DNA from: Fimbriimonadaceae bacterium
GTDB taxonomy: Bacteria > Armatimonadota > Fimbriimonadia > Fimbriimonadales > Fimbriimonadaceae
DNA: 64,000 bases
Reading direction: 5' to 3'
NCBI GenBank assembly: GCA_019638795.1
Contig: JAHBTB010000013.1
Span: forward strand, 1-64,000
The translations under genes and the position numbers were made by a program. Within the stretch, counting starts at the first letter, position 1. Every line of letters begins with the position of its first letter. A model generated the notes under the pieces. It saw nothing but the letters and a program-made list of their open reading frames with translations. It had not been told where the DNA came from and searched no databases. This document shows, one piece after another, positions 1-64,000 of the stretch.

Positions 1-480
1 CGCCCAGTCGACGTCGTGCTGATAGAACTGCACCGCCTGCTGGTACTCCATCTCCGGGTCGGCAAAGAGGGTGCGGGGCACGTCCTCGCGGGCGGCGACC
101 CGAAGGATCGCCTGGGTGCTGATGCGCTCGTGCACCTGCAGCGCCACCGGGTCGACCACGCACTCCGGTTGCTCGCGCTTGCCGCTCCACTCCAGCCACG
201 GGTCCGCCTGCGCCAGGGCCTGCAACTCCTTGACCTCGTCCTCACTCAGCGACTTCTCGGCCCCCAGCTTCGCCAGGAGTTCGTTCAGCCGGTCGGCCCG
301 ACCCGTGGGGTCGAAGCGGAGGGCAGGCGGCAGGTGTGGGTTGTAGCCGTACTTGACCTTCGACTCGCGAACAAGTTGGCCTTTGCCGGCGATACCGGCG
401 GGGGGGATGTTCTTCCGGGTCGCGCGCTCGTGGCGTAAGTCAGTGACTTCATTGGTAGAGTCAGGTCTCTTCTTCGGCAT
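1..480 (-). CDS. Site-specific DNA-methyltransferase, N-terminal part (cut by window edge)
   Basis: The minus-strand frame opens with ATG at 480 and stays open to base 1, giving 160 residues of the N-terminus. Visible landmarks are LRFDPTGRADRLNELLA, DPWLEWSGKRE, VDPVALQVHERIST and a final AVQFYQHDVDWA. I know this series from the N-terminal region of the large adenine-specific methyltransferases of type III-like restriction systems, where the last motif sits just before the first methyltransferase segment. The catalytic motifs (DPPY and the SAM-binding motif) would lie beyond the window, so activity cannot be judged. The family usually sits beside a helicase or endonuclease gene, expected further left. 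It is divergent from the small gene at 535 with 54 bp between them and lies in a tRNA-Leu island. Family recognition is from memory of these motifs. Confidence 0.78.
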   Translation of the reverse strand, partial: MPKKRPDSTNEVTDLRHERATRKNIPPAGIAGKGQLVRESKVKYGYNPHLPPALRFDPTGRADRLNELLAKLGAEKSLSEDEVKELQALAQADPWLEWSGKREQPECVVDPVALQVHERISTQAILRVAAREDVPRTLFADPEMEYQQAVQFYQHDVDWA

Positions 481-534
481 GTTCTTCTCGCCTGGCCCGG
501 CGGTCTCCTCGACGGCTGTTGCCTATTCTCCCTG

Positions 535-777
535 ATGGGGAAGGCAAATCGCGCCGGCGGGACACCAGGCCCTGCCTCGACGTCCGGTGCTCCGCGGGAG
601 AGCGACCCCGGACGTGAGGACCCGGGGGAGTCGGCCTGGCTGTGTCCGGACGAGCTAGCTTTGGCCGACGGCACTCGCCTCGTCTCTGCCTACAAGGACG
701 CTAACGGCACAAAGTTCTGGATCATCACCGAAGCGGATCGCTCGGCGACGACCATCCTCTTGCCAGAGGACTACTAA
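535..777 (+). CDS. Small conserved-looking protein next to the methyltransferase
   Basis: An 80-residue protein divergent from the methyltransferase gene. Residues 1-35 are Gly/Pro/Ser-rich and probably disordered. The C-terminal half (DGTRLVSAYKDANGTKFWI then ITEADRSATTILLPEDY) reads like a compact beta-rich domain. I believe similar short proteins lie beside this methyltransferase class, which would make it an accessory subunit or regulator of the system, but that is inference. No strong ribosome-binding site is visible before the ATG at 535, so translation may begin close to the transcript start. The opposite strand over 285-674 is also open but looks like a shadow. Confidence 0.6.
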   Translation: MGKANRAGGTPGPASTSGAPRESDPGREDPGESAWLCPDELALADGTRLVSAYKDANGTKFWIITEADRSATTILLPEDY

Positions 778-848
778 CCTCAGGCGAGTCGCAATTGCGG
801 CTCGTCACTTTCTTGTTTGCGACATTGATCACCCCACCAATTCAGAAA

Positions 849-1919
849 CTACCTTGAGCTTGCTTTCCTCTCCAGATGACGAATTTCGGACAGGTAATGG
901 AAGAATTGCCCTTGGAGGCAAAGGTCTACCGCCCGGTTCAAATACGGTTGAGGCTCGGCAGAGGTCGCAATGGACAAGGCGGCCCTATTGATCAAATTAC
1001 GAATCCTCTGGTCCGCTCCTAACGACGACTCGCTCTCCTCACACTTCTGTAACGAGCGCTCAGCATCGTCGAACCGAGACCGGTGAATGGACAAGGTCGC
1101 TAGGACTTCGTGCATCAAGGCGTGCTCCTTTGCATCTGCTGAGTGCTGTGAGGCTTGACTGACTTCTGCCTGAGCTTGCTGCAGGTCGTCAGGAATCGGA
1201 GCATTTCGGTGGGCAAAACACTTCAATATGGCGCGATCTCGCGGGATTGAGCAACGGAAATGGCCCTGATCAGCCTGACTGCCTATACTACGCAAGACAT
1301 CTTCTGCCACAGAATATAACCTGATGGCAGACGGATTCGGGCCCCCCTGCTTGAACGGGTACTGAATTCTTGCGGCGAGCCAAAGAACCTCGAGAAACTC
1401 TGTCCGGCCGCACTGCCTGGCCAACTCAAGCCAGCTTGGCAAGAATCGTTTTGCGCGATCAGGCATTCCCATGTCAGCAAGCAAATCCACATACAACTTG
1501 CCCCACCGATGAGCTTGATGAGAGCGACGATCCAAAATGACCGGAAACACTCGTTCACATATCGTCAAAGCCAGAGATCTTTCGCCTAGGCTAACAAGTG
1601 ACACAGCGCGGGATAAGAGGTGGCCGAGCTTTTCTTCGGTCAAACTCGCCAACTCCTCTGCCTCGGGAATCTCCGCGCCCCAGAGCCGCTCTTGAACCCA
1701 CCTTTGATAAAATAGAGGCCAATCCGCCTCGGGCACCTCAGCACACTGCAAGAGGCAAATCAGCTCGTCCGCGGTCTTTGGGAGCTTTCGCGTGCGATAT
1801 TCCTTGACAGTATCTCTCGAAAGCGAGAACCGGGGATACTTACCCATCCGCTCATGAAGCACCTCGACGCTTAGAATCTGGGCGTCGAGATGGCGGGCCA
1901 GCAATTGGCAGAACTGCAC
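849..1919 (-). CDS. HTH-like plus helical-repeat (TPR-like) protein of unknown function
   Basis: A 356-residue protein. The first 85 residues (FCQLLARHLD, LSRDTVKEYRTRKLP, DELICLLQCAEV) look like the XRE-type helix-turn-helix head seen on many regulators and STAND or TPR proteins. The rest is almost all alpha-helix with Ala/Leu/Glu-rich segments spaced like TPR units, for example SLGERSLALTICERVFP and HRSRFDDAERSLQKCEE. No catalytic motif, signal peptide or membrane segment is seen. Codon use is AT-richer than in the core genes to the right, fitting the island. It is monocistronic, with 3.1 kb of ORF-poor DNA upstream. A role in regulating or sensing for the island is plausible but unproven; I do not recognise the specific family. 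Confidence 0.65.
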   Translation of the reverse strand: MQFCQLLARHLDAQILSVEVLHERMGKYPRFSLSRDTVKEYRTRKLPKTADELICLLQCAEVPEADWPLFYQRWVQERLWGAEIPEAEELASLTEEKLGHLLSRAVSLVSLGERSLALTICERVFPVILDRRSHQAHRWGKLYVDLLADMGMPDRAKRFLPSWLELARQCGRTEFLEVLWLAARIQYPFKQGGPNPSAIRLYSVAEDVLRSIGSQADQGHFRCSIPRDRAILKCFAHRNAPIPDDLQQAQAEVSQASQHSADAKEHALMHEVLATLSIHRSRFDDAERSLQKCEESESSLGADQRIRNLINRAALSIATSAEPQPYLNRAVDLCLQGQFFHYLSEIRHLERKASSR

Positions 1920-2888
1920 CGTTACACCTCTCGTGGGAATAAACCCCCCTGGCCATATACTACCACTGCAGATGCGGTATGAACCATGTGTGAGGGTGGA
2001 CTTTGAAAACAGCGATCATGACACCAGATACTTCTGACTGATCGATCTGATCTTACCGAGGTGACGCCTGTTGGGATATGATGTAATACAATAAGCATCA
2101 TTGACTAACCAATGGACAACGCTTGAAATCTCGCCTTCGATCGCTTTTCTTCTCGTTTCGGCAGCCAAGGTCCCCGGGATTGCGCCGGCTGCTGGTTGCG
2201 TGTGGTGGATCATCAACAGCCACTCTTCTTACCAGCATTATTCCGTCTTCATCGACTGATGTGACTGCTGGTGCAGGGGGAATGTGTCTATCACTGTCCT
2301 GGCTGGCCACTATGCAGACACAAAGACTTTGCCAAGGTATTGACCACCAATACACGGGCTCCTGGGAATTTCAAACTGCAAAACATGTGACAAAGAAGAC
2401 TTGAACCAGAGCAACTCCAGTAATCTCAGGGGATCTCCACTGCCTTCTGAGATCCCATATCCAGCCGATGGAATGATAATTGTGTTAAAAGACAGGTGTT
2501 TAAGTTTGTATTTCGCGGGAAAGGCAAACCCTGCAGCTTTATCTCGATGCCAAAACTTTAGCTGCAACAAAAGATGTAAATGACTGTAAAACTCTTGGAT
2601 GTGGTTCGCACCAGAGTCGTCGAACCTGACGATCATGGTACGTCAGATCCACCTTCAAAAGACCGTAAGACTGCAAAGACGGAACATTGAGAATTCAGCT
2701 CCTTAATTACTCATGTGGTAATATTTAATGAATCAGAAAAATTTCGTGCCACTGGCAAATACCTGAAGACGACATACGGGTACTAAACAGTTCATGGTGC
2801 ACCTGCATTTTGCAGACGACGAAGTCACATTTTAAGCGCTGTGGCGCTAACAGAAACAGTTATCAAAGGTCTCGTCTCCGTAAAATTC

Positions 2889-2918
2889 TTGACAAAGTGG
2901 TGTTACTTATGGTAAGAT
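2889..2918 (+). promoter_or_regulatory. Promoter-like element, -35 TTGACA and -10 TAAGAT
   Basis: TTGACA at 2889-2894 and TAAGAT at 2913-2918 are separated by 18 bp, close to a sigma70-type promoter. Directly downstream lies an inverted repeat (2926-2943). The first ATG (2944) opens only a 23-codon frame, so any transcript is either non-coding or encodes a small peptide. Confidence 0.4.
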
Positions 2919-2925
2919 AGTGAAG

Positions 2926-2943
2926 AAGTGAGTGGTCTCACTT
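2926..2943. repeat. 7-bp inverted repeat at the predicted transcript start (operator-like)
   Basis: AAGTGAG (2926-2932) and CTCACTT (2937-2943) are perfect inverted arms around TGGT. The position just after the -10 box at 2913-2918 is where a repressor operator or a 5' RNA hairpin would sit. Confidence 0.4.
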
Positions 2944-4135
2944 ATGACTTACATTTTGCTACAAGGCAAAACCTTTGATTGCCCCCTTACACTGGGTGGA
3001 CATCTGTGTGATTAGGTATTCATTCTGGCAATGTAATGGAAAAAGTATAGTTAACGCCTACTAACATTGGTGAAATTGTCTCTTAAAGCATAAAGATACC
3101 ATTTTTTCTATGATTTCAAAGATACTTATCCTCGGGCCATCGCATCAGCAGTGATCTGGTAATGGGGTGAGTGATGCTGCCCATTGCTTTCGAATGGGCC
3201 GCTTGTTCCTCAACGGCCGCAGTGGATTATATCCTGACGGCAATGACAAAGATGGAGCCCAGCAGAAACCGTCAAGCTGCGTCGTGAGTTGAGCGGCGCG
3301 TTATGCCTTGTACCTTTTTTTGCAGCCCAACATTGTCTAAGGGCGATGATCCGCATGTCCCGCTTGGGATATCGGACACAATCCACAATTTGATGATAGC
3401 GATCACTAATCATGGATATCTACTAAGTGATCCAGATGGTAGGCGCGCAATGGCCACCTGTTGATGCCCCGCGACGCCAACTGACCAGATCAAACATTCG
3501 CTAAGGGAAGCCGAGCAACTGGTACAAATCCATGGTTATACGAATTGGATGTCAAAAACTTTCGTTCGTCAACCCTTACCGTTGTCTATGTTTTTCATTC
3601 TGGTTGTTTTACGATAGAAGCGGCAGTACTATGCGCAACAGTGGTTTAGTGACGAGTCCTGTATCAATTTCCGACTACGCCATTTAGGATCGATAAGACC
3701 ATTAGCTCAAAGTCCAATTTCCTCATACTAAAGCTTGATCCTGCTGACCAAGTGGTAGTGATATACTATGGATCATCATGTCAAATGATATGCTGAGTGT
3801 GCTGATCTGACATGAGCTCGCACCGCGTATTGAAAGCAATGTTTTGATTCACGAGAAATGGTTCCCAGCAGACGCAGACACTAGAATTGGTGGCAGGAAC
3901 TGGCTCCTTTGACACTGAATCATCGGAGTCTCCAAAGGATGAACCTGAGGGACGTTCTGTTAACTGGAAAAGAGAGACAGGTTGGGCTCGAAAAGTTTCC
4001 TGGACTCCTTGATCATTATTTCAGCGAAGTGGTGGTCGTTGCCCAAGTGGGAGCAGGTCTTGGTGTAAATAAGTTGTGATTGCTACCATGGTGCTAGGTC
4101 AAAGGCCTGAGAGGTGGCCCGTCGCAAGAACGGCA

Positions 4136-4162
4136 AGTGGGGATGGTTACGCTAACCCCACT
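4136..4162. repeat. Hairpin-forming inverted repeat
   Basis: AGTGGGG (4136-4142) pairs with CCCCACT (4156-4162). An alternative pairing extends the stem through GGTTA/TAACC with a 4-nt bulge around a CGC loop. There is no T-run after it, so it is not an obvious terminator. It lies in the ORF-poor block, and function is unknown. Confidence 0.35.
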
Positions 4163-5030
4163 GCAAAGTTGTGGACCATGCAGATTCCAGGCTGCTCGAT
4201 GATGGCGGGAGGCTTCATGTTCCTGTAAGAACAGATGGTAAGTAAGGTAACCCTGATGGCAGCCGCGTAACGCGCCACAAATACGTTGATATTAGCCCGT
4301 GCGTGTCAGGAAAGGTCGGGTAACCAACCGAAAGCTTGGGACGGATCATTGGTGCAGAGGCCTCTGGATTTGCACGGTAAGCAGGTAGGGAGAGTACGCC
4401 TTGTGGAAGGAGTATCCTGGCGAGGTGGAAGTCCTTTCAGCAATCCTTTCATCGGCAATCTCAATGACTTTGACGCGACACGTGGAGCCTCCCGCCCTTG
4501 CTCCGAGCTCAAGTGGCAGCCTCTGGTGAAGTCGAATAGTCTGAGACTGCAAGACGGCAACCTAGATGGTGTGGCTCAATGGACGCGCAACGGTACAGGT
4601 GTTGGGCCTCGGTTGACTGTAGCAATACAATATGGGGAGTAGCCGAGGTCGGTTTCCTGATGGGCACGTTCTGGCGATGGTTGTTTCTTCTTTCTGCGAA
4701 ATCTTCATGGAGTTGATGAAATGTATCCTATTTGGGCACATCGAGTGGCGGTGTGCAACTCGGCTATATGGATGAGAGGAAAGGCGTTGTTCACCGTCCG
4801 AGTTTGCTTCTTGACTGAGCCATATTATGGGCGCACAGCGCAGTAGTTTCACAAGGGAGATAACCGGAACCAACCGGTCGGTGGGGATACACATTGGATA
4901 GAAGGGCAGTGGAGCTGGACCGGGGTTGATAGTCATTTTTTCGCTGTTGATAAACAGCGAATAGAGGAAGATTTGTGGTGGTGAAAGAGAAACGAAGCAC
5001 TTTAGTTGCGAAACTATAGGAGGACATGAA

Positions 5031-5689
5031 GTGGTAGTGGTTTGTTGTATCGTGGCGGTGGGGCAAATGTCCGAGTGCCTGTCCATAAGTTTAGTCTTCT
5101 GGAACGAGGTCTAGTAGAGTGGCAAGAGGTTCCGGCAACATCGTTAGGAAGGTTGGTAAGCCCACTATGGTCTAAAAGGATAGCCACGGAGAAAGCAAAG
5201 GCAAAAGATGTAACAAAGGATGAGCTGATGCATTTTAGTTCAAGGATGTACATGACTTTCACCTCTGCGAAGGTTATTAGTGCCTCCGTAATTCATAGGG
5301 AAGGTATGGGTGCGGCTTCGACCACTGCTGCATTTGAAACGTATATTTGGACGGAGCAGCAAGGTAAGGCTCATCAAGTGTCGGTCAGCGAGATATTTTT
5401 GACGAGTGAAAGTAAAGTGCAGGGCCTGAAGGGGGTCCTCTTGCCTTTGTTTAAGGTGGAGTTGGGAAAGGGTAGCTGGGCGAAGCAATCTGTGCCTAGG
5501 GCAGGAGAGTGTGTATCCGAGGCATTAAAGAGTGGACCCGTGGTCGTAAACAAGGGACTCAGGTTTATTGCTATGGAGCCAGATCGTGGACGATGGACAG
5601 TGTCGGTTGATGTGCCATGGTCTCAATTAGGCTCATTTCTTAACCCAAAGGGCCATTTGGCGATCATGCAAAGAGGACCTGGACACTGA
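5031..5689 (+). pseudogene. DUF3298-like protein, probably frameshifted near its start
   Basis: A long frame from a weak TTG at 5042 to 5689 encodes 215 residues. Its second half has a substrate-free beta-sandwich look, ending WTVSVDVPWSQLGSFLNP, which resembles the DUF3298 C-terminus (inference). That frame has no good ribosome site. A perfect AGGAGG (5018-5023) sits 7 bp before a GTG at 5031 in another frame, which reads a hydrophobic VVVCCIVAVG and then stops near 5114. The simplest reading is a secreted protein whose signal-peptide frame and body frame have been separated by an indel between about 5050 and 5110. Alternatively, the TTG-started protein is real and cytoplasmic. It is isolated, with no operon partner. 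Confidence 0.45.
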
Positions 5690-5851
5690 GACCCGGTTCA
5701 TCACCGCTACATAAGTAAACTAGTCCGCAACGTCAATTATTCTTCCCGAGGACTATTGACGAACTTCTAAGCGGCCACCGATAGAGATGGCCCGCCCTTC
5801 TTGTGCTGATTAGTTTAGTCAGGGCTCAAGAACCGGCACTCATTCAGATAC

Positions 5852-6205
5852 TTGCCATCGTGTGTACCGGATGATCGTGACATGCAAAGCCACGAGCACC
5901 TTAGGTTCCCGATTGGCACGAATGGAGAAGGAGCGAGGCAATACCTTGGGTGCTCTGCGAGCATGTTCGAGGAGCTGCGGGCGCGGAAGTTCGTGCGCTC
6001 AATCCGCCGCGATTGGTACAGCTATGAAGACTTGGACGTAGCAATGCGTCTACTACTTACCGAGCGAGATCGTGGTACAGAAGAAAGTCATGGAATCAAA
6101 GCCGCAGGCATATCCAGTCAAGAACCGATCCGGCTTGTGGGCCGCAAAGGGAATCGATCCAGTTACCCATCGACGGAAGAACTACTTCGGCAAATCGGCA
6201 GCTGA
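5852..6205 (+). CDS. Excisionase-like HTH protein
   Basis: A 117-residue protein; an internal ATG at 5882 is an equally good start. The core (GARQYLGCSASMFEELRARK then VRSIRRDWYSYEDLDVAMR) matches the winged HTH_17/excisionase pattern of a helix, a turn, a basic segment and a closing Tyr-x-x-x-Asp-Leu helix. Its last 134 bp overlap the integrase gene in a different frame. Such small DNA-binding proteins next to a tyrosine recombinase usually act as recombination directionality factors. The C-terminal 40 residues, lying in the overlap, are low in structure and may be dispensable. Confidence 0.6.
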   Translation: MPSCVPDDRDMQSHEHLRFPIGTNGEGARQYLGCSASMFEELRARKFVRSIRRDWYSYEDLDVAMRLLLTERDRGTEESHGIKAAGISSQEPIRLVGRKGNRSSYPSTEELLRQIGS

Positions 6206-7184
6206 GGCGTCGGAGAAGGCGTTCAGGTCGCTTGGTCCATCCAAGGACTTCAGTTTCTTCCGCTTTTACTCGTCCGGCTACTTGCCGACTGTCAAGCACC
6301 GCATCCAGAACTGGCAGAACCAGATCGCCTGGTCGATGGACAAGTACGTCCTCCCAGAGTTTGGCCACCGGGACATCCGCGAGCTCAAGAGAGCCGAGTT
6401 CCAGATGTTCTTCAACAAGATCAGCGCGGAGCTCAAGGCGTCAAGCGTTGAGAAGGTGAAGATCGTCACCTCGGGCGTCATGCGCCTCGCTGTCGCCGAC
6501 GAGGTCATCACCGTCAACCCAGTCACATTTGTCCGCATCGCCAGGAAGGATCCGGTAGAGAAGACTGCCCTGACCTTCCAGGAGCTCCATCAGTTGCTCG
6601 ATGCGTCTGGAGCGCTCATCAAGCCATTCGTCATCTTGGCTGGCTGCTTAGGGCTCCGCTTGGGCGAGGCAGTGGGTGTGACCCGTGGAGCGATCAGCCG
6701 AAGCCGGGTGCTTTCGGTTCGTCAGCAAGTCCAGCAGCTCAAGGGTGGTTGTACGATCAGTAACAAGCTCAAGACCGACCACAGCCGTCGCGAGATTCCT
6801 CTTCCTGAGCCTCTCTATAACGCTCTGATGAGTTGCGGTCAGGTCAGCGATGTCTGGGTTTGCTCAGACACCCTTGGAGGCTTTGTGAAGCCCAAGAACA
6901 TCACGAGAGAGCTCAAGGCGGCATGCGTCACGGCTGGAGTCCCCGTCGTGTCTCCGCACGAGCTTCGCCATACGTTTATCAGCCTCATGGACAACGAAGT
7001 CGAAGCCCCTCGCACCGTCGTCATGGCGTTGGCCGGGCATGTCGCCCAATCGACCACGGACGGGTATTCGCACGTGAAAAACGAACAAAAACTCCGGTGG
7101 GTGGAAAAGCTCTGGGATCAGGTTTCTACTGCTTGTAGCCCAGAAACGTGGGCTACAAGGGTCGAAATCTCAGGTTCAAATTGA
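6072..7184 (+). CDS. Tyrosine recombinase / integrase
   Basis: A 370-residue phage-type integrase, read from GTG at 6072 (ATG at 6090 is an alternative). A Lys/Arg-rich arm-binding N-terminus (1-40) is followed by a SAM-like core-binding domain (about 60-155). The catalytic domain carries Arg196 in LGLRLGEAVG, Lys232/234 in NKLKTDHSRR, His296 and Arg299 in SPHELRH, His323 in LAGHVAQ and nucleophile Tyr332 in DGYSHV. All key residues are present, so it is predicted active. It overlaps the excisionase-like gene and ends 16 bp from the 3' end of tRNA-Leu, the expected attachment site. A perfect 11-bp inverted repeat lies in its last codons (7132-7159). Confidence 0.93.
   Translation: MVQKKVMESKPQAYPVKNRSGLWAAKGIDPVTHRRKNYFGKSAAEASEKAFRSLGPSKDFSFFRFYSSGYLPTVKHRIQNWQNQIAWSMDKYVLPEFGHRDIRELKRAEFQMFFNKISAELKASSVEKVKIVTSGVMRLAVADEVITVNPVTFVRIARKDPVEKTALTFQELHQLLDASGALIKPFVILAGCLGLRLGEAVGVTRGAISRSRVLSVRQQVQQLKGGCTISNKLKTDHSRREIPLPEPLYNALMSCGQVSDVWVCSDTLGGFVKPKNITRELKAACVTAGVPVVSPHELRHTFISLMDNEVEAPRTVVMALAGHVAQSTTDGYSHVKNEQKLRWVEKLWDQVSTACSPETWATRVEISGSN
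7132..7159. repeat. Perfect 11-bp inverted repeat in the integrase 3' end
   Basis: CTTGTAGCCCA (7132-7142) and TGGGCTACAAG (7149-7159) pair perfectly around the 6-nt loop GAAACG. It lies inside the last codons of the integrase gene, 41 bp from the tRNA-Leu end. It could be a recombinase or excisionase arm site, or an intrinsic terminator, although no T-run follows. Confidence 0.6.
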
Positions 7185-7199
7185 ACCTACGGAGATTTG

Positions 7200-7286
7200 T
7201 GGTGCCCAGGAAAGGACTCGAACCTTCACTCCCTTGCGAGAACTAGTACCTGAAACTAGCGCGTCTACCAATTCCGCCACCTGGGC
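7200..7286 (-). tRNA. tRNA-Leu(CAG)
   Basis: The minus strand folds as a class II tRNA. The acceptor arm GCCCAGG pairs with CCTGGGC, followed by discriminator A and an encoded CCA (7200-7202). The D-arm (GGCGGAATTGGTAGACGCGC), anticodon stem CTAGT/ACTAG with loop TTCAGGT (anticodon CAG), a variable arm and the T-arm GGTTCGAGTCC are all present. The 3' end faces the integrase gene, and this end is the likely integration site of the island to its left. Confidence 0.97.
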
Positions 7287-7324
7287 ACAGGCGAGGGAAG
7301 GACATGATACCGTGAGGGGAAGGG

Positions 7325-7354
7325 TGCCCGCCACCAGTCCCAGGGTGGCGGGCA
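7325..7354 (-). terminator. Hairpin after the MacB-like permease gene
   Basis: TGCCCGCCACC (7325-7335) and GGTGGCGGGCA (7344-7354) form a perfect 11-bp stem with an 8-nt loop. It sits 11 bp beyond the stop of the permease gene on the minus strand. There is no T-run, so termination strength is uncertain. Confidence 0.5.
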
Positions 7355-7364
7355 TCCTGGCTGT

Positions 7365-8594
7365 TCACTCGGTGCGCAGGGCGTCGATGGGCGACAGGCT
7401 GGCCGCCCGGAGGGCGGGATACAGCCCGAAGACGACACCGATCCCGGCCGAGAAGAGGGCGGCCATCACTGCCGCGTCCAGGGGGAAGGGCATGGCCAGG
7501 CCACCCTTGGAGGGGACGTTGGCGGCGGCGGTCATGAGGCTGATCCCCTGGCCCGCCAAAAAAGCCATGAACATCCCGATGCAGCCGCCGACCAGCGAGA
7601 GCACCGCCGCCTCGACAAGGAACTGGTTGAGGATCGCGTTGCGGCGGGCGCCAAGGGCCTTGCGCAGGCCGACCTCGCGGGTCCGCTCCGTGACCGAGAC
7701 CAGCATGATGTTCATGATGCCGATGCCCCCGACGAGGAGCGACAAGGCGGCGATGCCGGCGAGGACCAGGCCCACCCCGGTGACGATGCCGCCCAGAACG
7801 CCCAGGATCGACTCCCGCGAGTCAAGGCGGTAGATCCGCTTGTTGCCCGAGCGGAGCATCATCTCCTGCCAGACCTCCTCCATCGCGTCCTGTACCTTGA
7901 CGCCGTCCTTCGGCTTCATCATGAGGATGGTCACGTCGTGGCCGCCGACCCACTTGCGCTGGGCGGTGGTGATGGGGAGCCAGATGTCCTTCCCGTTGTT
8001 CTGGCCCAGGATCTCGATCTTGTCCATCACCCCGACCACCTGCAGGGTGATGCCGCCGAAGGTGATGAACTTGCCGATCGGGTCGGTACCGGCGAACAGC
8101 CGGTCGCGGATTTCGACGCCGATCAGGCAGACGTTGGCCCGCCGGTCCATGTCGTCTTGGGTCAGGCCCCGGCCCGCGATCATCTCGACCTTGTTCAGGT
8201 CAAGGGCGTATTGGTCGTAGCCCTCGACGCTGGGGCCGGTGACTTCCCGGTCCAGGTACGTGACCTTAGTGGCCGGGACGGTGAGTTGGGCGCTGACAAT
8301 GTCGACGCTCGGGCAACGGTTCATGATGTACCGGGCGTCGTCCAGGGTCAGGCTGCCTTGCCGGACCGCCCCCATCCGTCCCTGGGGGCCCCACCGGTCG
8401 TAGGTCATGAAGAAAGTCTCGGCCCCGAGCTTGGTGAACTCGTGGGTCAAGTAGTGCTTGAACCCGTTCGAGATCATGACGACGAGGGTCACGCTGGCCA
8501 CGCCGATGATGATGCCGAGCATGGTGAGGAACGCCCGCATCTTGTGCAGGCGGAGCATGTCCAGCGCGATCCGGAACGACTCGAAGACGCTCAT
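7365..8594 (-). CDS. MacB/FtsX-type ABC transporter permease
   Basis: A 409-residue protein with the MacB/FtsX layout: an N-terminal transmembrane helix (MRAFLTMLGIIIGVASVTLV), a large periplasmic MacB-PCD region (about 45-265) and three C-terminal helices around 280-395, including VSVTERTREVGLRKALGARR, the signature coupling segment. It ends in the typical LRxxxLSPIDALRTE. The start overlaps the adaptor gene by 4 bp (8591-8594), so the two are translationally coupled and form the inner-membrane and periplasmic parts of one exporter or lipoprotein or antibiotic efflux pump. The ATP-binding subunit that such permeases need, normally fused or adjacent, is not in this operon. Confidence 0.93.
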   Translation of the reverse strand: MSVFESFRIALDMLRLHKMRAFLTMLGIIIGVASVTLVVMISNGFKHYLTHEFTKLGAETFFMTYDRWGPQGRMGAVRQGSLTLDDARYIMNRCPSVDIVSAQLTVPATKVTYLDREVTGPSVEGYDQYALDLNKVEMIAGRGLTQDDMDRRANVCLIGVEIRDRLFAGTDPIGKFITFGGITLQVVGVMDKIEILGQNNGKDIWLPITTAQRKWVGGHDVTILMMKPKDGVKVQDAMEEVWQEMMLRSGNKRIYRLDSRESILGVLGGIVTGVGLVLAGIAALSLLVGGIGIMNIMLVSVTERTREVGLRKALGARRNAILNQFLVEAAVLSLVGGCIGMFMAFLAGQGISLMTAAANVPSKGGLAMPFPLDAAVMAALFSAGIGVVFGLYPALRAASLSPIDALRTE

Positions 8595-10261
8595 TTGTCG
8601 CTCTTGCCCGACTCTTCTTCGTCGTCGTTGCCCGGGCCCATCATGCCCTGGCGCTTCGGCCCCTTGTATTCGGGCTTGACCACTGTCTCGCCCTCCTTCA
8701 GGCCCGACTTGATCTCAAAGTGGGTCGAGGTGCGCAGTCCGACCGTGATGTCGCGGCGGGTCGGCTTGGCCTTCTTGTCCTTGGGGTCGGCCGGCGGGAT
8801 CATGACAAAAAAGCCCTTCTCGTCTTGCCCCAGGTAGGCGACAGGCAGGCGGAGGACGTCCTTCAGGTCGACCACCTTCATCGTGCACTTGGCCGACATG
8901 CCCGCCTTCAGGTGCGGGTCGATGTTGTCGAGCCGGACTTCGACCTGGTACTTGACGACGGGGTCGGCGCTTGTCGCCGCCGCCGTGGAGCTGGAGGCCG
9001 CTCCGACCTGGGCCGGGGCGATCTTGCTGACCTTGCCCGTGAACTTGGTGTCGGGCAGGGCGTCGATGACGATCTCGGCCGGTTGCCCGACCTCAAGCCG
9101 GGCCGTGTCGATCTCGTTCACCTGGAGCTTGACGATCATGGACGACCGGTCGTCGATGCGCACGACGGCGGTGCCCGAGCTGAAGCTTCCGAGGCTGGTC
9201 ACCAATTCGCCGGCCTGGACGTAACGTTTGCCGATCACCCCGGCCAGCGGGGCGCGGATCTCGGTGTAGCTCAGTTGGCGGCGGCTGTCGTCGAGGGAAC
9301 TCTGGAGTTGGCGGACGCTGGCTTCCTGCTGTCGCTTGGCCGCCCCGAGGGAGAGGATGTCGCGGCGGTCGGCCTCTGCCTCGCGGACGGCGACCAACGC
9401 CTGGCGGTAGTCCTCCTTTTTGACCCTGTCGGCGATGGCGTTCGTCTTGGCCCGGTCGAGCTCGGCCTGGGCCGCCTTGACCTGCTGGGAAGCTTTCTCC
9501 CGGTCGAGCCGGAAGTCATTGTCCAGGCGCATGACACGCTCTTTGGCTTCGCGCAGCCGGGTCTGGTTGAGGTCGACCTGGAGCTGGGCCTGTTCCACGT
9601 CCCGCGCCGCGGCGTAGCCCATCTCGACCAGGCTCTTGCGCCGGTTCAGGTCGGCCTGAGCGGTCTTCAGGTTGTTCTCGGCGTCCGTGACCGCGTTGAC
9701 GGCGGTCGTCCTCGCGTTGGGCTGCGTGACGTTGACGAGTTGTTCGTAGGCCTTGGTCTGCAAGTCCAGCTGGGTCTGGGCCGAGCGGATCGCCGCCGTG
9801 GTCAGGGCGGGCTGGGCCTTCATCTCCGCCTCGAGCTGGGCGACCCGCGACTTGGCCTTTTCGAGGGTCGTCTCGATCGTGACCTTGCGCTTGGCGATCT
9901 CGATACCCTGGCGGTCGACCGACGCCTGCGCCCCGGACAGCTGGGCCTCGGTCTGTTTGACCAAAAGCTCGGTCTCCTGGGGGTCGACGACACCGATCAG
10001 TTGGCCCGCCGAGACGACGTCTCCCTCGTCGACGAGGAGCTTGGTGAGGATGCCTCCGACCCGGCTCTTGACTTCGACGACCTTTTCCGGCTCGAGCGTC
10101 CCGGTCTCGACGACCTGCATGACGAGCTCGCCCTTCTCGACCTTTGTGGTCTTGTTGGCGGCGTTCATACCCGGCATCCCGCCCGGGGGCATGCCGCAGC
10201 CGGCAAGGCCCAGGGAGGCGCCGGCGAAGACGATGGCGATCGATCGAGATAGGGGTTTCAT
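8591..10261 (-). CDS. MacA/HlyD-type periplasmic adaptor lipoprotein
   Basis: A 556-residue membrane fusion protein. I start it at the ATG at 10261 because it opens with a basic n-region, a hydrophobic stretch and a lipobox (GASLGLAGCGMPP); the frame extends to 10300 but without a signal. A biotinyl-lipoyl half (about 50-100, KSRVGGILTKLLVDEGDVV) is followed by a long coiled-coil hairpin (about 110-325). Then come the second lipoyl half (EIRAPLAGVIGKRYVQAGELV), a beta-barrel and a membrane-proximal domain. The tail is acidic and Gly/Met-rich. The hairpin is longer than in MacA (about 370 residues total), so it may span a wide periplasm. It is coupled to the permease gene. Confidence 0.92.
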   Translation of the reverse strand: MKPLSRSIAIVFAGASLGLAGCGMPPGGMPGMNAANKTTKVEKGELVMQVVETGTLEPEKVVEVKSRVGGILTKLLVDEGDVVSAGQLIGVVDPQETELLVKQTEAQLSGAQASVDRQGIEIAKRKVTIETTLEKAKSRVAQLEAEMKAQPALTTAAIRSAQTQLDLQTKAYEQLVNVTQPNARTTAVNAVTDAENNLKTAQADLNRRKSLVEMGYAAARDVEQAQLQVDLNQTRLREAKERVMRLDNDFRLDREKASQQVKAAQAELDRAKTNAIADRVKKEDYRQALVAVREAEADRRDILSLGAAKRQQEASVRQLQSSLDDSRRQLSYTEIRAPLAGVIGKRYVQAGELVTSLGSFSSGTAVVRIDDRSSMIVKLQVNEIDTARLEVGQPAEIVIDALPDTKFTGKVSKIAPAQVGAASSSTAAATSADPVVKYQVEVRLDNIDPHLKAGMSAKCTMKVVDLKDVLRLPVAYLGQDEKGFFVMIPPADPKDKKAKPTRRDITVGLRTSTHFEIKSGLKEGETVVKPEYKGPKRQGMMGPGNDDEEESGKSDK

Positions 10262-10278
10262 AGACACAACCACGAGAA

Positions 10279-11316
10279 TCAGCGCTTGGCGTGCTCCCAC
10301 GGGCCGGGGCCCGACGGCACGTGCCAGTGCTTCGGATAGACAAGATAAACCGTGTTGCGGCTGACCGCCCAGGCGCGTTCAAAGTCGGCGCGCTTGTAGG
10401 TCATGCGGACGGCGTTCCTACCCGGGTCGTTGAAGACCGGGTCGCCGTCATGGGTGAACCCGGTGAGCACGACAAGGTGGCCGTCGTTGGGTTTCCGGGG
10501 CTCTCCGCGGAGGAGGGGATAGCTGACCGACGTGGCGACCGGGACGCCGGCGGCGACCCATTCCTCCAAGTCGCGGACGTCGCGGAACCGGGAGACATAG
10601 GCGGTCAGGCCGGGCTGGCTGGCGGCGTAGGCCATGTTGAACGGCCAGTTGCCCGTGCCGCTCCAGGCCACGTCGTAGACGCCCTTTTGCACTTCGGGCA
10701 CGTCGTGGTCGAGCTCGGGCTTCTTCAGCTGCTTGCTCCAGTAGCCGAGGATCATGCTCACCGACGTCGGGCTGCACGCCCCGTCACCGTTCGGATACGA
10801 CATTTGGGCCCGGCGCGGTGGCTCCAGCGTCTTGCCCCAGGCCGACTTCAGAGGCTTCCGCGCCCGGGTCTTGGTCTTGGTGTCGACGAGGACGAGGTGA
10901 AAGGCGTCAAGGCGCGGGTGGGCCGATTCCGAGCCGTACAGATCGATTTCGACCGTGACCTTCTTCGTCGTCGAGGTCAAAGTGAGCGTGTCGGTGTCGA
11001 CGCTGCCCGCGGCGTCCTTCTGGTCCTTGACGCTCGTCCGGGTGGGCTGGCCCGACCAGACGCCGAGGCAATAGCGGCCCGCACCGGGGGCGTCGGGGTG
11101 GAGATAGAACTCGATCCGCGACCCGGCCGGGGCCTGGGCCGACCAACTGGGGACCACCTCGTCGAAGGGACGAGGGGACTCGATCTGGGCGACCAGGCGC
11201 ACGTGGCCGGGAGCGACTTGGGTGGACTGGAAGTCCGCCGTTGTGGCCGAAACGAACCCGTCACGCGCGACGACGGGCTGGGCCGTCACCAGAGCCAAAG
11301 CCATGCACCCCCACAT
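10279..11316 (-). CDS. Secreted C39-like cysteine peptidase family protein
   Basis: A 345-residue protein with a short hydrophobic N-terminus (MALALVTAQPVVA) that looks like a signal peptide. Residues 20-155 form a beta-rich domain without clear family. Residues 170-330 match the peptidase C39-like fold, with Cys181 in GDGACSPTS, His280 in NDGHLVVLTGF and Asp/Asn296-297 in VFNDPGR. All three catalytic positions are present. Substrate is unknown. In C39 ABC transporters this fold trims double-glycine leaders, but stand-alone secreted members have other roles. The stop codon lies 18 bp before the adaptor gene, so it probably shares its transcript. Confidence 0.85.
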   Translation of the reverse strand: MWGCMALALVTAQPVVARDGFVSATTADFQSTQVAPGHVRLVAQIESPRPFDEVVPSWSAQAPAGSRIEFYLHPDAPGAGRYCLGVWSGQPTRTSVKDQKDAAGSVDTDTLTLTSTTKKVTVEIDLYGSESAHPRLDAFHLVLVDTKTKTRARKPLKSAWGKTLEPPRRAQMSYPNGDGACSPTSVSMILGYWSKQLKKPELDHDVPEVQKGVYDVAWSGTGNWPFNMAYAASQPGLTAYVSRFRDVRDLEEWVAAGVPVATSVSYPLLRGEPRKPNDGHLVVLTGFTHDGDPVFNDPGRNAVRMTYKRADFERAWAVSRNTVYLVYPKHWHVPSGPGPWEHAKR

Positions 11317-11376
11317 GCACGAGGTTTTACTTTGCCTTGGCCCCCTCCGGTTGCGCGGGCCGAGGCAATTTGGGCC

Positions 11377-12582
11377 CTACGCGGCCTCATGGGAGAGCGT
11401 TTTGAGGGGTGGTGGCCCGTCGGGCAGGAACCGGTTGAAGAAGAGAGTCAGCAGGGCGATACCGGCACCGATGGCGAAGGGAAGCTGGTAGTTGCCGCTC
11501 GTCGTCCAGAGGACGGCGCCGACGATGGGGACGCTGACCGCGGCGACATGGTTCATCGTCACGCCCATCGCGATGCTGGGCGTCAGGTCTCCCGGCCGGA
11601 CGATGCGGTGCAGGTAGGTGGTGAAACCTACGCTGAACGAGAAGAGGACGTTGTCGAGCAAGTAGAGCGCGATGAGGACGGCAAGGCTGTGGGTCGTCGC
11701 GTAGCCGACGAACACGAGGACCAGACCGACCGCGTACCAGAAGAGCGGCTTCTTTTCTCCGATGCGGTCGACGAGCCGTCCCATCCGAGGCGCGGTGACG
11801 GCGATGATCGCGGCGTTGAGAAGCTGGAGGACGACCATCTTCTCGACCGTCATGCCGTACACGAAGATCAGGCTGAACCCGGCGAAGATGGAGAAGATCT
11901 GGCGTCGGCACCCCTCCAGGAAGGAGAGGACGTAGTAGAGCCAGTACTCCCGGCGGAAGACGACCGGTTGGCGCTCACCGCCGCCGACCTCGGTGCTCAG
12001 GGAACGGCAGAACAGGGAAGCGGCCAAGATCGCCACTCCGCCGACGATGAAGATGACCTTGTAGGCCCCTTCCGACATGGAATTGGTCGCCTTCAGGGTG
12101 TTGGTGACGACCACGATCATGACGAGGGCGGCGATCTGGGACGTCGCCCCGACCCCGCTCATCCGCCCGAGGTGCCGACCGCCCTCGGAGCCTTTGGCCA
12201 GGTGGAGGGTCATCGCATTCTGGACGCTGGTCATGAGGTGGAAGCCGACGGACCAGAACACCGTGACCGAAACGAGGGGCCAATAGGAGCCGAACCAGCC
12301 GGTCGAGCCGATGCCGACCGCGCAGATGACCAAGCCGATCGTGGCGATCCGGCGCTCGGGCAAGGCGACCAAGACGCCGGCCATGAGGGACGCCAGCAAG
12401 CCGGGTATCTCCCGCATGGACTCGAGGCGGCCGAGGTCCAGCGGCACGGCGTGCAGATTGTCGCGGAGAAAGTTCTGGAAGACGCTGTTGTAGACGTTAA
12501 AGCCGAAATAGAACAGGGCGATGACCCACGTCAGCTTGACCCAGTCCAAGCGGCGGTCGTTGCGGTCTTCCACTCCCAGCAT
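11377..12582 (-). CDS. MFS transporter
   Basis: A 401-residue protein with about 12 hydrophobic segments and the MFS loop motifs, for example MAGVLVALPERRIATIG after helix 2 and APRMGRLVDRIGEKKPLFW at the start of the second half. It lies between a serine hydrolase/GH20 pair upstream and the C39 protein downstream on the same strand. By context it could import muropeptide- or amino-sugar-type products, as AmpG does, but its substrate cannot be read from the sequence. The 145-bp gap upstream holds a weak minus-strand promoter-like pair (TTGATA, CATAAT, 19 bp apart). Confidence 0.88.
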   Translation of the reverse strand: MLGVEDRNDRRLDWVKLTWVIALFYFGFNVYNSVFQNFLRDNLHAVPLDLGRLESMREIPGLLASLMAGVLVALPERRIATIGLVICAVGIGSTGWFGSYWPLVSVTVFWSVGFHLMTSVQNAMTLHLAKGSEGGRHLGRMSGVGATSQIAALVMIVVVTNTLKATNSMSEGAYKVIFIVGGVAILAASLFCRSLSTEVGGGERQPVVFRREYWLYYVLSFLEGCRRQIFSIFAGFSLIFVYGMTVEKMVVLQLLNAAIIAVTAPRMGRLVDRIGEKKPLFWYAVGLVLVFVGYATTHSLAVLIALYLLDNVLFSFSVGFTTYLHRIVRPGDLTPSIAMGVTMNHVAAVSVPIVGAVLWTTSGNYQLPFAIGAGIALLTLFFNRFLPDGPPPLKTLSHEAA

Positions 12583-12727
12583 TCTGGACCGCCGGCGGGG
12601 ACAGGAGGGGGCCGGCCAAATAAGAAGGCCCCGACCACGGCCAAGGGGAGAGCAAGCGCCGCGTCGAAGCCTGTGAGAACATTATGGCAATTTGCGACGA
12701 AACTGTATCAAGTTTTTGCAACTCTCA

Positions 12728-13717
12728 TCATGAGTCTCGGCGCAAGGCGAGTTTGGCGGCGTCGGCCACATGGGGCCTGACGGTCTGCATGGCGGTCGAC
12801 GTGTCGTCGGGATAGACCCGGTTCGTGAGGAGCACGACGAAGGTGCCGTCCGCGGGGTCGATCCAGACCGACGTGCCGGTGTACCCGGTGTGGCCGAAGC
12901 TCTGCGGGCCGAACAACGTCCCCGCCGAAGAACCTTCTTCCGACTTGGTGTCCCAGCCGAGGGCCCGGGTTGAGCGGTCGGACTGGCGCACCGTCCAGGC
13001 CCGGCCCTCGGCGTCCATGTCCAGCCATGCCTGCGCGGACCGGACGACGTCGGCGACGGTGCCGAAGAGCCCCGCGTTGCCGCTCACTCCGCCCAAGGCC
13101 CGGGCGAGCGGGTCGTGGACGACTCCCGGCACGAGGCCCGGGTCGGTCGGGGCTGTCCGGACGGCAGGGAGGTAGGTGAGAGTCCGGTGCCCCGTGGGCC
13201 CGGCGACGTGGCGTTTGAAGAGGACGTCGAGCCGGTCGTCCAACACATGCTCCAAGACCGCCCCCAAGATGATGAACCCGAGGCAACTGTAGGCCGTCGT
13301 GGCGCCTAAGTCGGACTCTGGCTTGGTGGCGACGACCCGGCGGCGCGTCTCGGCCGTGCCGAGCCCTGACTGGGCCAGGGGGTGGTCGTAGGGAGGGAGG
13401 CCGGACGAGTGGGTCAGGAGGTGCCACACGGTGGCGTCACCGACACCGGCCTCGGGAAGGATGTCGCCGATCTTTGTGTCCAGGGCCAGGGCACCGCTCC
13501 GCACGGCGAAGAGGGCGAGGGGCGTCGTCGCCAAGACCTTGGTCAGGCTGGCCAAGTCGTACACCGTGTCCAGGGTCACCAGTGGGCTGTCCTCGTCAAA
13601 CGTCTCCCGGCCGACCGCACCGTAGGTCACCTGGGCTCCCCGGCCGTAGGCGTACGTCGCCCCGGGAAACCCCCGCTCCCGGACACCACGTTCCAGGATC
13701 TCGGTGACAAGGCTCAT
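12728..13717 (-). CDS. Beta-lactamase-fold serine hydrolase
   Basis: About 329 residues from the ATG at 13717, preferred over the longer frame because it overlaps the stop of the upstream GH20 gene by 4 bp and begins the conserved domain directly (ERGFPGATYAYG). Class C beta-lactamase/DD-peptidase motifs are present: Ser-x-x-Lys in YDLASLTKVLATT, the Tyr-x-Asn-equivalent YSCLGFIILG and HTGYTGTSVWIDP in place of KTG. No signal peptide is seen, so it may act in the cytoplasm, or export uses another route. Enzymes of this group open esters or peptides. Together with GH20 and MFS genes it suggests handling of cell-wall fragments. Confidence 0.88.
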   Translation of the reverse strand: MSLVTEILERGVRERGFPGATYAYGRGAQVTYGAVGRETFDEDSPLVTLDTVYDLASLTKVLATTPLALFAVRSGALALDTKIGDILPEAGVGDATVWHLLTHSSGLPPYDHPLAQSGLGTAETRRRVVATKPESDLGATTAYSCLGFIILGAVLEHVLDDRLDVLFKRHVAGPTGHRTLTYLPAVRTAPTDPGLVPGVVHDPLARALGGVSGNAGLFGTVADVVRSAQAWLDMDAEGRAWTVRQSDRSTRALGWDTKSEEGSSAGTLFGPQSFGHTGYTGTSVWIDPADGTFVVLLTNRVYPDDTSTAMQTVRPHVADAAKLALRRDS

Positions 13718-16257
13718 GGCACCACCGCCAAGGCCCGGAGTCGCAGCCCGGCCACCGGGTCTTTGGCCGACAAGGCAATGTCGCTGACCCAGGCGTCGGG
13801 GCCAAGGTCGATCCACGCTGCCGAGACGCCTCCGGTGGACGGCAAGAACGTGGGGTCACCGTCACCCACGGCCCGGACGTCTTGGCCGTAAACGAGGTCG
13901 CGGACGACCGTCTTGCCCGACCGCGTGTGGACCTCCAGTCGGCCGGCGACCGTGCCGGGCTTCACCCGGGCCGTGCAGTCGATGCCGACCAGGACGGCCC
14001 GGGCGGGCTTGCCGACGACCCACGTGCGTGAGCCGGGTTCCTTCGATGTTATGAAGTCCACCGGTGAATGGACTCCTTGGCCGGAGAAGACCGCCAAGTG
14101 ATAGGGGCCGACGGCCAGGGGTGACGTTGTCGTCACGCCTTCCGGCGTCAGCGCCCGCGCACTCATGGCCCGGAGGGGGCGTGGGGCCTCGTAGGCAAGG
14201 CGGCGCAAGACCGCTGCCGGGTCGTACGCCAGCTTGTCAGGCAGTTCCTCGCGTCCAGACCACGCGTAGTCTGCGGCGAGGACGTATGCCGAGAACTGCC
14301 TGAATTCGCGGACAGTGGATTCAGGGGAAGACGTGTAGCCGGCCCAGGTGGTTTGGAGCAGCCCGCTCCCCCCCAGAGCCTTCGCCGCGAGCGCCTGGCC
14401 ACGGATGTTGCCGGGCTCGAACCAGGACGAGGCGATGGGACGCGCCCCGCATTGCTTCCAAAGGGCCAAAGACGTGTATGCCTTTGGGTCGGGGTTGTTC
14501 ACGTAGTGCCAGTCGGCGACCAGGGTGCCCGGCGAGACCACCGACCGGCGGACAGCGGCAGAAGCTGGGTCAGGCGCGTTCGTCGCGTCAGGCGCCTCGC
14601 CTTGGGCCAGGGCCATGTCGCCCCACAGCATCGGGGTGACCCCCAATTGCCTGGCCAAGCCCATGAGGAAGGGCACCTGTTCCTTCCACTGCCGGGTGAC
14701 CTCCGCCGGCGTGGCCGAGACGCCTTCCATGTCGGTTTCGTCAAGGCCAAAGTGGACGACCCGGGGACGGAGGGCCTGGACGACCTCGGTCCACAGGTCG
14801 GTGAACAGGCGGCGGGTCCTCGGGGTGAAAGGGTCGACCGCGTAGGGGTGGTCGCGGTCTTGGGCGATGTCGAGGTTTTGGCCGTTGGCGAAGAGCCATT
14901 CGCAGTGACCCAGGCTTTGGATGAGGGGCACGGGTTCGATCCCCGCCCGCCGGTATCGGTCGAAGAGGGCGACCAAGTCGGCCTTCTTCATCGTCTCGTC
15001 CGTCGCGACGCCTGGCGTGGCCTTCCAGTCCGTCCGTTCGCACTGAAGGACGACGTGGTTGAACTTGAGCGGGCCGAGGACGTCCCGGACGAGGGTGCTT
15101 TGGTACGGCAGGGCCAGCGGGCCGACGAACATGTGGACACCGCGCCAGGGAAGGGCGGGCCAGTCTTTGATGGTGCAGACAGGGAGTCTGAGGCGTCCAT
15201 TGACCGGCCGGGCGAGCATCCCCAGGGTTTGGAACGCATGGCGTAGCCCCAGTTCGTCGCGGGCCCGGACCCTGACCGCCGGGTCGGCGTCAAGAATGTC
15301 GATAATGTAGCCTTCGGGCGGCAGACCTAGCTCGACCGCGCTTGCCGCGACGCGGCGGACAGGCCCCGAACCCTGGCGTTGCCAGTCCCACAGGCGGGCC
15401 CACGCCCCGACCGCGTCTTCGAAACTGACCTTGGCGATGTTGCTGCCTTCGACCCGCCAGTCGGCCGAGCAATCGACGAACCCGACGCCGGGGTCAATGG
15501 ACTGCGGGCGGGGGACCAGCGGGAGCGGTTCGGCGGACGGGTCCAGTTCAACGAGGTTCTCGCCCGTCTTGGTCGCCAGCGTTTTGGCCTCGGCAGGCTG
15601 GAACGCGGCGGGGTGACGGGCGACCGCGTAGGTGATCCGGACATGCGCTGGTTTGCCCTTGGCGACGGGGACGGCGGTGGAGCCGAGCCACCAAGCGTCT
15701 CCGCCGTCCGCCCATGCGCGGGAGGTTCCTCGCCCGTCGAGCAAGACCATGTCTGCGCTTGAGGCCACGGTGAGGTCGGCGGGAGCGGCGGTGAACCGCC
15801 ACGTTTTCGCGGAGCCGCCAATGGGGAGCGGTTCACCCGACGGGAGGGGGAACCGGGTGACGGTCATGTCGCCCTCGGCCACTTGGCCCGACGCAAAGAC
15901 TCGGGACCAGAGACGGCCCGCCTGGACTTCGACCAGGGCGGGGTCGTCTCCCGACCATTCGAACGTGTAGGCCACCGTGCAGCCGTCCGCGGTGGGGGTC
16001 ATCACGCCCCGGGCGCTGACATTGTCCCGGGGGCTGTCCCAGGTGAGGGTGACGGTACCGTCCGGTCCACGGGAGACCTTGGCGTCACGCCAGGTGGAAC
16101 TGAAGTAGCCTTTCGACCATCCGGGCGCGTAGTATTGGAACCCTGACGACTGGACCAGGGGGAGTCCTCCCACCGTCAGGGTCGTTCCCGAGCCGGACCT
16201 GAAGGCGACGTCGAAGTCCGCGGGCGCCAGGGCGGCTGCAAGGGCGAGCCAGACCAT
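13714..16257 (-). CDS. GH20-like beta-N-acetylhexosaminidase, secreted
   Basis: An 847-residue protein with a short hydrophobic start (MVWLALAAALAPA) that may be a signal peptide. A beta-sandwich N-terminal region (about 15-240) is followed by the small GH20b-type domain (about 240-350) and the TIM barrel from WRGVHMFVG onward. The catalytic Asp506-Glu507 pair sits in HFGLDETDM, matching the GH20 H-x-G-x-DE signature, and GHCEWLF matches the preceding strand. A C-terminal region (about 710-847) is beta-rich. The enzyme would remove terminal GlcNAc or GalNAc. It starts 4 bp from the VanW gene stop and overlaps the serine hydrolase gene by 4 bp. Confidence 0.9.
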   Translation of the reverse strand: MVWLALAAALAPADFDVAFRSGSGTTLTVGGLPLVQSSGFQYYAPGWSKGYFSSTWRDAKVSRGPDGTVTLTWDSPRDNVSARGVMTPTADGCTVAYTFEWSGDDPALVEVQAGRLWSRVFASGQVAEGDMTVTRFPLPSGEPLPIGGSAKTWRFTAAPADLTVASSADMVLLDGRGTSRAWADGGDAWWLGSTAVPVAKGKPAHVRITYAVARHPAAFQPAEAKTLATKTGENLVELDPSAEPLPLVPRPQSIDPGVGFVDCSADWRVEGSNIAKVSFEDAVGAWARLWDWQRQGSGPVRRVAASAVELGLPPEGYIIDILDADPAVRVRARDELGLRHAFQTLGMLARPVNGRLRLPVCTIKDWPALPWRGVHMFVGPLALPYQSTLVRDVLGPLKFNHVVLQCERTDWKATPGVATDETMKKADLVALFDRYRRAGIEPVPLIQSLGHCEWLFANGQNLDIAQDRDHPYAVDPFTPRTRRLFTDLWTEVVQALRPRVVHFGLDETDMEGVSATPAEVTRQWKEQVPFLMGLARQLGVTPMLWGDMALAQGEAPDATNAPDPASAAVRRSVVSPGTLVADWHYVNNPDPKAYTSLALWKQCGARPIASSWFEPGNIRGQALAAKALGGSGLLQTTWAGYTSSPESTVREFRQFSAYVLAADYAWSGREELPDKLAYDPAAVLRRLAYEAPRPLRAMSARALTPEGVTTTSPLAVGPYHLAVFSGQGVHSPVDFITSKEPGSRTWVVGKPARAVLVGIDCTARVKPGTVAGRLEVHTRSGKTVVRDLVYGQDVRAVGDGDPTFLPSTGGVSAAWIDLGPDAWVSDIALSAKDPVAGLRLRALAVVP

Positions 16258-16261
16258 GCCT

Positions 16262-17014
16262 CTAGTCTAGTCTGTCCGAACTGGGCTCGCGACGCTCCAA
16301 GACCCTCTCCATCACCGGGTAGTTGTCGTGGGCGAGGCGCTCGGTCTTGCCATTGAGAGTCCGGTAGGAGACGACGTCGTAGCCGGGCTTGCCTGGGTTC
16401 CTGACCCGAGCCCGACGACCCTCCCCGAACGTGAACTCGGACGGTTGGACGGCGCGTCGGACCTGCGTCCAGACGCTGGCCCGCGGCGGGGCGACCGGCC
16501 CCTCGATCCAAACGCGGAGCACACTGCCTTGGGCGGTGCCCCGGATGGTCACCGCCCTTTTGTAGGGATTGCGGAACTTGAGGTCGATGTTGGGGTGGGC
16601 GACGGCGGCGTCCCTTCCCGCGGGCACATAGTCGGGGGCGTGGTAGTGGCTGTGCCGTTCCACGATGACCATGCCCGCGAGGAGAGCGGCGTTGAAAAGA
16701 GTCGTGCTCGTCTGGCAGACCCCACCGCCAAACGCGTCCACGAGCATCCCGCCGAAGCTGACCGGGGCTTTGCGGTAACCCCGGTCTTGCGTCCATGGCC
16801 CGATCGTTTCGTTGAACGAGAACACCGCGCCAGGTGGCACGACGGCACCGTCCAGGCGGGCGAGGGCCAGGGTCGCGTTGTGCCGTTGGGCACTGTTCCT
16901 CAGCTCGATAGGCGTGGCGTATTCGCCGACCTTGCCGTCGGCGCGGTGGCCCGCACTGAGGCCGAGCGCCCCGACGCCCGCGAGCCCCGCGACAAGGATG
17001 ACCGCGCCCTTCAT
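16262..17014 (-). CDS. VanW family protein, exported
   Basis: A 250-residue protein with an N-terminal hydrophobic helix (VILVAGLAGVGALGLSAG) acting as signal or anchor. The VanW core follows: RNSAQRHNATLALARLDG, PPGAVFSFNETIGPWT, GGGVCQTSTTLFNAALLAG and ERHSHYHAPDYVPAG. These match the family from gram-positive vancomycin clusters, whose biochemical role is unknown. It overlaps the alpha-2-macroglobulin gene by 4 bp upstream and precedes GH20 by 4 bp, so it is part of an envelope operon rather than a resistance cluster. Confidence 0.93.
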   Translation of the reverse strand: MKGAVILVAGLAGVGALGLSAGHRADGKVGEYATPIELRNSAQRHNATLALARLDGAVVPPGAVFSFNETIGPWTQDRGYRKAPVSFGGMLVDAFGGGVCQTSTTLFNAALLAGMVIVERHSHYHAPDYVPAGRDAAVAHPNIDLKFRNPYKRAVTIRGTAQGSVLRVWIEGPVAPPRASVWTQVRRAVQPSEFTFGEGRRARVRNPGKPGYDVVSYRTLNGKTERLAHDNYPVMERVLERREPSSDRLD

Positions 17015-20000
17015 TTCGGGGTCACCTTGAGAATCCCCGTGCCCGTCCGCACGACCATGCCGGGGTCATACATGGGATAGGCCGTCGCTGGTGGAGCGTA
17101 GCAAGTTCCCGGCGACTCCGCCCGCACGGCGTACTCCAGGACGTGCTCGCCTGGGGCGAGTTCTCGCGAGAAATAGACGGTCCGGTCGTCGCGGAAGTCC
17201 GCCCCGCACCACCAGTAACCCCAGTCGTTGTTGCCGTCCAGAGTCCGGTCGAGTTCGACGGTGCGGGCGTTGCTGGGCACGTAGTCCTCGATGGCCACAT
17301 ACCTGAGCGTCCGGGAGTTCCGGACGGTCAGCCGCACCCGGTAGACCTCGCCAGACTGGAATGTCGTCGAAGGCTGTGACGCGGGGACGAGCCTTCGCAC
17401 GCCGTCGCTCGTGCCTAGTTCCATCTTGTGATACGTGCGCGTGATCGAGAACCCGCTCGACAGGGCCAGGGGTTTGGCGTCCGGCTCGAACACCATGCCC
17501 TTGTAGTCAAGGGCGTATGACGCCGTGGCACCACCGGACACCTTCACTTGGACGCTGTTCTTACCTTTGGCCAGGCCGCTGAGGGGAACCCGCACCGCCG
17601 ACGGTCGGCCCAGAGCCAACCGCGCAAAGGCATTTCCGTTCACGATGACCTCGGCCTCCCCGGAACCTAGCTGTTCGGGGTGGCGGGCCAGGTAGGCCGC
17701 GATCGTGCCCACCGACCGGTGGAGCAGCCAGGTGTCGGTCATGCTTGACCGGACGGGCGGCGTGGCGAGCCGGTACACGACGTCGGACGTCAGGGCGGAG
17801 TCGGGCTCGATCGCGACCAGAGCGTAGGCGACGGTCTCTTCCGTGCCGTAGTCGGCCCCCTCCGCCACCGAGTGGGGTGCAGCCGCTTCGAGCCGCTGAA
17901 GGAACGGAGGAAGCTGTGCCTTCGCCGCCGATGCGACGTTGGCGTCCTCCGACCGACTGAGACGGCTATAGGCCAGGGCCGTCCAAGCCAGCGACTCCGC
18001 GCCCAGCTTCTTGTCGCGGTCGATGCCGGTCTTGAAGACGTCGTCGATCGCTTTGAGCAGTCCGGCCCGTTGGGTATGGCCTGCCAAGGCGGCGGCCAAT
18101 TGCAACCGGCGGCGTGCCTCGTAGGTGTCGCGCGGTGGGGTGGCCAGGTACTTCACCGCCCACTCGATGTCGGCGTTCACCCAGTCTTCCTTGACGGCGA
18201 CCCCTTCCTGCTTGAGGACGCGGAAGCTCTCGAGGGCCACCGCCGTCACCCACGGGTCAGGCTGGTCGTTGCGGAACCAGCCCCAGCCACCGCCGTACTG
18301 CCTCATGTCGCGCAACCGGGCGAAGCCACGGCGCAGCACCTCGTCGACCTTGGTGTCGAGGTCGGCGTCGACATACCCGGCCCGTGCCAGGGTGCGTTGG
18401 GTCAGGACGGCGGGCACCATCCGGCTCAGCGTCTGCTCGACGCAGCCGTACGGATAAGCGACCAGTTCGTCAACGTGGGATAGGAGCGTCCCGGCCAGTC
18501 CCGGGGCGACCCGGACGTCCAGGGCCCCCGTCGTGGCGTTGGCGGGCACCTCAAGGACATACCCTGCCTCGGCCGGTCTGCCCGGGCCGCCGACGATGCC
18601 GCCGGCATGCCAGTAAGAAGGTCGTCCGTTGGTGTGCACCGGCACCTTCATCTCCACCGCGTCGGCAGGTCCCGACGCGGTCGTGGCGGTCAGCTTGACG
18701 ACAGCGTCGCCGGGGTTTCCTGCTTCCAGGTTCCATGTCAGCACCTCGGTGCTGTCGGCCCCGACCTGTTTGACTTGACGGAGGGCGCCGTCCGACTTGG
18801 CCCCCTGAAGTTCCAGGTCCACTTGCACCTGGAGAGGCTTTTCGGTGGTGTTGGTCAGGGTCGCCGAGACTTGCTGGACGTCGGATTGGACCATGAACGG
18901 CGGCAGGCTTAGCCTGGCCATGAGGTCTTGGGTCGCGACGACTGCCGACTTGCCCTTGCCGACGGCGGCGTCGGCGGTGACGGCACAGACCGTGGCCCTC
19001 CACTCGGTGAGGTTGTCGGGCAGGCGGACGTGGACCCTTGCCGTCCCGTCGGGCCCGGTACGCAGGTCCGCCGACCAGAAGGCGGTGTCCTTGAAGTCCC
19101 GCCTGACCTTCACGTCGGCCGGGCTCTTGTCGCCCCCGTCGAAGTAGATCGAGGGGAACGACCATGTCGTCTGGACCGACGAGTACCGCTCGGGGTAGAA
19201 GGTTTGGAGCGGGTCGTTGGCGTCCTCACGGATCGCGTACACCGCCTCGTCGACGACGGAGAAGGCCAGGTCGGCTGAGACGGGCCTGCCCGACTCGTCG
19301 GTGGTGGAGATCGTGTAGCCGACGTCGTCGCCTGGCTTGGCTTTGGCCTTGTCCGCCGCGACCTGGACTTTGAGCCGTTTGCCACGGGCTCCGATCCGGA
19401 TCTGGGCCTCCACGCTTTGCATGTCCTTGTTCGAGACCCGGCAGACCGAGACACTCGCGCCGGAAGGGGTCGCGGCCAGCCCAGGCAACTTCACTTCCGC
19501 GCTGTCCGATGGCATGGGCACGACCTTCGTCCAGGTCACCTCGTCCGTTTCAACGGTGACGAGCACGGGAACGCCGGGAGCGTCAGAGCGGACGACCGCG
19601 GTCGGTCGGTCGGTGACGTGGTAGACGTGCTTGTCGAGGGTGACGTTGAGGTAATCGACGTTGGCGGCGGAATGGTCGCCAGGCACCCAGAACGAGACGA
19701 CGGACTCGACGGTGCGGCCATGGCTGTCTTTGATCGAGACCACCGCCTCGTAGTCACCTGGCTTGTCGGGGACGACGTCAAGGACGCCCTGTCCCCTTGC
19801 GTCCAACTGTCCGGTCACCACGGCGTAGTTGGTCCTCACCTCGCGGGCAGGTTCCCCTTCCTCGGCCTCCTGGTCGGTACGTTCGTAGTTCAGGCGGGTC
19901 AAGGCGACCGCGACGGTGCCCGTGGCGGGGGACCCGGACTTACGCCCCGTGGCGGTGACGCGGATGCGGAATGGCTGGCCCGAGTTGGCGGCGTAGTTGT

Positions 20001-21735
20001 CAGCCTCGGCCTGAAGGTCGAGGTCACCTTGGTAGACGTTAAAGCTGCCGCTTCCCGAGTAGTAGCGGTCGCCCGTACCGGTGACATCGACTTTGACCTC
20101 GTACCGCTCGGTGCCGGCGTCGGGAGGGGACCACCCCGTCGTTTTCTGGGCGACCGGCCGAGATGTGGAGACGTTGACCGTCGCCCGGCCTTGGGCGTCG
20201 GTAGTCAGGTCTTCGGTCTTGACGAACTCGGCGTAGTCGGTGTCGCCAAAGCCGCCTTCGTCACCCTCCCAATAGACCTCCTTGCGGTAGACCTGCACCT
20301 GGACCTTGGCCGACACGGCCGGCTCACCCGTGTAGGTGTTGACCTGGACCGTCACCGGCACGGTGTCGCCGCGGTAGGCGGCTTTGACGGCCGGGCTGAC
20401 CTTGATGTCGTACTCAGGCTTGCGGTACTGGGCGACCGGGAAGAAGTGGCTGTCCGACCAGTCGCCGCTCGTCAAGGAGATCTCGTAGGAGCCGGTGGGT
20501 GACTCCGCCTCGATCTTGAAGGAGCCGTCGATCCGCCCGTCGGCCGCCACTTGGCGGTTCATGGTCGCGACGGTGTCACCGTCCGGGCCGCGTAGCTCGA
20601 CATTGACACTCTTGAGGCTTGCCGGACCAAACTGTGCCCCAACCGGGTGGCGGATAAACGTCTTGAAGAAGACCGTGTCGCCAGCCCGGTAGACGGGTCG
20701 GTCCGTGACGGTCCAAGCGACGTCGCTGTCGTGCTCGTTGTAGCGGTTCCACCAGGTGTAGGCCCGGTTCTCACCGTCGCTGGCCATGAGCATCGCTTGG
20801 CGCGTGTTGTCGTCGTGGCCGACAGGGACGTCGACGGTGACGAGGCCGTTTGCGTCGGTGGTGCCGGCAGGTCGGACACCGCCGGCGGTGACCAGGTCGA
20901 TCTTGACGTTGGGTCGAGGTTTCCCGTCGCGGAGGCCGACGGCCCAGGTGGTCGCCTTCTTGTCGCCGGTCTTGGTGACCAGGCCCAGGTCGGTCACGGT
21001 GAACCAGAAGTAGCGGTTTGCCCCTTTGGAAGAGGCGAGGGCACGGTACACGCCGCGGGGCAGTTTGGGGACGGTGAGGTCGGTGGTGAACGCACCCTCC
21101 AGGTCGATCATTTGCGGTTGACCTTCGCTCTGGTGCACCACTGGTCCGTCGGCCACCGTCGCGGGGTCCTTCGGGTTACGGTTCCGGGTGACGCCAGTCA
21201 GCACCGCGGTCAAGTTGCGCGAGTCGCGGATACGCTCGGGTTCGATCCGCCAGACGGTCAGCTTGATCGACCTCTCGGTGAGGTAGCCGCTGGATTTGAT
21301 CTTGATCGGTTCGTCGGGCAGGAAGACCGGGGTGGAGAGGGCGATCTGGATCTGCGGGTCGCGAGGAACCGCCTCGAAGTCCAGGCGGTTGGCTTTACCC
21401 TCGACGACGGCGACCATCCGCTGCTGGACGTCATGGGCCGTGCCCCTCACCCAGACGTTGTAGTTGCCGGTGGGCAGGCGTCGAAACTTGAACTTACCGT
21501 TCTCGTCGGTCCGGACGGTGTAGTCGCGGTGACGGGCTTCGTCGCCGTCTTGCCATTCGGGCGAGAAGGTGACAAAGGCCTTCGGCAACGGCTTCTTGTT
21601 CTCGAACATCGTCACCGTGCCCGAAACCGGTGTCACGGGGATCTCTTTGTTGACGCCAAATGCGGTCAGGGCGGAGACCAGAGCCACCGCCAGGACCAGG
21701 GCGAACGTCGCGGCACGGCGGTCAGGCTTCGGCAC
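17011..21735 (-). CDS. Bacterial alpha-2-macroglobulin family protein with thioester
   Basis: A 1574-residue exported protein with a signal-like N-terminus (ATFALVLAVALVSALTAFG). A carboxypeptidase-regulatory/CnaB-like domain (about 35-120) precedes the macroglobulin domains (about 125-860) and the complement-like thioester domain. The thioester motif is Cys1098-Val-Glu-Gln1101 in YPYGCVEQTLSRM, and a receptor-binding-like C-terminus follows. Bacterial A2Ms trap proteases that reach the periplasm. There is no lipobox Cys after the signal, unlike many enterobacterial forms, and no penicillin-binding protein 1C gene alongside, the usual partner. Here it lies between a polytopic membrane protein (14-bp overlap) and VanW (4-bp overlap). 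Confidence 0.94.
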   Translation of the reverse strand: MPKPDRRAATFALVLAVALVSALTAFGVNKEIPVTPVSGTVTMFENKKPLPKAFVTFSPEWQDGDEARHRDYTVRTDENGKFKFRRLPTGNYNVWVRGTAHDVQQRMVAVVEGKANRLDFEAVPRDPQIQIALSTPVFLPDEPIKIKSSGYLTERSIKLTVWRIEPERIRDSRNLTAVLTGVTRNRNPKDPATVADGPVVHQSEGQPQMIDLEGAFTTDLTVPKLPRGVYRALASSKGANRYFWFTVTDLGLVTKTGDKKATTWAVGLRDGKPRPNVKIDLVTAGGVRPAGTTDANGLVTVDVPVGHDDNTRQAMLMASDGENRAYTWWNRYNEHDSDVAWTVTDRPVYRAGDTVFFKTFIRHPVGAQFGPASLKSVNVELRGPDGDTVATMNRQVAADGRIDGSFKIEAESPTGSYEISLTSGDWSDSHFFPVAQYRKPEYDIKVSPAVKAAYRGDTVPVTVQVNTYTGEPAVSAKVQVQVYRKEVYWEGDEGGFGDTDYAEFVKTEDLTTDAQGRATVNVSTSRPVAQKTTGWSPPDAGTERYEVKVDVTGTGDRYYSGSGSFNVYQGDLDLQAEADNYAANSGQPFRIRVTATGRKSGSPATGTVAVALTRLNYERTDQEAEEGEPAREVRTNYAVVTGQLDARGQGVLDVVPDKPGDYEAVVSIKDSHGRTVESVVSFWVPGDHSAANVDYLNVTLDKHVYHVTDRPTAVVRSDAPGVPVLVTVETDEVTWTKVVPMPSDSAEVKLPGLAATPSGASVSVCRVSNKDMQSVEAQIRIGARGKRLKVQVAADKAKAKPGDDVGYTISTTDESGRPVSADLAFSVVDEAVYAIREDANDPLQTFYPERYSSVQTTWSFPSIYFDGGDKSPADVKVRRDFKDTAFWSADLRTGPDGTARVHVRLPDNLTEWRATVCAVTADAAVGKGKSAVVATQDLMARLSLPPFMVQSDVQQVSATLTNTTEKPLQVQVDLELQGAKSDGALRQVKQVGADSTEVLTWNLEAGNPGDAVVKLTATTASGPADAVEMKVPVHTNGRPSYWHAGGIVGGPGRPAEAGYVLEVPANATTGALDVRVAPGLAGTLLSHVDELVAYPYGCVEQTLSRMVPAVLTQRTLARAGYVDADLDTKVDEVLRRGFARLRDMRQYGGGWGWFRNDQPDPWVTAVALESFRVLKQEGVAVKEDWVNADIEWAVKYLATPPRDTYEARRRLQLAAALAGHTQRAGLLKAIDDVFKTGIDRDKKLGAESLAWTALAYSRLSRSEDANVASAAKAQLPPFLQRLEAAAPHSVAEGADYGTEETVAYALVAIEPDSALTSDVVYRLATPPVRSSMTDTWLLHRSVGTIAAYLARHPEQLGSGEAEVIVNGNAFARLALGRPSAVRVPLSGLAKGKNSVQVKVSGGATASYALDYKGMVFEPDAKPLALSSGFSITRTYHKMELGTSDGVRRLVPASQPSTTFQSGEVYRVRLTVRNSRTLRYVAIEDYVPSNARTVELDRTLDGNNDWGYWWCGADFRDDRTVYFSRELAPGEHVLEYAVRAESPGTCYAPPATAYPMYDPGMVVRTGTGILKVTPK

Positions 21736-23098
21736 TGGATTCCTCGCTATTGGGACGGGTCAGGAGGCCGGCCGTTGCGGCCAATGCGGCCACGACGAGC
21801 ACGGCCACGGCGAACACGGCCATCTTGTTGTCCTTCTTGATGTCGACGGCTTCGGTGAGCACGGGCGCGACAGCGGCGACCAGCCAGGCGAGGCCGCCCC
21901 CGAAGACCGCACCTGGCAGCGCGTCGCGACCCGACAGGCACGAGAGCGCACCCCCTAACGCGAGGCCCAGGACGACACCGACGGTGCCTCGGTCACCCAG
22001 GAAGACGGCGGCGAAGGCGGCCAGCCCACCGGCCGCGACCCAGGCGGCGACAAGGGCGGCTGTCCCCTTGGTGCCGGCCTGTTCTCGGACGGCACCGACA
22101 AACTCGTTCAAGGCGACGACCGTCGCCGCACCGACCAGAAGGCCGACGGTGACGTAATGCTGGCCGATGTCGAAGGAGTCGAGGGTGTCGGGGGCGAGGT
22201 TTCGGAGGAGTCGGTAAGCGGCGAGGGCCAAGATCGGGCTGAGGGCCGCGGCGGCGGAAGGCCGCCCCACCACGCCGGTGACCGCTAGGCCGACGAGGGC
22301 GGCGGCCGCGATGCCCGGGGTCTGGGCTTGGCTGAAGCCGACCGTCGCCACGCCAGTCCAGGCGAGTGCCCCGAGTGCCCCGGCGGTCGGTGTCGGCGCA
22401 CCGTCGCCCCACAGCCATCCGATCACGAGGGCGGTAGCCCCTGCCGTCCCGACGACGAGGGCGAGCTCGGGCTTATGGAACCCGAATTGGAACACCGCCA
22501 CACACGCGCCAGTCACCACGGCACCGAGGGCCGGGCCCGCCCAGGGTGAGCGGTCGCCCAGTTGGTCGGCCAAGGCCAGACCGACGGTCGCGACGAGGGC
22601 GAGGGCGCCGGTGACCTGGAGTCCAAAGTCGGCCGCCTGGATCTTGAGGAACAGAAGCAGCAGGGCGGAGGCCACCGTGGCGAGGGGGAGCAAAGCCGAG
22701 TCAGGCCGATGGGACTTTGTCCAGTTGGCCCAGAAACCAAAGGCGGTGACCCCAGCCAATGCGGCCCCGATCCAAAGCCAGTCGGCGGTCGGGATGTCGG
22801 CGGCCATCGCGAGGACGGCAGGGAACGCACCCAACGCCACGAGTGAGGGTCTTGTCTTGGCCGGGCAACCAGTGGTCGTCGCCGAGAGGACTGACGCGGC
22901 GGCCGCCACTACCGGCGTGAGGGCGACGGGGACCGATCCGGTCAGCTTGAAGAGGCCGAGCGCCGACGCCAGGCCCGCCAGCCCGACCAGCAGGGAGGCG
23001 GTGACGTCCGGACGGGCCGGTTTTGGTGTGCGGGCATACTCCCACGCCCAAGCGGCCAGGGCGGCGGCGGCAAGCAAGACAAGGACAGGTGTGGACAT
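21722..23098 (-). CDS. Polytopic membrane protein of unknown function
   Basis: A 458-residue, Ala/Val/Gly-rich protein with about 13 to 15 hydrophobic segments over its whole length and few charged residues. A small polar stretch (DTLDSFDIGQHY, about residue 315) is the only distinct loop. I do not recognise the family; part of it recalls proton-pumping or sugar permease helices only through composition. Its 3' end overlaps the alpha-2-macroglobulin gene by 14 bp, so it probably belongs to the same envelope operon as the first gene. Confidence 0.75.
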   Translation of the reverse strand: MSTPVLVLLAAAALAAWAWEYARTPKPARPDVTASLLVGLAGLASALGLFKLTGSVPVALTPVVAAAASVLSATTTGCPAKTRPSLVALGAFPAVLAMAADIPTADWLWIGAALAGVTAFGFWANWTKSHRPDSALLPLATVASALLLLFLKIQAADFGLQVTGALALVATVGLALADQLGDRSPWAGPALGAVVTGACVAVFQFGFHKPELALVVGTAGATALVIGWLWGDGAPTPTAGALGALAWTGVATVGFSQAQTPGIAAAALVGLAVTGVVGRPSAAAALSPILALAAYRLLRNLAPDTLDSFDIGQHYVTVGLLVGAATVVALNEFVGAVREQAGTKGTAALVAAWVAAGGLAAFAAVFLGDRGTVGVVLGLALGGALSCLSGRDALPGAVFGGGLAWLVAAVAPVLTEAVDIKKDNKMAVFAVAVLVVAALAATAGLLTRPNSEESSAEA

Positions 23099-23153
23099 GA
23101 GACCCCTACTAGGTTCGGACGAACCTGGACGGCTTGGCGCACGAAGGGATTTC

Positions 23154-23190
23154 GGTGGTCCGGTAGGTTTTCCACACGGACCGGACCACC
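23154..23190 (-). terminator. Hairpin after etfA
   Basis: GGTGGTCCGGT (23154-23164) and ACCGGACCACC (23180-23190) form a perfect 11-bp stem with a 15-nt loop, 9 bp past the etfA stop on the minus strand. It has no clear T-run but is well placed to end the etfBA transcript. Confidence 0.6.
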
Positions 23191-23198
23191 CGCCCTCG

Positions 23199-24080
23199 TC
23201 AGACCTTGTCGGTCAACTCGGGCACTGCGTCAAAGAGGTCGGCCACTAGCCCCAAGTCAGCCGCCTCGAAGATCGGTGCCTCGGGATCCTTGTTGATCGC
23301 CACGATGACCTTGCTGTCCTTGATCCCCGCCATGTGCTGGGTGCTGCCGCTGATGCCTGCGGCGATGTAGAGGTCGGGGGCGACGACCTTTCCGGTCTGG
23401 CCGACTTGGAGTTCGTTCGGGGCGATCCCGTTGTCCACCGCCGCGCGGGTCGCACCGACCGCGCCACCGAGTTTGTCGGCCAAGCCGCCGATCAGCTTCT
23501 CAAAGGTCGCGGCGTCGCCGAGTGGGCGTCCCCCGCTGACGACCACTTTGGCCTGGGTCAAGTCGGGGCGTCCACCCGTCCCGCCAGACCGACCGACGCG
23601 GGTGGTGGTCCCTTCGAAAGGCAAGGACATGGGTTCGGCCGCGGGCGACGGGCCGTCGGCGGGGCCAAATGAGGCGGGCCGGAAGGTGAGGACGACCGGG
23701 TGGCCCAAGGTCTCGACGGTGGCCAGGGCCGCGCCGGCGACGACGGGGCGCACAAAGCGGCCCGGGCCCTCGATGGCGACGATGTCGGTGACCATGGCCG
23801 CGTCGAGGAGCCCGGCGAGCCGGGCCATGACGTCTTTGCTCGCCATCGAAGACGCGGAGACGAAGGAGGTGTAGGAGTCGGCCAGGCTGTGGATCCCGGT
23901 GGCCGCCGCGTCGGAGGGCGGGACCTCGGCCAAGTTCGTCGTGATGAGACGCCCGGCCCCGGGTGCGGGTGCGTCGCCCGTCAGGAGGAGGACGTCATAG
24001 GGGTGGCCCAGGGACGCGGCGACGCCGGTCGCCGGGGCGACGTCGGCGGGCCCGAAGGCGACGACCAAAGTGCGGCTCAC
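23199..24080 (-). CDS. etfA: Electron transfer flavoprotein, alpha subunit
   Basis: A 293-residue protein. The N-terminal ETF domain (1-165) is Ala/Val-rich. The C-terminal FAD-binding domain has the typical VVSGGRPLGDAATFEKLIG, VGQTGKVVAPDLYIAAGISG, STQHMAGIKDSKVIVAINKD and final EAADLGLVADLFDAVPEL. With EtfB it carries electrons from acyl-CoA and other flavin dehydrogenases to the quinone pool or a bifurcating partner. The gene overlaps etfB by 4 bp. No dehydrogenase or ETF-quinone oxidoreductase gene is adjacent. Confidence 0.96.
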   Translation of the reverse strand: MSRTLVVAFGPADVAPATGVAASLGHPYDVLLLTGDAPAPGAGRLITTNLAEVPPSDAAATGIHSLADSYTSFVSASSMASKDVMARLAGLLDAAMVTDIVAIEGPGRFVRPVVAGAALATVETLGHPVVLTFRPASFGPADGPSPAAEPMSLPFEGTTTRVGRSGGTGGRPDLTQAKVVVSGGRPLGDAATFEKLIGGLADKLGGAVGATRAAVDNGIAPNELQVGQTGKVVAPDLYIAAGISGSTQHMAGIKDSKVIVAINKDPEAPIFEAADLGLVADLFDAVPELTDKV

Positions 24081-24817
24081 GCCAGCACCCCCCGCTCGCG
24101 GAGCGCGGCGACGAGCTCGTCCACCGATCCGACCTTTCGGCCGGCCGGACGAGTCGGCGGAGCGGAGTAGCCGACGACCTTCAGTTTAGGGTGGGCGTGG
24201 GTGAGCCGGGCCCGCTTTGCCAAAGGCTTGGACCGGGCCTTGATGATGCCGGGCAAGGCGATGTAACGGGGCTCGTTCAGGCGGAGGTCTGCGGTGACCA
24301 CGGCGGGGAAGGGGAGTTCCAGCGTCTCTTCACCGGTGTCGGTCTCGCGGGTGACGGTGACTTTGCCGCCGTCGAGGGACAACTTGCTCGCGAAGGTCGC
24401 CTGAGGCCAACCGAGCTTAGCGGCCAGCATTTGCCCGACCTGGTTGCCGTCGTCGTCGGTGGCCTGTTTGCCCATCAGGACAAGGTCGGGCTTCAACTCG
24501 TGGACGAGGGCGGCGAGTTCGGCGGCCACGACGCTCGGGTCGAGTTGGTCATCAGTCTCGACGAGGACGGCGTCGTCGGCGCCGATGGCGAGGGCCTTGC
24601 GCAGTTGGTCTTCGCAAGCGGCAGGGCCGATGCTCGCGACGGTGACCTGGACGGTCGGGTCGGCTTCCTTCTTGCGCACCGCCTCTTCGACGGCGATCTC
24701 GTCGAACGGGTTGACATCGAACTTGGCCGAGGCGGTGTCGAGGCCGCAACCGTCGGCCAGGGCCTTGACCTTGGCGAAGGGGTCGACGACCCGCTTGACC
24801 GGGACGAGGATTTTCAT
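24077..24817 (-). CDS. etfB: Electron transfer flavoprotein, beta subunit
   Basis: A 246-residue protein starting MKILVPVKRVVDPFAKVK, the standard EtfB opening. DVNPFDEIAVEEAVRKKE, the AMP-site region VLMGKQATDDDGNQVGQMLA and ADLRLNEPRYIALPGIIKAR are diagnostic. It binds AMP and partners with EtfA, encoded just downstream with a 4-bp overlap. The C-terminus (about 215-246) has the recognition-helix extension that wraps onto EtfA. Confidence 0.96.
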   Translation of the reverse strand: MKILVPVKRVVDPFAKVKALADGCGLDTASAKFDVNPFDEIAVEEAVRKKEADPTVQVTVASIGPAACEDQLRKALAIGADDAVLVETDDQLDPSVVAAELAALVHELKPDLVLMGKQATDDDGNQVGQMLAAKLGWPQATFASKLSLDGGKVTVTRETDTGEETLELPFPAVVTADLRLNEPRYIALPGIIKARSKPLAKRARLTHAHPKLKVVGYSAPPTRPAGRKVGSVDELVAALRERGVLA

Positions 24818-24879
24818 GGGCCCAGGTTACCGAGCCACCCCGACTCTGGTCGTGGGCATGCTCAGTCATGGGCCGCCCG

Positions 24880-26208
24880 TCAAGCATGCCCGACCCACGA
24901 CGCGAAGGCGGCGCGGGCCGCCTCGAGCTTCAACCGCCGTCGGTCGCTCTTGTGCCGGGGGTCTTCCGGAGGGTCGGGGAAGAGTCCCCAGTTGATGTTC
25001 ATCGGGGCAAAATCCCGTTCGGTGGTGTCCTGCAGATGGCTGACCAGCGATCCATAGGCGCAGTGCCGGGGAGGCTGGACGGGCCTCTCACCGGACAAGA
25101 CCTTGGCTAGTGCCAGGCCGACATAGATGCCGGTGGCGGCGCTCTCGACATACCCCTCGACGCCGGTGATTTGCCCAGCGAGGAAGACGCCGGGCCGGGC
25201 GACGAGTTCGAGGGTTGAGGTGAGCGCGGCGGGTGCGTTCACGTAGGTGTTCCGGTGGACGACACCGAGTCGGACGAACTCGGCCTGTTCGAGGCCGGGC
25301 ACCATCCGGAGGACCTGCTGCTGGGGCCCCCACTTGAGCCGCGTCTGGCATGCGACCATAGAGTAGAGGGTCTTCTCGCGGTTCTCGGGCCGGAGTTGGA
25401 GGACGGCCCACGGACGGCGGCCCGTCCTTGGGTCACGTAAGCCAACCGGCTTGAAGTTGCCGAAACGGAGCGAGTCCTTGCCCTTGCGGGCGATCTCTTC
25501 GATCGGCTTGCATCCCTCAAAGAACACGGGCTTCTCAAAGTCCTTGAGGGGAACCTGTTCGGCGGCGAGCAAGGCGTCGACAAAGGCTTCGTACTGCTCC
25601 TTGTCAAACGGGCAGTTGAGGTAATCGTCCCCTTCGCCTTTGTCGTAGCGGCTTTGGGCGAAGACGACGTCTCGGTCGAGGGTCGAGGCGTCGACGGTCG
25701 GGGCGACGGCGTCGTAGAAGTAGAGGTGCTCTTGGCCCGTCTGGGCGGCCAGCCATCCTCCGAGTTCCCCTGTGGTCAGTGGGCCGGTCGCGAGGACGAT
25801 CTTTTCGCCCCGCCCCAGGGCGTCTTCGGCGTCGCTGGGGGTGAACTCACGCCGGACGACGTCGATGAGGGGCTCGGCGTCGACCGCCGCGGTCACTGCC
25901 TGGGCATAGAGGTTGCGGTCGACGGCCAAGGCCGAGCCACCGGGGACGCTGTGGGACTCGCCACTTGGAATGACCAACGAGCCGAGGGCCTTCATCTCGG
26001 CCTTGAGTTGTCCGGCCGGTGTGTCGGGGTCCTGAGATTTGAAGCTGTTGGAACAGACAAGTTCGGACAGGAGGTCGGTCTGGTGCGCCTCGGTCATCCT
26101 CACCGGGCGCATCTCGACCAAGCGGCAGGGGAAGCCACGGCGGGCCAGGGCCCAGGCGCACTCCACCCCGGCGAACCCCCCGCCGACCACGGTGACCCGC
26201 GGGGTCAT
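24880..26208 (-). CDS. trmFO: Methylenetetrahydrofolate-tRNA uracil-54 methyltransferase (FAD/folate)
   Basis: A 442-residue protein. The FAD motif [19 protein letters not shown] at 7-25 is followed by [19 protein letters not shown] with the conserved nucleophile-region Cys, and [20 protein letters not shown] and [10 protein letters not shown] later on. It makes m5U54 (ribothymidine) in the tRNA T-loop from 5,10-methylene-THF, the folate-dependent route that replaces the SAM-dependent TrmA. The start overlaps the leuB stop by 4 bp. It is unrelated in role to leuB, so the coupling reflects gene packing. Confidence 0.96.
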
Positions 26209-27278
26209 TCGACCCGTGAGGCGACGGCGTCGCCCAGTTCCTTGGTGCTGACCAGCCTTGTCCCCGACTCGAAGATGTCAGCGGTGCGGAGGCCGGCACT
26301 GAGAGTGTCCTCGACGGCGGCTTCGATCCGGTCGGCGGCTTCACCGTCGTTGAACGAGTAGCGCAGCATCATCGCCGCACTGAGGACCGCTGCGATGGGA
26401 TTGGCCCGGCCCTGTCCGGCGATGTCGGGCGCCGAACCATGGACGGGCTCGTAGAGGCCGAAGACGGCGTCTGACCCCTTTGGCTCGCTCAGCGAGGCGC
26501 TGGGGAGCAGACCCAGGGACCCGGTGATCATGGAGGCCTCGTCGCTCAGGATGTCACCGAACATATTCTCAGTGAGGATCACGTCGAATTGGCCGGGGTC
26601 GCGGACCAACTGCATGGCGCAGTTGTCGACGAGCATATGGCTGTGGCTGACGTCGGGATAACCGGCCGCCACCTCGTCGACGACTTCCCGCCAGAGGCGG
26701 CTCGTTTCCAGCACGTTGGCCTTGTCGACGCTGACGAGCAGGCTCTGCCGCTGACGGGCGACTTCGAAGGCGCGCCGGGTGATCCGTCGGACTTCCGCTT
26801 TCGAGTAGGTGCAGGTGTCGACGGCGGTTTCTCCGCCGTCCCTTCGTTCGCGCGGCTTGCCGAAATAGATGCCGCCGGTCAACTCGCGGACCACCATCAG
26901 GTCGACAAGGTTGCGGCCCTCTTTGAGCGGGCTGGCGTGCATGAGGGCCCGCATGGTCTTGGCCGGGCGCAGGTTGGCGAACAAGTTAAGCTCACTCCGA
27001 AGGGGAAGCAGGGCGCCGACTTCGGGCCGGAGTTCGATGGGCTCAAGCTTGTCCCACTTCGGGCCGCCGACCGCACCCATGAGCACAGCGTCGGACTTCC
27101 GGCACAGGTCCAAGGTCTCGGCTGGCAAGGGGCGGCCGGTGGCGTCGTAGGCGGCGCCGCCCAGCAGGGCGTACTCAAAGTTGAACTGGCGACCCGTCGC
27201 CTCAAGGACCTTGATGGCCTCGTCGATGACCTCGGGGCCAATGCCGTCACCAGGAAGGACGGCGACATTCAGGGACAT
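26205..27278 (-). CDS. leuB: 3-isopropylmalate dehydrogenase
   Basis: A 357-residue enzyme from the ATG at 27278; the frame extends 10 codons upstream without homology. [19 protein letters not shown] at the N-terminus, the substrate-binding arginines in [12 protein letters not shown] and [18 protein letters not shown], the metal-binding Asp region VDNCAMQL and [17 protein letters not shown] and the NAD site [14 protein letters not shown] are all present. It oxidises and decarboxylates 3-isopropylmalate in leucine synthesis. The other leu genes are not in the window. Confidence 0.97.
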
Positions 27279-27326
27279 GCCGGGATTATGCCACCGCGAC
27301 CAGGCCACGGACCAGGGCGTACCGGT

Positions 27327-28229
27327 CTACGAGAGGAGACCCAATTCTTGGAGCAGTCGGGGGCTCGTCCGCCAATCGGGACGGACCTTGACGTGGGTCT
27401 CCAGGTAGACCTTTTGGCCAAGGAGCTCCTCGATCTCTTTGCGGGCCTCGCTCCCGATCTCTTTGAGCATCTGGCCGCCCTTGCCGATGATGATGGCTTT
27501 TTGCCCTTCGCGTTCGACGATGATGCTGACCATGATCTCGACGCGGGTGCCGTCGTCCTCCCAAAGGTCGACCGTGACCGCCACGGCATGGGGGACCTCT
27601 TCGCGCGTCTTCAGCAAGACCTTCTCACGGACGAGTTCTCCGACGAGGTCGCGGAGCGGCTGGTCGGTGTACTCGTCCTCAGGGTACAGCGGGGGGCCCT
27701 CGGGCAAGCGATCGAGGAGCAGGCCGAGGAGAAGGTCGATGTTCTGCCGCTTCGTGAGCGAGGTCATCACCACCGACTCTTCGCCGAGTTCCCTGGTGTA
27801 GGCCCGGTAGTTCGTCTCGACTCGGTCGGGCGTCATGCGGTCCATTTTGTTCAGGGCGACGACGACGCGCCCGCGCTTTTCGCCCAGCCAGCCCTCTTGG
27901 CGGAGCATACGGAAGACGTCTTGGTCGTCCTTGCCCGGCATCCGCGAGACATCCACCATGACGAGCACGGCGTCCGGTTCGCTGACTGATTGGCGGGCCG
28001 ACTCGTTCAGCGCGTGGCCGAGCTTGTCATGCGCCTTGTGGAGGCCGGGGGTGTCGACGAGGACCATCTGGTAGTCGTCGGTGCTGACGATCCCCAAGAC
28101 CCGCTTGCGGGTCGTCTGGGGCTTGTCGCTGACGATGGACACCTTGTGGCCGACCAGTTGGTTGGTCAGGGTGCTCTTGCCGACGTTGGGCCGACCCACG
28201 ACGGCCACGATGCCTGAGCGGTGGGCCAT
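27327..28229 (-). CDS. era: GTPase Era
   Basis: A 300-residue protein with G1 GRPNVGKSTL (about 12-21), G3 DTPGLHK, G4 NKMD and a C-terminal type-II KH domain whose RNA-binding loop is IIGKGGQMLKEIG (about 253-265). Era binds the 3' end of 16S rRNA and checks 30S maturation. It starts 4 bp after the large glycosidase-like gene and precedes leuB by 48 bp. Confidence 0.97.
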   Translation of the reverse strand: MAHRSGIVAVVGRPNVGKSTLTNQLVGHKVSIVSDKPQTTRKRVLGIVSTDDYQMVLVDTPGLHKAHDKLGHALNESARQSVSEPDAVLVMVDVSRMPGKDDQDVFRMLRQEGWLGEKRGRVVVALNKMDRMTPDRVETNYRAYTRELGEESVVMTSLTKRQNIDLLLGLLLDRLPEGPPLYPEDEYTDQPLRDLVGELVREKVLLKTREEVPHAVAVTVDLWEDDGTRVEIMVSIIVEREGQKAIIIGKGGQMLKEIGSEARKEIEELLGQKVYLETHVKVRPDWRTSPRLLQELGLLS

Positions 28230-28232
28230 GGC

Positions 28233-31200
28233 CTACTCCCGCTTCCGGAAGAGGACGCTCATCTTGGCCTCTGCCGCGGCCTGTCGGTCGGCCCCCTCGG
28301 CACGTGCCGCAAAGGTCTCCTCCGTTCCGGTGCGTTCTGGGCCACCGCGGCCCCGCTTCCGGCGGCGACGGCGTCGTCCGGTGACTTTGCCCTCGGCGGT
28401 CTCCTCGTCAGTTGATTCGGAGGAACTGAGGTCAATGTCGAGGAGCGACGGTTTGATCAGCAGGTCGTCGGCCAAACTGTCGGACCACGACTCCTCGACC
28501 CACTCGTCGAGCTTCATGATCGGCACTTCGAACCGGACACGGTCCCAATGCATCGTGTTTTCGTCGCGGACGATGGGCTCCTTGATCTCGACGAGGTCTT
28601 CGACCTTCGCGTTGACGACGGCCTGGACGTCTCCGGGCGTCCCGACGACGAAGGTGTGGGTCGTGCCGTCGAGGGCCATGAACTTGAGGCCGTTGGCTTC
28701 CGGCTGCAGGTACTCGCCCGCAGCGAGGTCGTAGGCGACCCACTTGTCGGGGAGGGTGACCGTGCGTGCCCCGGTGCCCTTGCAGTGGACAGTCAGGTAC
28801 GGCGGGTCGACATGGACGACGTCGTCGCTGAAGCTCCACACATGGCATCCCGCCATCTGGCCGAGGGCCCGGAAGAGCCCCGGGGAGACGATCGGCTCGC
28901 CCAAGAAGACGCTGGTCCACTCGCCGGTGCCGTCGGCTTCGCCCTTGAACCGGCGGACCACATAGCTGGGCAGGCCGGTTTGGGTGTATTCGCCCAGAAC
29001 CATGGCGTCTTCGGGGATCGCGAAGTAGCTCGGTTCCAGTTGGCCCCCTTGGGCGATCTGGTCGGCCGGGACCGGTGCGGCGAGCGGGTCACGGAAGTTG
29101 AGGATCGTCGTGCCAGGCCGGCTGTAGAAGGGCTGGGGCCGGAGGGCGATCCCCGTCACCTCGCGGACGCGCTCCAGGCTTTCACGGCCACCCTCGAACA
29201 GACCGGCGGCATAGAGCCAGAACAGCACTTTGCCGTCGCGCTGAAGCCGGCTCTTGATCGCACTGCGCACCTCGGGGCGGACGTCCCAGGCGTTCACAAA
29301 GACGTAGAGCTTCGCGTCGGGGAACGACTCACGGTGGGCAAGGTCGCTGAGGAGGTAGAAGCCGACGGACAAGCCGCACCGAAGGACGGCCTCCCGCACG
29401 TTCTGGACGAGGATGCCGAAGGCCCTCTCGTCGACGAGGAGGGCGAGAGACCGCTCGTCGATGAACATGGCGACTTCGGGCGCGTCGGGCTTCTTGCTCA
29501 GGCGGCGGACCATGGTGTCGCGCACCGTCTTGGCCCGCTCCCAGATGCCGCGGGAGTTCAGCCACCCGTTGCCCCAACTGTCCATCCAAACGACGCCACC
29601 GCCGTGGGCCAACGCCGCGCCGGCCCCGCGCCAATGGACGCTCTCTAGGGCTTGGGGGGTCTTCATCACCGGGTTGAACCCGTCGGGCTCTTCTCGCCCG
29701 CTGATGGGGGTCTTAAAGTCTTCTTCGCTCAGGTAGAGCTTGCCGTTGAGGGCGATGCTGTCGACCGGGGCGGGGAAGGGGCAGGTCCCCCCCGGCTCGC
29801 GGTTCTTGTAGCTCGGCGGCCCCGCGATGTAGTCGATGACCGGGCTCCGCAGGATCTTGCCCAGGGACAAGTGACCGCTCGCCGGGTGGCTCCACTCAAA
29901 GGTGTAACCGTAGCTCACGCCGACGAGGAACATCCCCTTGCTGGACTTCTTGGCGGCATAGCCCAGCTGGACGATGCGTTCCGAAGTGATGTCGCTCAGG
30001 AAGAGGTGGAAGTCCACCCACCGTCGTGACCGGCGGTCCGTGCGGACAAAGGCGTCGTGCGACGCGTGGTCGCGGTAGGGAGGGACTTTGACCGAGTCGA
30101 ACTTGACCCCGCCGTCGAACCATGTGGCCCGCAATGTGGTCTCGTCGTTGCGGTAGCGGTGGCGCAACCAGTCTTGGAACTGCTTCGTCGAGGCGGTCGA
30201 TGTGTCGTACCCGTGTCCGTCGGGAAAGAACCATTCGCCCCGCTCCAAGTGGACGCCGAGAATGTGGTCCGCTTCGGGGAGGTCCGCGAGCTTTTCGACG
30301 AACGCGGCCAAGCACTCTTCGGCGACTCCCCAGAACTCGTCGTCGCACACACTGGGCTCGGCGACAGAGCCGTCTTCGCCCACGTAGCGTGCCTCGGGGA
30401 ACTTGGACTGCCAGTCCGGGGCGGCGACAAACGTCGTGCGGAACAAAAGCAGGGCCTCGGGGTCCGTCTCAATGAACTTCCTGAGCATGAACCCAGCCAT
30501 GCGGACGGCCTCGTCGACCTTGGTGGGGTCGACGTCAAGTTCGACGAGGGTGCTGAAGAGGTGGACGCCGTTCTCCGCCGCCATCTTGACCTCTTCCATG
30601 ACCGTGCCCACCCGCGACTCGTCTTGGGCGAGGGCGAAGAAGAAGAGGGGAGGCAAGACCTTGCGGTCCTTGACCAGGATCGTGTTGCCGTCCCTGACGA
30701 TGACTTGGGCCGCGGTCTCCGGTATCTGGATCGGCTCTCGGACCGGGGCCGGCGGCGGCAGGGGCGGGGCCGGGGCCTCGACAGTCGCCTCGACCGGTTC
30801 TTCGGCCTTGGCCTGCTTCGCCGCGTCTCGGCTTCTTGATTTACGGTCCTTGTGCTTCCGGGCGTCGTAGACCGGTTCTTCTAGGGGCTCGGTAGGTTCG
30901 TCTTTCGCGACCGACCCGGTGGCCCGCTTGGCGTCCTTGGCGCGCCAGGCGACGATCGACACCCGCTTTTCGTCGTCGGCAAGGAGGAAGTCGCCTTCCG
31001 ATTTGGTCCGCGGCTGCTTGGCTTTGGTCTTGGGCGTGGGCTTGGCCGGTTCTGGGGCCGGCACCGGAGCGGCGGCAGAACTGCGCGGCCGCCACCGAGG
31101 GACGAGCTGGATTTCGCCGTCGACGACGTCGTCCATGTCGGGTTCCTGGGCGGACGGCGCAGGAGTGGCCTTCTTGGTCGCCCGCTTGGGGGCCGCACTC

Positions 31201-31472
31201 TCGCCTTCCGCACTCTTGGCACGGGAGGCGCGCTTCGGTTTGGCGGCGTCAGTGGAGGGCTCGGCAGTCTTTTTGTGGGCCGTCGGCTTCACTGGCGCCC
31301 CAGCGTCGTCCGGGGTCGGCCCGGTCGCTTTCTTCGGTCTGGTCGCCTTCTTGACCGGCGCCTGCTCTTCGGCAGGGGCCGCGGCTTTCTTGGCGCGGGG
31401 CTTGGCGGTCGTTGTGGTTGTCGGGTTTTCGACTGGTTCAGAAACTGTTTTCGGGCTCGCTTTTCGGCTCAT
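28233..31472 (-). CDS. Large glycosidase-like protein flanked by charged, nucleic-acid-binding-like tails
   Basis: A 1079-residue protein. Residues 1-250 are disordered and Ala/Lys/Pro-rich, like histone H1 tails (KPRAKKAAAPAEE, VKKATRPKKATG). A folded region (about 260-960) resembles the GH-A clan beta-galactosidase-like hydrolases of soil and planctomycete genomes: a HLERGEWFFPDGHGYDT strand, WLRHRYRNDETTLRATWF, VGVSYGYTFEW, ASGHLSLGKIL and LNGKLYLSEEDFKT. The Glu in HLERGEW and in SEEDFKT are candidate catalytic residues. The final 60 residues carry a six-Arg run (RRRRRRKRGRGG) like RNase E-type RNA-binding tails. There is no signal peptide, so it is predicted cytoplasmic. It sits directly upstream of era. 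Confidence 0.7.
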   Translation of the reverse strand: MSRKASPKTVSEPVENPTTTTTAKPRAKKAAAPAEEQAPVKKATRPKKATGPTPDDAGAPVKPTAHKKTAEPSTDAAKPKRASRAKSAEGESAAPKRATKKATPAPSAQEPDMDDVVDGEIQLVPRWRPRSSAAAPVPAPEPAKPTPKTKAKQPRTKSEGDFLLADDEKRVSIVAWRAKDAKRATGSVAKDEPTEPLEEPVYDARKHKDRKSRSRDAAKQAKAEEPVEATVEAPAPPLPPPAPVREPIQIPETAAQVIVRDGNTILVKDRKVLPPLFFFALAQDESRVGTVMEEVKMAAENGVHLFSTLVELDVDPTKVDEAVRMAGFMLRKFIETDPEALLLFRTTFVAAPDWQSKFPEARYVGEDGSVAEPSVCDDEFWGVAEECLAAFVEKLADLPEADHILGVHLERGEWFFPDGHGYDTSTASTKQFQDWLRHRYRNDETTLRATWFDGGVKFDSVKVPPYRDHASHDAFVRTDRRSRRWVDFHLFLSDITSERIVQLGYAAKKSSKGMFLVGVSYGYTFEWSHPASGHLSLGKILRSPVIDYIAGPPSYKNREPGGTCPFPAPVDSIALNGKLYLSEEDFKTPISGREEPDGFNPVMKTPQALESVHWRGAGAALAHGGGVVWMDSWGNGWLNSRGIWERAKTVRDTMVRRLSKKPDAPEVAMFIDERSLALLVDERAFGILVQNVREAVLRCGLSVGFYLLSDLAHRESFPDAKLYVFVNAWDVRPEVRSAIKSRLQRDGKVLFWLYAAGLFEGGRESLERVREVTGIALRPQPFYSRPGTTILNFRDPLAAPVPADQIAQGGQLEPSYFAIPEDAMVLGEYTQTGLPSYVVRRFKGEADGTGEWTSVFLGEPIVSPGLFRALGQMAGCHVWSFSDDVVHVDPPYLTVHCKGTGARTVTLPDKWVAYDLAAGEYLQPEANGLKFMALDGTTHTFVVGTPGDVQAVVNAKVEDLVEIKEPIVRDENTMHWDRVRFEVPIMKLDEWVEESWSDSLADDLLIKPSLLDIDLSSSESTDEETAEGKVTGRRRRRRKRGRGGPERTGTEETFAARAEGADRQAAAEAKMSVLFRKRE

Positions 31473-31630
31473 GGGGTGCCACGTCGGGTTGTAAAACTGT
31501 CTAGAGGCGCCAGCGACGTGCGGAGGGAGGCGTCAAAACATGTCCTGCCCGTCCGACGGCGACGACCTGCGTGGAGTATGGCACCCAGTCAGGCGGTTAC
31601 CCTGGGGACTGTCCTGAGGAATCTTCCCAC

Positions 31631-31658
31631 TAAATTTGCGGGGGCGGCCCGCCGATCA
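31631..31658 (+). promoter_or_regulatory. Sigma28 (FliA/SigD)-like flagellar promoter
   Basis: TAAATTTG (31631-31638) and GCCGATCA (31651-31658), 12 bp apart, are close to the flagellar sigma28 consensus of TAAA-type -35 and GCCGATAA -10 (normally 11 bp apart). It lies 36 bp before the fliK start, in the correct direction, at the head of the hook cluster. Confidence 0.5.
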
Positions 31659-31694
31659 TCCCAGTGAGCGCTCCGCACCGGCGGGGCGGACAAC

Positions 31695-33443
31695 ATGGAA
31701 CCGATCCCCATCACCCTGGCATGGCCAGGCGGAGGGGTACCGGTCCAGGCGACCGGCGCGACGACGCCGGCGATGGGCGAGAAAGTCGCGGCGGGCTTTG
31801 CAAGCGAGCTCAACGACTTGGTCGCCCTCCTGGACTCGGCGGGTGAGAAGGAAGCGACGCCGGACGGGCAGAACGCCACGGCGACACAGCTGGACCTGAT
31901 CGCCGCGCTGGTGCCGCAATGCCTGCCCCTGCAACCAGTCACGTCCAGTCCGACGGCGGCCGTCACGGCACCCGTCCCCACTGTGTCGGCACCATCGGCC
32001 GCTCCTTGCCAGCCGAGCCTTGTCGCCAGGGCCCAACTGGCCGTCGTCGGTGACATTGCCCAAGTCGTCGACCCCGGGGCGTTCGCGCGGACGAGCTTCC
32101 AGATACCGGGCCCGACAGTTGAAAGTAGCCAGGCGCGCGTCCCAGGGCCAGCATCGATCCAGTCATCGACGGACCTTTCGGTGAAGCATGAAGCGGTGAA
32201 GCAGGACATCCCGGTTGCCAACGCCGCTCCCAAGGCCGTGCCTCCGGCGGGGCTTCCTCTCGATGCCATGGCCGGCACGCCCGCGACTGTCGCCTCGGCC
32301 GTGACACCGGCCCCCAACGGGCCGTTGCCCGACACTTCGGCCCCATCGGCCTCAGTCACCTTGCCTGACACCGCAGTGCCAGTCGCCGTGTCGAGAGAGG
32401 CCAATCCCGTCGCCCAACCGACGCCACGTGCCCAAGGACTCTCGACTGCCGACAAGACATCTGCCCAGGCGGAGCAGACAATATCCATTGGCGATGTGAA
32501 GGCCGACCCTCCCGCGACGGCGGCAGTTCCGAAAGTTGTCGACTCTGCCACGCCGGTGGCCCAGACCATGGCGCCGAGACCAGAACAGCCGACGAAGCAG
32601 GTGGCAGGGAGTCCGTCTTCGGTGACCGAGGGTTCGAAAACGCCGACACCCGATGTGACCTCCGCCGCCACGCGGCCACTGACTCCTCAAGCCACATTGA
32701 CCGCAATGTCCAGCGAGGTGGTGGCGGGCACGTTGACGGCCAAGAGCCCGACGACGGTCGTCGCGACGCCGACTAAGGGGCCGGTCGAAGACGGCGGCCC
32801 CACCTCGATGGAGAGTGGTGCGGAGAAGGTGAAGGTGACGGCTGGGCCAGAGTCCACGGTCAAGGTGGCTGTGTCCGGCAAAGCCGACTTTGCCAAAGAC
32901 TTGCTCGAAGACGACAAGCAGAAGCCGACGAAGAGACCGGTGTCCCCGGTCCCGGAACCGGCTCCCGCGCCCTTGGGCGTCCAGGACGTCAAGGACAAAG
33001 TCCAGGTGTTCCGGCACGTCCGAGAGGCTGTGGCCGACACCGTCCGGGACCTGGTGGACGCCCGCCGCCCCGGACAGATGGTCCTCAAGCTCCAGCCCGA
33101 CGACCTAGGAACCGTGACGGTGACGGTCAAGACGCTCGGCCCTCGGGTCGACGCAGACGTGACGGCCAGTGACCCCGGCCTGCGCCACGCCCTGGCCCAG
33201 CACCGGCACGACTTGGTCGCCGCGGTCGAACGCCGTGGCCTCCAGATGGGTGAGTTCACCGTCGGCCACGAGCAGGCCGGCTGGGACGCCTCTCAGAACG
33301 CAGGCCACCGCCAACAACAGGGCCAGCCCATGCGCAACGACTTTGAACAAGCCGCCCGGCTCGCGAGCCCGGCACACAACCCGACGGTGGCCGTCGCCGC
33401 CTATGTGGCTACGACCCCCGACAGCGTCGATTACGTGGTGTGA
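31695..33443 (+). CDS. fliK: Flagellar hook-length control protein FliK
   Basis: A 582-residue protein. Residues 1-400 are low-complexity Ala/Thr/Pro/Val-rich, as in the ruler part of FliK. The C-terminal Flg_hook domain is recognisable (RPGQMVLKLQPDDLGTVTV, TASDPGLRHALAQHRHDLV, ERRGLQMGEFTV). It is secreted as a molecular ruler and switches export from hook to filament substrates. It is followed 4 bp later by flgD. The long minus-strand open frame over its first half is a codon-bias shadow. Confidence 0.9.
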   Translation: MEPIPITLAWPGGGVPVQATGATTPAMGEKVAAGFASELNDLVALLDSAGEKEATPDGQNATATQLDLIAALVPQCLPLQPVTSSPTAAVTAPVPTVSAPSAAPCQPSLVARAQLAVVGDIAQVVDPGAFARTSFQIPGPTVESSQARVPGPASIQSSTDLSVKHEAVKQDIPVANAAPKAVPPAGLPLDAMAGTPATVASAVTPAPNGPLPDTSAPSASVTLPDTAVPVAVSREANPVAQPTPRAQGLSTADKTSAQAEQTISIGDVKADPPATAAVPKVVDSATPVAQTMAPRPEQPTKQVAGSPSSVTEGSKTPTPDVTSAATRPLTPQATLTAMSSEVVAGTLTAKSPTTVVATPTKGPVEDGGPTSMESGAEKVKVTAGPESTVKVAVSGKADFAKDLLEDDKQKPTKRPVSPVPEPAPAPLGVQDVKDKVQVFRHVREAVADTVRDLVDARRPGQMVLKLQPDDLGTVTVTVKTLGPRVDADVTASDPGLRHALAQHRHDLVAAVERRGLQMGEFTVGHEQAGWDASQNAGHRQQQGQPMRNDFEQAARLASPAHNPTVAVAAYVATTPDSVDYVV

Positions 33444-33447
33444 AACG

Positions 33448-33879
33448 ATGAGTGGAACAGTAACGAGCGTCAATGGGCAGTCTTTCGTCGACGGCACCCC
33501 CGTCGCCAAGGCCAAGTCCAAGACATTGAACATGTCGAACTTCATGAGCGTCCTCTCGGCCCAGCTGGCCAACCAAAACCCGCTGGAGCCGATGAGCGAC
33601 ACGAGCTTCTTCGCCCAGCTCGCGCAGATGGGCACCGTGCAAGGGATGGACGAGCTGAAATCGTCCATGAACGTCATGCAGGCTTCGGCACTGCTTGGCA
33701 AGACGGTGACCGCCGTCAGGCCGATGACGGACGCCGGCAACAATGACGGCAACTCCATCGTCTCTGGCACTGTCACCAACCTCAAGATCCAAGACGGTGT
33801 TTACACCATCTCGCTCAAGCAGGCGAACGGTGGCGCTGTCGACGTGAAGATGGGGAACATCCTGAACGTAGGCCAATAG
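33448..33879 (+). CDS. flgD: Flagellar hook capping protein FlgD
   Basis: A 143-residue protein from the ATG at 33448. The N-terminal FlgD signature NFMSVLSAQLANQNPLEPM with DTSFFAQLAQMGTVQGMDEL is clear, followed by a short Tudor/Fn3-like C-terminal part. Length is at the short end for the family, matching forms that keep only the N-terminal domain. It caps the growing hook during assembly. It follows fliK with 4 bp between them and precedes the next gene by 2 bp. Confidence 0.95.
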   Translation: MSGTVTSVNGQSFVDGTPVAKAKSKTLNMSNFMSVLSAQLANQNPLEPMSDTSFFAQLAQMGTVQGMDELKSSMNVMQASALLGKTVTAVRPMTDAGNNDGNSIVSGTVTNLKIQDGVYTISLKQANGGAVDVKMGNILNVGQ

Positions 33880-33881
33880 CC

Positions 33882-34256
33882 ATGAGCAACCCGGTCCAGA
33901 ACAACCAGATCAACCAGCTGCTGCAGACGCGCACGGCACCGGCGGTGACTCCCGCCAACGTGCAGCCGAAGAGCGGTGTCGAGTTCAACGCGATCCTCGA
34001 AGACCGCCTCCGGCTGAGCAACCATGCCAAGACGCGGTTGCAGAGCAGGGAACTGAACCTGGACCAAGAGAAGTGGGAGCGTGTCCTGGGCGGCGTGGAC
34101 AAGGCCGCGCAGAAAGGCGCCAAGGAGTCACTCGTCATGGTCGACGACGTGGCCTTGGTCGTCAGCGTCCGGAACCGCACCGTCATCACCGCTGTCTCCC
34201 AGCAGCAACTCAAAGACAACGTCTTCACGAACATCGACAGCGCCGTCATTGTTTGA
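33882..34256 (+). CDS. Flagellar operon protein (TIGR02530-like)
   Basis: A 124-residue protein with GVEFNAILEDRLRLSNHAKTR and QSRELNLDQEKWERVLGGVDKAAQKGAKE, typical of the small conserved protein encoded between flgD and flgE in many Firmicutes and related flagellar operons (TIGR02530). The C-terminal VVSVRNRTVITAVSQQQLK is conserved in that family. Its exact role in hook assembly is not established. Gene spacing of 2 bp to flgD supports co-translation. Confidence 0.85.
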   Translation: MSNPVQNNQINQLLQTRTAPAVTPANVQPKSGVEFNAILEDRLRLSNHAKTRLQSRELNLDQEKWERVLGGVDKAAQKGAKESLVMVDDVALVVSVRNRTVITAVSQQQLKDNVFTNIDSAVIV

Positions 34257-34402
34257 CCGAAGGCCCCGACAGAAAACGATCCCTGCGAAGCGGCGACAGA
34301 GAAAGCAAGTGGACCCCGGCACTACCGGGGAGCTTGAAAGCACGGCCAGAACGGCCGGAACCTCTGAGACCGTCGAGCGACATCCCGAGGAAAGAGAAAC
34401 AA

Positions 34403-35662
34403 ATGCTTCAAGCCATGCTCGCTGGCGTCGCCAGCATCAAAGCGCAGCAGACGCGCATGAACGTCATCGGCAACAACCTGGCGAACGTGAACACGACGGC
34501 GTATAAGGGTGCCCGTGTCACGTTCCAGGACATGCTGGCCCAGACCATCCGCGGCGCCGCGCGGCCGACCACCTCGTTGGGCGGTACAAACGCCATCCAG
34601 TTCGGTTTGGGCGTCTTGGTCGCCGGCACCGACGTCAACAACGAGCAAGGTTCGTTGAACGCCACGAACCGGCCCACCGACTTTGCCATCCAGGGCAACG
34701 GGTATTTCCCGGTGTCCAACGGCGACGCGATCAGCTACACCCGCGACGGATCGTTTAACCTCGACGCCGCCGGCGACCTTGTCCACACCGCCACCGGCGA
34801 GCGCCTGCTCGGTTGGACCGCTGACCCGGCCACCGGTCTCATCGACACCAACCAACCGATCGGCACGACGTCCTCGCTCCGCGTCCCGGTCGGCGCCCGG
34901 ACGGCCGTGCAACAGACGACCAGCGTCGACTGGACTGGCAACCTGGACAGCCGGGCGTTCCTCACCGCCGGCGGCCAGACGACCCAAAGCCTTGTCCGAG
35001 TCTACGACTCCTTGGGCCAGCAGCATGACCTCACTTTGTCGATCAGCTCTGACACAGGGACGACCAACCGCTGGAACTGGACGGTCACCGGCACCAACGG
35101 CGACACGATCTCGACGGGGACAGGATCGATGACGTTCGACCCGGCCAACGGTCAGCTTCTTACGGGAAACCCGGGCAGCATCACCGTCAACCCGCCGGCC
35201 ACGTCGGGCACTCCGTCGTTCCCGATCTCCCTGGACTTCAGCACGATCAGCCAGCTCGCCACCGAGATGCAGGTGCAGGCAAGTAACCAGAACGGTTTCG
35301 CCCCCGGATCACTGTCATCGTTCTCGGTCGGCAGCGACGGGGTCATCACCGGCCTCTACACCAACGGCCTGACGCGACCGCTCGGTCAGATCGCTCTCGC
35401 GATCTTCCCGAACCCGAACGGCCTGGAGCGTCAGGGCAACAACCTTTGGCGGAACACCGACAACTCGGGTGTCCCCGTGGTCGGCCCGCCGAGGACCGGC
35501 GGCCGGGGACAGATCAACTCGGGGTTCCTGGAGCAGTCCAACGTCGACATCTCGAACGAGTTCACTGACCTGATCGTGACCCAGCGCGGGTTCCAGGCGA
35601 ACACCAAGGTCGTCACGACGGTCGACGAGATGCTCCAAGACCTCATCAATATGAAGCGGTAA
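34403..35662 (+). CDS. flgE: Flagellar hook protein FlgE
   Basis: A 419-residue protein from the ATG at 34403, preceded by GAGGAAAG. The N-terminal rod/hook motif is SIKAQQTRMNVIGNNLANVNT, followed by TAYKGARVTFQDML. A C-terminal FlgE/F/G helix reads SNVDISNEFTDLIVTQRGFQ then TKVVTTVDEMLQDLI. The middle (about 90-340) holds the hook-domain beta-folds. It forms the curved hook joined to the rod. The 146 bp upstream contain no clear promoter, so it is probably part of the fliK transcript. Confidence 0.95.
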   Translation: MLQAMLAGVASIKAQQTRMNVIGNNLANVNTTAYKGARVTFQDMLAQTIRGAARPTTSLGGTNAIQFGLGVLVAGTDVNNEQGSLNATNRPTDFAIQGNGYFPVSNGDAISYTRDGSFNLDAAGDLVHTATGERLLGWTADPATGLIDTNQPIGTTSSLRVPVGARTAVQQTTSVDWTGNLDSRAFLTAGGQTTQSLVRVYDSLGQQHDLTLSISSDTGTTNRWNWTVTGTNGDTISTGTGSMTFDPANGQLLTGNPGSITVNPPATSGTPSFPISLDFSTISQLATEMQVQASNQNGFAPGSLSSFSVGSDGVITGLYTNGLTRPLGQIALAIFPNPNGLERQGNNLWRNTDNSGVPVVGPPRTGGRGQINSGFLEQSNVDISNEFTDLIVTQRGFQANTKVVTTVDEMLQDLINMKR

Positions 35663-35686
35663 CAGCGCCCGCTTAACATGAAGAGA

Positions 35687-35715
35687 GCCCCGTCGACTCC
35701 ATGAGCCGACGGGGC
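35687..35715. terminator. Bidirectional terminator between flgE and the PEP-CTERM gene
   Basis: GCCCCGTCG (35687-35695) and CGACGGGGC (35707-35715) form a 9-bp GC stem with an 11-nt loop, located between two converging genes. It is well placed to serve both. Confidence 0.75.
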
Positions 35716-35741
35716 AATAACACTTGGAGAGGAAGGTCAGA

Positions 35742-36464
35742 TTACTTTCGGCGGAAGCGGCGGACCGCCGCGGCGCCACCGAGGGCCAGCAGGGCCATCG
35801 AGGACGGTTCGGGGACCGGGTTGCTCTGCGCGTATCCGTTCACCGTGGTCTGGATGCTCCACGTCGCGGTCTGTCCGGCGAACAGCGAGCCGTTGATGTC
35901 GAACTCGACCAAACCGGTGTCGAGGTCTTGGACTCCGGGGCCCGGTTGGCTCCAAACCCAAGAGCCGGTCCACTGGGGAACGGAGTTCTTGTTCAGGACA
36001 AAGGCTGAGTCGATGTAGAACAGGTCGAACCCGGTGTCAGCGGTGCCGCCCGCGGTCGCTTGACCGGTGAAGTGCAGCGTGTAGTCGATCTTTGCGGCCG
36101 AATTGTTGATGACGGCAAACGACGCGTACGCCATCGACTGACCGGTGGCGTCGGCATATCCCGTCCCGCCTGCGTCAGCAAACCCGTTGGCCGAACTGCT
36201 GGCGACCAAGGTCGGGACGCTACCGGCCAAACCGGACGAGTTGACGTAACCAGCGACCGCGAGGTTGGTGCCGGGGACCACCGCGTTGCCGCCGACGTAG
36301 AGCGTGTTGCTGACCGCCAAGAAGTTGACAAGCGGGTTTCCACTAATGAGCTCGACCTTCGACGAAGCCGTGCCATAGAACGTGGCGACTGCCAACGACA
36401 TGGCCGACACAGCGGAGAGGCTCAAAGTAAGGACAGCGGCCAAGGCCGTTTTTCGTAAGTTCAT
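35742..36464 (-). CDS. PEP-CTERM sorted exported protein
   Basis: A 240-residue protein from the ATG at 36464. It has an N-terminal signal peptide (MNLRKTALAAVLTLSLSAV then SAMSLA) and a C-terminal PEP-CTERM anchor: VPEPSSMALLALGGAAAV then RRFRRK. The body is beta-rich with many Ser/Thr/Asn residues. Proteins of this class are processed by the EpsH/XrtA exosortase and often linked to exopolysaccharide in biofilm formers. The exosortase gene is not in the window. The protein's own function is unknown. Confidence 0.88.
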   Translation of the reverse strand: MNLRKTALAAVLTLSLSAVSAMSLAVATFYGTASSKVELISGNPLVNFLAVSNTLYVGGNAVVPGTNLAVAGYVNSSGLAGSVPTLVASSSANGFADAGGTGYADATGQSMAYASFAVINNSAAKIDYTLHFTGQATAGGTADTGFDLFYIDSAFVLNKNSVPQWTGSWVWSQPGPGVQDLDTGLVEFDINGSLFAGQTATWSIQTTVNGYAQSNPVPEPSSMALLALGGAAAVRRFRRK

Positions 36465-36655
36465 GTTGTCTTCCCTTTCCAGAACGAATCCAGAACATGC
36501 GTCCAGGGCCACGGCCCGGGATAAACACTGGCTATCATAACTACCAGCCTCGTGATTCCGCTAGGGAAGGGGATGAAAACAGGTAGTTGTGCGGGTATCG
36601 GTTGGGTCTGTCGGCTCGCCGGGCCGAAAACCAGGCGGGCAGGTAAAGTCTGGGA

Positions 36656-37036
36656 GTGACGCGCGACGTGGTTTCCACTGATGACGCGCCGGCGGCGATC
36701 GGCCCCTATTCCCAGGCCGTGCGGGCGGGCGACTTTCTCTTTTGTAGCGGTCAGATTCCTCTCCGGCCCGACGGCACTCTGGAGACCGGTGACATCCGAC
36801 TCCAGACCGAGCAGGTCATGCGCAACATCCACGGCGTGCTCGCGGCCGCGGGTCTGGACTTCACCAAAGTGGTGAAGACGACGATCTACCTGAGCTCGAT
36901 GGACCACTTCGCCGCGGTTAACGAAGTCTATGGCTCTCGGTTTCCTTCGGCCCCACCGGCCCGGAGCACCGTCGCGGTGGCCGGTCTTCCCAAAGGGGTC
37001 GACGTCGAGATCGAAGTCCTCGCCGCTCTTTCTTGA
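36656..37036 (+). CDS. ridA: RidA family reactive-intermediate deaminase
   Basis: A 126-residue protein from GTG at 36656. The family signature AAIGPYSQAVRAG, FLFCSGQIPL, the segment NIHGVLAAAGLDFTKVVKT and IYLSSMDHFAAVNEVYGSRF with the Arg of PARSTVAVAGLPKG is complete. It hydrolyses 2-aminoacrylate and related enamines made by PLP enzymes. It ends 11 bp before the next gene. Confidence 0.94.
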   Translation: MTRDVVSTDDAPAAIGPYSQAVRAGDFLFCSGQIPLRPDGTLETGDIRLQTEQVMRNIHGVLAAAGLDFTKVVKTTIYLSSMDHFAAVNEVYGSRFPSAPPARSTVAVAGLPKGVDVEIEVLAALS

Positions 37037-37046
37037 CTTCACGGCG

Positions 37047-37955
37047 ATGCGTAGAGTCGTTTCGGTTTCGCTTGGTTCCAGCAAACGCGACAAAGTCCAC
37101 GAGGCGACGGTCCTCGGTGAGGAGTTTGTTATCGAGCGGCGCGGCACCGACGGCGACATGGCCAAGTTCAAGTCACTGATGGAGGAGTTGGACGGGCAGG
37201 TTGACGCCCTCACCGTCGGCGGGGCGGACATTTGGGTCGTGGTCGGCGAGCGCAAGTATGCGTTCCGCGAGATCCTCGACCTGGTGGCGGGGGTCAAGCA
37301 GACGCCGGTCGTCGATGGAAGCGGCCTGAAACACACTTTGGAACGAGAGACGGTGCGGAACCTTCAGCACTCAGGCACGATCGACTTCGCCCAGGAGCGG
37401 GCGATGTTGGTGTCGGCGGTAGACCGTTACGGTATGGCCCAGGCCCTCGACGCCGCCTGCCCGCACGTGGTGTACGGCGACCTGATGTTTGGGTTGGGGA
37501 TCCCGGTGCCGCTTCGCAGTTACAAGGCAGTCGAGACCGTCGGCCGCCTCTTTCTGCCCATCGTCACGATGCTCCCGTTCAAGTGGTTCTATCCAACGGG
37601 TGAAAAGCAGGACCGTCGCGAGCCCAAGTTTCCGGCGGTCTTTGAAGACGCCAGCGTGATCTGCGGCGACTTCCTTTACATCCGGCGCTATGCACCAGAC
37701 CGGATGACGGGCAAGACGATCATCACCAACACAGTCCGCAAGGCAGATTTGGACTGGCTGAGGACGACCGGCCTCCGGCAGGTGGTGACGACCACACCGG
37801 TGATGGGGGGAGAGACCTTCGGCACGAACGTCATGGAGGGCGTCGTCGTGACCCTGCTTGGCAAAAGCCCCGACAAAGTGACGACGCAAGATTATCTTGA
37901 CGTCCTGAAAAAACTAGAGTGGAGTCCCCAAGTGATTTCGCTCGACGCCGCCTGA
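37047..37955 (+). CDS. Quinate 5-dehydrogenase-annotated conserved protein
   Basis: A 302-residue protein. Key segments are RRVVSVSLGSSKRD, EFVIERRGTDGDMAKF, VDALTVGGADIWVVVG, VVDGSGLKHTLERE and the C-terminal RKADLDWLRTTGLRQVVTTT. I recall these from proteins annotated as quinate 5-dehydrogenase next to a dehydrogenase-like partner. No nucleotide-binding glycine motif is seen at the N-terminus, so the annotated activity is doubtful. The gene stops 3 bp before its partner and 11 bp after ridA. Together with the next gene it probably forms a functional pair of unknown substrate. Confidence 0.7.
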   Translation: MRRVVSVSLGSSKRDKVHEATVLGEEFVIERRGTDGDMAKFKSLMEELDGQVDALTVGGADIWVVVGERKYAFREILDLVAGVKQTPVVDGSGLKHTLERETVRNLQHSGTIDFAQERAMLVSAVDRYGMAQALDAACPHVVYGDLMFGLGIPVPLRSYKAVETVGRLFLPIVTMLPFKWFYPTGEKQDRREPKFPAVFEDASVICGDFLYIRRYAPDRMTGKTIITNTVRKADLDWLRTTGLRQVVTTTPVMGGETFGTNVMEGVVVTLLGKSPDKVTTQDYLDVLKKLEWSPQVISLDAA

Positions 37956-37958
37956 CTC

Positions 37959-39014
37959 ATGACACGGTTCGCCTTCATCGTCCACCCGATCTCGCCGAAA
38001 GACATCGCGCGAAAGGTGCCGCCCGCCAAGCTGATGCCTGACGGTGCGATCGAGGCGTTGCTGCGCACAATGAAGCCGAGTGTCGCCAGTCACATCACCG
38101 GCGTCAGGTCTCTCACCGGGGCCACGACCGAAGGTGTCTTTATCGGGCTCCCCCTGACCCCCAAGATGTTCCTCTCTGACCCGCTCGAGTCGGTCTACGA
38201 CAAGATCCACGCCTGTTGTGAGATCGCCGAGCAGGAAGGATGCGACCTGATCGGGCTCGGCGCGTTCACCAGTGTGGTCGGCGACGGCGGTGTCACGGTG
38301 GCGGAACGAACGAAGATCGCGGTCACCACCGGGAACAGTTACACCGTCGCGACGGCCTTGGAGGGGACTTTGGACGCTTGCTCGCGGGTCGGTCTGGACA
38401 CTTCAGGCGCGACGTTGGCGGTCGTGGGGGCGACGGGGGCGATCGGACGGACCTGCGCCCTGTGCTTGGCTCCGTCCTTTGCCAAGACCATTTTGATCGG
38501 GCGTGACCAGGCCCGTACCGAGGCGGTGGCCGGGCAGGTGGTGCGGGGAGAGGCCACGACCGACGTCCGCCGGGTCCGGGAGGCCGACGTCATCGTCACG
38601 GTCACGTCGTCCGACACCGCCGTCATCCAACCGGAGGACTTGAAGGCGGGATCGGTCGTCTGTGACGTCGCCCGGCCCCGTGACGTCAGCGTGCGGGTCG
38701 CCAAAGAACGGCCCGACGTCCTGGTGATCGAAGGCGGCGTGGTCGCCGTGCCCGGGGACGTGGATTTCGGCATGGACTTTGGGTTTCCACCCAAGACCGC
38801 CTACGCCTGCATGAGCGAGACGATGATGCTCGCCTTGGACGGTCGGGCGGAATCGTTCACCCTGGGCAAAGACGTCTCGGTCGAGCAGGTCCAGGAGACC
38901 CGCCGACTCGCTGACAAACACGGCTTCAAGCTGGCCGGATACCGGTCCTTCGAAAAGGCGGTCGGCCCTGAGGCCATCGACCGTGTCCGTGCCGCCCGCC
39001 TGGCATCGGTGTGA
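37959..39014 (+). CDS. Acyl-ACP reductase-like NAD(P)-dependent enzyme
   Basis: A 351-residue protein. It shares the order of motifs of cyanobacterial long-chain acyl-ACP reductase: IGLGAFTSVV, AVTTGNSYTVATA, a Rossmann motif VGATGAIGRT (157-166), VIEGGVVAVPGD and ACMSETMMLAL, ending KHGFKLAGYR. Cys284 in YACMSETMM aligns with the catalytic Cys of that enzyme (Cys294 in Synechococcus) and is kept. Many annotations call it shikimate dehydrogenase, but the shikimate-site residues are absent to my eye. A role in making a fatty aldehyde or in a related acyl reduction is inference. It is 3 bp from the preceding gene and 3 bp before the ABC ATPase. Confidence 0.72.
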   Translation: MTRFAFIVHPISPKDIARKVPPAKLMPDGAIEALLRTMKPSVASHITGVRSLTGATTEGVFIGLPLTPKMFLSDPLESVYDKIHACCEIAEQEGCDLIGLGAFTSVVGDGGVTVAERTKIAVTTGNSYTVATALEGTLDACSRVGLDTSGATLAVVGATGAIGRTCALCLAPSFAKTILIGRDQARTEAVAGQVVRGEATTDVRRVREADVIVTVTSSDTAVIQPEDLKAGSVVCDVARPRDVSVRVAKERPDVLVIEGGVVAVPGDVDFGMDFGFPPKTAYACMSETMMLALDGRAESFTLGKDVSVEQVQETRRLADKHGFKLAGYRSFEKAVGPEAIDRVRAARLASV

Positions 39015-39017
39015 GAC

Positions 39018-39770
39018 ATGGTCGACGTCGCCGGCCTCAGCGTATCTTTTGACGGCAAGCCTGTTCTGCGTGGGCTTGACCTGAAGGTCGAAGCCGGCGA
39101 AATCCTTGTCGTCATGGGGAGCTCCGGGGGAGGGAAGACGACCCTGTTGCGCAGTGTCGCCGGACTTGTCCGCCCCGACAAGGGCGAGATCACGGTGGAC
39201 GGCGTCAGCGTCCTGCGCGACCCGGACAAAGCACGGGAAAAGATGGGGCTGGTCTTTCAGTACGCGGCCCTGTTCGACTACCTGGACGTGTCCGAAAACA
39301 TCCTCTTCGGCCTGCGCCGTCGCAAGCGGCTTTCTGCCGCGGCGGCCAAGGAAGCGGTCGCCGAACAACTGACCCAGGTGGGCCTGGAAGGGGCAGAGCG
39401 GATGATGCCGAGCGAACTCAGCGGCGGGATGCGCAAGCGGGTGGGACTTGCCCGGGCCCTCTGCATGGAGCCAAAGGTCGTCTTGTACGACGAGCCGACC
39501 AGCGGCTTGGACCCGGTGACCGCGTTCTCGATCGACCAATTGATCGTCGACACCCGCGACCGGCTTGGGGTGACCAGTGTCGTCGTCAGCCATGACGTGA
39601 CCTCGGTCCTGCGCGTGGCGGACCGGATCGCGTTCCTTTCCGCGGGAGAGTGGGCCTTTGTCGGCACGCCGTCGGAGTTCAAGTCGGTGAAGGACGGCGT
39701 CGTGGCGGAGCTTGTGGCCAAGTCAAGGGCGGAATCCCTTGGGATCGAGAGTTTTGAGGCGCGGCCCTAA
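39018..39770 (+). CDS. MlaF-like ABC transporter ATP-binding protein
   Basis: A 250-residue ATPase with Walker A GSSGGGKTT (about 34-42), Q-loop VFQYAALFDYLDV, signature LSGGMRKRVGLARAL and Walker B VVLYDEPTSGLDPVT. The ALFDYLDVSENI and RMMPSELSGGM stretches place it with the MlaF/Ttg2A subfamily, which works with an MlaE permease and MCE proteins in phospholipid transport across the envelope. No permease or MCE gene is adjacent. It is 3 bp after the acyl-reductase-like gene, so lipid handling could link them. Confidence 0.85.
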   Translation: MVDVAGLSVSFDGKPVLRGLDLKVEAGEILVVMGSSGGGKTTLLRSVAGLVRPDKGEITVDGVSVLRDPDKAREKMGLVFQYAALFDYLDVSENILFGLRRRKRLSAAAAKEAVAEQLTQVGLEGAERMMPSELSGGMRKRVGLARALCMEPKVVLYDEPTSGLDPVTAFSIDQLIVDTRDRLGVTSVVVSHDVTSVLRVADRIAFLSAGEWAFVGTPSEFKSVKDGVVAELVAKSRAESLGIESFEARP

Positions 39771-39840
39771 CCAAAACCGTGCGGTCCGCGTATATGTTTT
39801 TTGGGCGGGCTCCAAACAGCTGGTCCAACAAGGAGTCACT

Positions 39841-40305
39841 GTGAAGAACTTGATCAAGTCGGTCGTCGTCATCGGGGCCTGTCTGTCCGCCGCGCTCGCC
39901 ATGGCCCAAAAGAGCGGCTCAGCATCGCCACAAATGCCATCCGCCCAGCAAATGGACAAGATGATGGCGGCGATGAAGGACGCTCACAAGAAGGCGGTCA
40001 ATTCGATCGGCCTGACCGCCGACCAGAAGAAGAAGGTCGCCGCGGCCGACGCGCGGCACATGGACAAGCTTTACAACATGCAAAAGGCCCTGATGAAGCG
40101 GGGGGCCGCATCGCGCAATGCCAACGACCCGGCCATGCGCAAGGCAGTCAACGAGGCCACCGCCGAAGGGAAAGCATGGCAATCGGAACTGAAGTCGGCG
40201 ATGGGAGAATCCAAGTACAAGGCCTACCAGACGGCGATGCAGAAAGAGATGCAGAAGGTCTTTAAGCAACTGATGGGAAGCGGCTCGGGGAAGCGGGGCG
40301 GCTAA
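39841..40305 (+). CDS. Small secreted LTxxQ-type (Spy/CpxP-like) protein, copy 1
   Basis: A 154-residue protein from GTG at 39841 (preceded by AAGGAG). A signal peptide (MKNLIKSVVVIGACLSAALA form) is followed by a Met/Ala/Lys-rich helical body containing GLTADQKKKVAAADARHM, the LTxxQ motif, and ESKYKAYQTAMQKEMQK. The fold and composition recall periplasmic Spy-like chaperones. The next gene is a diverged copy with the same leader (KNLIK), so the pair likely arose by tandem duplication. Confidence 0.8.
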   Translation: MKNLIKSVVVIGACLSAALAMAQKSGSASPQMPSAQQMDKMMAAMKDAHKKAVNSIGLTADQKKKVAAADARHMDKLYNMQKALMKRGAASRNANDPAMRKAVNEATAEGKAWQSELKSAMGESKYKAYQTAMQKEMQKVFKQLMGSGSGKRGG

Positions 40306-40412
40306 GGCCCGCCTGACAGAATCTTGACGCAGGCCCAGACAGGAGTCGCTGGGCCCGCTGAACTTTGGGCATGGTGGATCGTCTTTCCCATCGTCCTTTG
40401 GTAGGAACGACC

Positions 40413-40901
40413 ATGAAAAATTTGATCAAGACCCTGATCGTGTCTGGGGCCGTCATGGCTCTGGCCACCGCCTCGATCGCCCAGAGCGCCGGCCCGCGTG
40501 GCGGCGCCGGACAAGGGCGGCCGGGCGGAGCGAACGGCCAGCAGATGATGAAGCAGCGCCAGGAGATGATGAACAAGATCTACGACCAGCTGAAGCTGAC
40601 CGCAGACCAGAAGAAGAAGATCGAGGCGCTCAACAAGGACCGCATGGCCAAGATGCAGAAGATGTTTGGCCAGGGCCGGCCCGCGGGCGGGGCGAACGGC
40701 AGGCCGCCGGCGAACGACCAACGCCGGGCCGAGATGCAGAAGATGCAGAAGGACTATGAGGCTTCGCTCAAGAAGATCATGGGCGACAGCAAGTACGCCG
40801 AGTATCAGAAGCTTCTAAAGGCTGCCCGTGAGAAGGCCCGCGCCAACCGCCCGGGCGGCGGTGGCGGGGCAGGCGGCGCCCGGCGTGGCGGCGGCAAGTA
40901 A
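40413..40901 (+). CDS. Small secreted LTxxQ-type (Spy/CpxP-like) protein, copy 2
   Basis: A 162-residue protein with the signal MKNLIKTLIVSGAVMALAT. Two Gly/Arg/Pro-rich linkers flank LKLTADQKKKIEALNKDRM, which carries the LTxxQ motif, and MGDSKYAEYQKLLKAAR repeats the conserved end of copy 1. The tail is Gly-rich and basic (GGGGGAGGARRGGGK), which the first copy lacks. Predicted periplasmic; stress or metal chaperone function is inferred only from the fold. It is followed by a good terminator. Confidence 0.8.
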   Translation: MKNLIKTLIVSGAVMALATASIAQSAGPRGGAGQGRPGGANGQQMMKQRQEMMNKIYDQLKLTADQKKKIEALNKDRMAKMQKMFGQGRPAGGANGRPPANDQRRAEMQKMQKDYEASLKKIMGDSKYAEYQKLLKAAREKARANRPGGGGGAGGARRGGGK

Positions 40902-40933
40902 GGCTGTCGCAACCGACCACTGTGTGTTCTCTG

Positions 40934-40965
40934 AAGCCTGCCTCCCCATAGGGGGCAGGCTTTCC
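40934..40965 (+). terminator. Intrinsic terminator after the second LTxxQ gene
   Basis: AAGCCTGCC (40934-40942) with CCCC pairs with GGGGGCAGGCTT (40951-40962) around a short ATA loop, with one bulge. A T-rich TTTCCTC stretch follows. Confidence 0.8.
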
Positions 40966-40985
40966 TCATGTCAAGGCCCGGGGGT

Positions 40986-41513
40986 TCAGACGGGCAGGAC
41001 GTAGCCCCATTCGCGCGCCTGGTCAGGGTCGCCCGGGCAGATCCGGTCTCCAACGCGGACCGCGCCCAGGGCCTCGTACATGGCGTGGGCGTGGGTGAGC
41101 TTCTTGTCGCTCCAGAGCTCGATATGGGTGCGGCCGGCCTCATGGGCCTGGGCCATGGCCGTCTTGGTCAGGCGTCGGCCCAGGGCATGCCCCCGCGCCT
41201 GGGGGAGGACGTAGAGCCGGACCAGTTCACAGTCCGAACCGGCGACCCGTTGGTCGCCGTCCACCTCGACGGCCTCACCAGGTTCACCCGGGAGCCGTTC
41301 GTGGAGGGCAAGTCCCGCACATCCGACGACCTCGCCGGTGGGATCCTCGACGACCCAGAACCAGTTGTCGGGGGCCGGATACGCCCGGTCGATGTTGTAG
41401 ACGTCTTGGCAATAGCTCTCCGGGTACCACCCAAACCCGTACTCTTCGAACACCGTCTTGATCGTGTTGACGACTCCGGCGGCGTCTTGGGGTCGATAGG
41501 GGCGGATGAGCAT
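40986..41513 (-). CDS. GNAT family N-acetyltransferase
   Basis: A 175-residue protein. The acetyl-CoA-binding motif is present as LVRLYVLPQARGHALGRRL (about 97-115), followed by TKTAMAQAHEAGRTHIELW and the C-terminal ALGAVRVGDRICP. N-terminus IRPYRPQDAAGVVNTIK is typical. Substrate unknown. It is convergent with the LTxxQ genes and divergent from tRNA-Lys. Confidence 0.9.
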   Translation of the reverse strand: MLIRPYRPQDAAGVVNTIKTVFEEYGFGWYPESYCQDVYNIDRAYPAPDNWFWVVEDPTGEVVGCAGLALHERLPGEPGEAVEVDGDQRVAGSDCELVRLYVLPQARGHALGRRLTKTAMAQAHEAGRTHIELWSDKKLTHAHAMYEALGAVRVGDRICPGDPDQAREWGYVLPV

Positions 41514-41603
41514 CCGGGGACGATACCTGCCGCCTCTGGGCTCCGCCTGGGGTTGGAACGGCCCGACGACCCGGCGGTCCTGGCGGAAGACGGACCCACT
41601 CCC

Positions 41604-41632
41604 TTGACCACGCCCCTCGTCAGTGGTATCCT
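41604..41632 (+). promoter_or_regulatory. Promoter of tRNA-Lys
   Basis: TTGACC (41604-41609) and TATCCT (41627-41632) are 17 bp apart, 10 bp before the tRNA, matching a strong stable-RNA promoter. Confidence 0.7.
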
Positions 41633-41642
41633 TCCGACTCCC

Positions 41643-41718
<76 letters not shown>

Positions 41719-41731
41719 GGATTGAACTAGG

Positions 41732-41768
41732 AAACCTGCACAGAGCGTGCAGGTTTCTTTGATTTTTG
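41732..41768 (+). terminator. Terminator of tRNA-Lys
   Basis: AAACCTGCAC (41732-41741) and GTGCAGGTTT (41747-41756) form a 10-bp stem with a 5-nt loop, followed by CTTTGATTTTT. Confidence 0.9.
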
Positions 41769-42089
41769 CGGCAGAGAGTTTTGCGGAATGAATGTCAGGT
41801 GTGCGTTACGGCGCTCAGGATCTCCGTCTCGACATATCGGCGGAACTCAGCCGTGCCGGAGAAGCACCACTTCGCGGTTTCCACCGGCAGCGGATCGATA
41901 GTGCTAGAAGTTGACTACCGGGTCGAGGGCGTCAACGTATTCGTCGATGGGAGCATCCACCACGAGAAGTGGGTGGCGAAAATGGACGCTATCAAGCGCG
42001 GGGCCTTGGGAGACGAAGGTATCTATTTCGATGTGTTTAGGAAGGGTGAAGAAGAGTCGTTCTTTGATCGCTTAAGAAACGCGCAATAA
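41766..42089 (+). CDS. Small hypothetical protein in an AT-rich patch
   Basis: A frame of up to 107 residues. The last 75 (PEKHHFAVSTGSG, VLEVDYRVEGVNVFVDGS, EGIYFDVFRKGEEESFFDRL) look like a real compact domain. The first 30 residues read poorly, and translation may start inside (for example near 41850) from an unusual codon. Base composition is AT-richer than its neighbours, and it sits right after tRNA-Lys, a common integration site, so it may be acquired. No known family recognised. The 212 bp after it (42090-42301) hold no gene. Confidence 0.4.
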   Translation: MRQRVLRNECQVCVTALRISVSTYRRNSAVPEKHHFAVSTGSGSIVLEVDYRVEGVNVFVDGSIHHEKWVAKMDAIKRGALGDEGIYFDVFRKGEEESFFDRLRNAQ

Positions 42090-42301
42090 ATGCATATTTC
42101 AATTGTTGTTGGATTGAAAATGTGTAAATCGATCAGTTTTGTGATCAATCTACGGTAGCAGTGAAGACCGGACGACAATCTACTGTCTTCTGATGCTGAG
42201 GATAGTGTATTAAGAGAACCTATGGGCGATGGCATAGTTGAGAGGAAATTGTCGGTGGTGAGATCGGTGGATTAGTGCGCGTGCAGTTCCGTCAGCAGAA
42301 G

Positions 42302-42535
42302 TCAGGAGCTGTTGCCCCTGTCATTGCGTATGGTGAGAACTCCAATCGCGCAAGTAGTTACTGCAATGAAGACTCCTAGTCCTCCTAGCACGATTGCATC
42401 ATTACCTTCTAAAGTGGTAATCTTTCCGAATACTTTCCCACCTCTAGATTCCACGCGCTGCAAAACAAACCCTTGATACATTGAATACATCAGGAGCATC
42501 ACACCGAGGAGAATGAGAGCATATCCCTTTACCAT
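42302..42535 (-). CDS. Small two-helix membrane protein
   Basis: A 77-residue protein from the ATG at 42535; the longer frame upstream is GC-rich shadow sequence. Two hydrophobic helices (about 5-22 ALILLGVMLLMYSMYQGF, and 48-68 VLGGLGVFIAVTTCAIGVL) with a short polar loop between. No family recognised. It lies in the AT-rich patch between tRNA-Lys and msrA. The 247 bp between it and msrA show no gene. Confidence 0.55.
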   Translation of the reverse strand: MVKGYALILLGVMLLMYSMYQGFVLQRVESRGGKVFGKITTLEGNDAIVLGGLGVFIAVTTCAIGVLTIRNDRGNSS

Positions 42536-42782
42536 TGTAGTAGTGCATAATGACCTGGTCGTGAGGGTGCCAATCCCCGTTGACGGGCCTGCTTCACCCG
42601 TACACCAATCGTAGCGCCCCGTTCTGGATGGCCCACGCGCAGGCCGCTCGTAGCATTTTACCATGTACCCGTACATTTGGACAGAGATCTGCCCAGACCG
42701 CGGGTCTTTCTTGTTTTTGACGGAGTCGCCGTCCGTCGTCGCGTCGACCGCCGACGGAACCACCTGCGCTGCCGCAATGTCT

Positions 42783-43292
42783 CTACCCGTGCGACGGCCT
42801 GACCAGCGGCCGGCGCATGTGGCAACTGGCCCGGCCGGTCTTTTCGAGATACTGCTGGTGGTAGTCCTCGGCGACCCAGAAGGTCGTGGCGGGCTCGATC
42901 CTGGTCGCGATCGGCTTGGTAAAGAACTCTTGGGCCCAGGCTTTGCTGGCCTCGGCGGCGGCCTTCTGTTCCTCATCGTGATAGAACACCGCCGACCGGT
43001 ACTGCGACCCGTAGTCGGGGCCCTGCCGGTTCAACTGGGTCGGGTCATGGAGTTCCCAGAACACGCGGAGCAGCTCGTCGTAGGCGACGACGGCGGGGTC
43101 ATAGGTGACTTCGACCACTTCGGCGTGGCCGGTGGTGTCGGTGCAGACGTCGCGGTAGGTCGGCTGGTCCATGCTCCCGCCTTCATATCCGACCACGGTA
43201 TCGACCACGCCGGGGACGGTCCGGAAAATGTGTTCGACCCCCCAAAAGCACCCGGCGCCAAAAGTGGCCTTCTTGAGCGCATTGTTTCCCAT
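42783..43292 (-). CDS. msrA: Peptide methionine-(S)-S-oxide reductase MsrA
   Basis: A 169-residue protein from the ATG at 43292. The active-site motif [10 protein letters not shown] (Cys15), [41 protein letters not shown] and the C-terminal [11 protein letters not shown] are present. It repairs oxidised methionine using thioredoxin. The longer frame upstream has no family match. Confidence 0.97.
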
Positions 43293-43352
43293 CGTCACTC
43301 TCTTTCTGACGCCGCCGTCGCGCCTTCTCGATCCGAAGGATACACTAGGCCC

Positions 43353-43592
43353 ATGGGCGTCCGGACTTGCCTCGGGGCGGTGGCTTTGGCTGTCGCCGGG
43401 TGCGTGGCCCCGTCGCCGAGCGGGGAGGTCGTCGACGTCAAGAAGTTGGAAGACAAGTCCAGCGTCCAGTTCCTGCCGGGGGACACGGCGAAGCAGGAGA
43501 AAGGGGTCGGTGGTATGAAGGGGTTCTACCGGCCCGACCAGCGGCCGCCGGCACCGAAGGCCAGGCAACAGACCGGCCCAACAAAGTCCTGA
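43353..43592 (+). CDS. Small lipoprotein
   Basis: A 79-residue protein with a lipobox ([11 protein letters not shown], Cys17) and a hydrophilic tail rich in Lys, Pro and Gln. No domain recognised. It is encoded 60 bp from msrA on the opposite strand and 20 bp before carA. Confidence 0.7.
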
Positions 43593-43612
43593 CGCCAGCC
43601 GTCCCCTCCGGT

Positions 43613-44746
43613 ATGATGCGCCGGACACCAGTGGACGCCTTCCTCGTACTCAGCGACGGGGCCGTCTTTCCGGGGCGCCTGATCGGAGCGCCTGGTGAGG
43701 CGGTCGGGGAGGTCGTTTTCAACACGGGGATGACCGGCTACCAGGAGATCCTCTCCGACCCCAGCTACGCCGGCCAGATCGTCAATTTCACCTACCCGAT
43801 GATCGGGAACTATGGCGTCAATGACGACGATTTTGAGTCGGCCCGTCTCCAGCCCGCCGGGGTCGTCGTCCGCGAGGCCTGTGACAGCCCCAGCAACTGG
43901 CGTTCGACCAAGACCCTAGACCAACTCCTTCTGGAGCGAGGGATGACCGGTGTCCAAGGGGTGGACACCCGGGCCGTCACCAAACGCATCCGCAGCGGGG
44001 GGGCGGTCATGGGCATGGTGACGACTGACCCGGACCAAGCCCTCGCCCGACTCCGTGCGACCAAAGGTTACGGTGAGACCGACTTCGTCTACTCGGTGAC
44101 GACCCGGGCACCCTATTCGTGGGGGATCGACGGTATGGGCGGGATGGAGGACAGCGACGTCACCTACGCGGCAAGGCTTGCCGTCCTTGACTGCGGCCTG
44201 AAGTACAACATCCTGCGCCGGTTTGCCGCCTTGCGGGTCCGGTCGCTCGTTTTTCCGGCCACGACGAGCGCAGAGGAGATCCTCTCCCACAACCCGGACG
44301 GGATCTTGCTTTCTCCGGGACCAGGCGACCCTGCCTTGCTCGGTCCGGTCGTCGAGACAGTCAAGGGGCTCCTGGGCGCGCGGCCGCTGTTCGGCATCTG
44401 TCTGGGAAACCAGCTCCTGTGCCAGGCGGTCGGGGGCAAGACGTTCAAGCTGAAGTTCGGCCACCGTGGCTCGAACCATCCGGTCAAGGACCTGGAGGAC
44501 GGGTCGGTCACGATCACCAGCCAGAACCATGGCTACGCGGTGGATCCGGAGTCCCTGGGCGGCACCCGGGCGGTGGTGACCCAGGTCAACCTGAACGACG
44601 GCACGGTGGAGGGTATCGGCGTCCCCGACGCGGACGCCTGGAGCATCCAATACCACCCCGAGGCGGCGCCCGGCCCATGGGACAGCCGCAAGCACTTCGT
44701 CCGTTTCGTGGAGAAGATCACCGCGTCGTCGCTGGTCGGCGTCTAG
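43613..44746 (+). CDS. carA: Carbamoyl-phosphate synthase small (glutaminase) subunit
   Basis: A 377-residue protein from the tandem ATGs at 43613/43616. The N-terminal CPSase-sm domain has [25 protein letters not shown] and the [14 protein letters not shown] stretch. The glutaminase domain carries the catalytic Cys in [11 protein letters not shown] and His-Glu in [11 protein letters not shown]. It releases ammonia from glutamine for carbamoyl phosphate in pyrimidine and arginine synthesis. The large subunit gene carB is not next to it; a minus-strand gene follows at once. Confidence 0.96.
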
Positions 44747-45333
44747 GCGACCAGGTCGCGCACCGCACCGAGCCACAGGGCGGCCTGGATCCGGTCGTTC
44801 GCCTTGATCGCCACGCCACACGTCAACCGGTCAGGCCCGGAGCGCTCAAAGCTGTAGTCACCCTCGACAATGTGGTCCCGGAGGGCGCCGCGTACCATGT
44901 ACTTGGCGGGCAAGCGCGTCTCCAGATACTGGGTGCATTCAAAGACAAAGCCACTCGCGCACAGGCCGACGACCTGGACGGGCACCTCGTCCTCCTCCAC
45001 CATGACCACCCCGTCGGCGGGAGCCTTGTTCAGCATGTACTGGCAGGGCGTCTCCATGAACTCGATTTCGGGCGGCACGGCCACGACCACGTTGACCGTG
45101 TCGAGGAACATGACTTTGGTGGGCTGACAGACTTGGAACGACTTGCCGAAGACGTCGAGAAGGACTTCTTCCGACCCGAGGCCGGGGTGTTTGTAGGTCG
45201 TCTCGATCAGAAGACAGCCACCGCCGACGCGGCTAATGGTGCCAAGCGCCGTACATGGTGAGTTCACGCATCTCACCCGCGCCGGGGAGCCGAGCAGCCT
45301 GCCCCGGCAGATTTCCTCTGCCCCGTCCATCAA
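44743..45333 (-). CDS. PilZ-like/YcgR-like protein, weak assignment
   Basis: A 196-residue protein with two likely beta-barrel halves. The second contains [17 protein letters not shown] and [18 protein letters not shown], reminiscent of the PilZ core, while the first resembles a YcgR N-terminal domain ([15 protein letters not shown]). The canonical RxxxR and D/NxSxxG c-di-GMP-binding motifs are not clearly present, so it may not bind the nucleotide. The stop overlaps the carA stop by 4 bp (convergent). Function is uncertain; a link to motility is a guess given the flagellar genes elsewhere. Confidence 0.45.
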
Positions 45334-45425
45334 AGTCGGCCCGCAAACTGCGGTCGCCTACCGAGATGTTTGGCACGCGCCGTCGCCGTCTACTCCGGAT
45401 GAATTGCCAGGTATGTTTGAACGTG

Positions 45426-47723
45426 ATGTCGGTCATGACCCCGGTGCTCGCCGCCCTACTCCTCTCCTGTGCCGCGGTCGCTTCGGCCGGTGACTTCTGG
45501 TACTCCCGCCCCGCCGAAGGGGCGGACGCTTGGACCAAGGCGCTGCCGGTCGGCAACGGCCGTCTGGGGGCGATGGTGTTCGGCGACGTCGTCAGCGAGC
45601 GGCTCCAACTCAACGAGGACACGGTGTGGGCGGGCCCCCCGGTCCCCGAGCAGCCGGTCGGCTCGTTGGAGGCGGTGAAACAGGCCCGTGAACTGCTCTT
45701 CGCGGGAAAGGCGGCTGAGGCGGAGAAGGTGGTCCGCGGTGCGTTGGCAGGGCGTATTGCCCCGCGTAGCTACCAAAGCGCGGGTGACCTGACCTTGTTG
45801 ACCGACGCCTGGGCTGCACTCAAGCCGACCGCATACCGCCGGGAGCTCGACCTCGAGTCTGGTGTCGCCTCGACCACGTTCACGGTCGGGGGCAAGCAGA
45901 TCAGGCGGGAAGTCTTTGCCAGCCGGCCGGACCAGGTCCTTGTCTTCCAACAAAAGGGCGGGCCGGCCCCGACTGTGCGATACAGCCGCTTTGGCAAGGA
46001 GGCGGTGGAGAAGGGTGGCCGTCTGGTCCTTGAGGGACAGGCTGACCACAAAGGGACGCACAAGGGAGTACGGTTTGTCGTCGATGTCGCTACCGTGCGC
46101 CGTGGCGACGAGACCGTCGTCTGGGTCGCGATCGAGACCGACTATAACGGAGCCGAACCGTCGAGCCCCCTGGGCGACGACCTCCTGGCCCGCGCCAACA
46201 ACCGCTTGGACAAGGCGATGAAGCGAGGCTATGGCGCGGTCAAGCGTGACGCCGTCGACGACCACCGGGCCCTGATGGAGCGGTGCACCTTCAAGCTGGA
46301 CGCGTTGCCTCAGCGACCGATGCCGGTGGACGAGCGGTTGACCCGCGTCCGCGACGGCGTCGTCGATTTGGGCCTGGAGAAGCTCCTTTTCGACTACGGT
46401 CGCTACCTCTTGGTCGGCAGTTCACGGCCCGGCGGCCAACCAGCGAACCTACAGGGCCTGTGGAACGACCATGAGGAGGCTCCCTGGTTCTCCGACTACC
46501 ACACCAACATCAACCTGCAGATGAACTATTGGCCCGCCGAGGTCACCAACCTCGCCGAGTGCCACGAACCGTTCTTCTGGTACATCGACGCGGTCCGCCA
46601 GCATGCGGGGCGCACCATGGCCGAGCGCCTTGGGGCCAGGGGTTTCTGCATGGCCCACGAGGGTGACGTCTGGCTCTATGCCGCGACAAGCGGGGAACCC
46701 GTCTGGGGGATGTGGGTGATGGGTGGGGCGTGGTGCAGCGCGCACTTCATGGAGCACTACCGGTTCACCCAAGACAAGGTGTTCCTCCGTGACCGGGCAT
46801 GGCCCGTCCTTCGCGACACGTCATTGTTCCTGCTCGACTGGCTCGTGCCCGACCCGACGACCGGCAAACTCGTCAGCGGACCGTCGACCTCGCCGGAGAA
46901 CACCTACATCACCCCGGACGGACAGCGGGCGTCGATTTCGATGGGGCCGGCAATGGACCAGGAGATCATCTGGGAGGTCTTCACCAACACCCTAGAAGCG
47001 GCTCGGGAGCTCGGCCAGACCGACCCGGTGGTCGACGCGGTCCGGCGGGCACGTGAGAACCTGGCCATGCCAAAGATCGGGGCCGACGGCCGGATCATGG
47101 AGTGGGCCCAGCCGTACGGCGAGGCGGAGCCGGGCCACCGCCACATGAGCCATCTCTATGGCCTGCACCCTTCGGCCGAGTTCACGTTCCGCAAGACACC
47201 CGACTTTGTCGCGGCGGCACGCAAGTCGATCGAGGCGCGCCTGGCCAAAGGAGGCGGCCACACGGGGTGGTCGCGGGCGTGGATCATCAACATGTACGCC
47301 CGTCTCCATGACGGCGAGGCGGCCCATGAGAACGTGCGGCTCCTTCTCGCCAAGTCGACCTTACCGAACCTCTTTGACAACCACCCTCCGTTCCAGATCG
47401 ACGGCAACTTCGGCTACACCGCCGGGGTGGCGGAGATGCTTCTCCAGAGCCACGACGGGGCCCTGGACTTGCTTCCCGCCCTGCCGTCGGCTTGGCCCAA
47501 CGGCAGTGTCAAAGGACTTCGCGCCCGAGGCGGCTTCGAGGTCGACATCGTCTGGAAAGCGGGGAAGCTGGTCGAGGCCAAAGTGAAGAGCCTGGCCGGG
47601 TTGCCGCTCCGCGTCCATGGACCGACGCCGGTGCGGGCCTCGGCGCGCTCGATCGCGGACGCTGACGGCACGATCGGCTTCGAGACAAAGAAGGGAGCGA
47701 CGTACACCATCAAGCCGGCTTGA
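45426..47723 (+). CDS. GH95 alpha-L-fucosidase/galactosidase, secreted
   Basis: A 765-residue enzyme from the ATG at 45426, with signal peptide [17 protein letters not shown]. The family opening [20 protein letters not shown] and [11 protein letters not shown], the barrel motifs [40 protein letters not shown] and [17 protein letters not shown], and [13 protein letters not shown] and [16 protein letters not shown] near the C-terminus are all diagnostic of GH95. It would remove alpha-1,2-fucose or galactose from plant or other glycans, fitting the GH20 and GH35 genes elsewhere in the window. Confidence 0.95.
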
Positions 47724-47775
47724 AATGTCCGCATGTTGACGACCGTTCGTCCGTCGCCCGTCCTACAATACAGGT

Positions 47776-49263
47776 ATGGACGTGCCGTTGGACAACCGGG
47801 GCAAAGTCGCGCACCTGTTGCGCCGGTTTGGGTTGGGCGCATCGCATTGGGAACTCGACGAGTACGAGAAGCTCGGCCCGCAGAAGACGATGGAGCGGCT
47901 CCTCGACTTCGGGCCGGAGTTTCCCAGTCGCCTCCACACCCTCCAGTGGGCGTTCAAGAGCGAGGCCGGCGAAGACGCCGAGCCGGGCAGCTACCGCTTC
48001 GTCGGGCAGTGGCTCTATGACCTGATCACGACGGACAAGCCCCTCCGCGAGAGGGTCGCCGTTTTTTGGCACGACCACTTCGCCATCGACGACAACAAGG
48101 TCGAAGACGGGCTGGCCAGCATGCACTACATGGAGACGGTGCGCCGTGTCGGCGGGGGCAAGTTCAGGGACATCCTCGGGGCCATGGTCAGGGAACCGGC
48201 GTTCATGAAGATGCTCGACGTCCGCATGATGAGCAAGGGTGAGCCAAACGAGAACTTTGCCCGCGAGCTTATGGAGCTTTACACCCTTGGGGTCGGCCAC
48301 TACACCGAGGACGACGTCAAGGAGGTCTCCCGGGCCATGACGGGGTGGACGTACTTCAACACTTACTACGAGACCAACGCCAAGAACGCGGAAAAGCTCC
48401 GCAAGATGCACGAGTTCGACCAGCCGTACACGATGTTCGCCTGGGTGCCCGACGCCCACGACCCAAGGTCAAAAACAGTCCTTGGCAAGAAGGTCGATGA
48501 CGCCGAGCAGGTCCTCGACCTCTTGGCGTCCCACCCCCGCACCGCCGAGTTTGTCTGCCACAAAATGTGGCGGTTCTTTGGCGGTGACTACGATTCTCCC
48601 TCCGCCGTCGCCAAGCTGGCCCGGGTTTTCACCAAGACAAAGGGCGACACCAAGGCGGTGCTCATGGAGCTCTCGCGTATCCCGGAGTTCTGGGACGAGA
48701 AGTGCGTCAGGCGCAAGGTCAAAGACCCGCTCCAGTTCTGCGTGGGCTATGTCCGCGCCATGGGGGCGAAGGACGGCTTTGACAAGGTCGTCCCCAAGGA
48801 GATGAAGTTTGACGAGCCGGTGCCCAAACACGCCTTTGACATGGCCCTGGGAGTCCATTACTGGATGGGGCAGCAGGGCATGGTCCTCCTGTACTGTCCC
48901 AGTGTCGCGGGGTGGGAGAAGGGGGACGCTTGGATCACGTCCAACAACCTGCTTCGCCGCCGCCAGTTCAACGGCATCTTCACCTTCTACGAAGAGTCCA
49001 AGGGCAAATGGAAGCCCGACGTGTGCATGTTGAACTTGACCTCGTACTTGACGGCGAGGAAGCCGCAAGTGCCGCGCGACTTGGTCAACGGACTCTGCGA
49101 CTTCTTCGACTGCCCCCTGCCGGAGGAAAGCCGGGCCACCGCCACGGCGTTCGTCATCAAGCACGGCGGTCTGGACATCATGAAGGACGCCACTGCCTAC
49201 GCTTGGATCATGCACGAGACGATGGGCGTCATGCGGATGGCGCCTGAGTTCCACCTTTGCTGA
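47776..49263 (+). CDS. DUF1800 domain protein
   Basis: A 495-residue protein. LLRRFGLGASHWELDEYE, RERVAVFWHDHFAIDDNKVE, MMSKGEPNENFARELMELY and TLGVGHYTEDDVKEVSRAMTG are the classic DUF1800 signatures. The C-terminal part is alpha-helical. DUF1800 genes usually sit before a DUF1501 gene; here the next gene is an amidase. No signal peptide is seen. Function of the family is unknown. Confidence 0.95.
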   Translation: MDVPLDNRGKVAHLLRRFGLGASHWELDEYEKLGPQKTMERLLDFGPEFPSRLHTLQWAFKSEAGEDAEPGSYRFVGQWLYDLITTDKPLRERVAVFWHDHFAIDDNKVEDGLASMHYMETVRRVGGGKFRDILGAMVREPAFMKMLDVRMMSKGEPNENFARELMELYTLGVGHYTEDDVKEVSRAMTGWTYFNTYYETNAKNAEKLRKMHEFDQPYTMFAWVPDAHDPRSKTVLGKKVDDAEQVLDLLASHPRTAEFVCHKMWRFFGGDYDSPSAVAKLARVFTKTKGDTKAVLMELSRIPEFWDEKCVRRKVKDPLQFCVGYVRAMGAKDGFDKVVPKEMKFDEPVPKHAFDMALGVHYWMGQQGMVLLYCPSVAGWEKGDAWITSNNLLRRRQFNGIFTFYEESKGKWKPDVCMLNLTSYLTARKPQVPRDLVNGLCDFFDCPLPEESRATATAFVIKHGGLDIMKDATAYAWIMHETMGVMRMAPEFHLC

Positions 49264-49352
49264 GGGCGAGTTGAGGGCTTGACGCTCGGCAAGGACCGAG
49301 TCGATGTGCGCGGGCATGGCTCCGAAACAACTTCGGCCGATGCTTCGCGGGT

Positions 49353-51029
49353 ATGTTCCGCATGACCATGGGCCGGATGACGCGCAAGGACTTTTTACGT
49401 GGCTTTGCCGCAAGTGTCGCGGCGACCGCGCTACCCAGGCTTGGTCGCGCCACGGAAGGGGCCGACCTGACCCTAGACGATTTGCGTGCGGCCCAACGCT
49501 CCCTTGGGCTGAGCTTCACCGACGCCGAACTCAAGGAGGCCCTTTCGGACGTCAAAGAGTTGCTTGGCCAATTGCCTGGGCTACGTGCCGCCTCGGCAGA
49601 CTTCAACCTCGCGCCCGCCACGGTGTTCCGGGTGATGGCGGCCGACAAAGTCAGGGGCACGAGAGTGACTGTACGGGTCCGCGACGTCGGGGACGCCACC
49701 CCGGTCACCGAGGAGGACTGGGCGTTCGCCAAAGTCGCCGAACTGGGCAAGCTGCTCCGCGCCGGCAAGACCACGTCGGTGGAACTGACCAAGCTCTCCC
49801 TCAGCCGGCTCAAGAAGTACGGCCCCAAGCTCAGGTGCGTCGTCACCCTTACCGAAGACCTTGCCCTGAAGCAGGCGGAAAGGGCCGACCGCGAGCTGCG
49901 GGAAGGCCATGACCGGGGCCCGCTGCATGGCCTCCCCTATGGCCTCAAGGACCTTTTCGCCGTCCCCGGGTACCCGACCACCTGGGGCGCCGCGCCTTAC
50001 CGCGACCAGCGGATCGAGGTGAAGTCGGGAGTTTACGAGCGCCTGGAGGCGAGCGGGGCCGTCTTGGTCGCCAAGCTCAGCATGGGCGCCCTTGCCATGG
50101 GCGACGTGTGGTTCGAGGGCCGCACGGAGAGCCCGTGGAACCCCAAGATCGGGGCGAGCGGTTCGAGCGCCGGGAGTGGGTCGGCCACGGCGGCCGGCCT
50201 TGTCGCCTTTGCCATCGGCACGGAGACGAGCGGGTCCATCGTCAGCCCGTCGCACAACAACCGGGTCACCGGCCTCCGTCCCACCTTTGGGTCGGTGACC
50301 CGGTATGGGGCGATGCCGCTCTCATGGTCCATGGACAAGGTCGGGCCGATGTGCCGGGACGCGGAAGACTGCGCCCTTGTCTTTGCCGCCCTTGTCGGGC
50401 GCGACCCCCGCGACCCTTCCACGATATCCCGGCCATTCGAATACCGGAGCGGGATCGACGTGAAACGGCTCAAGATCGGCGCGTTGGTGGGGAAGGGCCA
50501 GGAAGGCAAACCGCTGGACCTGGGCCGCCGACCGGAGCTGAGACTCCTCCAGGACATGGGGGCCAAGCTTGAGCCGGTGTACCTCGACCCGGGCCCGTCG
50601 GGGCTTTCTGCCGTCCTGATGGCCGAGGCCAGCGCATCCTTTGACGCCTTCACCCGGTCGGACAAGGTCCACGAACTGAAAGACAGTGGATGGCCCCAGT
50701 ACTTCCGTGGCTCAAGGTTCCTCTCCGGCGTCGACCACGTCCAGGCCGACCGGGCTCGTCGGACCCTGGCGGTGGAGATGGAAGAGAAGATCGGCCGCTA
50801 CGACGTCATCGTCGCTCCCGGACCGGCATACCAAGTGGTCTATGCCCTCAACCTGACCGGCCATCCGCAAGTCTTGGTGCCGTTCGGCCTGACCTCGGAC
50901 GGCAGTCCGCGCAGCCTTTCGCTCATCGGGCCGGCCTTTTCCGAGGGTCGGTTGCTCGCGGTCGCGTGGGAGATACAGAAGCGCACCAAGCAGACGCTCT
51001 TGCGGCCGGACATGCGGCGTTGGGCCTGA
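49353..51029 (+). CDS. Amidase signature enzyme with Tat-like signal
   Basis: A 558-residue protein. The N-terminus MTRKDFLRGFAASVAATALP resembles a Tat signal (a relaxed twin-arginine pattern, with TRKDFLRG). After a helical region (about 40-150) comes the amidase domain with the Ser-Ser-Lys triad: Lys in LPYGLKDLFAVPG, Ser in GASGSSAGSGSATAAGL and the nucleophile Ser in GTETSGSIVSPS. The last motif has Ser-Gly-Ser where many amidases have Gly-Gly-Ser, which may alter specificity. It would hydrolyse amides outside the cytoplasm. Substrate unknown. Confidence 0.9.
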   Translation: MFRMTMGRMTRKDFLRGFAASVAATALPRLGRATEGADLTLDDLRAAQRSLGLSFTDAELKEALSDVKELLGQLPGLRAASADFNLAPATVFRVMAADKVRGTRVTVRVRDVGDATPVTEEDWAFAKVAELGKLLRAGKTTSVELTKLSLSRLKKYGPKLRCVVTLTEDLALKQAERADRELREGHDRGPLHGLPYGLKDLFAVPGYPTTWGAAPYRDQRIEVKSGVYERLEASGAVLVAKLSMGALAMGDVWFEGRTESPWNPKIGASGSSAGSGSATAAGLVAFAIGTETSGSIVSPSHNNRVTGLRPTFGSVTRYGAMPLSWSMDKVGPMCRDAEDCALVFAALVGRDPRDPSTISRPFEYRSGIDVKRLKIGALVGKGQEGKPLDLGRRPELRLLQDMGAKLEPVYLDPGPSGLSAVLMAEASASFDAFTRSDKVHELKDSGWPQYFRGSRFLSGVDHVQADRARRTLAVEMEEKIGRYDVIVAPGPAYQVVYALNLTGHPQVLVPFGLTSDGSPRSLSLIGPAFSEGRLLAVAWEIQKRTKQTLLRPDMRRWA

Positions 51030-51047
51030 CGACCTTCGCCGGGCCGG

Positions 51048-52355
51048 TCACTTGCCGATGCAGAAATCGTGGAAGATCCGTTCGACAACGTCGGGGGTCG
51101 CCGTCTCGCCGGTGATCTCACCCAAGGCCCGGGCCGCCGCCCGGAGGCCGACGGCGGCAAGGTCGTCGGGGACGGGCTGGCCCAAGGTCTGCCGCACATC
51201 GACCAACGCCTCTCGGGCCCGCTGGAGCAACGGCACATGGCGGGGCAGCACAAACGGAACCTCGCCGACGGCCACGCCCACTGAACCAACGACGCGGCTG
51301 AGCAACTCATCCAGACCGGACCTCGTCACCGCGCTGACCTTTGTCCCCGGCCCGTCACGGTGGGGGAGGTCGGCCTTGTTGGCCACGGCCAACTTTGGCC
51401 GGCTGATGACCTCGAACTCGGCCTCGTCGACCTCGTCGAACCCGGCTGAGGCGTCGTAGACGTAGAGCACGAGGTCGGCCTCGGAGGCAGCGTCCCGGCT
51501 CCGGCCGACGCCGACTGACTCGACGGTGTCGCTCGTCTCGCGCAGTCCGGCGGTGTCGACAAGCCTCATGAGCATGCCCCCGGCCTGGATCGTCTCGTGC
51601 AGAGCGTCTCGCGTCGTGCCCGGAACGTCGGTGACGATCGCCCGGTCGGCGTTGAGGAGAGCGTTGAACAGGGAAGACTTACCCGCGTTGGGCTTGCCGA
51701 CGACAGCCACGGTGACGCCGACGTGGGCGACCCGGCTTGCCGCCGCCGTCCCCAGGAGGCGGTCGGTTTCGCCGACGATGTCGGCCAGACGCCGGTCGAG
51801 GACGTCCCGGTCGAGGTCGCCGACTTCCTCGCTGAAGTCAGTGCTGGCTTCCACGGTCGCCAGGGCGCCCAGGACCGCCTCCCGTACGGCCGCGACCATC
51901 GCGGAGAGCCGTCCTTCGCGGAGCAGCCTCCCTTGGCGGAGGGCGGCGTCGGACTGGGCTTCGACGAGAGTCCGGACGCCCTCGGCCTGGGTGAGGTCCA
52001 TCCGGCCAGAAAGGAAGGCCCGCATGGTGAACTCGCCTGGGCCGGCGGGGCGAGCCCCGGCTTGGCAACAGGCTTCGACAAGGCCTGCGACCGAAGCGGC
52101 CGAACCGTGAACGCTGAACTCGACCGTCTCGTCGCCGGTGTAGGAGGCTCCGGAGGCAAAGGGCAGGGCAAGTCCGTCGTCGCCGTGGACGAACGTCCCG
52201 TACACCGCGCGTCTCGGCTCGACCTTGTCCGGCCAGTTGGCGAAAACAGCCTTGGCGACGGAGTAGGCCATGGGCCCCGAGACCCTGACCATGGCCACCG
52301 ACCCCCCCACTGCGGTGATCGGGGCGACGATCGTCTGGGCCAGGCGGTCGACCAT
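51048..52355 (-). CDS. mnmE: tRNA modification GTPase MnmE
   Basis: A 435-residue protein. N-terminal folate-binding domain, a helical domain, then the inserted G domain: G1 GKPNAGKSSL (about 214-223), G2 VPGTTRDALHE, G3 DTAGLRETSD and G4 VANKADLPH. It ends with the conserved FCIGK that supplies the catalytic-site Cys. With MnmG it builds the cmnm5 modification on wobble U34. MnmG is not in the window. It is divergent from the DinB-like gene. Confidence 0.97.
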   Translation of the reverse strand: MVDRLAQTIVAPITAVGGSVAMVRVSGPMAYSVAKAVFANWPDKVEPRRAVYGTFVHGDDGLALPFASGASYTGDETVEFSVHGSAASVAGLVEACCQAGARPAGPGEFTMRAFLSGRMDLTQAEGVRTLVEAQSDAALRQGRLLREGRLSAMVAAVREAVLGALATVEASTDFSEEVGDLDRDVLDRRLADIVGETDRLLGTAAASRVAHVGVTVAVVGKPNAGKSSLFNALLNADRAIVTDVPGTTRDALHETIQAGGMLMRLVDTAGLRETSDTVESVGVGRSRDAASEADLVLYVYDASAGFDEVDEAEFEVISRPKLAVANKADLPHRDGPGTKVSAVTRSGLDELLSRVVGSVGVAVGEVPFVLPRHVPLLQRAREALVDVRQTLGQPVPDDLAAVGLRAAARALGEITGETATPDVVERIFHDFCIGK

Positions 52356-52398
52356 GTGCAGGGATTATGCGCTTGGGTTTGTCCAGCTAAGATAAGCC

Positions 52399-52869
52399 AT
52401 GAGGCTCCAAGAGCAGATCGTGAGGATGACGCAGCGTGCCTTGGCCGACCTGGTGCGCAGTGTCCAGGCGGTCCCCGAAGACAAGCAGGACTGGCGGCCT
52501 GCGGAGCACGCCCGGAGCGCCCTCGACCAGTTGAGGGAGGTCGCGGTGGTCCCGCGGTTCCATATGATGCTGTTGCGGGACGGGATCGCGCCCGCCATGG
52601 ACGAGCACGCCCGGTTCCGGGCGGAGTCTGCCTCGATCGGCAGCGTCGAGGAGGCCGTCAAGGTGGCGATGGAGAGCACGAACGACCTTTGTGAGATCAT
52701 CTCCAGCTTTCCTGACGAGCGACTGGAAGACGAGATCACCCTGCCGTTCGGGGGCGGGATGCACGTCTCGATGGCCGACGTCTTGGCGATCCACTACTGG
52801 AACATGGTCTATCACCATGGCCAGGTCAACTACATCCAGACCCTTCTGGGTGACCGTGAGATGCATTGA
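52399..52869 (+). CDS. DinB-like four-helix protein
   Basis: A 156-residue protein. The DinB/YfiT pattern is visible: RALADLVRSVQAVPEDKQDW near the start and DVLAIHYWNMVYHHGQVNYI near the end, with His residues in the typical metal-binding places. These proteins are often metal-dependent thiol transferases, but substrates are usually unknown. It ends just before the rRNA promoter region. Confidence 0.85.
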   Translation: MRLQEQIVRMTQRALADLVRSVQAVPEDKQDWRPAEHARSALDQLREVAVVPRFHMMLLRDGIAPAMDEHARFRAESASIGSVEEAVKVAMESTNDLCEIISSFPDERLEDEITLPFGGGMHVSMADVLAIHYWNMVYHHGQVNYIQTLLGDREMH

Positions 52870-53051
52870 CCCTAGGGAGTGGGCCCAGGTCGTCTGTGTC
52901 TCGACCCCGGGCCCCCGCCGGGACTGGGATCAGGACTCGCGGGACCTTGCCGACCGGCTGGTTTCCCCCGCTTTTGAACCTGAAAGGGCCCGATTCCTCT
53001 CGACGGGTCTGTGCCGGAGGGCCCACTTTTCCGAGAATCTCCTGGGACGCC

Positions 53052-53080
53052 TTGACACCCCTATGGGGCCCTGGTATCAT
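53052..53080 (+). promoter_or_regulatory. rRNA promoter
   Basis: TTGACA (53052-53057) and TATCAT (53075-53080) with exactly 17 bp between them form a near-consensus sigma70-type promoter, about 110 bp before the mature 23S start. The 321 bp from the DinB stop to the 23S gene hold only this promoter and the 5' arm of the rRNA processing stem. Confidence 0.85.
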
Positions 53081-53132
53081 CCCAGTCCGCCACCAACAAA
53101 GGAGGCGGAGGCCTGCGGGCCGAGAGCATTTT

Positions 53133-53189
53133 GAAAGCTGCATAGTGGTCAGTGGACTGCGCGTAAAAAACACTGATTGAGAACTTCAG
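53133..53189 (+). other. 5' arm of the 23S processing stem
   Basis: Sequence here is complementary to 56089-56151. Matched segments are GAAAGCTGCATAG with CTATGCAGCTTTC, TGGTCAGTGGA with TCCACTGACCA, GCGTAAAAAACAC with GTGTTTTTTACGC, and AACTTCAG with CTGAAGTT. This long stem brackets 23S and would be the RNase III substrate. Confidence 0.9.
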
Positions 53190-53190
53190 A

Positions 53191-56082
<2,892 letters not shown>

Positions 56083-56088
56083 ATAAAC

Positions 56089-56151
56089 CTGAAGTTATTC
56101 AATCGGTGTTTTTTACGCTCATTCCACTGACCATGAAGCTATGCAGCTTTC
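56089..56151 (+). other. 3' arm of the 23S processing stem
   Basis: Complement of 53133-53189 in four matched segments. It lies between the 23S 3' end and the 5S gene, so it brackets only 23S, and 5S is released separately. Confidence 0.9.
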
Positions 56152-56189
56152 TAAGTGCTTTTGCTCGCAAGGCAAGCACAATGAAAATT

Positions 56190-56313
56190 CTATTCGCGTG
56201 ACCATAGCGAGAGGAAAACACCCGTTCCCATCCCGAACACGGAAGTAAAGACTCTCAGCGGCGGATGTACTTGGTGGGTGACTTCCCGGGAGATATGCAC
56301 GTTGCGCGGATAG
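56190..56313 (+). rRNA. rrf: 5S ribosomal RNA
   Basis: About 124 nt. The terminal stem CTATTCGCG/CGCGGATAG, the loop GTGACCATAGCGAGAGG, the conserved CACCCGTTCCCATCCCGAAC and CGGAAGTAAAG, and the ending GATGTACTTGGTGGG are present. The gene follows 23S at 107 bp. Confidence 0.96.
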
Positions 56314-56325
56314 ATAAGTTTGAAG

Positions 56326-56352
56326 ACCCCGACCACCGCGTCGGGGTTTTTC
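56326..56352 (+). terminator. rRNA terminator
   Basis: ACCCCGAC (56326-56333) and GTCGGGGT (56340-56347) make an 8-bp stem with a 6-nt loop, followed by five Ts and C. Confidence 0.93.
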
Positions 56353-56371
56353 ATTTGGGGAGTCGTCCCAA

Positions 56372-58060
56372 GTGGCACGGACGACCTCCTCCATAATCAA
56401 GGACGCCATGGAAAGCGACGACCGCCAAGTCTCCTACGACCCCTTGGTCGCTTTCATGGCAAAGTTTGAGAACGTCAAAGGTGTCGACACGTCCGTCGAT
56501 CCCTTTGCCGGACTGAGTATCGAGGACTGCCTCAAGAAGCATATCGTCGACGGGATCAAGAAGAACCTTGACAGCCGGATCCAAGTGGCCCTGGAGACGT
56601 ATTCGCCGCTCGCGATCATCAACGACATTCTCTTGGACGGGATGAAGACCGTCGGTGAACTGTTCGGCGCGGGCAAGATGCAGCTGCCGTTCGTCCTGCA
56701 GAGCGCCGAAGTCATGAAAGCCGCGGTGCGGCAACTTGAGCCCCTCATGGACAAAGTCGAAGGGTCTGAAAAGGGAAGCATGCTGCTTGCCACGGTCGCG
56801 GGCGACGTCCACGACATCGGGAAGAACCTGGTCGATATCATCCTGACCAACAACGGCTACCGGGTGGTGAACATCGGCATCAAGCAGCCGATCAACACGA
56901 TCCTCGACCAGGCCGCCGCGAACAACTGCCAAGTGATCGGCATGAGCGGTCTGCTCGTCAAGAGCACCTTGGTGATGAGGGACAACTTGGAGGAAATCAA
57001 CCGGCGTGGCCTGTCTCACTATCCAGTGATTCTGGGTGGCGCGGCCCTCACCCGTGCCTACGTTGAAGAAGACCTGCGGTCAATCTACGACGGAAGCGTC
57101 TTCTACGCCCAAGACGCCTTTGAGGGCCTTCGGCTCATGGAGCAGATCGGTAGTGGTGAGGGTGTTCCCGCGGAAGCTAAAACGCCTCAACGGACGGCAA
57201 GTCACCGTCTGCCCGACCGCACCCCCGACCTCTACGTCTTCGACGGCACACAGAGCGACGTTGCGACTGACGTCCCGACGCCAGACTTGCCGTTCTATGG
57301 AGCCAAGAAGGAGACAAAGTTTGATGTCTTCGAAATCTACAAGTACATCAACCCGATCTCGCTGTTCCGGGGCCAATGGCAATACAAGAAGCAGGAGGGG
57401 ATGTCGAACCCGGAGTTCACCGAGTGGCTTGAAGAGAACGTCCGTCCAATCTTCGAACGGCTTCAAAGAGAGCTCGCGACAATCATCAAGCCAAGGGTGA
57501 AGTGGGGGTATTTCTGGTGCCGGTCCGAGGGCAACGACCTTGTGATTTTGCAAGATGACAGGTCCACAGAAAGGGCGCGGTTCCGGTTCCCACGGCAGTC
57601 AGTGGACCGCCGGCTCTGTCTCGCCGACTTCTTCCAGAGAGACCGGGCCGATGTCGTCGCCTTCCATATCGTGACGATCGGTGACGAGGTCACCCGGTAT
57701 GAGCGGAGCCTCTTCGAAAAAGGGGACTACCAAGACTATCTCTTTGTCCATGGCATGGGCGTCGAGACTGCCGAGGCCCTCGCCGAGTACTGGCACCGTC
57801 AAGTCCGGTCGGAGCTGGGCATCGCAGACGAGGAACCTGACGACATGAAGTTGCTTTTCAGCGCCAAGTACCACGGGGCGCGGTACTCGTTCGGCTATCC
57901 GGCGTGTCCGAACCTGGAAGACCAACGTATCCTCTTCGACCTTTTGCGACCCGAGGACATCGGCATCGAGCTCAGCGAGGAGTTCATGCTCGTCCCCGAG
58001 CAGAGCACCAGCGCGATCATCGTGCATCATCCCGAGGCCAAGTACTTCAATATTCGATAA
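56372..58060 (+). CDS. C-terminal half of cobalamin-dependent methionine synthase
   Basis: A 562-residue protein, read from GTG at 56372 (GGGGAG 9 bp upstream); ATG at 56408 is an alternative start. It begins in the linker after the pterin domain of MetH (YDPLVAFMAKFENVKG), then the cap (about 60-130), the B12-binding domain with cobalt ligand His147 in GDVHDIGKN and GMSGLLVKSTL, and the AdoMet reactivation domain ending RYSFGYPACPNLEDQ. The homocysteine- and methyltetrahydrofolate-binding domains are absent. The gene starts about 20 bp past the rRNA terminator. Either MetH is split into two genes with the first part elsewhere, or this copy is truncated. Confidence 0.92.
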   Translation: MARTTSSIIKDAMESDDRQVSYDPLVAFMAKFENVKGVDTSVDPFAGLSIEDCLKKHIVDGIKKNLDSRIQVALETYSPLAIINDILLDGMKTVGELFGAGKMQLPFVLQSAEVMKAAVRQLEPLMDKVEGSEKGSMLLATVAGDVHDIGKNLVDIILTNNGYRVVNIGIKQPINTILDQAAANNCQVIGMSGLLVKSTLVMRDNLEEINRRGLSHYPVILGGAALTRAYVEEDLRSIYDGSVFYAQDAFEGLRLMEQIGSGEGVPAEAKTPQRTASHRLPDRTPDLYVFDGTQSDVATDVPTPDLPFYGAKKETKFDVFEIYKYINPISLFRGQWQYKKQEGMSNPEFTEWLEENVRPIFERLQRELATIIKPRVKWGYFWCRSEGNDLVILQDDRSTERARFRFPRQSVDRRLCLADFFQRDRADVVAFHIVTIGDEVTRYERSLFEKGDYQDYLFVHGMGVETAEALAEYWHRQVRSELGIADEEPDDMKLLFSAKYHGARYSFGYPACPNLEDQRILFDLLRPEDIGIELSEEFMLVPEQSTSAIIVHHPEAKYFNIR

Positions 58061-58123
58061 CGTATCGGGGACTTTGGGCCCGGGAGATTAGCGTCAACTC
58101 AGACAAACGACGTGTATTGCCGT

Positions 58124-58138
58124 ACTCCTAGCAGGAGT
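58124..58138 (+). promoter_or_regulatory. Ribosome-binding site inside a small hairpin
   Basis: ACTCCT (58124-58129) and AGGAGT (58133-58138) form a hairpin whose right arm is the Shine-Dalgarno of the prepilin-like gene at 58141. Pairing would hide the site and may reduce translation. Confidence 0.4.
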
Positions 58139-58140
58139 GC

Positions 58141-58824
58141 ATGACCAGGGTGGGACAAAAAACAATCGGCCTTGCTGATCGACCTGAAACATGCTCACCT
58201 CTAGAATGGCGACAAGTCGCCTGCAGCGGCGGATTCACACTAGTCGAATTGCTGGTGGCTGTGGGTATCGCGCTCGTTTTGGTCGGTCTCCTGTTGCCGG
58301 CTTATCGAGAGGCTCGGAGGTCAGCGTATATGACGGTCGATTCGAGTAACTTGCACCAGGTCGACGTGGGTCGGAGACTTTACGAAAGTGACACCGACGA
58401 CGTCCCCGTATTCAAACTCTATCAACTAGTTCGAAGCGGTTATGTCACGAAGACCTGCGTGATTTCGCCTCTAGACTTCACGGACATGGGCATAGGTAAC
58501 GTTTGGCTCGAGCATGTGGGCGAGCCTCACCGCCGCGAACCGTACCGGCTCACTTACGTCAGCGTCGGGGACGCCCACCTGATCGGGACAATTGAACAGA
58601 TTCGGAGTGATCAATCATTCGGCTGGTTGGCAAGCCTCGCAAGCGGCAGGTATCACCCCAAAACCTTCGAGCCCTTCGATGGAAAGTTCTTGAGGCTCTC
58701 AGAGTCCGGGGCGGTCTGGATCAAGCACGAGCCACCGCTTACTTGGATTGGCAACCATACCACTGAGTACAGTTCGCTAGCGCCCTTTGTCGATCATCCT
58801 GAATCCTACTTGGCTGAAAAATGA
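58141..58824 (+). CDS. Type II secretion/type IV pilus prepilin-like protein
   Basis: A 227-residue protein. A long 30-residue leader precedes the processing motif Gly-Phe in GGFTLVELLVAVGIALVLVG, the signature prepilin N-terminus with Glu+5 and the hydrophobic helix. The rest is a globular pseudopilin-like part (DSSNLHQVDVGRRLYESD, DGKFLRLSESGAVW) of the type common in planctomycete-like genomes. The leader is longer than usual, so the true start may be internal. It is stopped 4 bp into the next gene. No prepilin peptidase is in the window. Confidence 0.85.
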   Translation: MTRVGQKTIGLADRPETCSPLEWRQVACSGGFTLVELLVAVGIALVLVGLLLPAYREARRSAYMTVDSSNLHQVDVGRRLYESDTDDVPVFKLYQLVRSGYVTKTCVISPLDFTDMGIGNVWLEHVGEPHRREPYRLTYVSVGDAHLIGTIEQIRSDQSFGWLASLASGRYHPKTFEPFDGKFLRLSESGAVWIKHEPPLTWIGNHTTEYSSLAPFVDHPESYLAEK

Positions 58825-59222
58825 TACTTGCAGTTCAAGACGTAAAGGTTCGCGGGCTGGCCATCTGGGGTCTGTTTCCATGTGCCCAAGTGCTTACCGA
58901 GGCAATCCGATTTGCATTGACCCATGTCGGCCTGAACATGTTCTTGTCACCACTCGTTGTCTTGCCGTTGGCCATAGGTGTCGTTGAAGGCCTTGTGTTT
59001 GTCCGAGTCATAAAGTGGGCTGATACAAAGTGGGCACGGTTAGTGTTCGCGCTGGTGTTGTGGAGTGTGGCGATCGCGCTAGCCTTTAATTTGTCCGATA
59101 TCGTGGTGCTCAGGGCAAGTCTAGTCAGCATTAGTTTTGAAGCCATGTTTGCGCTCTTGTCTGCCGGCATTGGCCTGTGCTTGACGGCAATGGTGGGCAA
59201 GTTTTTGGCTAGGCCAGCATGA
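58821..59222 (+). CDS. Small four-helix membrane protein
   Basis: A 133-residue protein with four hydrophobic helices (about 10-30, 40-60, 72-90 and 103-126), joined by short loops. No family recognised. Its start overlaps the prepilin-like gene by 4 bp (ATGA), so they are co-translated and probably linked in function. Confidence 0.7.
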   Translation: MILAVQDVKVRGLAIWGLFPCAQVLTEAIRFALTHVGLNMFLSPLVVLPLAIGVVEGLVFVRVIKWADTKWARLVFALVLWSVAIALAFNLSDIVVLRASLVSISFEAMFALLSAGIGLCLTAMVGKFLARPA

Positions 59223-59301
59223 GGGGCGCCTGAACCACGACTTCTAGCCCGCTACGCAGCCTTCGCAGGCGGACCTCGGCTAGAATGAGCCATTCAAGCC
59301 C

Positions 59302-61083
59302 ATGTTCGTAGCCGCCACCTGCCTTGCCGCCATGTCTCTCGCCAAACACACCTTCACCCTAGGGAAGCAAGATTTTTTGCTTGACGAGAAGCCGTTCAAA
59401 ATCCGGGCCGGTGAGATGCATCCCGCGCGGATACCGGCCGAATATTGGCGGCACCGCATCAAGATGGCGAAGGCGATGGGCCTCAACACGGTCAGCGCCT
59501 ACATCTTCTGGAACTACCTGGAAAAGGAAGAGGGCAAGTTTGATTTTTCAACGGGAAACCACAACGTCGCCCAGTTCATCAAGCTGTGCCAAGAGGAGGG
59601 GATGTGGGTCATTCTCCGGCCCGGGCCGTACGTCTGCGCCGAGTGGGACTTCGGCGGGTTGCCTTGGTGGCTCCTGAAGACCCCCGACATCAAGGTGCGA
59701 TGCATGGACCCTCGGTACACACGGGCGGCGGGCCGGTACATCGCCCGGCTCGCCAAAGAGGTCAGGCCGCTTCTCGTCACGAACGGCGGGCCGATCCTAA
59801 TGGTGCAGGTCGAGAACGAGTACGGGAGCTACGGCAACGACCGGCAGTACATGCAGTGGCTTCACGACACGTGGGTCAAGAGCGGTGTCGACGTCCCCTT
59901 CTACACGTCCGACGGCCCGACACCCTACATGCTTGAGGCGGGCTCTCTGCCCGGTTGCGCGGTGGGCCTTGACTCGCTGGGATCCAACCAGGACGCCGAA
60001 CTGGCCCGCAAGGTGCGTCCGGGCGTCCCCGTTTTCAGCGGTGAGACGTACCCAGGCTGGTTGACGCATTGGGGGGAAAAGTGGGCGGGGAACCCGACCG
60101 ACAACGTGGTCAAGGAGGTGTCGTTCCTCCTCGACAACAAGCATTCGTTCAGCCTCTATATGTTCCACGGCGGGACAAACTTCGAGTATTGGGCCGGGGC
60201 CAACAGCGGTGGGAAGGGCTATGAGCCCGACGTCACGAGCTACGACTACGACGCGCCGCTCAACGAGCAGGGAGTGGCCACACCCAAGTATATGGCTCTG
60301 CGCGAGCTGATCGGAAAGCACCTTCCCGCCGGCGAGTCGCTTCCCCCGGTGCCGGCGGCGGTTCCGACCACGACGGTGGCCCCCATCGAGATGAAGCCGT
60401 ACTCCAGCGTCTGGGACAATTTGCCGACGCCGAGCCGGCACCCGCAGCCGACGACCTTCGAGGCGGCGGGCCTGCGGGGCGGACTGATGCTGTACCGCAC
60501 GAAGCTGGTCGGCCACAAGTCGGGCCGGCTGACCGTCACCAACCTCCACGACTTCGCGACCGTCTTTGTCGACGGCCAGTATGTCGGCACCATCGACCGG
60601 CGCGAGGGACAGAACTCCATCGAGCTGCCCAAGGCGACTTCGGCGACACCGGTCCTTGACATCTTGGTGGAGGGGATGGGACGAATCAACTTCGCCCAGT
60701 ACTTGATCGACCGGAAGGGCATCACCGACCGGGTGACGCTGAACGGCATGACCCTGATGACCTGGGAGCAGTTCGCGATGCCGCTGGACGGTGCGTGGGT
60801 CGGCAAGCTCAAGCCGTCGCTTGACAAACGGCCCGGCCACTTCTATCGCGGGTGGTTTGACCTCGCCACGCCGGCCGACACCTATCTGGATGTCAGCGGC
60901 TACCGCAAGGGCTTCGTGTGGGTCAACGGCCATAACCTGGGCCGGTTCTGGGAGATCGGGCCCCAAAAGCGGCTCTATTGCCCGGCGACGTGGCTGAAGG
61001 CAGGGCAGAACGAGGTCGTGGTGTTCGACATGCTGGGGAACCAGGCCGCCCCCGTGGCGGGCTTCGAAAAGCTCCAAGGATAA
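59302..61083 (+). CDS. GH35 beta-galactosidase, possibly secreted
   Basis: A 593-residue enzyme. A weak signal-like start (MFVAATCLAAMSLA) is followed by the GH35 barrel: IRAGEMHPARIPAEYWRHR, VSAYIFWNYLEKEEGKFDF, RPGPYVCAEWDFGGLPWWL. The acid/base is Glu173 in VQVENEYGSYG, and the nucleophile is Glu248 in SGETYPGWLTHWGEKW. Two C-terminal beta domains follow (about 395-593). It removes terminal beta-galactose from glycans. Length and order are typical of bacterial GH35. Confidence 0.96.
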   Translation: MFVAATCLAAMSLAKHTFTLGKQDFLLDEKPFKIRAGEMHPARIPAEYWRHRIKMAKAMGLNTVSAYIFWNYLEKEEGKFDFSTGNHNVAQFIKLCQEEGMWVILRPGPYVCAEWDFGGLPWWLLKTPDIKVRCMDPRYTRAAGRYIARLAKEVRPLLVTNGGPILMVQVENEYGSYGNDRQYMQWLHDTWVKSGVDVPFYTSDGPTPYMLEAGSLPGCAVGLDSLGSNQDAELARKVRPGVPVFSGETYPGWLTHWGEKWAGNPTDNVVKEVSFLLDNKHSFSLYMFHGGTNFEYWAGANSGGKGYEPDVTSYDYDAPLNEQGVATPKYMALRELIGKHLPAGESLPPVPAAVPTTTVAPIEMKPYSSVWDNLPTPSRHPQPTTFEAAGLRGGLMLYRTKLVGHKSGRLTVTNLHDFATVFVDGQYVGTIDRREGQNSIELPKATSATPVLDILVEGMGRINFAQYLIDRKGITDRVTLNGMTLMTWEQFAMPLDGAWVGKLKPSLDKRPGHFYRGWFDLATPADTYLDVSGYRKGFVWVNGHNLGRFWEIGPQKRLYCPATWLKAGQNEVVVFDMLGNQAAPVAGFEKLQG

Positions 61084-61135
61084 GGCACAGTCTGGCGCGG
61101 CATTGTCGCGCCAGGACCGCTTTTGTTCGGTGCGA

Positions 61136-62404
61136 CTAGTCTAGAGTTGTCTTGACTAATTCGTGCCGGTATCCCTTTAACTCTTGAAACGCCCGGCCGA
61201 AGAAGTCGGCGAGATGGTCCACGTCTCCTTCTTCAAGGACAGAGTTATAGACCCAGAGCCGGACGAAGTCGTCGCGCGACTGCCAGGGCTGGATGAAGTA
61301 GTCCCAATCGACCCATCCAATTCCCGAGAGGTAGTACTGGAGGATCGTGTGCTGTGTGGAGCGCTTCGTATCCGTTCGTACCGCACTTTGACCTCTGATC
61401 ATCCGGGCGGGAACTTGGCTCGCCCGTAACAGACTGACCTCGACCGACGTGATGGCCTCGCAGTGGCCACCTCTGCGCTTGATGACTTCGCGAGGGTCGT
61501 CCGCGCCTGGCGGTGACCCGGGAGGACAGAACGTGAAGTTCTGATTGATCCAGTTCATCATGCCGATGACCGCCGATATCCCCCTTGGGTTTCCCATGGA
61601 TTTGGTGACGGCCACAACTTCCGCGGCCTTGGGGTCGATCGTCGACGCCTTGAGCCGGCTTGGGCTTGCGGCAAGGAACGGCTCCGTTGAGGTGGACGAT
61701 GCCGTGCCCTGACGTCCCAAGAGTGATTTGACGCTAAAGGGTGACAGGCGGACTTCTGTCGTCACGATGATGGGCTCGTTTCCTTGAGCACGGGCGACGA
61801 CAAACCGATTGCCATACTTGTCCGACTTCTCAACTTGGTCATAGACTCCTATGACCTTCCAAGAGACCAAGGATTGGTTTCGAGTCTCCATTGGCTTCGG
61901 CAACCAGAACTGTTCGCCGGCACGTAGGTTCGTGGTAGGTACCTTCCAGGTGAGCCGGAAGACTTTGTCACTGGCCCGGTTCACCATGTCCTGGGCAAAA
62001 TTGGCACCGGGGCCCCAGTGGTTTTTGTTCGCAACGAGGAACCGGGCGGTCTGCTTGGCCAAGGTGACTTGGCCGTCATCGAGTGCGGCCTCGACTAAGT
62101 TTGCGTAACTGAAGACGCCCGGGTTCCACTCGACATTGAGTCGGGCGATCTGGAGGCCCTCGGCTGTCTTGTGTTGTCGGCATAGCGCCCAACCGAGTGA
62201 TCTGACCAGATATTCGTCATGAAAGCCGCGCTGCACACCTTCGCGGCACACCCGCTCCATGCGCGCGTAGTCCTTCTTGTCACGAGCGGCCTCCATCAAT
62301 TTGATGTAGTCGCTCGCAGTGGGAGCCTGTTGACCTAGGAAGACCACAGCTAGCAACGGTGTCACAGGAGAAATGTACTCCATTGGCAACTGAAGGTCCA
62401 CCAA
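61136..62404 (-). CDS. Transglutaminase-like domain protein, possibly secreted
   Basis: A 422-residue protein. A hydrophobic start (YISPVTPLLAVVFLGQQ) suggests a signal peptide; a start at the internal Met of MEYISPV is possible. A helical TPR-like part (about 30-140) and a beta region (150-260) precede the transglutaminase core. The core has catalytic Cys in KRRGGHCEAITSVEVSLLRA, His in TQHTILQYYLSGIGW and Asp in VDWDYFIQP. This fold includes proteases and peptide-linking enzymes; the substrate is unknown. Confidence 0.85.
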   Translation of the reverse strand: MVDLQLPMEYISPVTPLLAVVFLGQQAPTASDYIKLMEAARDKKDYARMERVCREGVQRGFHDEYLVRSLGWALCRQHKTAEGLQIARLNVEWNPGVFSYANLVEAALDDGQVTLAKQTARFLVANKNHWGPGANFAQDMVNRASDKVFRLTWKVPTTNLRAGEQFWLPKPMETRNQSLVSWKVIGVYDQVEKSDKYGNRFVVARAQGNEPIIVTTEVRLSPFSVKSLLGRQGTASSTSTEPFLAASPSRLKASTIDPKAAEVVAVTKSMGNPRGISAVIGMMNWINQNFTFCPPGSPPGADDPREVIKRRGGHCEAITSVEVSLLRASQVPARMIRGQSAVRTDTKRSTQHTILQYYLSGIGWVDWDYFIQPWQSRDDFVRLWVYNSVLEEGDVDHLADFFGRAFQELKGYRHELVKTTLD

Positions 62405-62417
62405 ACGAGCAGAAAAG

Positions 62418-62451
62418 AAGCGGCCCGGGGCACAACTGCCCCGGGCCGCTT
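62418..62451 (-). terminator. Strong terminator of the rplJ-rplL operon
   Basis: AAGCGGCCCGGGGCA (62418-62432) and TGCCCCGGGCCGCTT (62437-62451) form a perfect 15-bp stem with a CAAC loop, followed on the minus strand by CTTTTCTG. It is 29 bp beyond the rplL stop. Confidence 0.95.
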
Positions 62452-62480
62452 GTTCTCGTTGTCCCCCTTTTGGGAGGGGC

Positions 62481-62879
<399 letters not shown>

Positions 62880-62885
62880 GGGGTC

Positions 62886-63572
62886 TTACTCCTGGGTTTC
62901 CGAGGCCTCAGCCTCGGGTGCGGCTTCGGTCTCCGCGGTCGGGGCTTCGGCGGCGGCCTCGGCGGCTGGTTCGGTGGTGGGCTCGGCGGCCGCCTCAGCG
63001 GCTGCCGGCTCCTCGGCGGCTGCCGTAGGCGCATCGGCCTCGGGCAGCGGTGAGCCTTCGGCGACCTTGTCCGCCACGGCACCGATCACGCGGATCGGGT
63101 CGGCGTACAGGGCTTCGATGACTCCGACGAGGTCGGCGATCGGTGCGGCGACGAGGCCGATGATCTGGGAGATGAGGACGTCGCGCGGCGGAAGCTTGCT
63201 CAGCTCCTCGACGCCACTTCCGTCAAACACCTTCCCGTTGATCAGCCCGCCCTTGACGACCAAGCTCTTGTGCGTCTTGGCAAAGTCCATGACGACCTTC
63301 GCGCAGTCGCTTTCGTTCTCGTAGAGGAACACGACGGCGGTCGGGCCGGACTTCAAGGTCTCGGTCAGGGGGCTTGCGCCTTCACCGGCGGCAAGGCCGA
63401 ACAGGGTGTTCTTCACAACCTGCAGCTCGCCGCCTTTCTCGCCCAGTTGCTTGCGAAGGAGCTGAAGCTCCTTCACCTTGAGCCCACGGTATTCGGTGAA
63501 TAGGACACCCTTCGAACGCTGGAAGCGTTCGCCGGTCTCCTCGATCACTCGGGCTTTCTGTGCGGTCGGCAT
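62886..63572 (-). CDS. rplJ: 50S ribosomal protein L10 with an acidic C-terminal extension
   Basis: A 228-residue protein from the ATG at 63572 (AAGGAAA before it). The conserved core PTAQKARVIEETGERFQRSK, VLFTEYRGLKVKELQLLRK, VVKNTLFGLAAGEG and SGVEELSKLPPRDVLISQI occupies the first 170 residues. The last 55 to 60 residues are almost only Ala, Glu, Pro and Thr (AEAAAEPTTEPAAEAAAEAP), beyond the usual length of about 165-175. L10 anchors the L7/L12 stalk. The extension lies where L7/L12 dimers bind, so it may alter the stalk. Confidence 0.97.
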   Translation of the reverse strand: MPTAQKARVIEETGERFQRSKGVLFTEYRGLKVKELQLLRKQLGEKGGELQVVKNTLFGLAAGEGASPLTETLKSGPTAVVFLYENESDCAKVVMDFAKTHKSLVVKGGLINGKVFDGSGVEELSKLPPRDVLISQIIGLVAAPIADLVGVIEALYADPIRVIGAVADKVAEGSPLPEADAPTAAAEEPAAAEAAAEPTTEPAAEAAAEAPTAETEAAPEAEASETQE

Positions 63573-63720
63573 TGGTTTTCCTTGTCGTTCGACAAAGCAA
63601 TCGGGCCCTTGCAGTTGTGAGCGCAAGAGCCCGATCTGTGCCGGCCCGGCCATGGTGGCCTGGGGGTTGAAATCGTTTTCTAGCCTCGAACCTCGGTCGG
63701 CTGCTGGTCAGGCGCTTAAG
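63573..63720 (-). promoter_or_regulatory. Structured rplJ leader (L10-type autoregulatory candidate)
   Basis: The minus-strand leader before rplJ is conserved-looking and folds: TCGGGCTCTTGC and GCAAGGGCCCGA (plus-strand 63601-63612 and 63623-63634) form a 12-bp stem with one G-U pair. GGCCACCATGGCC and a GAC/CTTAAG-containing part lie further upstream. L10 or L10-L12 normally binds such leaders to repress its own operon. The remaining 158 bp to the divergent gene at 63879 should contain both promoters. Confidence 0.6.
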
Positions 63721-63878
63721 GAACCCCTCGTGAAGGGAACCACCGACTGTCTGCGGAGAGTCCAACGGGGATTATGGCATCTTGATGGCGAGTCTGCCCG
63801 AGGACCCATGTCAGGCACTACGGAACGGGGCCGATAATAGGGAAGTCTAAGTGTCCTGAGGGGAGAAGCACAGCAGAG

Positions 63879-64000
63879 ATGGCGACAGTAGCTGAGTTTA
63901 TGGACGTCGTGCGGTCGGGAAGTGAGCGACGCTTCAAGGAGATGGTCGAGACCGACCCGGGCATCGCCCAGACCGCCGTGGAGGACTTCCATGGTTGCTC
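63879..64000 (+). CDS. Start of an unidentified gene, possibly ankyrin-repeat
   Basis: The ATG at 63879 follows GGGGAG at 63860-63865 and begins 40 codons that run off the window. The visible part (EFMDVVRSGSERRFKEMVE, DPGIAQTAVEDFHGC) resembles the first ankyrin repeat helix pair, where a Gly-x-x-x-x-x-x-Leu/Phe helix and a Asp-Pro turn occur. Too little is visible to be sure. It is divergent from rplJ. Confidence 0.4.
   Translation, partial: MATVAEFMDVVRSGSERRFKEMVETDPGIAQTAVEDFHGC

Follow-up and report, generated by a model that had tools for sequence, protein, structure and literature searches.

A gene-free, AT-rich block in a degenerate integrative element at a tRNA-Leu gene of a Fimbriimonadaceae bacterium

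The element and its relatives

The window, that is, the whole stretch of 64,000 nucleotides analysed (positions 1 to 64,000 of contig JAHBTB010000013.1, assembly GCA_019638795.1), carries an integrative element whose integration site is a tRNA-Leu(cag) gene (7200-7286, minus strand). The tRNA gene is abutted by a tyrosine integrase gene (6072-7184, plus strand; PF00589; 71% identity to its counterpart in G016), which is preceded by a xis-like gene (5852-6205, plus strand) assigned from position and conservation only (61% identity to the counterpart in the related element L013, and a profile). Farther toward the contig end lie a divergently oriented gene for an HTH/TPR-type regulator (849-1919, minus strand), which is 22-25% identical to the regulators of the related elements L013 and L014 and has a profile score far above shuffles; the intact copy of a gene for a small conserved protein (535-777, plus strand); and, truncated by the contig end, a gene for a site-specific DNA methyltransferase of which the N-terminal portion is present (1-480, minus strand; tblastn identity 31-37% over 94-99% of the query). 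For neither the regulator nor an open reading frame at 5042-5689 were close relatives found in the genome and viral collections. A second attachment site was not found within 1-7200, genome-wide only other tRNA genes match, and the far end of the element lies off the contig. With the integrase and xis genes retained, the element may still excise.

The family of the small protein (535-777 in the window; loci L061-L079) is present in 27 of 113 host-order genomes, has a strongly conserved end, FWIITEADRSATTILLPEDY, and is often found near the coupling-ATPase module described below; it has no match in Pfam, PHROGs, NCBIfam or PADLOC. Elsewhere in the window, 23S and 5S rRNA genes (53191-56310) have no 16S gene upstream within its limits, so that the rRNA genes may be unlinked.

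The integrase is 65-71% identical to those of four related elements (L013, L014, L053 and L054). In the first two, which come from a genome of the same family, the HTH/TPR regulator is followed, in divergent orientation, by a coupling-type ATPase and a replication-relaxation protein (PF13814, Replic_Relax), and then by cargo, xis-like gene, integrase and tRNA; the ATPase of L013 matches PF10412 and PF02534. L013 also resembles the window at the DNA level, over a segment that starts at the xis-like gene, spans the integrase and reaches into the tRNA. All four have the ATPase and Replic_Relax genes in the position that is occupied in the window by a long gene-free block. The coupling ATPase is present in 36 of the 113 genomes of the order and was not found in this one. 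The window keeps the regulator, xis-like gene and integrase, with the block in the place expected for the transfer genes; the assembled part of the element is without transfer genes, and among the coupling-ATPase/Replic_Relax elements at tRNA-Leu it ranks as a degenerate relative rather than as an intact member.

These four elements, together with L057, make up an integrative element family of the host order in which an HTH/TPR regulator is divergent from the ATPase and Replic_Relax genes. Mrr-like and replication-like genes stand behind the regulator in L013. L054, with a TAG within its coupling ATPase gene (around 5364-5366), looks degenerate too, as do L049/L055 and L050/L056, whose integrase matches contain stop codons.

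The gene-free block and its compositional unit

No gene lies from 1919 to 5042, between the regulator and the open reading frame at 5042-5689 (plus strand). In the first-pass annotation, positions 1920-5030 had been described as an AT-rich block of 3.1 kb that lies inside the island and is free of ORFs, and so long a gene-free stretch had been called rare. This description holds: no frame exceeds chance, GC content is 48% in the block compared with 66% in host DNA, and the block (1920-5041, assigned to neither strand) lies within the integrative element. The gap left by the gene caller is 3155 bases, whereas the largest among nine related loci is 1494 bases; outside the island (7185-53000), the coding fraction of the window is 0.92. 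The scattered open fragments that had also been reported are of a length expected by chance, the longest stop-free run being 159 codons (shuffles: mean 135, maximum 201). Triplet periodicity is absent from 1920-5041, and the frameshift-tolerant coding score of the whole block is near that of shuffles; a minus-strand stretch at 4349-5023 scores 15.3, slightly above the shuffle maximum of 13.0. Reading TGA, TAG or TAA as sense, as in alternative genetic codes, opened no unusual frame in the block.

When 1-7200 was searched by unsupervised segmentation for the segment most deviant in CpG versus TpG/CpA, a single CpG-poor, TpG/CpA-rich unit of 3.8 kb was returned (1901-5690, assigned to neither strand; log-likelihood gain 29.4), the edges of which fall at the start of the regulator gene and the end of the 5042-5689 reading frame. 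Dinucleotide distances are further evidence for this unit. The ratio of CpG to expectation is 0.79 in the block and 0.62 in this reading frame, compared with about 0.95-1.2 elsewhere in the window. One segment with low CpG in both parts indicates a common origin or mutational history, unlike that of the flanks; the signature may have been brought from a donor or made here by deamination. Searches for repeats, and for the end repeats of an insertion, yielded only 8-9-base matches.

The reading frame at the 3' end of the unit (5042-5689, plus strand; 215 aa), recognized by alignment and coding score, is a divergent DUF3298-like ORF. Most of it can be aligned with DUF3298/PdaC proteins encoded in host-family genomes, at identities of 19-30% (the best E, 6e-6, is for a single genome). 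However, it begins with a TTG after stop codons and has no in-frame signal peptide, although its relatives have one, and a Shine-Dalgarno-like AGGAGG with an ATG lies just upstream in another frame. Together, these features make a frame change near the start likely, and the ORF is probably broken there. Directly behind it, at 5691-5759 (plus strand), the peptide TRFITAT*VN*SATSIILPEDY* matches the end of the small-protein family of which the intact copy lies at 535-777, with two stops inside.

RNA, assembly artefact or former genes

Given a gene-free stretch of this length, it was postulated in the first-pass annotation that a large structured RNA might be encoded here, and a promoter-like element, an operator-like repeat and several hairpins were cited. 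The promoter-like site (TTGACA-N18-TAAGAT, 2889-2918) is a good one and exists, as does the palindrome AAGTGAG-TGGT-CTCACTT (2926-2943), but the counts of such features are about those of shuffled sequence: 8 promoter-like sites versus 5.3 +/- 2.0, 3 terminators versus 3.4, palindromic sites about as many as in shuffles, and 5 perfect 7-base hairpin arms (three of which form one hairpin) versus 2.0 +/- 1.7, a number reached in 7 of 60 shuffles. A few local folds are present, the best of which has a z of -4.0 (4845-4994, minus strand); nonetheless, the mean z for folding energy over 84 windows is -0.09, like that of shuffled sequence, in a test that is weak alone, since a 23S control gave a mean z of only -0.65 on such short windows. 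Furthermore, Rfam yielded no match at gathering score and only two chance-level matches at E 10, with nothing at either level for known large-RNA families such as OLE, GOLLD or ROOL. DNA searches of relatives, of 113 host-order genomes, of phages and of plasmids brought up no sequence similar to the block, and 291 genomes of the host phylum gave only chance-like matches of 30-45 bases. The nucleotide comparison thus gave the RNA proposal no homologue, and with no Rfam family, shuffle-like folding and no conserved DNA, a large structured RNA carried by the element appears highly improbable. Extremely improbable is an undescribed functional non-coding element that lacks stable structure, such as a long RNA or DNA control region, and that would have entered as one unit with the DUF3298-like ORF.

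A chimeric assembly, or one of low quality near the end of a draft contig, would be in line with the start of the window at contig base 1 and with the sharp composition changes at 1901 and 5690. However, coding sequence full of errors should still give a coding signal when frameshifts are tolerated, which the block does not; moreover, the junctions coincide with gene ends, and the regulator and integrase side keep the gene order of the relatives. An artefact is therefore decidedly unlikely. It has to be asked, then, which genes the block might once have held. The transfer genes themselves, decayed in place beyond recognition, would fit in position and length. In frameshift-tolerant profile alignments, a method that still detected simulated relics diverged by as much as about 0.6 substitutions per site, Replic_Relax scored 49.9 against the block, near the top of the shuffles (42.1 +/- 4.3, maximum 50.4), but the ATPase scored 41.0, the same as shuffles (41.8 +/- 6.4), and profile alignment found in the block no relic of the coupling ATPase, Replic_Relax, TPR, integrase or xis genes. 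Given scores in the shuffle range and the limit of the method, the transfer genes have been lost, have been replaced, or persist as relics older than that limit. In addition, the compositional unit takes in an unrelated ORF, and decay in place seems quite improbable.

Another candidate arose when 305 proteins of the related loci were compared with the block. The best match, with a score of 67, was to a STAND-type NTPase (L033/L086) around its P-loop, at 3948-4153; none of 960 shuffles reached this score, which gives a per-protein P of about 1e-4 to 4e-4 but an expectation of about 0.1-0.2 after correction for about 610 comparisons. With a first family profile, which had badly aligned rows, 3 of 200 shuffles equalled or exceeded the observed score; a cleaned profile placed the match elsewhere, and neither hmmsearch nor blastp gave anything convincing. 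As an established STAND relic, the match was consequently rejected, since it fails correction and the family profile disagrees, and it is kept as a lead only; that such a gene survives as a relic in the block, at about 3.95-4.65 kb, is possible though unlikely. In the L086 protein itself (L086:3324-6242; 972 residues), encoded beside the coupling ATPase, a STAND-like NTPase region occurs together with pentatricopeptide (PPR) repeats, which is unusual in bacteria.

A degenerate element with probable worn-out cargo

The block probably consists of foreign DNA without function, left over from decayed cargo of a degenerate integrative element at the tRNA-Leu gene. This reading is supported by a stretch that is gene-free by every test and lacks conservation and RNA structure, by transfer genes that are present in relatives and absent here, and by the single compositional unit, the stop-ridden tail at 5691-5759 and an ORF without the signal peptide of its relatives. 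In this model, the element has lost the coupling ATPase and Replic_Relax genes that its relatives possess, and the alien 3.8-kb unit (1901-5690), which would have arrived as cargo, now separates the regulator from the xis-like gene. Its non-coding part would once have coded; one readable DUF3298-like ORF is retained at the 3' end, the remainder no longer coding.

The first-pass annotation had named decay of former genes as the sober alternative to an RNA, and the setting agrees with it: the transfer genes are missing, a stop-ridden tail adjoins, and the ORF is cut from its signal peptide. However, no frameshifted known gene can be demonstrated across the block itself. Frameshifted or stop-ridden homology was seen beside the block, at 5691-5759, and was not found within 1920-5041, and the six-frame searches of Pfam, PHROGs, NCBIfam and PADLOC that might have revealed decayed genes were silent, so that no former gene is recognizable. 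It also counts against this reading that non-coding DNA kept for long is unusual in bacteria, and that the 3'-terminal ORF has stayed open, which means that block and ORF have decayed unlike one another. A literature search found nothing specific. The most likely verdict is ordinary foreign, mostly non-coding remains, worth noting but not surprising. The gap is thus a poor candidate for a new large RNA, the surrounding island is explained, and an integrative element family of the host order is recorded with one member that is without its transfer module.

Compared with the four related elements, this one is alike in integrase, xis-like gene, regulator, tRNA-Leu site and gene order, but where the others have transfer genes, it has an alien unit that is for the most part non-coding. 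Its ORF aligns with host-family members of the DUF3298/PdaC-type secreted proteins (PF11738, PF13739), from which it differs in its low identity, in having no Pfam match of its own and in the missing signal peptide. Pseudogene-rich remnants of genomic islands provide another parallel, with a lost module, a stop-bearing gene tail, a truncated ORF and no conservation, except that here no names can be given to the former genes over most of the block.
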